Positions 1 through 35,525 of a stretch of 35,525 nt of DNA are shown piece by piece. Numbering within the stretch: position 1 is the stretch's first letter; each line of letters starts with the position of its first letter. The notes under the pieces are model-generated. The model had not been told where the DNA came from and made no database searches. It saw nothing but the letters and a program-made list of their open reading frames with translations. The translations under genes and the position numbers were made by a program. Origin of the DNA: Paenarthrobacter sp. CM16 (GTDB lineage Bacteria; Actinomycetota; Actinomycetes; Actinomycetales; Micrococcaceae); the NCBI RefSeq assembly GCF_013179505.1, contig NZ_JABMCX010000006.1, forward strand, positions 1 to 35,525. Reading direction: 5' to 3'.

Positions 1-282
1 ACTCCAGCGCAGCTCATCAAGGTCGCCGGTGAGGTGGTGGACCTGGCAACGGAGCTTTTTGACGTGGCCAATTCCAACGTCATCAGTGACGTCGCCGCTG
101 CCACCGATGCAGCCCGGGCCGCTGCTACTACTGCCCGGGTCAACATCGACATCAACGTGGTTGCCATCAAGCCTGGCGAAGCCCGTTCCCGCCTGGCGGA
201 GCAGACGGACGGGATTGAAGCCAAAGTGGTTCTCGCCGCTGATGCCCTGGTGCAGCGCGTACGCGAAAGGATCCTCTCATGA
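1..282 (+). CDS. fchA: Methenyltetrahydrofolate cyclohydrolase (FchA/FTCD cyclodeaminase-like), 3' part
   Basis: Only the last 93 codons are present; the frame is open from base 1, so the gene begins upstream of the window. The visible part is the helical C-terminus of the formiminotransferase-cyclodeaminase/FchA family, with the VVDLATELFDVANSNVISDV segment followed by an Ala-rich stretch and NIDINVVAIKP. In this family the protein hydrolyses 5,10-methenyl-THF to 10-formyl-THF in the cytoplasm. Its TGA overlaps the folD ATG (ATGA at 279-282), so the two are translationally coupled. The partnership matters because the FolD next door appears to lack the residue needed for its own cyclohydrolase step. 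The family call rests on remembered sequence pattern; the N-terminal half cannot be checked. Confidence 0.8.
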   Translation, partial: TPAQLIKVAGEVVDLATELFDVANSNVISDVAAATDAARAAATTARVNIDINVVAIKPGEARSRLAEQTDGIEAKVVLAADALVQRVRERILS

Positions 283-1181
283 GTACTGCTGTTCGCGGGA
301 ACACCGAGGTGCTTTCCGGGAAGGAACTCGCTTCCCGGATCCAGCAGCACGCCCGGGATGAGGCCCGCATCCTTCACTCCGAGGGATTGCGGATCACCCT
401 GGCTGTTGTGGTGGCCACGGAGGACGAGTCAACGCACTGGTATGTCCGTTCGATCGAGCGTGCGGCCGAACGTGCCGGAATTGCTTGCAGGATTGTGGAT
501 CTAGGCCCGGATGCCAGCGAGCAAGCACTGGCCGGTGTCCTCGAAGACCTCAGCGCCGAACCAACCGTCCATGGGATCATCCTCCAGACTCCCCTGCCGG
601 CCGCCGTTCGCGCTGACCGGCTGGTGGGGCTCATTGTCCCCGGGAAGGACATCGACGGCGCCAACCCCCTCAGCCTGGGCCGCTTGGCTGTGGGGCAGCC
701 CGCCTTCGCACCTGCTACCGCCCAGGCTGTGGTGGAGTTGCTGGACCACTTCCAGGTTCCGATCGCTGGACGCAACGTGGCCGTCGTCGGACGTTCCGCC
801 GTGGTGGGCAAGCCGTTGGCCCTGCTCCTCCTTGAAAGGGACGCGACCGTCACTATCTGCCATTCCAAATCCGGACCGCTGGAACGCTACACCCGGCCGG
901 CCGACGTCGTGGTGGTTGCCGCGGGGCGCACAGGACTGCTCAAGGGCAGCCACCTTTCACCGGAGACTGTGGTGATCGACGTCGGCACGAACGTTCTTCC
1001 CGATGGTTCCCTGGTGGGGGACGTGGACGAAGCCAGTGTTACCGGCGTGGCCGCCGGCCTGAGCCCGGTTCCCGGCGGCGTGGGGTCGGTGACCACCGCA
1101 CTGTTGCTGCTGCACACGGCTGAGGCTGCGCGGCAACAGTCCCACGCTGCCCTGCTGACTGCTTCCACTTCCCGGATCTGA
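279..1181 (+). CDS. folD: Methylenetetrahydrofolate dehydrogenase (FolD), predicted dehydrogenase-only
   Basis: 300 residues, the usual FolD length, cytoplasmic. It oxidises 5,10-methylene-THF to methenyl-THF with NAD(P)+; ordinary FolD then also hydrolyses methenyl-THF. Visible marks are the N-terminal catalytic domain with LAVVVA, the YVxxK-equivalent segment at 55-59, IILQTPLP with Gln102, KDIDG with Asp123/Asp125, and a C-terminal Rossmann domain with VVGRSAVVGKP and SPVPGGVGSVTTALL. The catalytic Lys of the YVxxK motif (Lys54 in E. coli, Lys56 in the human enzyme) is Ile59 here (YVRSIER, codon ATC 453-455). In the human enzyme that lysine is needed for cyclohydrolase but not dehydrogenase activity. 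The start overlaps the fchA stop. A sarcosine/betaine-type C1 oxidation role is inferred from the neighbours. Confidence 0.93.
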   Translation: MSTAVRGNTEVLSGKELASRIQQHARDEARILHSEGLRITLAVVVATEDESTHWYVRSIERAAERAGIACRIVDLGPDASEQALAGVLEDLSAEPTVHGIILQTPLPAAVRADRLVGLIVPGKDIDGANPLSLGRLAVGQPAFAPATAQAVVELLDHFQVPIAGRNVAVVGRSAVVGKPLALLLLERDATVTICHSKSGPLERYTRPADVVVVAAGRTGLLKGSHLSPETVVIDVGTNVLPDGSLVGDVDEASVTGVAAGLSPVPGGVGSVTTALLLLHTAEAARQQSHAALLTASTSRI

Positions 1182-1192
1182 AGGGTTTACCC

Positions 1193-3511
1193 ATGCATGC
1201 CAAAGCTCCGCGCGAGAACATCGACGAGTCACAACTGACCGTCACCAAACCCAAGACCAAAGCTGTAGGCATCCCCGCTGTTGCCAACGCCTTGAAAATT
1301 TCGTTGGAACAGATGGGGCCGCTGCGCAGCGTCCAGACCCTGCTGGCAGTGAACCAGTTGGACGGGTTCGACTGCATGGGGTGCGCCTGGCCGGAACACG
1401 AAAAGCGCAATGCGGCAGAGTTCTGCGAGAACGGCGCCAAGGCCGTGGCCGAGGAAGCTACCCGACGCCGGGTCACACCGGAGTTCTTCGCCAAGCACTC
1501 CGTTGCCGAACTCAGAACCCGAGATGATTTCTGGCTTGGCCAGCAAGGCCGGATTACGCATCCGATGTTCCTGGATGAAGGCGCTACCCATTACACCCCC
1601 ATTGGGTGGGATGACGCCTATGACCTTATGGCCGAGGAACTGCGGGGAATGGAACACCCTGGCCAGTCGGTGTTCTACACCTCCGGCCGCACCTCCAACG
1701 AGGCAGCGTTTGTCTATCAGCTTTTGGTCCGGGGACTTGGGACCAACAACCTCCCGGACTGCTCCAACATGTGCCACGAGTCCTCCGGCTCCGCGCTGGT
1801 GGAGACCATCGGCATCGGCAAGGGCTCGGTCAGCCTGACGGACCTGGAGACGGCGTCGCTGATCTTCGTGGCGGGGCAGAATCCCGGAACCAACCACCCC
1901 CGCATGCTCAGCGCCCTGGAAAAGGCGAAGAAGAACGGGGCGGTCATCGTCTCGGTGAATCCGCTTCCTGAAGCCGGGCTCCTGCATTTTGAAAACCCAC
2001 AGCATGTGGCCGGGATGATCCAAGGAACCCAACTGACGGACGATTTCCTGCAGATCCGCGCAGGCGGAGACCAGGCCCTCTTCCAGGGACTGGGCAAATA
2101 CCTGCTCGAAGCCGAAGCTGCCGGACGCAATACCCCGGGCCTGCAAACAGTGCTGGACCACAACTTCATCGAGAACCACACGGTGGGCCTCGACGATTAC
2201 CTGCGCTACCTGGAGAAGGTGGAATGGGATGACATTGTGGAGGCAACCGGGCTCACTTTGGAACAGATCCATTCCACCGGTGAGCGAATGCTCGCTTCCA
2301 GCGCCACCATCGTGTGTTGGGCCATGGGCCTGACCCAGCACAAGCATTCCGTCCCCACCCTCCGCGACGTAGTGAACGTCCTGCTGCTGCAAGGCAACAT
2401 CGGCAAGCCCGGCGCCGGAGTCTGCCCGGTCCGCGGCCACTCCAACGTCCAAGGCGACCGCACCATGGGCATCTTCGAAAAGATGCCCGAGGCCTTCCAC
2501 GATCGGCTGGACCAGGAATTCGGGTTCCGCTCCCCCCGCGAACATGGCTACGACACCGTGGCAGCAATCCGCGCCATGCGGGACGGAAAAGTCCGTTTCT
2601 TCATGGGCATGGGAGGCAACTTCGTCCGGGCCGCCCCCGATTCGGAGGTCACCGAGCAAGCCTTGGCCAACACCCGGCTGACCGTTCAGATCTCCACCAA
2701 GCTCAACCACTCGCACCTGTCCACTGGCCGGCGGGCGTTGATCCTGCCCACCCTCGGGCGCACCGAGAAGGACACCCAGCGGACCGGCGACCAGCGCGTC
2801 ACCGTGGAAGATTCCATGAGCGCCGTCCACGCATCACGCGGACGCCTCAAGCCCGCAAGTGAACACCTGCACTCCGAAGTAGCAATCGTGTGCAACCTCG
2901 CCCACCGGCTGTTCACCGATGGCCACAGTCGCCTGCCCAACACTCCCCAGGCGGCCTGGCTCGCCATGCGGGACGATTACACCCTGATCCGGAAGCACAT
3001 TGAAGCCGTGTTTGATGGCTTTGAGGACTTTGAAGCCCGGATCCAACATCCTGGCGGCTTTGTGCTCCCCCATCCGCCCCGCGATGCGAGGAAGTTCGAC
3101 ACCGTGTCCGGGAAAGCACACTTCACCGGCAACGAACTGGAGTTCATCAAAATCCCACCGGGCCGGCTGGTCCTTCAGACCCTGCGCTCACACGACCAGT
3201 ACAACACCACCATCTACGGCAAGGACGACCGCTACCGTGGCATCCATGGGGGCCGGCGCGTGGTGCTCGTCAACGCTGACGACATCACCGAACTTGGATT
3301 CTCCGACGGCGACATGGTCCACCTGATCTCCGAGTTCCAGGGAACGGACAGGCGGGCGGAGAACTTCCGGATCGTGTCCTACTCAACGCCCAAGGGCTGT
3401 GCCGCCGCGTATTACCCGGAAACGAACGTTCTGGTGCCCCTCGATTCCGTGGCGGACACCAGCGGAACGCCCACGTCCAAGTCCGTGATCATCAGGCTGG
3501 AGAAGGCCTGA
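1193..3511 (+). CDS. FdhF/YdeP-type molybdopterin oxidoreductase (formate dehydrogenase alpha-like)
   Basis: 772 residues, no signal peptide, so probably cytoplasmic. The sequence fits the molybdopterin oxidoreductase alpha-subunit family that includes YdeP and is related to formate dehydrogenase. Near the N-terminus are Cys61, Cys64 (GFDCMGCAWP) and Cys78, candidate Fe-S ligands. CSNMCHESSG places Cys194 where the family has the Mo-coordinating Cys or selenocysteine. Further on are VSVNPLPEAG, the cofactor-binding QGNIGKPGAGVCPVRGHSNV segment, and a C-terminal molydopterin-dinucleotide domain (LRSHDQYNTTIYG). It lies 11 nt after folD and before formaldehyde dehydrogenase and a MoeA homologue, which supports formate oxidation to CO2 as the last C1 step. 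No separate beta/gamma subunit is seen, so the electron acceptor is unknown. The exact substrate is inferred from context. Confidence 0.88.
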   Translation: MHAKAPRENIDESQLTVTKPKTKAVGIPAVANALKISLEQMGPLRSVQTLLAVNQLDGFDCMGCAWPEHEKRNAAEFCENGAKAVAEEATRRRVTPEFFAKHSVAELRTRDDFWLGQQGRITHPMFLDEGATHYTPIGWDDAYDLMAEELRGMEHPGQSVFYTSGRTSNEAAFVYQLLVRGLGTNNLPDCSNMCHESSGSALVETIGIGKGSVSLTDLETASLIFVAGQNPGTNHPRMLSALEKAKKNGAVIVSVNPLPEAGLLHFENPQHVAGMIQGTQLTDDFLQIRAGGDQALFQGLGKYLLEAEAAGRNTPGLQTVLDHNFIENHTVGLDDYLRYLEKVEWDDIVEATGLTLEQIHSTGERMLASSATIVCWAMGLTQHKHSVPTLRDVVNVLLLQGNIGKPGAGVCPVRGHSNVQGDRTMGIFEKMPEAFHDRLDQEFGFRSPREHGYDTVAAIRAMRDGKVRFFMGMGGNFVRAAPDSEVTEQALANTRLTVQISTKLNHSHLSTGRRALILPTLGRTEKDTQRTGDQRVTVEDSMSAVHASRGRLKPASEHLHSEVAIVCNLAHRLFTDGHSRLPNTPQAAWLAMRDDYTLIRKHIEAVFDGFEDFEARIQHPGGFVLPHPPRDARKFDTVSGKAHFTGNELEFIKIPPGRLVLQTLRSHDQYNTTIYGKDDRYRGIHGGRRVVLVNADDITELGFSDGDMVHLISEFQGTDRRAENFRIVSYSTPKGCAAAYYPETNVLVPLDSVADTSGTPTSKSVIIRLEKA

Positions 3512-3568
3512 GTTCCAACAAGAGTTCCAACAAGAGTTCCAACAAGAGTTCCAACAAGAGTTCCAACA
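3510..3568. repeat. 12-bp tandem repeat, about 4.9 units
   Basis: Unit GAGTTCCAACAA is repeated at 3510, 3522, 3534 and 3546 with a last 11-base copy at 3558. All copies are identical. The array starts on the second base of the TGA stop (3509-3511) of the molybdoenzyme gene. If the stop were read through, the frame would continue as VPTR repeats. Origin by slippage is likely because the copies are perfect. Confidence 0.97.
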
Positions 3569-3570
3569 GT

Positions 3571-3652
3571 CCAATGGTCCGTGGGAGGTGCTTCGGTGGC
3601 CTGAAACCTGGGGAGGTATTTCTTCATCGAAGCACCGCTTTCGGACCATTGG
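3571..3652. promoter_or_regulatory. Long inverted repeat upstream of formaldehyde dehydrogenase
   Basis: Two 25-base arms face each other, 3571-3595 and 3628-3652. The outer 11 bases (CCAATGGTCCG / CGGACCATTGG) and the next block of 9 (GGTGCTTCG / CGAAGCACC) match perfectly; a 5-base stretch between them does not. The spacer is 32 nt. It could be a leader RNA hairpin, or two opposed copies of a regulator site of the form CCAATGGTCCG-N5-GGTGCTTCG. It ends 40 nt before the fdhA start. Which regulator would bind is not known; the IclR gene at 6348 is a candidate. Confidence 0.7.
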
Positions 3653-3692
3653 GCAGCGTATGTCAGTAACAGCCAAAGAACAGGGAGTGACC

Positions 3693-4910
3693 ATGTCAGG
3701 AAACAGAGCAGTCGCCTACAAGGAACCCGGTGTGGTGGAAATCATCGACACCGACTACCCAACGTTTGAGCTCAAGGACGGACCAGGCGTCAACCCCGCA
3801 AATGTCGGCCGGAAAGTACCCCACGGTGCGATCCTCCGCACCGTGACCACCAACATCTGCGGTTCGGACCAGCACATGGTCCGTGGCCGCACCACAGCTC
3901 CGCAGGATCTGGTCCTCGGCCACGAAATCACCGGCGAAGTGGTGGAGGTGGGACCCGACGTCGAGTTCATCAAGGTGGGCGACATCGTCTCGGTGCCGTT
4001 CAACATTTCCTGCGGCCGCTGCCGCAACTGCAAGGAACAGAAGACCGGCATCTGCCTCAACGTCAACCCGGACCGCCCCGGCAGTGCCTACGGTTACGTG
4101 GACATGGGCGGCTGGGTGGGTGGTCAGGCCGAATTCGTGCTGGTTCCTTACGCCGACTGGAACCTGCTGCGCTTCCCGGACCGCGATCAGGCCCTGGAAA
4201 AGATCATGGACTTGACCATGCTCTCAGACATCTTCCCCACCGGCTTCCACGGCGCAGTCACGGCCGGTGTGGGCGTGGGGTCCACTGTTTACGTCGCAGG
4301 TGCCGGGCCCGTAGGCCTTGCCGCCGCCGTCGGCGCCCAACTGTTGGGTGCCGCCGTCGTGATTGTGGGCGACATGAACGAGGACCGCCTGGCCCAGGCG
4401 CGCTCCTTCGGCTGTGAAACGGTCAATGTGTCCAATGGCGACCCCAAGGAACAGATTGCGCAGATCCTCGGCGTCCCGGAAGTGGACTGCGGCGTGGACG
4501 CTGTGGGATTCGAAGCCCGCGGCCACGGCAAGGACGCCTCCCATGAGGCTCCGGCCACCGTGTTGAACTCCCTCATGGACATCACTGCCGCCGGCGGATC
4601 CCTGGGCATCCCGGGCCTCTATGTCACCGGCGACCCAGGCGGAATCGACGACGCAGCCAAGCACGGCTCGCTCTCGCTCTCCCTGGGCACAGGCTGGGCC
4701 AAGTCCCTGTCCTTCACCACCGGTCAGTGCCCGGTCATGAAGTACAACCGTCAGTTGATGATGGCGATCCTTCATGACAAGGTCCAGATCGCCAAGGCAG
4801 TGAACGCCCAGGCAATCCCGCTCGAGGACGCTCCCCGCGGTTACGCAGAGTTCGACGCCGGCGCGGCAACAAAGTTCGTGCTGAACCCCAACGGCTACGT
4901 GAAGGCCTAA
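3693..4910 (+). CDS. fdhA: Glutathione-independent formaldehyde dehydrogenase
   Basis: 405 residues, close to the roughly 400 of the Pseudomonas putida enzyme. It belongs to the zinc-dependent medium-chain dehydrogenases and oxidises formaldehyde to formate with NAD+ and no thiol cofactor. Catalytic zinc ligands are Cys56 (NICGSDQH) and His77 (GHEITGEVVEVG). The structural zinc site is Cys107, Cys110, Cys113 and Cys121 (CGRCRNCKEQKTGIC). The Rossmann fold is VAGAGPVGLAAAVGAQ. The open frame extends upstream to 3588 and has an ATG at 3660, but the ATG at 3693 has AGGGAG 5 nt before it and gives the canonical SGNRAVAYKEPG start. Formaldehyde from methyl-group oxidation would be detoxified here and passed to the upstream formate-oxidising enzyme. 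Confidence 0.95.
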   Translation: MSGNRAVAYKEPGVVEIIDTDYPTFELKDGPGVNPANVGRKVPHGAILRTVTTNICGSDQHMVRGRTTAPQDLVLGHEITGEVVEVGPDVEFIKVGDIVSVPFNISCGRCRNCKEQKTGICLNVNPDRPGSAYGYVDMGGWVGGQAEFVLVPYADWNLLRFPDRDQALEKIMDLTMLSDIFPTGFHGAVTAGVGVGSTVYVAGAGPVGLAAAVGAQLLGAAVVIVGDMNEDRLAQARSFGCETVNVSNGDPKEQIAQILGVPEVDCGVDAVGFEARGHGKDASHEAPATVLNSLMDITAAGGSLGIPGLYVTGDPGGIDDAAKHGSLSLSLGTGWAKSLSFTTGQCPVMKYNRQLMMAILHDKVQIAKAVNAQAIPLEDAPRGYAEFDAGAATKFVLNPNGYVKA

Positions 4911-4927
4911 GGCAGTACGCATCAACT

Positions 4928-4982
4928 GATACCGGGGACTGCGCGGCAGGAATTACGGGAAGGCCGCACAGTCCCCGGTATC
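4928..4982 (+). terminator. Strong hairpin between fdhA and moeA
   Basis: A 20-base arm at 4928-4947 (GATACCGGGGACTGCGCGGC) pairs with 4963-4982, 19 of 20 positions matching, around a 15-base loop. It starts 18 nt after the fdhA stop. No T-run follows, so it may be an actinobacterial terminator without a U tail, an mRNA-stabilising 3' hairpin or an attenuator before moeA. Confidence 0.65.
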
Positions 4983-5015
4983 TGCGGTTAACCTCCTCCC
5001 AGGAAGCGGACATCC

Positions 5016-6224
5016 ATGCTGACCCAAGAAATCGCCGGCGTTTCCGTGCGGCACTCACCCGCCTGGGCTGATGCCCGGCAATTGGCCTACGATTGCGCCG
5101 GCCCGCTCCCGCCGTCCAAAGCCTCCCTCCGCGAAGCAATCGGGCACACCCTGGCCCGCGCAGTCACCGCCCCGCGGGACCTTCCGCACTACGCGTCATC
5201 GGCAATGGACGGCTGGGCCATCAACGGCGGCGGTCCGTGGTTATTGACGACGGCGGGGCTACCGCTCTCACCGGGCGAAGCCAGCACTATCGCCACTGGC
5301 GGGCTGGTCCCGGCCGGGGCTTCGGGGGTCCTGCGCAAGGAAAGCGGCCAGGTCTCCGGGGAAGGACAGCTCTTGCTCAGGCACGATGCAAAACCGGGCG
5401 AAACGTTGCCCGGCCGGCACATTCGTCCGGCAGGAGAGGAAGCCAGGGCAGGCGATGTCCTCATCCCCGCCGGCACACTGCTCAACCCTGCCCACATTGC
5501 CCTGGCCGCCGTGGCAGGCCACGATCACCTCCAGGTACAGCGCAAGCCGAGGGTCGCCGTCGTACTGACCGGCTCGGAAGTAATCACTTCCGGGGAGCCG
5601 GCAGCAGGACAGGTCCGTGACGCCTTCGGGCCACAGCTGGATGCCGTCATTTCACAATTGGGCGGGGAACCCGGCGGCCAGCGCAGGATAGGCGACTCGT
5701 ACGAAGAGTGGGTGGGCGCGCTGGGAAGCGTTCCCGGGGCCTTGCCGCCGGACGTCACCATCACCACCGGCGGAACCGGAAAATCCGGGACGGACCACTT
5801 CCGCCAAGCCGTTGCCGCGCTCGGCGGCCGGTTCCTCCTTGACGAGATCGCCATGCGGCCCGGACATCCGGCTGTGCTGGCGGAACTTCCCGAGGGCCGC
5901 TTCATCATTGGACTTCCAGGGAACCCCCTGGCCGCGATGATGGCCCTGATGACCGTAGGCGAACCCTTGCTGGCCGCCCTCGGACAAAGGCCGCTCCGGC
6001 CAGCCGGGCTGATGACGTCCGGGGCCGACATCGATCCGGACCCGGGACGGACACGCCTCATCCCCTGCAGCGTGCTCCATGACGTGGTGTTCCCTGCCTC
6101 CCGCACGGGCCCGGGCATGATGCGCGGGCTTGCTTGGGCAGACGGCTACATGGCCGTTCCCCCGGAAGGCGTCGCGGCCGGCGCGCCCGTACCCGTCCTC
6201 CCCCTGCCGTGGACACGCTCATAA
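5016..6224 (+). CDS. moeA: MoeA-like molybdopterin molybdenumtransferase
   Basis: 402 residues, typical MoeA length. MoeA inserts molybdenum into adenylylated molybdopterin in the cytoplasm. Visible are SAMDGWAI (usual SAMDGYAV, with the conserved Asp), the PGETLPGRHIRPAGEEARAGDVL segment, VVLTGSEV, TTGGTGKSGTDHF where most MoeA have SGGVSVGxxD, and GLPGNPLAAMM. The SGG loop departs from consensus, so this is a divergent, perhaps dedicated, paralogue. AGGAAG precedes the ATG. It lies near a molybdoenzyme gene with only fdhA between, which suggests that it matures that enzyme. Housekeeping moeA elsewhere in the genome cannot be excluded. Confidence 0.87.
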   Translation: MLTQEIAGVSVRHSPAWADARQLAYDCAGPLPPSKASLREAIGHTLARAVTAPRDLPHYASSAMDGWAINGGGPWLLTTAGLPLSPGEASTIATGGLVPAGASGVLRKESGQVSGEGQLLLRHDAKPGETLPGRHIRPAGEEARAGDVLIPAGTLLNPAHIALAAVAGHDHLQVQRKPRVAVVLTGSEVITSGEPAAGQVRDAFGPQLDAVISQLGGEPGGQRRIGDSYEEWVGALGSVPGALPPDVTITTGGTGKSGTDHFRQAVAALGGRFLLDEIAMRPGHPAVLAELPEGRFIIGLPGNPLAAMMALMTVGEPLLAALGQRPLRPAGLMTSGADIDPDPGRTRLIPCSVLHDVVFPASRTGPGMMRGLAWADGYMAVPPEGVAAGAPVPVLPLPWTRS

Positions 6225-6347
6225 GGTGGGCGCCCATGGTGTGAAAGAGTCCCTGCAAAACTCCGTCTAGGATGAGGTCAGACGAGCGTGCAGGCCGGAC
6301 AACGCACCACCTTGGGCGGCCTGCCTGGACAACGGACACGAGGCATC

Positions 6348-7154
6348 ATGGCCGCACGGAACAACCCGGACATCGACAAGGACGCAGACGCCCACACCGG
6401 CGGCGTCCAATCCGTGGACCGTGCCCTCCAGATCCTGGAAATCCTGGCCCGTGAAGGTGACGCCGGGGTAAGTGAGATCGCCGAGGAAATGGGCATCCAC
6501 AAGTCCACAGTCTCCAGGTTGGTAGGTTCCTTGGTCAGCCGGGACATCGTCCGGCAAAACAGCGAGCGCGGCAAATACCAACTGGGTTTCGGCATACTTC
6601 GCCTGGCCTCTTCCATTCCCGGCAGGCTGAGTGTGGTCCACGAGGCCCGGGGGGTCCTGGAATCGTTGGCGGCCGAATACAAGGAAACGGTGAATCTGGC
6701 CGTGCTTCGCTCCAACTATGCCGTCAACGTGGACCAGGCAATGGGTCCCTCAACATTGGCCACCTATGACTGGGTGGGCAGCCTGACCCCGCTGCATGCC
6801 ACCTCCAGCGGCAAAGTCCTTCTTGCCGCGTTGACCGCTGACGAAAGATCCCAGGTCCTCAAGACTGTGGGCCTGCCCGCCCGAACGCCGCGCACCGTCA
6901 CCAACCGGGGTGAGCTGGAAAAGCAACTGCTTGAGGTCGCCCGAAACGGCTACGCCACGGTTCATGAAGAGTTTGAAATCGGCCTTACTGCCATCGCCGT
7001 ACCCGTCTTCAACCACGCGGGAAGTGTGATCGCCGCGGTCAGTATCTCCGGGCCGGCGTTCAGGTTCTCTCCCGAGGACCAACCCGGGCTCATTGCGGGC
7101 CTCCGCGAGGCCGGCCTGACCATCAGCGCTCGAATGGGCTACAGGCACCGCTAG
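6348..7154 (+). CDS. IclR-family transcriptional regulator
   Basis: 268 residues. An N-terminal winged helix (SVDRALQILEILAREGDAGVSEIAEEMGIHKSTVSRLVGSL) is followed by the IclR effector domain (LTPLHATSSGKVLLAAL, GYATVHEEFEIGLTAIAVPV, AVSISGPAFRF). The frame is open back to 6288, but the ATG at 6348 has GAGG 4-5 nt ahead and is the better start. It sits between the C1-oxidation genes and the BCCT transporter on the same strand, so control of one or both is likely. The 14-bp palindrome at 7217-7230 is the nearest obvious operator-like site. The ligand is unknown; a betaine catabolite is a guess from neighbours. Confidence 0.92.
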   Translation: MAARNNPDIDKDADAHTGGVQSVDRALQILEILAREGDAGVSEIAEEMGIHKSTVSRLVGSLVSRDIVRQNSERGKYQLGFGILRLASSIPGRLSVVHEARGVLESLAAEYKETVNLAVLRSNYAVNVDQAMGPSTLATYDWVGSLTPLHATSSGKVLLAALTADERSQVLKTVGLPARTPRTVTNRGELEKQLLEVARNGYATVHEEFEIGLTAIAVPVFNHAGSVIAAVSISGPAFRFSPEDQPGLIAGLREAGLTISARMGYRHR

Positions 7155-7216
7155 GCAGCGCTTTCGCGGGGGGCGGAGCAACTGCCCGTGGCAAGCACAC
7201 ATGCGACTCAAAGCCA

Positions 7217-7230
7217 ATTGATATATCAAT
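7217..7230. promoter_or_regulatory. Perfect 14-bp palindrome upstream of transporter operon
   Basis: ATTGATATATCAAT is its own reverse complement and is unusually AT-rich for this DNA. It lies 24 nt before a possible -35 (TTGACT, 7255-7260), which is followed after 17 nt by a weak -10 (CACTCT, 7278-7283). The 223 bases between the IclR stop and the next small ORF hold no other convincing gene. Operator function is inferred. Confidence 0.55.
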
Positions 7231-7377
7231 CTGCTGTTAAAGAGCCGAAAAGCCTTGACTTTGGGTGTGACGCGGAGCACTCTGTTGCATACCGCGAATG
7301 TTGTTGATTCATGCGGAACGCCTTCCAAGCTTCCAAAGCCCGGCGTTCAACCAACTGTCAAGCAAAAGAGGTGCACC

Positions 7378-7488
7378 ATGAATCTGCCCCTGAGTACGCC
7401 TGCACCGCAGGCTGCCAACGGGAAAATCATGGTCATCAAGGAAGCCCCCAACCTTCCGGCCGACCTCGCCCTTCAGGGCCATGTATAA
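7378..7488 (+). CDS. Small ORF, 36 residues, ahead of BCCT transporter
   Basis: It starts MNLPLSTPAPQAANGKIMVI and ends PADLALQGHV. It has a good ribosome site (AAGAGGTG, about 4 nt before ATG) and ends 37 nt before the transporter start. It has no membrane segment, no cysteine and no recognised domain. It may be a small protein made with the transporter or a leader peptide. It is not recognised, and the only support is the ribosome site and its position. Confidence 0.42.
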   Translation: MNLPLSTPAPQAANGKIMVIKEAPNLPADLALQGHV

Positions 7489-7525
7489 ACGCAAGCCCAT
7501 GACTCTCCGAGCAAAGGACCCGCTC

Positions 7526-9565
7526 ATGGCTATAAACAGTGACACCAAACCGCTGACACCAGAGGAGTTACCTGCCGACGACCAGTTGGCGGCCACTTCA
7601 CCGGCAGCCAGCACCAGCAAAGAAAGCAGCCCCGCCCACGCGGCAAGCCCTGAGGAAACCATCAGGGTCTCCGCCGACGACACCACCTTGGCCGCCCTCG
7701 ACGCTGAGGACGGAGGTGCAGAGCCCCTTCCCGATTCTGAAGAATACGAACAGATCATGGAAGAACTGCGCCATGCCAAGACCGAGCAGGCCGTCTCGGC
7801 CCGCCGGAACCGCAAACTTACCCTCGACAAAGTCACCTTCGGGATCACGGGCGCCATCGCCGTCGCCTTCGTGGTCTGGGGATTTGTTGGGCGGGACAGC
7901 CTCTCCGATACCTCCAAAGGTGCCCTGAACTGGGTCATGGAGTACACCGGCTGGCTCTTCATGGTCCTCGCCTCACTGTTCGTCGTCTTCGTCCTGTGGC
8001 TTGCCCTCGGCAAGTTTGGCAATATCCCGCTGGGCAAGGACGGTGAGAAACCGGAGTTCCGAACCGTCTCCTGGGTGGCCATGATGTTCGCCGCCGGAAT
8101 GGGCATCGGGCTCATGTTCTACGGCGTGGCCGAGCCGCTGTACCACTACATCTCACCGCCGCCGGGAACAGTGGACGGCCGCACTCCGGCAGCCATCCAG
8201 ACTGCCATGGCCACCTCGATCTTCCACTGGACCCTGCACCCCTGGGCCATGTACGCCGTAGTGGGCATCGCCATGGCTTACGGGACCTACCGTTTGGGTC
8301 GCAAGCAACTGGTGTCCGCCGCCTTCACCTCGCTGTTCGGCATCCGCATGGTGGAAGGTCCGCTCGGGAAGTTCATCAACATCCTGGCCATCTTCGCCAC
8401 GCTCTTCGGAACCGCTGCGTCGCTGGGCCTCGGCGCCCTCCAGATCGGCAGCGGCATGACGTCCAACGGCTGGCTGGGTGAAATCGGCACTCCGGTGCTG
8501 GTGGTCATCGTCGCGATCCTGACCTTCTGCTTCGTGGCATCCGCCGTGTCCGGCATCAGCCGCGGCATTCAGTGGCTCTCCAACATCAACATGGTCCTGG
8601 CCGTAGTCCTGGCCCTGATTGTCTTTGTGGCCGGGCCCACCCTGTTCATCCTCAACCTGATCCCCTCCGCCGTGGGCGACTACGCCAGGGACCTTGCCGA
8701 GATGTCATCACGAACCGAAGCCGTGGGAGATGATTCCCTGCGCAGCTGGATGACCAGTTGGACCATCTTCTACTGGGCTTGGTGGATCTCCTGGACGCCC
8801 TTCGTGGGAATGTTCATCGCCCGCATCAGCCGTGGACGCACCATCCGCCAATTCGTCACCGGCGTCCTGCTGGTACCCAGCGTTGTGAGCGTCATCTGGT
8901 TCGGTATCTTCGGCGGGGCCGCCTTCCACGTCCAGCAGGAAGCGGACAAAGCCGGCACTCCAGGCCTTGTGACCATGGTGGACGGCGCACCCTCCATCAA
9001 CTTCGATGGCGCCCTCTTCGATTTGGTGAAGAACCTGGGAATGCCCGGTTGGCTGACCGCTGCCGTCATCGTCCTGGCCATGGTCCTGGTGGCGATCTTC
9101 TTCGTCACCGGCGCCGACGCCGCCTCGATCGTGATGGGATCCCTGAGCTCCAACGGCGCCGAACACCCGCGTCGGGGAGTGGTGATCTTCTGGGGCAGCC
9201 TCACCGGCGCAGTGGCAGCAGTCATGCTGCTTGCCGGCGGCGATAAGCCATCGGAGGCTTTGTCGGGACTGCAAAGAGTGACCATCGTGGCAGCCCTGCC
9301 CTTTGTGATCGTCATGCTGTTGCTCTGTTTCGCCCTGGTCAAGGATCTTCGCCGCGACCCCCTGCAATTGCACAAGCGTTTGGCTACCTCAGTAGTGGAC
9401 CGGGCTATCCGGACCGGCGTTGAGCAACACGGCGGTGTTCAATTCGACCTCGTCACCAAGCACGAGTGCGCGGAGAAATGCACCGACTCCGATTGCGCCG
9501 GGGGAACACCAACGGGAACCATCCCCCTGGTCGGCAAGCCCCAACAGGACTCCACCGGCAAGTAA
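7526..9565 (+). CDS. BCCT-family betaine/choline-type transporter
   Basis: 679 residues with about twelve membrane segments; imports quaternary ammonium compounds such as glycine betaine with Na+. It carries the BCCT marks MGIGLMFYGVAEPLYHY (the GMGIG form found in Na+-coupled betaine carriers) and WAWWISWTPFVGMFIARISRGRTIRQF with the tryptophan box. A hydrophilic N-terminal stretch of about 95 residues precedes the first membrane segment. The C-terminal tail is cysteine-rich (HECAEKCTDSDC), which is unusual. The open frame reaches 7481, but ATG at 7526 has AAAGGA 7 nt before it and is preferred. The C1-oxidation neighbours favour a nutrient-uptake role over pure osmoprotection. Substrate is inferred. 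Confidence 0.92.
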   Translation: MAINSDTKPLTPEELPADDQLAATSPAASTSKESSPAHAASPEETIRVSADDTTLAALDAEDGGAEPLPDSEEYEQIMEELRHAKTEQAVSARRNRKLTLDKVTFGITGAIAVAFVVWGFVGRDSLSDTSKGALNWVMEYTGWLFMVLASLFVVFVLWLALGKFGNIPLGKDGEKPEFRTVSWVAMMFAAGMGIGLMFYGVAEPLYHYISPPPGTVDGRTPAAIQTAMATSIFHWTLHPWAMYAVVGIAMAYGTYRLGRKQLVSAAFTSLFGIRMVEGPLGKFINILAIFATLFGTAASLGLGALQIGSGMTSNGWLGEIGTPVLVVIVAILTFCFVASAVSGISRGIQWLSNINMVLAVVLALIVFVAGPTLFILNLIPSAVGDYARDLAEMSSRTEAVGDDSLRSWMTSWTIFYWAWWISWTPFVGMFIARISRGRTIRQFVTGVLLVPSVVSVIWFGIFGGAAFHVQQEADKAGTPGLVTMVDGAPSINFDGALFDLVKNLGMPGWLTAAVIVLAMVLVAIFFVTGADAASIVMGSLSSNGAEHPRRGVVIFWGSLTGAVAAVMLLAGGDKPSEALSGLQRVTIVAALPFVIVMLLLCFALVKDLRRDPLQLHKRLATSVVDRAIRTGVEQHGGVQFDLVTKHECAEKCTDSDCAGGTPTGTIPLVGKPQQDSTGK

Positions 9566-9610
9566 TCCAGCTTCGAACTGATCCCCTTTACCGATTCTTA
9601 GAGGTCCATC

Positions 9611-9805
9611 ATGCCCAACACTTCTGACACCGGCACTCTCCGTCTCAACAACCAAGTGCGCCTCAACAACCAAGCCAATGAGGACGTGACAGTCACCTTG
9701 GACGCGTCCAAACCCCTGACTGTCCGGATCGAGGTTGACCGTTGCCCCTGCGGATCTGAACACAGCAAGGCCGGCTCCTACGTCGATAGTGACTTGGGCC
9801 GCTAG
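9611..9805 (+). CDS. Small protein with CPCG motif downstream of BCCT
   Basis: 64 residues, not recognised. AGAGG lies 7 nt before the ATG, and the gene begins 45 nt after the transporter stop, so co-transcription is likely. The first part contains a direct repeat, RLNNQVRLNNQ. The second part has alternating hydrophobic residues (VTVTLDASKPLTVRIEVD) and ends in RCPCGSEHSK with Cys45 and Cys47. The CPCG plus His suggests a metal- or thiol-binding site, but this is only a motif reading. The tail of the upstream transporter also has a Cys/His cluster. Its stop TAG lies within the 19-bp tandem repeat. Confidence 0.62.
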   Translation: MPNTSDTGTLRLNNQVRLNNQANEDVTVTLDASKPLTVRIEVDRCPCGSEHSKAGSYVDSDLGR

Positions 9806-9857
9806 GCAGCACACAACACGCTAAGCAGCACACAATACGCTCAGCAGCACACAACAA
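9801..9857. repeat. 19-bp tandem repeat, three units
   Basis: Units start at 9801, 9820 and 9839 (GCTAGGCAGCACACAACAC and two variants with 2-4 changes). The first unit contains the TAG stop (9803-9805) of the small CPCG gene; the array ends one base before the terminator stem. Confidence 0.95.
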
Positions 9858-9858
9858 A

Positions 9859-9889
9859 GCAGGCGCCGGGGTTCCGGCGCCTGCTTTTT
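9859..9889. terminator. Bidirectional rho-independent terminator
   Basis: Stem GCAGGCGCCGG (9859-9869), loop GGTT, stem CCGGCGCCTGC (9874-9884), then TTTTT. Upstream AACAAA mirrors the downstream TTTTTGTT, so the hairpin can end transcripts from both sides. It lies between the transporter operon (+) and the FAS1 gene (-), which end towards each other. Confidence 0.95.
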
Positions 9890-9916
9890 GTTGATACTAC
9901 TGGTAGCCGCTAGGGC

Positions 9917-10603
9917 TTATTTGGGCATCAGCACCGAGTCAACCAGGTAAACCGTGGCGTTGGCGGTCTGGACGCCACCGCAGATCACGTTGGAAGCTCC
10001 GTCAACCGTGAGGGCATCCTTGGTGCCTGCAACCGTCACTTCGCCACCCTGCACAGTCTTGTGGGTGCCGACGATCTGGTCCGGGGTCAGCTGACCGGGG
10101 ATGACGTGGTAGGTGAGAATCTTGCTCAGCAGGGCATCGTCCGTCTTGAGCGTCTCGATTGTTGCGGGGTCGATCTTGGCGAAGGCATCGTCAACCGGTG
10201 CGAACACCGTGAATTCGCTGCCGTTCAGGGTGGAAACCAGGTCCACCTTGGGGTTGAGCTTGCCCGAAACAGCGGCGGTCAGGGTCTTGAGCAGCGGGTT
10301 GTTCGATGCTGCAACGGCTACCGGGTCCTGGGCCATGCCCATGACCGAACCGGCGCCGTCCGGAACCTGTGCGGCGTAACCGGCGCAGCCGGGGCCCACG
10401 AGGTTGGCGGCCGGGTCCATGGCTGCACTGCTCATGGCCGAGGACGACGGGGAAGCGGACGGCCTTGCGGAGGAGGACTCCGGGGCAGCCGATGCCGAGG
10501 AAGGCGAAGTGGAGGTGCTGGTGCCACCACAGGCAGTGAGACCGAGAAGGGCGGCTGCAGTGAGGCCAACGAAGGCGAGGGCGGGGCGCTTTGTGGACAA
10601 CAT
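9917..10603 (-). CDS. Fasciclin (FAS1) domain lipoprotein
   Basis: 228 residues. A lipoprotein signal (LLGLTAC, Cys25) anchors it outside the membrane. A Ser/Ala/Pro-rich linker (about 28-62) is followed by one FAS1 domain with [11 protein letters not shown], the H1-box-like [14 protein letters not shown] and the H2-like [13 protein letters not shown]. These proteins act in cell-surface adhesion or matrix contact; the precise partner is unknown. AAGGAG lies 6-7 nt before the ATG. It looks like a single-gene unit ending at the shared terminator. Two further cysteines in the mature part (GPGCAGY and NVICGGV) could form a disulfide. Confidence 0.92.
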
Positions 10604-10793
10604 GTCATTCTCCTTGTTTTTGGAACCAGGGCGTTGGGTCCATTGGTTGGTGGGACACGGGCTGCTGATGTTGCTTTTGCTTCACCTGCGGTTTGTGTCT
10701 CACCAGCTATTCGGAGGATGGGACGGGGTGGATGGGTGCGGATTGAAAAAGTTTTTTTTCATGCCGCCGGACGGTCCCGCCCTTGTACGTCTG

Positions 10794-12104
10794 CTACGCC
10801 GCCGTACGGGTAGTGGGACGAACAAGGGCGGGGCTTTTAGCGGCAGTCCTGGAAGTACGGTCCACCCCGAGCGCGCAGATAAAAAGGGTCACGCTGACAG
10901 CGGCCGTGGCTGGAGTGATTCCGTCAATAAGGAGTACCACTACGCCGGCCACCCCACTGACCGTGCTCAGCGCGGCCCTTCGATCCGTGAAAGCGGGAGA
11001 GTGGGGTGCGTTCACCTGTTCACAGCGTCCGAGCCACCGGACCACGGGAACAAGGAGAGAAGTAACAGCCACCAACCACAGTGGCCGGCCCAGCCACCAC
11101 TCTGCGCTGCCCGGAACCGGGAGATGTACCGGGACCACGAGCAGCAAACCCGCAAGGGAAACCATCACCGGCATGTGCCAGAGATAGATAGTCATCGCCC
11201 TGGCACCCACCAACCCGACGAGTGACATGGCGCTGGACTGTTCTGCCCACCGTCTGATGCGCTTTTGGGCGAGGGAGAAAACCATCAGTTGTGCGATTGC
11301 CAGGAGGGCAAGGGCGCCCGTTGGCGGATTAAGGTTGCTGAACATGTCCCCCGAGTACCAACCAGAGGCAAAGAGGGTCATCAGCAGTATCAGCGAGAAC
11401 CCCGCAGTCCATTTCCGCACAGCCCCGGACATCCGTCCCACCCACCCATCTGCAAGCCAGAACCCCAGCTGTTGAATGAAGAGCCACACAAAAGCAAGGT
11501 TGGCGTATCCGAGGGCAGGAAGGTCCAGGATCAAACGCCCGGCATCTACGGCAACGATGGCCAGCCCCAACCCCACCAGGGTCCGGAGTCCCGCCTTCCC
11601 GTGAGCGAATGCCAGCACGGGAACAAGAGCCGAACATCCGAGGTAGACGGCCAGGAACCACAAGGGTTGGCTGATCCGATACCCGGCCGTTTCAACAATT
11701 TCCGCGGGAACGCCGTATACGGCAAGGATCAGGAGGCCTGTTCCTACCGAAGCCACCAGAACTACGGCGGGAACCAGCAGCCGCACCAGCCTGAGCCGGA
11801 CATAGCCACCGGCGGTGCCGCCCCGGAGCTGCATCCGACGCCATTGCGTGATGGAGCTGAAGCCACCGGCAATGAAGAACAGCGGCATAATTTGAACAAG
11901 CCAGGACCAAGAGGCGAACCAAGGGTTTCCGTCCAGGGCATTCTCCAGCACAGGCCCCTGGGGACCAACGCTCACGCCTACCATCAGTGCGTGGAGTGCC
12001 ACCACCACCACAAGGCAGAAACTCCGGATGACGTCCACACTGGCGTCCCGTGCAGTGCCCGGGACATGCGGCCGGGACAGGTGTGCAGTTGTGTCACTTT
12101 TCAT
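10794..12104 (-). CDS. Acyltransferase-3 family membrane protein
   Basis: 436 residues with roughly ten hydrophobic segments. The N-terminus has the family signature DVIRSFCLVVVVALHALM with its conserved Arg and His; FFIAGGFSS follows about 80 residues in. Such enzymes move acetyl or other acyl groups onto sugars, peptidoglycan or surface polymers. The acceptor here cannot be told. There is no clear ribosome site; TAGCGT on the minus strand lies 7 nt ahead of the ATG, so the mRNA may be leaderless. It is divergent from a two-component pair, which may regulate it. The 190 bases between its stop and the FAS1 start hold no gene that I can support. Confidence 0.85.
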   Translation of the reverse strand: MKSDTTAHLSRPHVPGTARDASVDVIRSFCLVVVVALHALMVGVSVGPQGPVLENALDGNPWFASWSWLVQIMPLFFIAGGFSSITQWRRMQLRGGTAGGYVRLRLVRLLVPAVVLVASVGTGLLILAVYGVPAEIVETAGYRISQPLWFLAVYLGCSALVPVLAFAHGKAGLRTLVGLGLAIVAVDAGRLILDLPALGYANLAFVWLFIQQLGFWLADGWVGRMSGAVRKWTAGFSLILLMTLFASGWYSGDMFSNLNPPTGALALLAIAQLMVFSLAQKRIRRWAEQSSAMSLVGLVGARAMTIYLWHMPVMVSLAGLLLVVPVHLPVPGSAEWWLGRPLWLVAVTSLLVPVVRWLGRCEQVNAPHSPAFTDRRAALSTVSGVAGVVVLLIDGITPATAAVSVTLFICALGVDRTSRTAAKSPALVRPTTRTAA

Positions 12105-12180
12105 GCCTTCGACGCTACGGATCAGCGGAATCAGGCACGATGGTGCGGGCCACCCTCTTAAAGGTGGAGCTGGCTATACC
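12105..12180. promoter_or_regulatory. Divergent promoter region, acyltransferase / two-component operon
   Basis: On the minus strand TAGCGT (12112-12117) sits 7 nt before the acyltransferase ATG. On the plus strand TATACC (12175-12180) lies 34 nt before the kinase start at 12215. No convincing -35 is seen for either. The assignment is from -10-like hexamers only. Confidence 0.4.
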
Positions 12181-12214
12181 GTCAAGGCCCATGCTGCTGC
12201 GGCAGACTGAAGTC

Positions 12215-13456
12215 ATGATCAAACCTCGTTTTCGGCCATGGCTGCGTGCCTACGGCTACCTTGTTGGTGAGTTGCTCGCCAGCGTCATCTCCATGGCCAT
12301 GTTCATGGTTGCCGCGCTCCTCATCCCGTTGTTCCTTTTCAGCGGCGGATGGCTCGTAGCGCCCCGGGCGGTAGCCGGCCTGCGCTGGTGGGCGGCGATA
12401 GCCCGCCGTCGAACATCCAGCTACTCCGGTATGCCAGTGACCGAAAACTACGTTCCCATTCCCCGCAGGCCTTCCTTTGAAGAGCGCCTACGTCTGGTCT
12501 TTTCCCGCAGCACCGGACGCGATCTGCTGTGGTTGGTGGCTCACGGACTGGGGATGCCGATCGTCGCACTCCTGTGTATCGGGTTTCCTTTTGGCGCCTT
12601 GAACTCGCTGCTCATTCCCACCTACTGGTACCTCCTCCCCGCGGACCAGCCTGTAGTCAACCTGTATCCGGTGACGTCATGGGAGGGTGCTTGGTGGATG
12701 CTGCTGATAGGCCTTGGATATGCAGCGGTCTCGTGGTGGCTGATTCCCGGAGCGGCTGCAGGACTTGCCTGGATTCAGGGAAAAATGTTGTCGCTTCCCG
12801 CGAGCGCTTACCTGGCCGAGCGGGTGACTGCGTTGACGGCCAGCCGTGCCGCGGCGTTGGATGCCCATTCGGCGGAGCTCAAAAGGATAGAACGCGATCT
12901 CCATGACGGTGCGCAAAACCGGCTGGTGGGCGTCGTCATGATGCTCGGCCTGGCGGAGCGGACCCTTGAGAAAAGCCCGCAAGACGCACTCCCCCATGTC
13001 CGCAGGGCCCAGCAAGCCGCCACCGACGCCCTGGCCGGGCTGCGAACAGCGGTTCACGATATTCACCCGCCCATCCTGGACGAGCTGGGCCTGGAAGGAG
13101 CGCTCTCGGCTTTGACGGGCCGCTCGGCCATTCCCTGCAACCTCATGGTGTCCGATCTCCACCGGGTTCCGGCGGCACTGGAATCGGCCAGCTACTTCAT
13201 CGTGGCTGAAGCCTTGACCAATGCCAATAAGTACAGTGCTGCCACCCGGTTGTCCGTGGTGGTCAAACGGGATGGCTCTGCTGACCGGCTGCTGATTTCA
13301 GTGGAGGACAACGGGCGTGGCGGGGCGGTGGAACGTCCCGGCGGAGGGCTGGCAGGAATTCGACGCCGGGCGGCTGCTTTCGAGGGCGTCCTGGACTTTC
13401 ACAGTCCGGCCAACGGACCAACAACTGTGAGGGTGGAACTGCCGTGCGGGTTGTAA
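12215..13456 (+). CDS. NarL-type sensor histidine kinase
   Basis: 413 residues. About four membrane segments form a sensor domain with a cytoplasmic-like basic loop, followed by a HisKA_3 dimerisation box IERDLHDGAQNRLVGVVMML with phospho-acceptor His230, and a HATPase domain with EALTNANKYS and VEDNGRGG. The open frame runs back to 12050 with ATGs at 12191 and 12215. I chose 12215 because MIKPRFRPWLRAYGYL starts just before the first helix, though the ribosome site is weak. It overlaps the response regulator by 13 nt. The signal is unknown; cell-envelope sensing is common for such kinases. Confidence 0.88.
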   Translation: MIKPRFRPWLRAYGYLVGELLASVISMAMFMVAALLIPLFLFSGGWLVAPRAVAGLRWWAAIARRRTSSYSGMPVTENYVPIPRRPSFEERLRLVFSRSTGRDLLWLVAHGLGMPIVALLCIGFPFGALNSLLIPTYWYLLPADQPVVNLYPVTSWEGAWWMLLIGLGYAAVSWWLIPGAAAGLAWIQGKMLSLPASAYLAERVTALTASRAAALDAHSAELKRIERDLHDGAQNRLVGVVMMLGLAERTLEKSPQDALPHVRRAQQAATDALAGLRTAVHDIHPPILDELGLEGALSALTGRSAIPCNLMVSDLHRVPAALESASYFIVAEALTNANKYSAATRLSVVVKRDGSADRLLISVEDNGRGGAVERPGGGLAGIRRRAAAFEGVLDFHSPANGPTTVRVELPCGL

Positions 13457-14082
13457 TTGCCGAGGATGACGCCCTCCTCCGCGAAGGGTTGTCGCTCCTG
13501 CTCAAGAGCGAAGGTTTCGATGTCATCGCTGCCGTGGACAACGCCGTCGACTTCCTTGCCGTCCTTGAGGACGCCGATGCCGCCGTCCTTGACGTGAGGA
13601 TGCCGCCCACCTTTACGAATGAAGGCTTGCTGGCCGCACGTGAGGCCCGACGACGACGGCCCGGCTTTCCGGTGTTGGTCCTCTCCGCTTACGTGGAGGA
13701 CCGCTACGCCGGTGACCTGTTGTCCGAAGGTGCCGCCGGCTTGGGGTACCTCCTCAAGGAGCGTGTGGGTAAGGTAGCGGAATTCACTGACACCCTCCGG
13801 CGCGTTGCCGGCGGCGCCACCGTCATGGATCCTGAAGTGATCTCCCAGCTGATGAGCCGCCGCGGGGCCAGCGATCCCATCAGCACGCTCACTCCCAGGG
13901 AACGCGAGGTCCTTGGATTGATGGCGGAGGGATTGGACAACCTTTCCATTGGGTCCCGCTTGGTGGTCACCGAAACGGCTGTCAGCAAGCACATAGGCAA
14001 CATCTTCCAAAAGCTGCAACTGTCCACCATGGACCGGGGCCATCGCAGGGTGCTGGCAGTACTCGCGTATCTTCGAAGTTGA
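13444..14082 (+). CDS. NarL/LuxR-family response regulator
   Basis: 212 residues from a GTG start inside the kinase gene. The receiver domain has AEDDALLREGL and phospho-acceptor Asp50 (AAVLDVRMPP), then a Lys in YLLKERVG. The C-terminal LuxR helix-turn-helix is TPREREVLGLMAEGLDNLSIGSRLVVTETAVSKHIGNIFQKL. It works as cognate partner of the overlapping kinase. The divergent acyltransferase gene is a plausible target. Confidence 0.93.
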   Translation: MRVVIAEDDALLREGLSLLLKSEGFDVIAAVDNAVDFLAVLEDADAAVLDVRMPPTFTNEGLLAAREARRRRPGFPVLVLSAYVEDRYAGDLLSEGAAGLGYLLKERVGKVAEFTDTLRRVAGGATVMDPEVISQLMSRRGASDPISTLTPREREVLGLMAEGLDNLSIGSRLVVTETAVSKHIGNIFQKLQLSTMDRGHRRVLAVLAYLRS

Positions 14083-14144
14083 GCTCTGGAACCCGCTGGC
14101 GGAATCCCGTTGCCTGAATCCAGCACCAATGACACCATGGGCGG

Positions 14145-14729
14145 ATGGCTATCGAGGTCCGACCCGCGACCATGTTCGATGACGTGAAAACCATGCTGGG
14201 ACCCAAGAGCCCCGACTCGAACGTGTGCTGGTGCCTGAGCTACCGCATCCCGTCGAAGCTCAACCAGGAGCTCCAGAAGCAGGAGCGCGGAAAATACGTC
14301 CAAAAGTTGGTTTCCGAGGACCCGCCTCCCGGCGTTTTGGCGTACGACGGCGACGAAGTAGTGGGGTGGGCAGCGGTTCACCCGCGCGCAGACACCAGTT
14401 TCGCCAAGAACCGCAAGATCCCCCACGTGGACGAGACAAAGGTGTGGTCCATTTGGTGTATTCGGGTGAGGCCCGGACATCGAGGGAAAGGGATCTCGCA
14501 CGAACTCCTGCGCGGGGCCATAGAGTTCGCCAAGAGTCACGGGGCGCCCGCCCTTGAGGGTTACCCGGTGGACAACAGGGGCGGCAAGGTGGATCTGACC
14601 ATGGCCTACGTGGGCACCCGGAGACTGTTCGAAAAGGCGGGTTTCAGGAAGGTCGCCGAAACCACCTCGGTGCTCAACGGTTTCCCCAGGGTGCTCATGC
14701 GCATGGACCTCCGCCAGCCAAGTAGGTAA
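14145..14729 (+). CDS. GNAT-family N-acetyltransferase
   Basis: 194 residues. The acetyl-CoA binding motif A is visible as IRVRPGHRGKGISHELLRGA, with FEKAGFRKV near the C-terminus. N-terminal CWCLSYR resembles a GNAT subgroup that starts with a CWCxxY/F box. Substrate unknown. There is no SD sequence; CACCAT lies 6 nt before the ATG, compatible with a leaderless transcript. It is 62 nt downstream of the response regulator and may be read separately. Confidence 0.85.
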   Translation: MAIEVRPATMFDDVKTMLGPKSPDSNVCWCLSYRIPSKLNQELQKQERGKYVQKLVSEDPPPGVLAYDGDEVVGWAAVHPRADTSFAKNRKIPHVDETKVWSIWCIRVRPGHRGKGISHELLRGAIEFAKSHGAPALEGYPVDNRGGKVDLTMAYVGTRRLFEKAGFRKVAETTSVLNGFPRVLMRMDLRQPSR

Positions 14730-14773
14730 CAGCACATGCTCCAATGCGGGCTCAGTAGAACGTTTACTGTCAC

Positions 14774-15547
14774 CTAGTTGGGGCGGGCTCCCTGCAACCT
14801 TGCGCTCATGCGGTGCGCTTCCTCGAGCAGCAGCTTGCCCAGGAACTCCTGGCGGTCAGGACGGAAGCGCGGTTCGATGCCCGTCAGGGAGAGCGCCCAG
14901 GCAGGGCGGCCCTGCTGGTCAAACACCGCAGCGCCCATACCCCAGCTGCCTTCGAGGATGAGTCCGGGATTAACGGCGTACCCGGCCAGGCGGGTGCGTT
15001 CCAGGTTGTCCCGCACTACGTTTTCGGGGTGGCCCACAGCAAAGTCGCCGGCGTGCGCAGGCCAGTCCCCCAGCAGTGCTTCCTGTTCCTCCGGGGGCAG
15101 GAAGGCCATGATCGCGGTTCCGGCCGAGGCCACTCCGAGCGGGAAGCGGACCCCTTCGTGCAGCACAAAGGATCGCACAGGAAACGCTCCCTCTTCGCGC
15201 AGGACGCAGATGGTTTCATTCCCACGGCGGAGGGAGAAGAACGCACTCTCCCCCGTTTCCGCGGCCAACCTTCGCAGCGAGGGCCGCGCGATGTCCTCCA
15301 TGGGGAAACGGGCGGCAGCAACCGATCCGAGCAGGAAGATCTCCGGCCCCAGCACCCACTTGCCCGTGCCGGGATCGTGCTCCAGCAAACCTTCGGCAGC
15401 CAGGGACGTCAGCAGGCGGTGGACGGTTGGCCGGGTCAGCCCGGACTCGCGCACCAGACCCGCCAGTGATGTTCCACCCGGCTTGCGGCCCACCAGGCGC
15501 AGCAGCTGCGCCACCCTGCCCACAACCTGGGCTCCTTGCACTGCCAC
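14774..15547 (-). CDS. IclR-family regulator of the CoA-transferase operon
   Basis: 257 residues from a GTG start with GGGAGG about 6 nt ahead. The N-terminal winged helix is VGRVAQLLRLVGRKPGGTSLAGLVRESGLTRPTVHRLL (shown as two parts: recognition helix TRPTVHRLLTSL), followed by an effector domain with FPLGVASAGTAIMAFL and GYAVNPGLILEGSWGMGAAVF. It is divergent from the 3-oxoacid CoA-transferase genes and separated by 171 bases containing three GTCCAC-type repeats, a layout typical of a local repressor that also controls itself. The inducer is probably a substrate or CoA ester of this pathway, by inference. Confidence 0.92.
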   Translation of the reverse strand: MAVQGAQVVGRVAQLLRLVGRKPGGTSLAGLVRESGLTRPTVHRLLTSLAAEGLLEHDPGTGKWVLGPEIFLLGSVAAARFPMEDIARPSLRRLAAETGESAFFSLRRGNETICVLREEGAFPVRSFVLHEGVRFPLGVASAGTAIMAFLPPEEQEALLGDWPAHAGDFAVGHPENVVRDNLERTRLAGYAVNPGLILEGSWGMGAAVFDQQGRPAWALSLTGIEPRFRPDRQEFLGKLLLEEAHRMSARLQGARPN

Positions 15548-15567
15548 AGCATCCTCCCTGCGATTTT

Positions 15568-15693
15568 GTCCACAATATGGATACCGTTCAGTCTAGCGTC
15601 CACAGCGTGAGTAGTTGGTCCGCGCCGCCATTGATCTCTTGCGTTGCCCTGCCTAGGCTCGATTCCAAGAAGAGACACGTCCACAAAGTGGAC
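15568..15693. promoter_or_regulatory. Three operator-like sites between divergent IclR and CoA-transferase genes
   Basis: Site 3, GTCCACAAAGTGGAC (15679-15693), is a perfect inverted repeat of six with a 3-nt centre, 25 nt before the CoA-transferase start. Site 1, GTCCACAATATGGAT (15568-15582), lies 20 nt before the IclR start. Site 2, GTCCACAGCGTGAGT (15598-15612), is a weaker copy. The shared pattern GTCCAC-N3-(G/A)TG suggests one regulator, most simply the adjacent IclR protein. Confidence 0.75.
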
Positions 15694-15718
15694 CAACCAG
15701 CTCAACGAGGAGTTCGCA

Positions 15719-16435
15719 ATGTCAACCATGTACGCGAGTGCAGCCGAAGCGCTGCGTGAGGTGATGGCAGACGGCCTGACCATCGCCGTCGGAGGTTTTG
15801 GCCTCAGCGGCATCCCCGCAGACCTGATCGACGCCGTTCGTGACTCCGGCGCCAAGGACCTCACCATCGTGTCCAACAACATGGGCGTGGACGGCAAGGG
15901 CCTCGGCGTCCTCATCGAAGCGGGTCAGGTCCGGAAGGTCATCGCTTCCTATGTGGGCGAGAACAAGCTTTTTGCCGAGCGGTACCTGGCCGGGAAGCTG
16001 GAGGTTGAGTTCACGCCGCAGGGCACCCTGGCCGAACGCCTGCGCGCCGGCGGCGCCGGCATTCCCGCGTTTTACACACGGACCGGTGTGGGAACCCTGG
16101 TTGCCGAAGGCAAACCGCTGGAAGAGTTCGACGGCGTCACGTACGTCCGCGAGCGCGCCATCACCGCCGACGTCGCGCTGGTCCACGCCCACACCGCCGA
16201 TACGGACGGCAACCTGATCTACCGCTATACGGCACGGAACTTCAACCCGGTGGTGGCTACCGCGGGTGCGGTGACCATTGCCGAGGCTGAGATCATTGTG
16301 CAGCCGGGCGAGCTGGACCCCAACCACATTGTGACCCCGGGGGTCTACGTCCAGCGGCTTGTTCAAGCCACGGACCGGGTCAAGGACATCGAACAGCGCA
16401 CGGTCCGGCAACGAGCCGAATCACTCACGGTTTAG
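15719..16435 (+). CDS. scoA: 3-oxoacid CoA-transferase, subunit A
   Basis: 238 residues. The family-I CoA-transferase alpha chain is shown by [43 protein letters not shown] and SYVGENK. With subunit B it moves CoA from succinyl-CoA to a 3-oxoacid such as acetoacetate or 3-oxoadipate. The open frame extends to 15644, but the ATG at 15719 has GAGGAG 6 nt before it. It is first in an operon with subunit B (20 nt gap) and a thiolase. Whether it acts on acetoacetate (Sco) or 3-oxoadipate (Pca) cannot be settled from sequence; the thiolase type makes acetoacetate or another short oxoacid more likely. Confidence 0.92.
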
Positions 16436-16455
16436 CAGCAAAGGAGCTCATCACC

Positions 16456-17142
16456 ATGGCATGGACACGAGACCAGATGGCCGCCATCGCGGCTGAAGAA
16501 CTGAACGACGGCGACTACGTGAACCTCGGCATCGGCATTCCCACCTTGGTGGCCAACAACCTGCCCGACGGCGTGCGGGTGGTCCTCCAGAGTGAGAACG
16601 GACTGCTGGGCATGGGCCCGTTCCCCTACGAGGGCGAGGAAGACGCCGACCTCATCAACGCGGGCAAGCAGACTGTCACCATCACTCCCGGCGGCAGTAT
16701 CTTTGACTCCGCTACCTCGTTCGGCATGATCCGCGGCGGGCACGTCAAGGTGGCCATCCTGGGCGCTATGCAGGTGTCCGGCTCCGGGGACCTGGCCAAC
16801 TGGACCATCCCCGGCAAGATGGTCAAAGGAATGGGCGGGGCCATGGACCTGGTGGCCGGCACCCCGCGGGTGGTGGTCCTCACCGAGCACAACGCCAAGG
16901 ATGGTTCGGCCAAGATCGTCACCGAATGCACGCTCCCGCTCACGGGGCTCAAGTGCGTGGACCGGATCATCACGGACCTCGCCGTTTTTGACATCGAAGA
17001 AACCCACGACGGCGGCACCCGCCTTCTGCTGACCCGCCTCGCCCCGGGCGTCACGGTGGAAGAGATCCGCAGCAAGACGGACGCGGAGTTCACGGAAGCG
17101 CTCACCTCTGAAGAACACACGCTTGAAGGAGCCAACGCATGA
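16456..17142 (+). CDS. scoB: 3-oxoacid CoA-transferase, subunit B
   Basis: 228 residues. The catalytic Glu is in [12 protein letters not shown], with [14 protein letters not shown] before it and [19 protein letters not shown] after it. The glutamate forms the CoA thioester intermediate. AAGGAG precedes the ATG at good spacing. The TGA overlaps the thiolase ATG (ATGA 17139-17142), so the product passes straight to a co-translated thiolase. Confidence 0.94.
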
Positions 17143-18353
17143 GCCTGAAAGAGCAATTTGGCAAAGACATCCTGCTCACAGGGTGGGGCCACAGCAAGTT
17201 CGGGAAGCTGACTGATGAGACCTTGGAGTCGCTGATCGTCCAGGTGGCCAGCGAAGCCATCAAGAACTCGGGCCTGGACCCGAAGGACATTGACGAGATC
17301 TACCTCGGCCAGTTCAACTCGGGGATGCAGCCTTTGGGATTCACGTCCTCGCTGGCCCTGCAGTTATCCGCCGATCTGGCCAATGTCCCGGCAACCCGCA
17401 CCGAGAATGCCTGTGCATCCGGATCGGCGGCCTTCCAGCAGGGCGTCAAAGCGGTGCTGGCCGGAACCGCCCGCAACGTCCTGGTGATTGGCGCGGAGAA
17501 GATGACCGATGCCGGTGCGGACGTGGTGGGGGCGGCCTTGCTCGGCGCTTCCTATGAGATGGCCGGAAAAGCGTCCTCCACCGGGTTCACCGGCTTGTTC
17601 GCAGAAGTCGCCAAGCACTATGGCAAGCGCTATGGGGCAGGCATCAGCGGACTGGGCTTTGAAGGCGGGCTGGGCGATGTCCTGGGCTCCATTGCGGCCA
17701 AGAACCACCGCAACGGCATGGACAACCCCTATGCGCAGATGCACCGGGACTTCGGCGAGGAGTTCTGCCGGACCATCTCCGAGAAGAACCCCATGGTGGC
17801 CGAGCCCTTGCGCCGCACGGACTGTTCGCCGGTCTCGGACGGTGCTGCCGCCGTCGTGCTTTCCACCTCGGCTACCGGCGGCGCAACCGCGCCTGTGCGG
17901 CTGGCCGGATTCGGCCACGCCAACGATTTCTTCCCCGCGGAGAAGCGCGATCCCACCGAGTTCGCAGCCACCCGCGCCTCGTGGGAGCGCGCGTTCACCA
18001 TGGCAGGGGTAGGCCTGGAGGACCTGGATTTCGCCGAGGTGCACGACTGCTTCACCATCGCCGAGCTCATCATGTACGAAGCCATGGGCCTCACTCCGCG
18101 CGGAGAAGGCGCCCGTGCTGTCCAGGAGGGTTGGGTATATAAGGACGGCAAGCTGCCCGTCAACGTCTCCGGCGGCCTCAAGGCGAAGGGCCACCCGGTG
18201 GGTGCCACAGGGGTCTCGCAGCATGTCATTGCGGCAATGCAGCTCAGCGGGACCGCGGGCGACATGCAGTTGCCCGCGGCCCGCCGGGGTGCGGTCCAGA
18301 ACATGGGCGGCGTGGGCATCGCCAATTACGTCAGCGTCCTGGAGGCTCTCTGA
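17139..18353 (+). CDS. Acetyl-CoA acetyltransferase, SCP2-thiolase-like
   Basis: 404 residues. It cleaves a 3-oxoacyl-CoA with CoA to acetyl-CoA and a shortened acyl-CoA. The nucleophile is Cys92 ([10 protein letters not shown]), with His302 in HDCFTIAEL and His352 in [14 protein letters not shown]. The C-terminal Cys loop (CxGGG) of classical thiolases is absent; the end reads [17 protein letters not shown], as in the SCP2-like branch. This argues against a standard PcaF. Start overlaps subunit B. Its stop codon touches the stop of the convergent ankyrin gene with no base between. Confidence 0.92.
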
Positions 18354-19055
18354 TTAGCGGTTCCGGATCAGTGCCGCGATCTCCGTAAACCCGAGCCGCT
18401 CTGCGTTTTGCAGGGCGGTTCGGCCTTGGGGGTCGCGGATCTCCGGGTTCGCCCCGGCGGCCAGGAGCTGCCGGACCACGTCCTGCTGGTTCGGCCCGCC
18501 GTTGTTCAGCAGGACGGCTTCCTGCATGGCGGTCCAGCCCAGGTTGTTGACGTGGTCCACCGGCACACCTGCTGCAATAAGGATCCGAACCGTTTCGGTG
18601 TGGCCATGCTCGCTCGCCGGGATCAGCGCAGTTCCGCCATACCTGTTGATGCTGCGAACATCCGCGCCCGCAGCCAACGTCAACTGAAGGACCTCGTTGA
18701 AGCCTTCCGCCCCGGCATAGAGGAACGCGGAGTCCTGGATCTCATCCTTGGCGTTGACGTTGCCACCAGCGGCGATCAGTTCGCGGACACGGGGTACGTC
18801 GTTGGCTTTGGCGGCCAGGATCAGGAGACGGTCGGTTTCCAGTTGGGCCTCCGGTGGGAGCGTTGACGGTACAGCGGACGACGACGGCCCGGGACCAGCG
18901 CTCGTCGTCGCGGTTTGGCTTGGGGCTACTGAAGGCGAGGCCAGGCTTGGAGCTACGGAAGACGAGGCCGGGGCGGGAGGCGGGGCGGCCGGCGTCGTAC
19001 ATCCGGACAGCAGCCCGATCACCAGCAATCCCGCCCCCACCACCGGAGTTTTCAT
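18354..19055 (-). CDS. Exported ankyrin-repeat lipoprotein
   Basis: 233 residues. A lipoprotein signal (GLLVIGLLSGC, Cys19) is followed by a Pro/Ala/Ser-rich linker to about residue 70 and then four to five ankyrin repeats (ANDVPRVRELIAAGGNVNAKD, NEVLQLTLAAGADVRS, HTETVRILIAAGVPVDHVNNLGWTAMQEA, QDVVRQLLAAGANPEIRDPQGRTALQNA; each is a separate repeat). The ATG is 2 nt after the stop of the HbpS-like gene, so they are one transcript. Exported ankyrin proteins linked to peroxide defence are known, for example AnkB next to a catalase in Pseudomonas aeruginosa. A role in heme or redox stress here is inferred. Confidence 0.9.
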   Translation of the reverse strand: MKTPVVGAGLLVIGLLSGCTTPAAPPPAPASSSVAPSLASPSVAPSQTATTSAGPGPSSSAVPSTLPPEAQLETDRLLILAAKANDVPRVRELIAAGGNVNAKDEIQDSAFLYAGAEGFNEVLQLTLAAGADVRSINRYGGTALIPASEHGHTETVRILIAAGVPVDHVNNLGWTAMQEAVLLNNGGPNQQDVVRQLLAAGANPEIRDPQGRTALQNAERLGFTEIAALIRNR

Positions 19056-19057
19056 GG

Positions 19058-19633
19058 CTACTTCGCGGCCGTAGCCAGTGCATCGGCACCGGCGGTGGCG
19101 CAGGCTTCGTCGAGGGCGCCGTCGGGAGCGCCGCCCACTCCGATGCCGGCCACCGAAACACCGTTCACCTTCAGCGGTACGCCTCCGGAAAGGAACAGCG
19201 TGCCCGGGAGGTCGGCGATGGAGGGGCCGTTACCGTTGACGCGCTTGGCGAGCTCGCTGGTGGGAGCACCAAAAGCGGCCGCAGTGTAGGCCTTCTGCTT
19301 GGCGGCTTCGATGGTGTGCTCGGCAGCGTTGTCGCCACGCAGGATTGCCTGGACAGTTCCGAACCGGTCAACCAGTGCGACAGTGACGAACGGCAGCTTG
19401 TCCGCCTGGCACTTGGCGAGCGCAGCGTTGACGGCGGCACTCGAGGCCCCTACGGAGATGCGGTTCTGGGCTACGACGTTCTCCGGGGCCGGCTGAACCT
19501 CTGCGGCAACTTTCACAGGGGCAGCAGCCGGCGCGCCTGCAGGGGACACGGCGTTGGCCACGGCCGTGACACCGCCGGTGAGCAGCAGCGCTCCAGCAGC
19601 GGCGGCGGCAATCATCTTGTTCGACTTCTTCAC
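19058..19633 (-). CDS. Secreted HbpS/GlcG-like heme-binding protein
   Basis: 191 residues from a GTG start with AAGGAG 6 nt ahead. A longer frame reaches 19711 but lacks this site. The basic N-terminus (KKSNK) and an Ala/Leu-rich core form a signal peptide. The mature part is a GlcG/HbpS (DUF336) domain: AALAKCQADKLPFVTVALVD, AILRGDNAAEHTIEAAKQKA and the C-terminal VNGVSVAGIGVGGAPDGALDEAC. In Streptomyces reticuli HbpS is an exported heme-binding protein that modulates the kinase SenS. Here a NarL-type kinase/regulator pair is divergent 174 nt away, which supports the same three-part system. A catabolic GlcG role is the alternative. Confidence 0.87.
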   Translation of the reverse strand: MKKSNKMIAAAAAGALLLTGGVTAVANAVSPAGAPAAAPVKVAAEVQPAPENVVAQNRISVGASSAAVNAALAKCQADKLPFVTVALVDRFGTVQAILRGDNAAEHTIEAAKQKAYTAAAFGAPTSELAKRVNGNGPSIADLPGTLFLSGGVPLKVNGVSVAGIGVGGAPDGALDEACATAGADALATAAK

Positions 19634-19807
19634 GGGGTTCTCCTTGGAGTGGGCATCGGGTTCACAGCTTCGGGTACACCTCCATGTTTCCGCCGACGAC
19701 CGGATGGCCACATCGCCCGGTCGCCGTTTCAGGGCTCAGCCTTTCCGCCATTGGTATCAGCCAAAAGGTGGAGGGACCAATACCCGTGCGGGACCTAGCA
19801 TGGAAGG
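19634..19807. promoter_or_regulatory. Divergent control region, hbpS-like / senS-like
   Basis: This 174-bp gap has inverted repeats CGACCGG-N13-CCGGTCG (19697-19703 and 19717-19723) and TTGG-N6-CCAA (about 19751-19764). TAGCAT (19796-19801) lies 6 nt before the kinase ATG and fits a -10 of a leaderless transcript. Binding of the divergent response regulator is an inference. Confidence 0.45.
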
Positions 19808-20998
19808 ATGCCCACTGCCCCTACACAGCCGGCGCCGAGCATTCGGCTCGATGGACGCATCGATGCTGTGCTGCATCTGGGCTTCGCCGTCCTCATGGTC
19901 GCTTCCGCAGTCCGTTACGTCATGCGGCACTCCCCCGGCGACAACCTCTGGACGGTGGCGCTGGCAGGAACTGTCTGCGCCCTGTACGCGGTCACTGCGG
20001 TGCTGGCCCATCGACGGGAACGGGGCAAGCGGCAACCGGGCCAACGGCGCCAGCTATGGATTCCATGGATGATCGCGTTGGTGGCAGCCTGGGCAGCGCT
20101 CGTCATTGCCGCCCCGAGCTTCGCCTGGTGTTCCTTCGCCATCTTCTTCCTGACCCGCACTGCCTTCCGCGGATGGGCGGGATACGTCGCCGGAGGCGCG
20201 ACGGCGGCCGCTACCGCCGTCGGACTGTTCCGGATGAGCGGCTGGACAGACATCGCCATGTTGCTCGGCCCGCTCGCTGCAGGCGCCCTGCTCACGCTGA
20301 TCTACGACAAAATTGAGCGGGACCAGGATCGGCTCGCCACCAGCGAACGGGAATCCGGGATCGCAGCGGAGCGTGAGCGCGTTTCCCGGGAAATCCACGA
20401 TACCGTCACGCAAGGCCTGGCCAGCAGCCTCCTCCTCCTTGAGGCCGCCCAGCGCGCGTGGCCCGCTCCGAGCGCGAACCACGACGTTCGCAAAGCCGCC
20501 GATTTGCTACGGCGCAATCTCGCCGACACCCGCAGCCTGGTGCACGAACTCTCCGCACCGGGCTTGGAAACCGGCCCACTCCCCGAGGCTTTGGAACACG
20601 CGGCCCGCCAATACGTTGAGGCCATCCGGGTCCAGGTCACCGGTGATCCGCGGCCGCTTCCGTCCGAGGTCCGGCATGCCCTGCTGCGCGTCACGCAGAG
20701 CGCCGTGGCCAACATCAAACTCCATGCCGGCGCCGGCCAGGCAAGCGTGACCCTTGGTTACCTTCCGGACGCCGTCACCCTGGACGTGTACGACGACGGT
20801 CGCGGCTTTGATCCCGGAACGGTACCTCCGCCCTCGGAAACCGGAGGATACGGGCTGCGGGCCATGCGGCAGCGTGTGGAACAGTTGGGCGGAGAATTGT
20901 CCGTGGAAAGCTCACCGGGAGAAGGAACCATCATTGCGGCGCAGTTCCCGCTGTCCCGGCCTGCTGATCCGGCAAACACCCTGAAGGAGGCTCGGTGA
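19808..20998 (+). CDS. SenS-like sensor histidine kinase (NarL type)
   Basis: 396 residues. The N-terminal 160 residues hold about five to six membrane segments with short outside loops, matching the multi-span sensor of SenS-type kinases. Then come a coiled region (KIERDQDRLATSERESG), the HisKA_3 box RVSREIHDTVTQGLASSLLL with His197, and a HATPase domain (VYDDGRGFDPG, GGYGLRAMRQRVEQLGGELS). An N-box equivalent is AVANIKLHAGAGQ. The start has no spaced SD and may be leaderless. It overlaps the response regulator start. The HbpS-like gene across the shared promoter is its likely exported partner. Confidence 0.9.
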   Translation: MPTAPTQPAPSIRLDGRIDAVLHLGFAVLMVASAVRYVMRHSPGDNLWTVALAGTVCALYAVTAVLAHRRERGKRQPGQRRQLWIPWMIALVAAWAALVIAAPSFAWCSFAIFFLTRTAFRGWAGYVAGGATAAATAVGLFRMSGWTDIAMLLGPLAAGALLTLIYDKIERDQDRLATSERESGIAAERERVSREIHDTVTQGLASSLLLLEAAQRAWPAPSANHDVRKAADLLRRNLADTRSLVHELSAPGLETGPLPEALEHAARQYVEAIRVQVTGDPRPLPSEVRHALLRVTQSAVANIKLHAGAGQASVTLGYLPDAVTLDVYDDGRGFDPGTVPPPSETGGYGLRAMRQRVEQLGGELSVESSPGEGTIIAAQFPLSRPADPANTLKEAR

Positions 20999-21621
20999 AC
21001 AGCATTTCAGTGCTCCTCGTGGACGACCACACCGTAGTGCGGAGCGGACTCAAGGCGCTCCTGGGCACTCAAGCCGATATCGGCGTCGTCGGTGAAGCCG
21101 CGTCGGGTGAGGAAGCGCTGGAAGCGGCACAGCAGCATGCCCCCGACGTCATCCTCATGGACCTCGCCATGGGCGCCGGGATGGACGGGATCGAAGCCAT
21201 CAAGCAGCTCCGCCAACGCACCCCGAAGCAGGCCATCATCGTGTTCACCACCTACGACTCCGACGCGGACATTGTCCGTGCCGTGGATGCCGGCGCCATG
21301 GGCTATTTGCTCAAGGACGCCGCGCCGGAGGAGATCTTCGCAGCGGTGCGCGGTGCTGTGCAGGGCAAGAGCGTGATGAGTGCACCGGTGGCATCCCGGC
21401 TGTTCCAGCAACTGCGGAATCCCGACGAGATCCTCACTCCGCGCGAAGCTGAACTACTCAGCCTGCTCACGGAGGGGCTCAGCAACCGCGATCTGGGCAA
21501 GCGCCTGTTCATTTCCGAGGCGACGGTAAAAACCCACCTCGCCCACATCTATGCCAAGCTCGGTGTGGAGACGCGGGCAGCAGCAATTGCTACAGCTATC
21601 CGGCGCGAGGGGATGCGGTAA
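20995..21621 (+). CDS. SenR-like response regulator (NarL/LuxR)
   Basis: 208 residues from a GTG start preceded by AAGGAGG; the GTGA overlaps the kinase stop. Receiver domain: VLLVDDHTVVRSGL, Asp56 in VILMDLAMG, YLLKDAAPEEI. C-terminal LuxR domain: LTPREAELLSLLTEGLSNRD followed by FISEATVKTHLAHIYAKLGV. It pairs with the kinase upstream. Its likely targets are the divergent heme-sensor operon and its own operon, by analogy with SenR. Confidence 0.93.
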   Translation: MNSISVLLVDDHTVVRSGLKALLGTQADIGVVGEAASGEEALEAAQQHAPDVILMDLAMGAGMDGIEAIKQLRQRTPKQAIIVFTTYDSDADIVRAVDAGAMGYLLKDAAPEEIFAAVRGAVQGKSVMSAPVASRLFQQLRNPDEILTPREAELLSLLTEGLSNRDLGKRLFISEATVKTHLAHIYAKLGVETRAAAIATAIRREGMR

Positions 21622-21648
21622 AGGCGCGTGGTTGGTTACGCTGACCAT

Positions 21649-22215
21649 ATGTCGGACGCAGCGGATCGCAAAATGTTCAAAAACCCGGGAACTGCTTTGC
21701 TGGTCCGGGGAGCCCTTTCCATTGTTTTTGGCCTTTTAATCATTGTTTTGCCGAGCGCGACTGCTTTGGTTGTTGTTGTCATGTTCGGTGTATTTGCGAT
21801 CATTGACGGCATCACCAGCGTTGCCCATTATTTTTACGACCCCGCCGGCCGCTCCCGCTGGACCTTGGTGGGCGGCTTCATCTCCATCGCAGCCGGCATT
21901 GTGGCAATTGCCTTGCCGGGAATTACGGCCGCCGCGATCGGGGTGCTCATCGGTTTGTGGGCGTTGGTGCTGGGGCTCTCCCAGATTATTCTGTCCCTTG
22001 CTGCGAGAATCTTTGTCCGGAGCTGGGGCATCTGGTTCCTGACGGGACTCATCACCACGGTGTTCGGAATCGTTGTCCTTTTCAACCCGGGGCTCGGGCT
22101 TTTGGGCCTGGTGTGGATGTTGGCGGGCTTCGCGATCCTGACGGGGCTGCTCCTGATCGCCTCCGGCATCGGGCTGCGGAAACTGGCCCGCACGCAGCCG
22201 TTGTATGGCCACTAA
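21649..22215 (+). CDS. HdeD-like (DUF308) membrane protein
   Basis: 188 residues with six hydrophobic helices in three similar pairs (for example LLVRGALSIVFGLLIIVLPS and ISIAAGIVAIALPGITAAA), typical of HdeD/DUF308. The family is linked to acid and general stress in enterics, but the molecular role is unclear. A GTG at 21628 would add seven residues; the ATG at 21649 has TACGCT 6 nt before it and no SD, so a leaderless mRNA is possible. Confidence 0.83.
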   Translation: MSDAADRKMFKNPGTALLVRGALSIVFGLLIIVLPSATALVVVVMFGVFAIIDGITSVAHYFYDPAGRSRWTLVGGFISIAAGIVAIALPGITAAAIGVLIGLWALVLGLSQIILSLAARIFVRSWGIWFLTGLITTVFGIVVLFNPGLGLLGLVWMLAGFAILTGLLLIASGIGLRKLARTQPLYGH

Positions 22216-22274
22216 GGTACGGTAAAAGGCCGTCAGGGGATGCGCTCAGCGCCAAGTTCGGTAAGTTAGTGGCT

Positions 22275-23081
22275 GTGAAGATAGCTACCTGGAATGTGAA
22301 CTCCCTCCGCGCCCGTGCAGACCGCGTTGAAGCCTGGCTTGAGCGCAGCGACTGTGATGTCCTGGCCATCCAGGAGACCAAGTGCAAGGACGAGAACTTC
22401 CCGTGGGAGCTCTTTGAGCGCATGGGCTACGAAGTTGCGCACTTCGGGGTGAATCAGTGGAACGGTGTTGCCATCGCCTCCCGCGTTGGCCTGGAAGATG
22501 TTGAACGCACGTTCCTGGACCAGCCGGCGTTCGGCAAGGCCGGCAAGGATCCCGCTCAGGAAGCCCGGGCCATCGCCGCCACCTGTGGCGGCATCCGCAT
22601 CTGGAGCCTCTACGTTCCCAATGGCCGTTCCTTGGACGATGAACACATGCCGTACAAGATCAAGTGGCTGGACGTCCTGCAGGGCCATGCGGCCCAGTGG
22701 GTCAAGTCCGATCCCACCGCCCAGATTGCCCTCATGGGTGACTGGAACATCGCCCCGTTCGACGACGATGTGTGGGACATCGAGCTATTCCGAACCAACA
22801 ATTACACGCACGTCTCCGAACCCGAGCGCGCCGCGTTCCACGCGTTCGAAGCCGCCGGGTTCACCGACGTCGTCCGCCCTTACACACCCGGCCCCGGCGT
22901 CTACACGTACTGGGACTACACACAGCTGCGCTTCCCCAAGAAGGAAGGCATGCGCATTGACTTCTGCCTCGCCTCCCCCGCCCTGGCATCGCGGGTCACC
23001 GGAGCCTCGATCGATCGCGAGGAACGCAAGGGCAAGGGCGCCTCGGATCACGCTCCCGTGATCGTGGAGCTCGCAGACTAA
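22275..23081 (+). CDS. xthA: Exodeoxyribonuclease III
   Basis: 268 residues. It is the AP endonuclease/3' exonuclease of base excision repair. Motifs: KIATWNVNSLRARADRV, the metal-binding Glu in IQETKCKDE, SLYVPNGRSLDDE, GDWNIAPFDDDVWD, IDFCLASPAL and C-terminal SDHAPVIVEL. The open frame reaches far upstream over the HdeD-like gene; GTG at 22275 gives the canonical start, with GTG at 22269 as a two-residue-longer option. TAAGTT (22262-22267) is 7 nt before it and no SD is present, again a leaderless look. Confidence 0.94.
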   Translation: MKIATWNVNSLRARADRVEAWLERSDCDVLAIQETKCKDENFPWELFERMGYEVAHFGVNQWNGVAIASRVGLEDVERTFLDQPAFGKAGKDPAQEARAIAATCGGIRIWSLYVPNGRSLDDEHMPYKIKWLDVLQGHAAQWVKSDPTAQIALMGDWNIAPFDDDVWDIELFRTNNYTHVSEPERAAFHAFEAAGFTDVVRPYTPGPGVYTYWDYTQLRFPKKEGMRIDFCLASPALASRVTGASIDREERKGKGASDHAPVIVELAD

Positions 23082-23113
23082 GGACAGAACCACTGACGAA
23101 AGGGGCGGCTGAG

Positions 23114-24073
23114 ATGACTGGAAACCTGTACCGGGGCCAGGCAGGGCTGCCGTTCTCTTCGTCGCTGCGCATTTACGAGCCCCTCGAAGCGTTCCCTCCT
23201 GCGCAGCAGCGCCAGCTCGTGGCAAAAGGCAGCAAGAGCGGTTCCCGGGCCGCCGTCGAAAACGCGGAACTCCAAGCCTCGCTGGGCCGCATTACGCGCT
23301 CCGGCGGCGATCCTTTCCCCACAGGACAAACGGACTTGGTCCGCATGACCCGTGTGCCCACGGGGCGGCACGCGGCGATGCCGGACCAAGCTCCCTCCCC
23401 TGAGCAGACTGCCGCGCCGGCTGAACCTGACGTATCGGACCAGACTGCCGTGCCGGCCCACAGAGCGCACGACGCCGGACGGCTGCTTTATTGCCCAAGC
23501 CAACTGGTGATTCGGGCCGGCTTGGCAGCCAACGCCCTCATGGACGGTGTGCACAGTCCCCTCGCCGACCTCCTCATTCCCGTCTCGCAACGGGACAAGC
23601 ATCAGGCCAGAATTGATCGGGTCAATGCCGGGGAAGACGCCAAGCGCGTCCATACCCGTGCCTCAACATGGGGCATCCCGTTCAGTTGGTTCTCGCTCTT
23701 TGCAGAGTCGGACCGGAAGGACGTGGTGGAGTCCGAAGGGCGCATTCTCACCGTCCGTGTGTGGACTCCCCTGACCGAGGCACTGGACAGGGCCCGCTTC
23801 GCCGTGGCGCACCTGGCCCTGGCTGCGCCGGATTTGGACATGCTCGATGACCTGACGCAGCTCACCGAATGGCTGGAACTGTTCCACATCCAGTCCATGG
23901 TGGAGCTGGACTACGGGGCAGTAGCGGACAAGGTGTACCCGGACGAGTCCCCCATGGATGTGCGGTTGGGCATCGAATGCCTGGCCGAGGGCGATATGAC
24001 CGGGGCGGCTGCCGCGTATCGTCGGCTCGCCTCCCGGTGGATTCCCATCCGCCAATTGGCAAGAGCGTCCTAG
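23114..24073 (+). CDS. Conserved-looking hypothetical protein
   Basis: 319 residues, not recognised. It has no signal peptide or membrane segment. A variable Pro/Ala-rich stretch (about 90-115) divides an N-terminal part (LYRGQAGLPFSSSLRIYEPLEAF is cut here as two pieces, LYRGQAGLPF and RIYEPLEAF) from a C-terminal part rich in Trp and charged residues (TWGIPFSWFSLF, RFAVAHLALAAPDLDMLDDL, RLASRWIPIRQ). AAAGGGG precedes the ATG. It follows xthA by 32 nt on the same strand. Its stop lies in the first unit of a 22-bp tandem repeat. Nothing in the context gives a function. Confidence 0.75.
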   Translation: MTGNLYRGQAGLPFSSSLRIYEPLEAFPPAQQRQLVAKGSKSGSRAAVENAELQASLGRITRSGGDPFPTGQTDLVRMTRVPTGRHAAMPDQAPSPEQTAAPAEPDVSDQTAVPAHRAHDAGRLLYCPSQLVIRAGLAANALMDGVHSPLADLLIPVSQRDKHQARIDRVNAGEDAKRVHTRASTWGIPFSWFSLFAESDRKDVVESEGRILTVRVWTPLTEALDRARFAVAHLALAAPDLDMLDDLTQLTEWLELFHIQSMVELDYGAVADKVYPDESPMDVRLGIECLAEGDMTGAAAAYRRLASRWIPIRQLARAS

Positions 24074-24129
24074 CAGGCCTTCTTTAGCGTCCTGGTCGGC
24101 CTTCTTTAGCGTCCTGGTCGGCCTTCTTT
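24064..24129. repeat. 22-bp tandem repeat filling a convergent gap
   Basis: Three units start at 24064, 24086 and 24108; units 2 and 3 are identical (AGCGTCCTGGTCGGCCTTCT plus TT), and unit 1 differs at three positions. The first unit contains the TAG stop (24071-24073) of the hypothetical gene and the third runs into the stop of the convergent aquaporin gene, so the whole gap is repeat. Confidence 0.96.
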
Positions 24130-24868
24130 AGCGCTCGAGGACCACTTCTTCGGTGTTGGGGAAGAACATCTTGTAAGTGATGCCCGCAATGGCAGCTCCA
24201 ATGACCGGGGCCAGAATGAACAACCACACCTGGCCCAGGGCTTCAGGCCCGGCGAACCACGCCACGCCCAGCGAGCGTGCAGGGTTGACGGAGGTGTTGG
24301 TGACCGGGATGGACACCAAATGGATCAAGGTCAGTCCTAGCCCGATTGCTATTGGTGCGAAACCTTTTGGTGCCCGGGAGTCAGTGCTGCCAAGAATGAT
24401 GTAAAGGAAGATCGCGGTCAGGACGATTTCAGTCACCAAGGCCGCGGCCATCGAATACCCGTCCGGAGACCTATCGCCGTAGCCGTTGGAGGCGAACCCG
24501 GATTTCACGGCATCGAATCCGTTCTTGCCCGAGGCTATGGCAAACAGGGCCAGCCCGGCCATGGACGCAGCAGCGATTTGGGTGATGATGTACGGGCCCA
24601 CGGCCTTCCATTCAACCCGGCCCGCTAGAGCGGCACCGATGGTCACTGCCGGGTTGAAGTGTCCGCCGGAGATATGCCCCACGGCATAGGCCATGGTCAG
24701 AACGGTCAGGCCGAAAGCCAACGCGACGCCCAGGAATCCGATGCCCATATTGACCTTGTCCTCCGAGAGGACTTTCGCAGCCAAAACCGCGCTGCCGCAG
24801 CCTCCGAAGACGAGGACAAAAGTCCCCAATGCTTCGGCCCCGAGCCGGGACGGAAGTGATGTGTGCAT
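24128..24868 (-). CDS. aqpZ: Aquaporin (AqpZ-type water channel)
   Basis: 246 residues, six membrane helices. Both half-pore motifs are present: [11 protein letters not shown] and SVNPARSLG. The Arg after the second NPA and its context ([19 protein letters not shown]) fit water-selective channels more than glycerol facilitators, which usually have Asp after NPAR. It begins [21 protein letters not shown]. Start chosen at 24868 with GAGGA 4-5 nt ahead; the frame extends to 24928 without a better site. A 16-bp tandem repeat lies just upstream. Confidence 0.93.
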
Positions 24869-24922
24869 GATTCCTCTTTCATTCGACGAGTGACCCGGGG
24901 CCGCGGCACAGTACATGGGTGG

Positions 24923-24986
24923 CCACAAACTGCGTGGGCCAGTAACTGCGTGGGCCGGTAACTATGTGGGTCAGTAGTCATGTGGG
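24923..24986. repeat. 16-bp tandem repeat, four units, upstream of aquaporin
   Basis: Units at 24923, 24939, 24955 and 24971 follow the pattern CCAGTAACTGCGTGGG with 2-5 changes each. They lie 55-118 nt upstream of the aquaporin start, in its promoter or leader region. The rest of the gap to 25066 has no gene. Confidence 0.9.
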
Positions 24987-25065
24987 CCGCGGGCGGGATT
25001 CATGACGAAAATCCCCGGCTCCGCACTCGGAACCCGCCGTGGAGGAACACGGCAGCGCGGACCTG

Positions 25066-26121
25066 CTAGCCCGCTGTTGGCGGTGCTGTGGTCTCGCGGA
25101 CGATCAACTGGTGGGGGGCCACCTCGGAATGGACCGCCCCATGGTTGCCGTCCAGTTCATCGAGCAACATCTTCGTGGCGAGCTCGGCTTGGTTGTCGGG
25201 TCGCTGGCCAACAGTGGTCAGGCCAATGGAGGACGAGAAATCGTGATCGTCAATACCGATGACCGAGAGGTCTTGGGGAACCCTGACGCCGTGGCGGCCA
25301 GCCTCGAAGATGACGCCCATCGCCATCTCGTCCGAGGAGCAGAAGATGGCCGTCGGTTTGCGTCCCGGTTGGTTCCACAGCCGGTTGAAGGCCACTTGGC
25401 CGCTGGCAACAGTGAAGTCGCCCCACTGGTCCCATTCAGGGCGGACTTCCAGGCCGGCGTCGGTCATCACTTCCTGGAAGGCGCGGATCCGCACGCGGGG
25501 TACGTCAAAGTTCAGGTCTGTTTCATCGTCGCCGTGAAGCAGCGCAATATCCTTGTGGCCCAGGTCCAGGAGGTGTCGGACGGCGGTGGACGCGGCGTCG
25601 TAATCGTTGATGCCGATGTACGCGCAATCCTCAACATGGCCGCCCACCACTACCAGCGGGATGTCGATCTTGTGGAGATGTTCCAGCTCTTCCTCGGTCA
25701 AGGACATGCAGAGAACCAGCAAGGCATCAATCTGCTTATAGACCATGGTGGAGCTGAAGAGCCGCTCACGGTTGCTGCCGTGGCCGCCCAGGTTGAAGAG
25801 GGAAAGGTTGTATTTGCGCGAATGCAGTTCCCGGTCCGCGCCTTCAATTGCTTTGGAGAAGAACCACCGGCTCACAAAGGGGGCCAGGACACCGATGGTG
25901 CGCGTACGGCCGGTCGCAAGGCCAGACGCCGACGACGACGCCACGTAGCCCAGGGAACTGGCTACTTCCAGGATCTTTTCGCGGGTTGCGGGAGACACCC
26001 TCGGCAAACCCCGTACGGCCCGTGAGACGGTCGCCGTCGAAACTCCAGCGGCCGCCGCAACGTCCTCAATACTGACGCCGGTATGGCCGCCGCGTTGGGA
26101 CCTACCCGTTGTTCGTGACAC
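25066..26121 (-). CDS. LacI-family repressor of the sugar ABC operon
   Basis: 351 residues from a GTG start with GGGGAG close ahead. The DNA-binding helix-turn-helix is VSIEDVAAAAGVSTATVSRAVRG, with the hinge helix ASSSASGLATGRTRTIGVL. A periplasmic-binding-like effector domain follows (PLVVVGGHVEDCAYIGINDYDAA is represented by its parts IPLVVVGG and GINDYDAA; ALLHGD; AIFCSSDEMAMGV; VIGIDDHDFS). It follows the permease genes on the same strand, separated by a hairpin. Its likely site is the LacI-type palindrome at 29691-29704 in front of the binding-protein gene. The inducer is expected to be an alpha-glucoside-type sugar, by context. Confidence 0.93.
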   Translation of the reverse strand: MSRTTGRSQRGGHTGVSIEDVAAAAGVSTATVSRAVRGLPRVSPATREKILEVASSLGYVASSSASGLATGRTRTIGVLAPFVSRWFFSKAIEGADRELHSRKYNLSLFNLGGHGSNRERLFSSTMVYKQIDALLVLCMSLTEEELEHLHKIDIPLVVVGGHVEDCAYIGINDYDAASTAVRHLLDLGHKDIALLHGDDETDLNFDVPRVRIRAFQEVMTDAGLEVRPEWDQWGDFTVASGQVAFNRLWNQPGRKPTAIFCSSDEMAMGVIFEAGRHGVRVPQDLSVIGIDDHDFSSSIGLTTVGQRPDNQAELATKMLLDELDGNHGAVHSEVAPHQLIVRETTAPPTAG

Positions 26122-26187
26122 AGGCTCCCCTCTCCGGCCGCCGTTGCTCCGCCTTCAAAACCTTAGGTGTGTACTTGTGGATTGCTG

Positions 26188-26229
26188 CCCTCGGTTACGC
26201 AGCGGCGTAATGCGCTGCGCAACCGAGGG
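26188..26229 (-). terminator. Hairpin between permease and LacI genes
   Basis: CCCTCGGTTACGCAGCG (26188-26204) pairs with CGCTGCGCAACCGAGGG (26213-26229), 16 of 17 matched around an 8-nt loop. It starts 9 nt downstream of the permease stop. No T-run follows on the minus strand, so it could be a terminator, attenuator or 3' mRNA stabiliser. Confidence 0.7.
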
Positions 26230-26237
26230 TGCGGTTC

Positions 26238-27200
26238 CTAGCCCTTGAGGCCGCCGGACAGCAGGCCGCGTACGAAGTAGCGCTGCAAGCCGAAGAACAC
26301 CAGGAGGGGGATGATGATGGAGACGAATGCTGCTGCCGGGTTCAGGTAGTCCCTTGCACCGCGTGTACCGGAAATCTCCGCCAAACGCTGCGTAATCGGG
26401 GCTACGTCCGCCGTTCCACCGGAGAACACCAGTGCCACCAGCAGGTCGTTCCAGACCCACAGGAACTGGAAGATCGCCAGTGATGCCAGTGCCGGAACCG
26501 ACAACGGGAGGATGATCCTCCAGAAGATGGTGCTGTGCCCGGCACCGTCCACCCGTGCTGCTTCAATGACTTCACCGGGAATCTCGGAGATGAAGTTGTG
26601 CAGCAGGAAGATGCCCAGCGGAAGGCCGAACATAGTGTGGGCAATCCACAGCTGCGCGTAGGATCCTGCCGGCAATTGCAGGGTCTGGGTGAAGAACTGC
26701 AGGAGCGGAATGAGCGCCATTTGCAGCGGAATGATCTGCAGGGCGAAGACGAAGATAAAGAGCGCGTCCCGACCCTTGAACTTTCCCCAGGCAAACACGT
26801 AAGCGGCCATGGATGCCAGCACCAGCACAAAGATGGTAACCGGGATGACGATCGCTATGGAGTTGACGAAGTACTGCGAGAGGTTGGCAGATTGCGATCC
26901 CGCCGGTGTGAGGACGTCGGCATAGTTCTTGAACGTGAACTGCCAGTCGACGAAGGCATTCCACCAGCCGTCGGACCGGGGACCCACCTGTTTGGCTGCA
27001 GGACGGAATGAGGTAACAAAGAGGCCGAACGTCGGCACAGACCATACGACGGCGATCACGATCGCTGCCGCTGTTGCCCACTTGGACGTGAGCTTGGTCT
27101 TGACGCGCCGCATCATCGGCTGGGCGTCCTCCGTGGGATCGGATCCAGGACGCTGCCGGGTGGCCTTCGAGGCCTCTTTCGGGGCTGGCGTGGCTGTCAA
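26238..27200 (-). CDS. Sugar ABC transporter permease, MalG/AglG-type
   Basis: 320 residues, six membrane segments. After a polar N-terminal stretch of about 40 residues come VWSVPTFGLFVTSFRPA and a cytoplasmic EAA loop (EAARVDGAGHSTIFWRIILP) that docks on the ATPase. It resembles AglG-type permeases of alpha-glucoside importers. The start appears to be TTG at 27200, overlapping the stop of the first permease, with GGGAG 6 nt ahead; a later ATG (MMRRVKTKL) is the alternative. No ATPase gene is in the operon, so a shared MsiK-like ATPase encoded elsewhere is expected. Confidence 0.9.
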   Translation of the reverse strand: MTATPAPKEASKATRQRPGSDPTEDAQPMMRRVKTKLTSKWATAAAIVIAVVWSVPTFGLFVTSFRPAAKQVGPRSDGWWNAFVDWQFTFKNYADVLTPAGSQSANLSQYFVNSIAIVIPVTIFVLVLASMAAYVFAWGKFKGRDALFIFVFALQIIPLQMALIPLLQFFTQTLQLPAGSYAQLWIAHTMFGLPLGIFLLHNFISEIPGEVIEAARVDGAGHSTIFWRIILPLSVPALASLAIFQFLWVWNDLLVALVFSGGTADVAPITQRLAEISGTRGARDYLNPAAAFVSIIIPLLVFFGLQRYFVRGLLSGGLKG

Positions 27201-28162
27201 TGGATCTCCCTTTGCTTGCGAAGGACACGAGCGTTGTACACGACGATTGGCAGGACCATCAGGAACAGGACCAAGGCCAGGGCGGCACCACGGCCGGGTT
27301 CACCGGCGCGGAACGCCTGCGTGTACATTTCATTGGCTACAACCGAGGTGTCGTAATTACCAGCGGTCATGGTTCGGACAATGTCGAAGACCTTCAACGT
27401 AGCGATGGTGATGGTTGTCAGCACCACCACCAAGGCTCCGCGGATACCCGGGATCGTGACGTTGCGGAACTGCTGCCAGGCGTTGGCGCCATCCAGGCGG
27501 GCTGCCTCAATGAGTTCCACCGGGACACCCTTGATGGCTGCCGAGAGGATGACCATGGCAAAACCGGTTTGAATCCAAACCATCACGATGATCAGGAAGA
27601 TCGTGTTCTCCGGTGCATCCAGCAGGAACTGCTTGGGATCCATGCCCAGGGCCACCCGGAAGAAGTTGATGACACCTGTTTGTTCGATGTTCGGACCGCG
27701 GTAGTCGTACACCAGCTTCCAAATGATGCCGGCGCCCACAAAGGAGATGGCCATCGGCATGAAGACCAGCGACTTCAGAACCTTCTCGCCCCGGGCCTTG
27801 TCGATGAACACCGCATAGGCGAGTCCGAAGCTCGTGGACAGCAGAGGCACCAGAATCGTCCAGATAACGGTGTTTCGCAGCGTGGTCAATGCTTCAGGCT
27901 GCGTAAACATCCACACAAAGTTGTCAAAACCGTTGCCGTTGCCGCTGGCATCGGTGAACGCCAGCATCGATGTGCGGATTGCCGGATATACCAGGCCAAC
28001 CACCATAAGGATCGCCGCAGGAGCAAGGAAGCCTGCCACCGTGACCTTGTCCTTGACCGACTTGGGGGCCCTGTCCACCAGCAACATGATGAGGCCGATA
28101 ACCGCTGCGAATATCGCCAGGGCTATCACTACTTGAAGGAGTTTTTCTCCAATAAATTCCAT
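27197..28162 (-). CDS. Sugar ABC transporter permease, MalF/AglF-type
   Basis: 321 residues with about seven to eight membrane segments. The EAA loop is EAARLDGANAWQQFRNVTIP. The region TGVINFFRVALG and VYDYRGPNIEQ resembles AglF-type permeases. Start ATG at 28162 has GGAGG about 7 nt ahead; the open frame goes back to 28210 through the hairpin region, which is less likely. The stop overlaps the second permease. It forms the translocation pore with its MalG-type partner. Confidence 0.92.
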   Translation of the reverse strand: MEFIGEKLLQVVIALAIFAAVIGLIMLLVDRAPKSVKDKVTVAGFLAPAAILMVVGLVYPAIRTSMLAFTDASGNGNGFDNFVWMFTQPEALTTLRNTVIWTILVPLLSTSFGLAYAVFIDKARGEKVLKSLVFMPMAISFVGAGIIWKLVYDYRGPNIEQTGVINFFRVALGMDPKQFLLDAPENTIFLIIVMVWIQTGFAMVILSAAIKGVPVELIEAARLDGANAWQQFRNVTIPGIRGALVVVLTTITIATLKVFDIVRTMTAGNYDTSVVANEMYTQAFRAGEPGRGAALALVLFLMVLPIVVYNARVLRKQREIH

Positions 28163-28209
28163 ACCCAACCTCCGGGGCGTGAGTGAATCACTAAGTTCCG
28201 GGAAAAGCA

Positions 28210-28247
28210 CTGCCTCCCCGGCTGGGCAAACCAGTCAGGGGAGGCAG
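28210..28247 (-). terminator. Hairpin between binding-protein and permease genes
   Basis: CTGCCTCCCC (28210-28219) pairs with GGGGAGGCAG (28238-28247), with an inner CTGG/CCAG stem. On the minus strand the stem is followed by TGCTTTT. It probably stops part of the transcription after the binding-protein gene or protects its mRNA, giving more binding protein than permease. Confidence 0.8.
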
Positions 28248-28258
28248 CACTTTGGGAG

Positions 28259-29606
28259 TTAGCTCTTAGGCCAGCTGGATTCGATGCTGTTGGCAACATC
28301 CTGCGAGGACGTGCCGTTGATCCACTGCACGATTCCCTTCCAGAAGGAGTTTGAACCCACAGCACTCGGCATCAGGTCCGAGCCATCGAAACGGAAGACC
28401 GTGTTGGGGTCCTGAAGGATCTGGACAGTGAGCTTGTCGAGGTCGGACTGTGCATTGTTGGGATCCAGGCCCTTGTTTGCACTGACGACACCGCCCAGCT
28501 TCACGCGGTTGTTGGCAAAGTCGGCGCTGGCCAGGTATGCCAGGAAGGACTGAACCTCAGGGGTGTCCTTGTACGCGCCTACCATTTCGCCGCCACCGGT
28601 GACTGCCTTGCCCTTGCTTTCGTCGATCGGCGGGGTGATGAAGGCCCACACGTCGCCATCTTCAGCAACGTTGGTTCCTGCAGGCCAGTTGGCGGCCTGG
28701 AAGTTGGCCTGGTGGTGCATGGCGCAGGTACCGTCGAGGACCGGCTGGCCGGCCTGGGCGAAACCGGTGCTCAGGATCGAGCGGACGTCACCGAAGCCGC
28801 CGTTGACCATGTCCTGGTTGAGCAGGATGTCACCGGCCTTGTCGAAGGAATCTACGATCTTGGGGTCGTTGAACGGGATCTGGTGAGCAACCCACTGGTC
28901 GTAGACCTCGGGGCCATGTTCACGCAGGACCACATCTTCGATCCAGTCCGTGCCCGGCCAGCCAGTCGCTTCACCGGACTCGAATCCGGCACACCAAGGC
29001 TTCATGTTGGGGTCATCAGCTGCGATCTTCTTGGACAGCTCGATCATTTCGTCCCAGGTCTTGGGAACTTCCCAGCCCTTGTCCTTGAAGGTCTTGGGGG
29101 CGTACCAAACGAAACCCTTGACGTTGGCAAGCATCGGAGCGGCGTAGTACGTTCCGTCTACGGTGCCGTACTTCTTCCAGTCCGGGGACCAGTTCTTGTC
29201 CACGAGGTCAGAGACGGTCTTGGGAGCGGGCTTCAGGTAGCCTGCCTTTGCCTGGGTGGCAAGAAGGCCCGGCTGCGGGAAGATCGCGACGTCGGGCGCG
29301 GTGCCGGACTGGGCACGGACGCCGATCTGCGTCTCGAACTCCTTGCTGCCTTCGTACTTGATGGTGATGCCTGTGCAGTCCTCGAACTGCTTCCAGGATT
29401 CCTCGAGGTTGGTTGCCTCAATGTCCACGATCGTCGAGTAGACGGAGACCGTCTTGCCGTCGTGCTTTCCATAGCTTTCGTAAGCGGAGCAATCATCCGA
29501 GCCTGCGGTTGATCCTCCGCCGCCCCCCATCTCCGCTGCAGGCGGAAAGGGTAAGTGCCAGAACACCGGCGGCTGCGACCGGTAGCAGGTACTTGGTTTT
29601 CTTCAT
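28259..29606 (-). CDS. Sugar ABC substrate-binding lipoprotein, frameshifted after the signal peptide
   Basis: The mature part (from about 29530 down to 28259) is an AglE-like solute-binding protein: KTVSVYSTIVDIEATNLEES, GTAPDVAIFPQPG, KTWDEMIELSKK, WCAGFESGEATGWPGTDW. The only signal peptide is encoded from ATG 29606 (MKKTKYLLPVAAAGVLALTL then SAC, Cys23, a good lipobox) with GAGGAG ahead, but in a different frame. The two frames meet at a run of six G (29523-29528, C on the plus strand). With five G the protein reads SGDGGGGGSTAG without a break. The frame downstream alone has a GTG at 29566 but no signal. Either a real phase-variable or inactivating indel or a sequencing error. Confidence 0.85.
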
Positions 29607-29665
29607 GCTAAAGACTCCTCGCTGAGTACAAGTGATTCGGCGGCGCAATTGATGTGGTGACGCTC

Positions 29666-29704
29666 ACACTAGCCATGATCGGCGCCCAAATGCAAGCGCT
29701 TACA
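29666..29704 (-). promoter_or_regulatory. Promoter with overlapping LacI-type operator
   Basis: TGCAAGCGCTTACA (29691-29704) is a near-perfect palindrome of the LacI-family form TGNAAGCGCTTNCA. On the minus strand a -35 TTGCAT (29690-29695) lies within it, followed after 18 nt by -10 TAGTGT (29666-29671), about 60 nt before the binding-protein ATG. Repressor binding would block the promoter. The local LacI protein is the likely ligand. Confidence 0.85.
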
Positions 29705-29868
29705 CCGAACGTAACCGCATCGATACCAAGTAACCTGCCGATCTCGCCTCGCGGGCTGCTGCGGGGCCGCCGCAGGCCACAATCGCCGGGCATGTGGCCG
29801 GTCATGGGCAGCATTCGGAGGCCCTATCGATTTGTTTACCCAGTGTTGCCTATGGAAAGGTAGGAAGT

Positions 29869-30270
29869 GTGGATGAACTTGAAGCACTGCAGACTATCGG
29901 CCGATTGATCAAGGAAGAACGTTTGGCCCAAGGCTTGAGCCAGGTGCAGTTGGCCAAACAGGCAGGTACCGCCATCAAGACCGTCCGCACCTTGGAATCG
30001 GGAACGCGGCGCACCCAGGAAATCAATCAGCGCAAGCTTGAGCATGCGCTGGGTTGGCGCGCAGGATCCGTCTCGGAAGTCCTCAAAGGGAAATCGACGT
30101 TTGCTCCTGAAATGATCACTCCGGACGACATGCGTTCGGGCGACGAACCTCGGCAGGGACCTCCCCGCATCGCTGTCCCTGCTGCTCCCATAGCCAGGGC
30201 GTCCCACCTTTCCGACGAAGAGCTCCTCGCTGAGCTCACGTACCGGATGATGCACCGCAACAGAGGCTGA
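29869..30270 (+). CDS. XRE-family small DNA-binding protein
   Basis: 133 residues from a GTG start with AAAGG 8 nt ahead; the open frame extends to 29794 without a better site. The helix-turn-helix is IGRLIKEERLAQGLSQVQLA followed by KQAGTAIKTVRTLESGTRRTQ. A linker leads to a short C-terminal helix (HLSDEELLAELTYRMMHRNR). This looks like a housekeeping-type XRE protein of actinobacteria rather than an antitoxin, as no toxin gene is adjacent. Target unknown. The 262-bp gap before it mainly serves the divergent sugar operon. Confidence 0.85.
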   Translation: MDELEALQTIGRLIKEERLAQGLSQVQLAKQAGTAIKTVRTLESGTRRTQEINQRKLEHALGWRAGSVSEVLKGKSTFAPEMITPDDMRSGDEPRQGPPRIAVPAAPIARASHLSDEELLAELTYRMMHRNRG

Positions 30271-30282
30271 ATGACGGCCGGT

Positions 30283-30969
30283 TTACTGACCCGCCTGGCG
30301 CCGCACCATCTCGTTAATCCAACTGGGTGCGAATGGTGAAGTGCAGTTTGCCGGTGTGGGGTAGTCCTTCAGGACCTCCAAGCGCTCACCGATGTCCAGG
30401 GCTCTGGCGCGGTGCTCCGGAAATTCAATCCCGATCATGGCCAAGCAGTGGTTCATGGCCCACTGGAGACGATCCGGCGCTTCCTTCATTTCGCCCTCGA
30501 TGAGGTCCAGCAGCCCGGCAAGACCAAGGCCCTCCGGCTTTTTGACCACTCGTTCTGATGTCAGCGCCCACCCTGCACTGGCCACCACGGGATCGGTATC
30601 CTGGAACCAGGCGAGGCGAAGCTCTTCAGAGTGTGGACTTTTCTTGACTACGTAGTTCACCAGCCAGTCCTGCACCTTGGGAGCCCGTGCCTCCCGGAGC
30701 ATACTGTCCAGTTCCTCCCGTTCAAAGGCTTTGGGCCTGCAGATCAGCAGGGACAACAGCCTGGCTGCGGTGTCACCCGTGGCCCACAATTCACGTGAGA
30801 GTTCCTGCTGCGTTTTCAGCGTCTTCGCGACGGCACGCAGCTTGCTGAGGTTCACGCCATGGTCATCGCCGTGTTTTTCGTTGATCTCCCGCGCCCGGGG
30901 TTCCTCCAGCGCTGCCAACTCCGTCATGAGCCCGGCCACCGTGGTGTCGAGCACCGTTGTTCCAGCCAC
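30283..30969 (-). CDS. AlkD-like HEAT-repeat protein (DNA alkylation repair family)
   Basis: 228 residues from a GTG start with GGGAG 6 nt ahead. All-helical, with AKTLKTQQELSRELWATGDTAARLLSLL resembling the ALK/HEAT pattern of AlkD (given here as two pieces, AKTLKTQQELSRELW and ATGDTAARLLSLL), and WALTSERVV further on. AlkD enzymes remove positively charged alkylated bases. The usual SWDxxD box reads PKVQDW here, so the first catalytic Trp seems replaced while the Asp may remain. Activity is therefore uncertain. It converges on the XRE gene with a 12-nt gap. Confidence 0.72.
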   Translation of the reverse strand: MAGTTVLDTTVAGLMTELAALEEPRAREINEKHGDDHGVNLSKLRAVAKTLKTQQELSRELWATGDTAARLLSLLICRPKAFEREELDSMLREARAPKVQDWLVNYVVKKSPHSEELRLAWFQDTDPVVASAGWALTSERVVKKPEGLGLAGLLDLIEGEMKEAPDRLQWAMNHCLAMIGIEFPEHRARALDIGERLEVLKDYPTPANCTSPFAPSWINEMVRRQAGQ

Positions 30970-31024
30970 TGCAGTCTCCCGTCCATCGCTTGTGGACTTC
31001 AGGTTACTAGGTGCGGGCGGCTAA

Positions 31025-31144
31025 CGGGCTGGATGGGTTAGCGGGCTGGATGGCTCACGTGAGCGAACACTGGGCATTGGGCACTGAAACCGCGATGGCA
31101 GCCCGTTTCCGCGCGGGTTTCCGCGGCGGATGCGAGCTGCCATC
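31025..31144. repeat. 17-bp duplication, palindrome and hairpin in a 196-bp gap
   Basis: CGGGCTGGATGG occurs at 31025 and 31042, a 17-nt period. GCTCACGTGAGC (31053-31064) is a perfect palindrome. GATGGCAGC (31094-31102) pairs with GCTGCCATC (31136-31144) around 33 nt and may end transcripts of the minus-strand operon. No gene is seen in 30970-31165. Confidence 0.6.
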
Positions 31145-31165
31145 CCTTGCTGTTGGGGGAACCTG

Positions 31166-31501
31166 CTACTTGTCGCCCTTCAGCAGACCAGCGATCTTGG
31201 TGCCAAGTCCCTTGACGTTTTCGGCTACATCTCCGGCGATTTCCTTGGATTTCTCCGCGACGTCTCCCGCCAATTCCTTGGCGTTTTCTCCCACATCGCC
31301 AGAGAAGAATTCTTTGACGTTTTCTGCGGCCTCACCTGCGAACTCTTTGACGTTCCCAGCTGCATCACCGGCGAATTCCTTGACGTTCTCTACGGCTTCA
31401 CCCGCGAATTCCTTGGCATTTTCAAGGACCTCGCCTGCCGTGTCCTTGGCGTTTCCTGCTGCGCCGTTTACCGCTTCTGCTCCCGTGGTCTCTTCACTCA
31501 T
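31166..31501 (-). CDS. LEA-like protein of 11-residue amphipathic repeats
   Basis: 111 residues. After a short acidic start it consists of about eight 11-residue repeats of the form E-N-(A/V)-K-E-F-A-G-(E/D)-(A/V)-(A/V), for example ENVKEFAGDAA and GNVKEFAGEAA. Such repeats form long amphipathic helices as in LEA group 3 and related membrane-surface proteins. No signal peptide and no cysteine. GAGGAG precedes the ATG at 31501; the frame is open to 31570. It lies 99 nt after the Asp23 envelope operon on the same strand, so an envelope-stress role at the inner membrane face is plausible but not shown. Confidence 0.83.
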   Translation of the reverse strand: MSEETTGAEAVNGAAGNAKDTAGEVLENAKEFAGEAVENVKEFAGDAAGNVKEFAGEAAENVKEFFSGDVGENAKELAGDVAEKSKEIAGDVAENVKGLGTKIAGLLKGDK

Positions 31502-31600
31502 GGTGTTCTCCTCTGTAAGGGTCGGATCTGTGACGTAGCGTGCCAAAGGAGATTTCCCCCTTGGGCTCAACCTATTGGCTTGGGCTTGCCTTCTGCAATG

Positions 31601-32212
31601 TCAGCGGACACGCTCCGCCTTGGTAAACCTGGAGCGTGCGCCGGAAACCATGTGCACCAATACCGGCGTTTTTTGGCCGATGACCAGGTCCAAGGCTTCA
31701 ACGAGTTGCGACACTTCGGCAGCAAGCAGATGCGGAGCAACTCCTTGCCTGGGCTGGATACGGATGCGCAGGCCCGGCCTCCCGCGAACCTCATAGGTCG
31801 CCACGGAAGCGGCTGCCAGGTCAGTCCTCTGAGCCAGTGCCGCCCTCAGCGCTTGCTCAGCGACGCCGCCACCGATCCGTACTTCTCCATCGATATGGCT
31901 ATCATCATCACTGGCGACCAAGAGGTTGGCTCTGCCCTTACCCTGCTGCGAAAGCCAGGCAACCATGGCGATGATGATGGCAACCAGGACTGCTCCAGCC
32001 ACGATCCACAGCCAGCTTTCCTCACGCCCGGGGAAGCGCGTTTGACGGAAGGCATTCTCCATTCCTGCCCAGACGGCTGCCGACCAGCCGTGCCACCACG
32101 CTGCCACAGCCGGCACGGTGGCCAGCAGCAGGAGAAGGAGTCCGACGGCCAGGAGCTTAGCGCCGATGATGAACAACAGCACACGATTGAGGGCCCGCGG
32201 TGTTCCATTCAC
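31601..32212 (-). CDS. amaP: AmaP-like alkaline shock membrane protein
   Basis: 203 residues from a GTG start that overlaps the upstream stop (GTGA). Two membrane segments (LLFIIGAKLLAVGLLLLLL and LWIVAGAVLVAIIIAMVAWL) are followed by a cytoplasmic domain with Asp23-like alternation (DGEVRIGGGVAEQALRAAL, LVEALDLVIGQ). In Staphylococcus AmaP anchors Asp23 to the membrane. Position as the last gene of an Asp23 operon supports this. Family assignment rests on topology and context more than on strong sequence marks. Confidence 0.75.
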   Translation of the reverse strand: MNGTPRALNRVLLFIIGAKLLAVGLLLLLLATVPAVAAWWHGWSAAVWAGMENAFRQTRFPGREESWLWIVAGAVLVAIIIAMVAWLSQQGKGRANLLVASDDDSHIDGEVRIGGGVAEQALRAALAQRTDLAAASVATYEVRGRPGLRIRIQPRQGVAPHLLAAEVSQLVEALDLVIGQKTPVLVHMVSGARSRFTKAERVR

Positions 32213-32874
32213 GCGCCGATCACCCCCGTTGACGCAACGTTGACCCGGACAGAAGGCATCGGCACCGGCGACATCTCTTCAAGTTCTGCCTGAACTGCTG
32301 CCAGCACCGCTTCCTCACTTACCCGGATACCGGATGTGGGCCGCACGTTGACCACCACCAACTGCCGGGAGACGATCACCATCACCTGTTCCTGGGTGAC
32401 GTTCGCGGCAGTTCGCGCACGACGCGCCAGTGCCGAGGCAAGGACTTCGTCATCAACCACGACGGCGGTTCGCGGGTCCCGCAGCAGATGCCGGGCACGC
32501 CTGCCGGGCAGCACTGCGTGCAGGAAGAAGAAAAGTCCCACCATGGCCACGACGGCGCCACTGGCACCAAGCAACAAAGGGGAAATACCCTCCGGGAGAG
32601 CGATGATGCGCTCGGCCGCAGTGGTGGGATCAATCAACCACGGCGGTTGACCCACAGCCCGCACGCCCGCCTCAAGAAGTGCATAAAGGCAGAGCACAAT
32701 CACCAAAACAGCGGCAATGGCAGCAGCACCGGCGCGGGATGAATGGGTTTCACGGCGCAGGATACGGCTCATTTCAGGGTCTTCGCCCGCTACCGGGGCT
32801 GCTCCTGAGTATCCTTCGGTGTGAGCTTGCTGTTCCGGGGTGTGCCGGTCCTGGGTTTCCTGGTCCTGTGTCAC
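32209..32874 (-). CDS. DUF6286-type membrane protein of the Asp23 operon
   Basis: 221 residues from a GTG start overlapping the Asp23 stop (GTGA at 32871-32874); the open frame is longer but this start has coupling. Polar N-terminus of about 50 residues, two membrane segments (AAIAAVLVIVLCLYALLEAG and a second near LLLGASGAVVAMVGLFFFL), then an Arg-rich linker and a soluble domain (TQEQVMVIVSRQLVVVNVRP). Such a protein is regularly found with Asp23 genes in actinobacteria. Molecular function unknown. Confidence 0.82.
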   Translation of the reverse strand: MTQDQETQDRHTPEQQAHTEGYSGAAPVAGEDPEMSRILRRETHSSRAGAAAIAAVLVIVLCLYALLEAGVRAVGQPPWLIDPTTAAERIIALPEGISPLLLGASGAVVAMVGLFFFLHAVLPGRRARHLLRDPRTAVVVDDEVLASALARRARTAANVTQEQVMVIVSRQLVVVNVRPTSGIRVSEEAVLAAVQAELEEMSPVPMPSVRVNVASTGVIGA

Positions 32875-33251
32875 TGAACACGGCCTCCCTCTGTCACCTG
32901 GGCTCCGCTGATCCTGATGTCCACACGGCTTACCTGGGATCCGCTGAGGCGCGTGACCGTCTCGAGAACGGTGGTCTTCGCAGCTACCGCGCGGTCCCAA
33001 ATGGAGCCGCCAAAGCCTTGGACGCGCGACGGGTCCCGGAGGACCTCGGTCAAAGCCGGGATGCTGATTGGTGCCACGATCGACAGAGCCAGCAGGCCGT
33101 CGTCGTCCGCCCAATCAGCACGGATGTCGCCTGCCTCAACGCCGAGGGTCTCGGAGGCGGCGGCGCGCGCCAAGGAAGTCAAAGCCTGGGTACTGATCCG
33201 GTTGTGGCCGGCCAGGCTGGTGGTGGATTCCACAGCCTCAGCCACGCTCAT
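32871..33251 (-). CDS. Asp23/Gls24 family protein, second copy
   Basis: 126 residues. Pattern typical of the family: NRISTQALTSLARAAASETL then alternating strands GLLALSIVAPI and SRVDIRISGAQV. It is shorter and more divergent than the first copy. Cytoplasmic membrane-associated envelope-stress protein by family. Start ATG overlaps the small membrane gene (ATGA) and its stop overlaps the DUF6286 gene. Confidence 0.82.
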   Translation of the reverse strand: MSVAEAVESTTSLAGHNRISTQALTSLARAAASETLGVEAGDIRADWADDDGLLALSIVAPISIPALTEVLRDPSRVQGFGGSIWDRAVAAKTTVLETVTRLSGSQVSRVDIRISGAQVTEGGRVQ

Positions 33252-33439
33252 GACGAAGAGCGCCGGCCCGTAATGGCGTCCAGGACGCTACGGAGATCGA
33301 GTTTTCCGTCGGCCGCCCGGCCGAGCAGCGCTCCGATGCCCATGAAGAGAAGTGAGATCAGGAATCCCCACAGTCCAAACGAGAAGGACATGAACGCCAC
33401 AAAGGCGCCGATCGCGATTCCAACAACGGTCATGCTCAT
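33248..33439 (-). CDS. DUF2273-like small membrane protein
   Basis: 63 residues with two close hydrophobic segments (VVGIAIGAFVAFMSFSFG, GFLISLLFMGIGALLG) and a basic tail (LDLRSVLDAITGRRSS). This small membrane protein is a regular partner of Asp23 and may help to anchor it. Both ends overlap neighbours by 4 nt. Confidence 0.83.
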   Translation of the reverse strand: MSMTVVGIAIGAFVAFMSFSFGLWGFLISLLFMGIGALLGRAADGKLDLRSVLDAITGRRSSS

Positions 33440-33882
33440 TGGAGCGCCTCCCTTTCCACTACGGCCGCTTTGCTTCCGGCAGGTTTGATCGGCGGAGCCA
33501 CGTAGACGTCGTTGATCTCGATGTTGACCTCAATGACCTGCAGGCCCACAAGCTCTTCAACGGCGCGGAAAACGGCGCTGCGGACCTGGTTGGCGACGTT
33601 GTGCAGGGGGTATCCGTAGAGGGCCACGAGGTTGATGTCCACGGCCACCTGGGTTTCGCCGACTTCCGCGCGCACGCCCGCTGCGTGGTCCGAACTGCCG
33701 ACGGCGTCGCGAATCGCGCCGAGCGCACGGGACGGACCCGAACCCAACGAGTAGACGCCCGGCACCGTGCGGGCGGCAATGCCTGCAACCTTGGCCACCG
33801 CCGCTTCGGAGATGATAGTGCGTCCAGTCCCCAGGATCTCGCCCCCAGGCACAGGATCAAGCTGCACGTTCTGGTCTTCCAT
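33436..33882 (-). CDS. Asp23/Gls24 family protein, first copy
   Basis: 148 residues. The family core is clear: TIISEAAVAKVAGIAARTVPGV, VGETQVAVDINLVALYGYPL, NVANQVRSAVFRAVEELVGL, VIEVNIEINDVYV. In Gram-positives these abundant proteins sit at the membrane and respond to alkaline and envelope stress. It opens a five-gene operon in which every junction is a 4-nt ATGA or GTGA overlap (33439, 33251, 32874, 32212). AGGGGAG precedes the ATG. Confidence 0.92.
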   Translation of the reverse strand: MEDQNVQLDPVPGGEILGTGRTIISEAAVAKVAGIAARTVPGVYSLGSGPSRALGAIRDAVGSSDHAAGVRAEVGETQVAVDINLVALYGYPLHNVANQVRSAVFRAVEELVGLQVIEVNIEINDVYVAPPIKPAGSKAAVVEREALQ

Positions 33883-34104
33883 GGAGCACTCCCCTTCTCT
33901 TGAGTACCACCCTAGCGTCTAGCTCCGACGCTTTGGGAGAAGCTTCTCTTCGGGCACCTGTTTTGATGTGAACCCGGCTTAAATGCCGGCTCCAGCAGCC
34001 ACTTCGGGCAGGTTATCCACATAGCAGAATTCGTGGCTGGGACGGCCTTGGCAGCCCACCTAGACTGGCCGACACATCACAAAACAGCTGCTGGGGAGCC
34101 TGTC
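33883..34104. promoter_or_regulatory. Divergent gap, Asp23 operon / DUF6318 lipoprotein
   Basis: The 222-bp gap holds a perfect palindrome GAGAAGCTTCTC (33937-33948) and a small hairpin CCGGC-TTAAAT-GCCGG near 33974-33989. I cannot assign promoters with confidence; regulation of the envelope operon from here is an inference. Confidence 0.4.

Positions 34105-35525
<1,421 letters not shown>

Follow-up and report, generated by a model that had tools for sequence, protein, structure and literature searches.

Background

The locus studied here raises the question of what a FolD-type methylene-THF dehydrogenase does when it lacks the lysine of the YxxxK motif and is encoded directly after a separate methenyl-THF cyclohydrolase gene of the FchA type. 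The gene lies at one end of the window, by which we mean the whole stretch of DNA analysed (35,525 nucleotides); this is contig C556 of a genome from the Arthrobacter group, assembled in 619 contigs totalling 4.98 Mb.

Mutants of this lysine are reported to lose cyclohydrolase activity, and the methenyl bond opens slowly even without an enzyme. Monofunctional FolD paired with FchA is known from clostridia; in Clostridium perfringens, Aluri et al. in 2016 reportedly described FolD as a dehydrogenase only and FchA as the cyclohydrolase. Yeast Mtd1 has Thr at the lysine position and Tyr at the Gln position. The dimethylglycine/sarcosine gene clusters of Arthrobacter were reportedly described by Meskys et al. 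in 2001, and betaine catabolism genes have been described from this group of organisms.

In the excerpt available of PMC3338484, the lysine is the general acid-base in the cyclohydrolase reaction, with residues "strictly conserved in FolD orthologues", and in that of PMC3368264 it also supports, together with the Gln, hydride transfer in the dehydrogenase reaction. The accessible part of PMC9173628 reports that human K56E retains a measurable dehydrogenase isotope effect, with its KM raised more than sixfold; it favours a water proton-relay and leaves the catalytic role of the lysine in the cyclohydrolase step undecided, without excluding it. Separate FolD and FchA proteins are described for acetogens and syntrophs (PMC3584212; PMC9040625, both in excerpt), a fused FchA-MtdA for C. 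formicaceticum (PMC12844395, in excerpt), and Mtd1 as a monofunctional NAD-dependent dehydrogenase in titles cited by PMC11064299. The 2016 study of Aluri et al. (Microbiology 162:145) is among the references of PMC7219735.

Results and discussion

The FolD gene and its active site

The gene and the codons of its site residues are as follows.

279..1181, + strand: FolD-type methylene-THF dehydrogenase without the YxxxK lysine (300 aa, ATG start; PF00763 88.3 bits, PF02882 181 bits)
441..443, + strand: Tyr55 codon (Tyr of YxxxK), kept
453..455, + strand: Ile59 codon ATC in the motif YVRSIER, replacing the catalytic lysine (E. coli Lys54, human Lys56)
585..587, + strand: Gln103 codon (E. coli Gln98, human Gln100), kept, from the alignment of relatives
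648..656, + strand: Asp124-Ile125-Asp126 codons, kept, from the alignment of relatives

The protein belongs to the FolD superfamily, with both domains above their cut-offs and the FolD fold predicted; its model is that of an ordinary FolD (pLDDT 81.8; TM 0.87/0.93 to 3p2o). It scored below the curated cut-off in the best 25 of 30 NCBIfam models (top score 256.8 against 421). Where bifunctional FolDs have YxxxK it reads YVRSI. The replacement of the lysine by Ile59, proposed in the initial annotation, was borne out by alignment with bifunctional FolDs, and Lys faces Ile59 in all five printed PDB alignments (the best 5 of 26 PDB matches). The Gln and Asp of the bifunctional site are present (Gln103, Asp124), as had also been claimed, but the numbers given then, Gln102 and Asp123/125, must each be raised by one with this start codon (Gln103, Asp124/126).

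A shifted alignment, or another Lys at the site, was excluded, the N-terminal domain having Lys15 and Lys123 as its only lysines. The Lys15 column is Lys in 86 of 97 lysine-bearing FolDs and the Lys123 column in all 97, so neither residue substitutes for the lost one. Nor is Ile59 a sequencing accident, since it was found in 57/57 relatives from genome contigs (collected with six search patterns, one of which included a YVRSIER-type motif, and including the broken gene L063) and in 30/30 genus loci retrieved with the whole protein, the window's own among them. A recent loss private to this strain was ruled out by the invariance of Ile59 in relatives.

A degenerate or regulatory paralogue, with both activities lost or weakened, would accord with the part of the lysine in hydride transfer (PMC3368264, in excerpt) and with the raised KM of human K56E (available part of PMC9173628). 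This is highly improbable, however: the remaining site residues are invariant in 13/13 aligned members, the gene is whole and identically placed in 54 of the 57 related loci, and in Coriobacteriia relatives of the Arthrobacter-type clade the FolD found is often lysine-less too (one match listed for most genomes).

The FchA-type partner and the operon

Two features link the FolD gene to its upstream neighbour.

1..282, + strand: 3' end (93 codons) of an FchA-type methenyl-THF cyclohydrolase gene (PF04961 45.3 bits, cut-off 24.5, profile positions 112-180 of 182; NF045657 positions 118-207 of 207)
279..282, + strand: 4-nt stop/start overlap ATGA between FchA and FolD

The 5' part of FchA, its first 122 codons, ends contig C28 (C28:2-367, minus strand); the residues TPAQLIK at this end match the window part. 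The -4 overlap is common to 55/57 related loci. Overlap with an FchA-type gene had been recognised at the outset, in the words "fused by overlap"; the overlap stands, whereas a FchA-FolD fusion was rejected, the two being separate genes that share 4 nt. A whole orthologue, L009, scored 146.7 bits against the curated NF045657 cut-off of 275, below the equivalog level; the PF04961 cut-off is passed by the window's own FchA part. The cyclohydrolase activity of FchA is thus assigned at the level of its family, which includes cyclodeaminases. Promoter and terminator scans of L009 gave 0 promoter-like sites and no terminators above those in shuffled sequences.

Upstream of FchA on C28 lie DMGO (1701 bits to N,N-dimethylglycine oxidase 1pj5) and PurU (320 bits, cut-off 285.95), followed by a divergent GntR-type regulator; this supports the C1-catabolic setting first suggested for the locus. 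Farther away on C28 is a glycine-betaine monooxygenase-like gene, which at 386 scores below the curated cut-off of 670. Downstream of FolD the window holds the following genes.

1193..3511, + strand: FdhF/YdeP-family molybdopterin oxidoreductase (TIGR01701 962 bits, cut-off 582), whose product probably oxidises formate
3588..4910, + strand: glutathione-independent formaldehyde dehydrogenase (TIGR02819 749 bits, cut-off 637, scan from 3696)
5016..6224, + strand: MoeA-like molybdopterin molybdotransferase (MoeA_N, MoCF_biosynth, MoeA_C)
6288..7154, + strand: IclR-family regulator (PF01614, PF09339)
7481..9565, + strand: BCCT transporter of the betaine/choline type (PF02028 577.5 bits)

FchA, PurU and DMGO all adjoin FolD in 54 of the 57 relatives; the exceptions are L058 and L064, without PurU and DMGO, and L062, without DMGO. 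This recurrent PurU-DMGO-FchA-FolD operon makes it likely that the route runs from dimethylglycine over CH2-THF, CH+-THF and 10-formyl-THF to formate, the route from betaine on being drawn from gene families and established enzymology.

We propose that the window FolD is, with high probability, a methylene-THF dehydrogenase that gave up its cyclohydrolase activity and is paired with the FchA-type cyclohydrolase in a betaine/dimethylglycine operon. The proposal takes sequence, operon, co-occurrence and clade as observed, and from there we infer the activities, the direction of the reactions and the translational coupling. DMGO would load formaldehyde units onto THF to give CH2-THF, which the window FolD would oxidise to CH+-THF; FchA would open the latter to 10-formyl-THF, from which PurU would release formate and THF, and the FdhF-like enzyme may then act on the formate. 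Overlap of the FchA stop with the FolD start would allow both proteins to be made together through translational coupling, and a lysine-bearing FolD beside glyA would serve biosynthesis.

Broken copies of the operon genes were also seen. FolD is split in Arthrobacter sp. ISL-5 (L063; L063 and L026 are listed as broken), and in strain Hiyo8 DMGO and FdhF are spread over several frames, by sequencing error or as pseudogenes.

Other FolDs in the same genomes

A PF00763 search of the source genome gave two matches, the window FolD and one on contig C107. The latter keeps the lysine, is adjoined by a GlyA-like ORF and passes a curated bifunctional FolD cut-off (466.5 against 401); the second, lysine-bearing FolD anticipated in the initial annotation is therefore present. 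Fhs is also encoded in this genome. Other genomes with more than one FolD were compared internally: in G028, with three FolDs, the FchA-linked copy has Ile and both the PurU-linked and the lone copy have Lys, and in G110 and G140 the FchA-linked copies are non-Lys and the unlinked copy is Lys. A third type of FolD in the window's genus (L213, G028:C44; L214, G019:C41) is adjoined by PurU, without FchA, and keeps Lys.

FolD-PurU pairs without FchA also keep Lys in 5/5 Pseudomonadota plasmid loci read. Together with L213 and L214 these pairs indicate that loss of the lysine tracks FchA and not catabolism, and catabolic use as the cause of the loss was rejected. To judge from the genes, a catabolic route of this type can evidently run on a bifunctional FolD, since the FchA-less pairs keep Lys. 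The division of labour first suggested for FolD and FchA is consistent with linked FolDs lacking Lys and unlinked ones keeping it, but not as a fresh loss within the operon, given the older clade described below. The split can be explained without the separate control of flux to formate that had been offered as its reason, because catabolic FolD-PurU pairs lacking FchA keep Lys.

Linkage to FchA and loss of the lysine

Among 101 genus genomes, 55 carry the window-type FolD, and the operon's FchA is found in the identical 55. FchA lies within 200 bp in 56 of the 58 window-type FolD rows listed; of the two unlinked rows, one is a fragment of a broken gene in G030 and the other an additional copy in G062. 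The second G062 copy (L371, G062:C34) still has Ile and is adjoined by an FchA remnant of ~28 residues. L058 is a second copy of a window-type FolD with an FchA remnant alone beside it.

The wider sample comprised all FTCD_C matches listed for 396 Actinomycetota genomes, chosen unlinked FolDs and plasmid records, and a FolD counted as linked if an FchA gene on its own strand was no more than 400 bp away. Dropping 15 short or gapped rows reduced 276 rows to 261. Lys was found in 0/159 FchA-linked rows (L058 being scored as linked despite having only an FchA remnant) and in 97/102 unlinked rows, which are non-random controls made up of top matches to the window protein and rows hand-picked among the matches listed; the rows are related, so the linked and unlinked counts are not independent. 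The linked rows have 93 Ile, 33 Val, 29 Ala and 4 Leu. As the 261 rows include repeated loci, we also counted distinct sequences (n=241): 142 linked non-Lys, 96 unlinked Lys and 3 unlinked non-Lys. No lysine-bearing FolD beside FchA was found among the FTCD_C matches listed for the 396 Actinomycetota genomes, within the flanks seen. Two of the three unlinked lysine-less exceptions, L127 and L128, come from genomes that encode an FchA at another site; the third is the plasmid locus L280, for which the plasmid record alone was examined.

These counts bear on the alternative that the window FolD is still bifunctional, with a water relay opening the methenyl ring in the absence of the lysine and FchA just adding capacity. 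Slow non-enzymatic opening of the methenyl bond would help such an enzyme. The water proton-relay favoured in the accessible part of PMC9173628, which leaves the role of the lysine undecided, would help it as well. We nevertheless regard a bifunctional window FolD as unlikely, since, in the set compared, loss of the lysine is confined to FolDs that have FchA or once had it nearby (three distinct unlinked sequences apart) and 97/102 of the other rows keep it, and since its position is taken by hydrophobic residues (Ile, Val, Ala and Leu).

L280 (9004-9885) is a window-type FolD with Ile on the conjugative plasmid pYJN5-2 of Paenarthrobacter sp. YJN-5; no FchA adjoins it, and it is annotated as bifunctional. 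Searches for FchA on plasmids returned mostly histidine-degradation cyclodeaminases with no FolD adjoining.

Outside Actinomycetota, where few FolDs were read, the FolD of Acetoanaerobium noterae (L356) reads YEKGA and is lysine-less, and that in a Fusobacterium vincentii record (L357) reads YLNSQ, so that Gln stands in for the lysine and Asn for the usual Gln; FchA lies elsewhere in both records. Rows from Pseudomonadota, Subdoligranulum and Haloarcula with no FchA adjoining keep Lys, and in a Methylobacterium record FolD was not found. In the f18 lineage the residue is Val or Leu depending on the alignment, and Lys in neither. One FchA-linked, lysine-less f18 FolD (L295) has a DMGO-like protein (32% identity) encoded 192 bp away, which may represent a similar pairing outside Micrococcaceae.

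Number of losses

A tree of 95 rows, built without the compared columns, needs 2 changes at the lysine position, and its starred branches force 1. A 48-row tree including Acetoanaerobium and Fusobacterium, from which L286, L204 and L285 were removed by hand for long branches or distance and to which L356 and L357 were added, needs 3 changes (5-95% bootstrap range), and its starred branches force 2. One lysine-less clade was not rejected by the AU test (p 0.186, or 0.369 without Fusobacterium). The window protein falls in an 18-row lysine-less clade (support 100/97) with Kocuria, Embleya, Glycomyces, Coriobacteriia-type rows and Acetoanaerobium; this placement indicates that the lysine-less FolD of the Arthrobacter-type operon is old and does not represent a new loss. 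Many independent losses were also considered and rejected: a cluster-based Fisher p of 2.7e-17 was set aside as pseudo-replicated, and the trees need 2-3. An independent-pairs sign test had 2 usable pairs (p = 1) and no power.

The old clade could mean that the lysine loss was merely inherited, with FchA a cyclodeaminase or other protein and no division of labour at this locus. The NF045657 score below the equivalog cut-off and the single origin left standing by the AU test would suit this. It is nonetheless scarcely credible, as no histidine-degradation gene was found among the ORFs identified around FchA and FolD, DMGO and PurU bracket the cyclohydrolase step, and window-type FolD and FchA share the same 55 of 101 genomes.

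Comparison with known systems

The pairing of a probably dehydrogenase-only FolD with FchA is best compared with the clostridial kind, in which dehydrogenase and cyclohydrolase are likewise separate proteins; the comparison rests on L356 rather than on a C. perfringens sequence. As in that kind, a lysine-less FolD occurs here with FchA in one genome, and L356 falls in the same clade as the window protein. The Gln, however, is replaced in the Coriobacteriia and Clostridia rows (Phe in L356) and kept in the window as Gln103, the use of this replacement as a mark of the clostridial kind being our own reading of the rows and no published criterion. Furthermore, FchA is not beside FolD in L356, whereas the window FolD sits in a betaine/dimethylglycine operon and shares its genome with a lysine-bearing FolD. 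The window system is thus a variant of the known clostridial kind, with the Gln kept, in the betaine operon of an aerobe and alongside a lysine-bearing FolD.

Bifunctional FolDs and the human MTHFD1 DC domain share the fold and the Tyr, Gln and Asp site residues with the window protein and differ in having the YxxxK lysine where it has Ile. Yeast Mtd1 resembles our reading of the window FolD as a dehydrogenase without cyclohydrolase activity and with the lysine replaced, but the window protein keeps the Gln. The FolD-PurU pairs of demethylation operons, such as the sarcosine oxidase operon of Paracoccus denitrificans (L282), occupy the same place in the route from CH2-THF to formate; unlike the window they have no FchA, and Lys is kept (5/5 read). 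The Arthrobacter dimethylglycine/sarcosine clusters cited in PMC3534580 resemble the window in having DMGO and PurU; the excerpt available of that paper names glyA, soxBDAG, sdaA, purU and a DMGO, with 0 word matches for cyclohydrolase.

A possible sequence mark of FchA-partnered FolDs

Beyond this locus, we lean towards a broader rule by which FolDs that work with FchA can in general be recognised from the missing YxxxK lysine. There would be at least two dehydrogenase-only lineages in several phyla, usually annotated as bifunctional; the dehydrogenase could do without the lysine, which the cyclohydrolase step alone would require, and one such enzyme would have been taken into the betaine operon of Arthrobacter and its kin beside the normal FolD. 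The rule was not found stated in the open full-text literature, a search that left subscription papers outside and in which "FolD" matches "fold"; Aluri et al. may have noted it. It is the part of this work worth following. If it holds, one residue separates dehydrogenase-only from bifunctional FolDs, the bifunctional annotation of the lysine-less FolDs of Paenarthrobacter YJN-5 and Collinsella aerofaciens is wrong, and models of C1 flux in actinobacteria and clostridia change. Natural, functional lysine-less enzymes could then also settle the role of the lysine, left open in the available part of PMC9173628.

Elsewhere in the window, ORF translations point to an apparent cluster of a two-subunit CoA transferase and a thiolase at 15644-18353, adjoined by an IclR-type regulator at 14774-15547.
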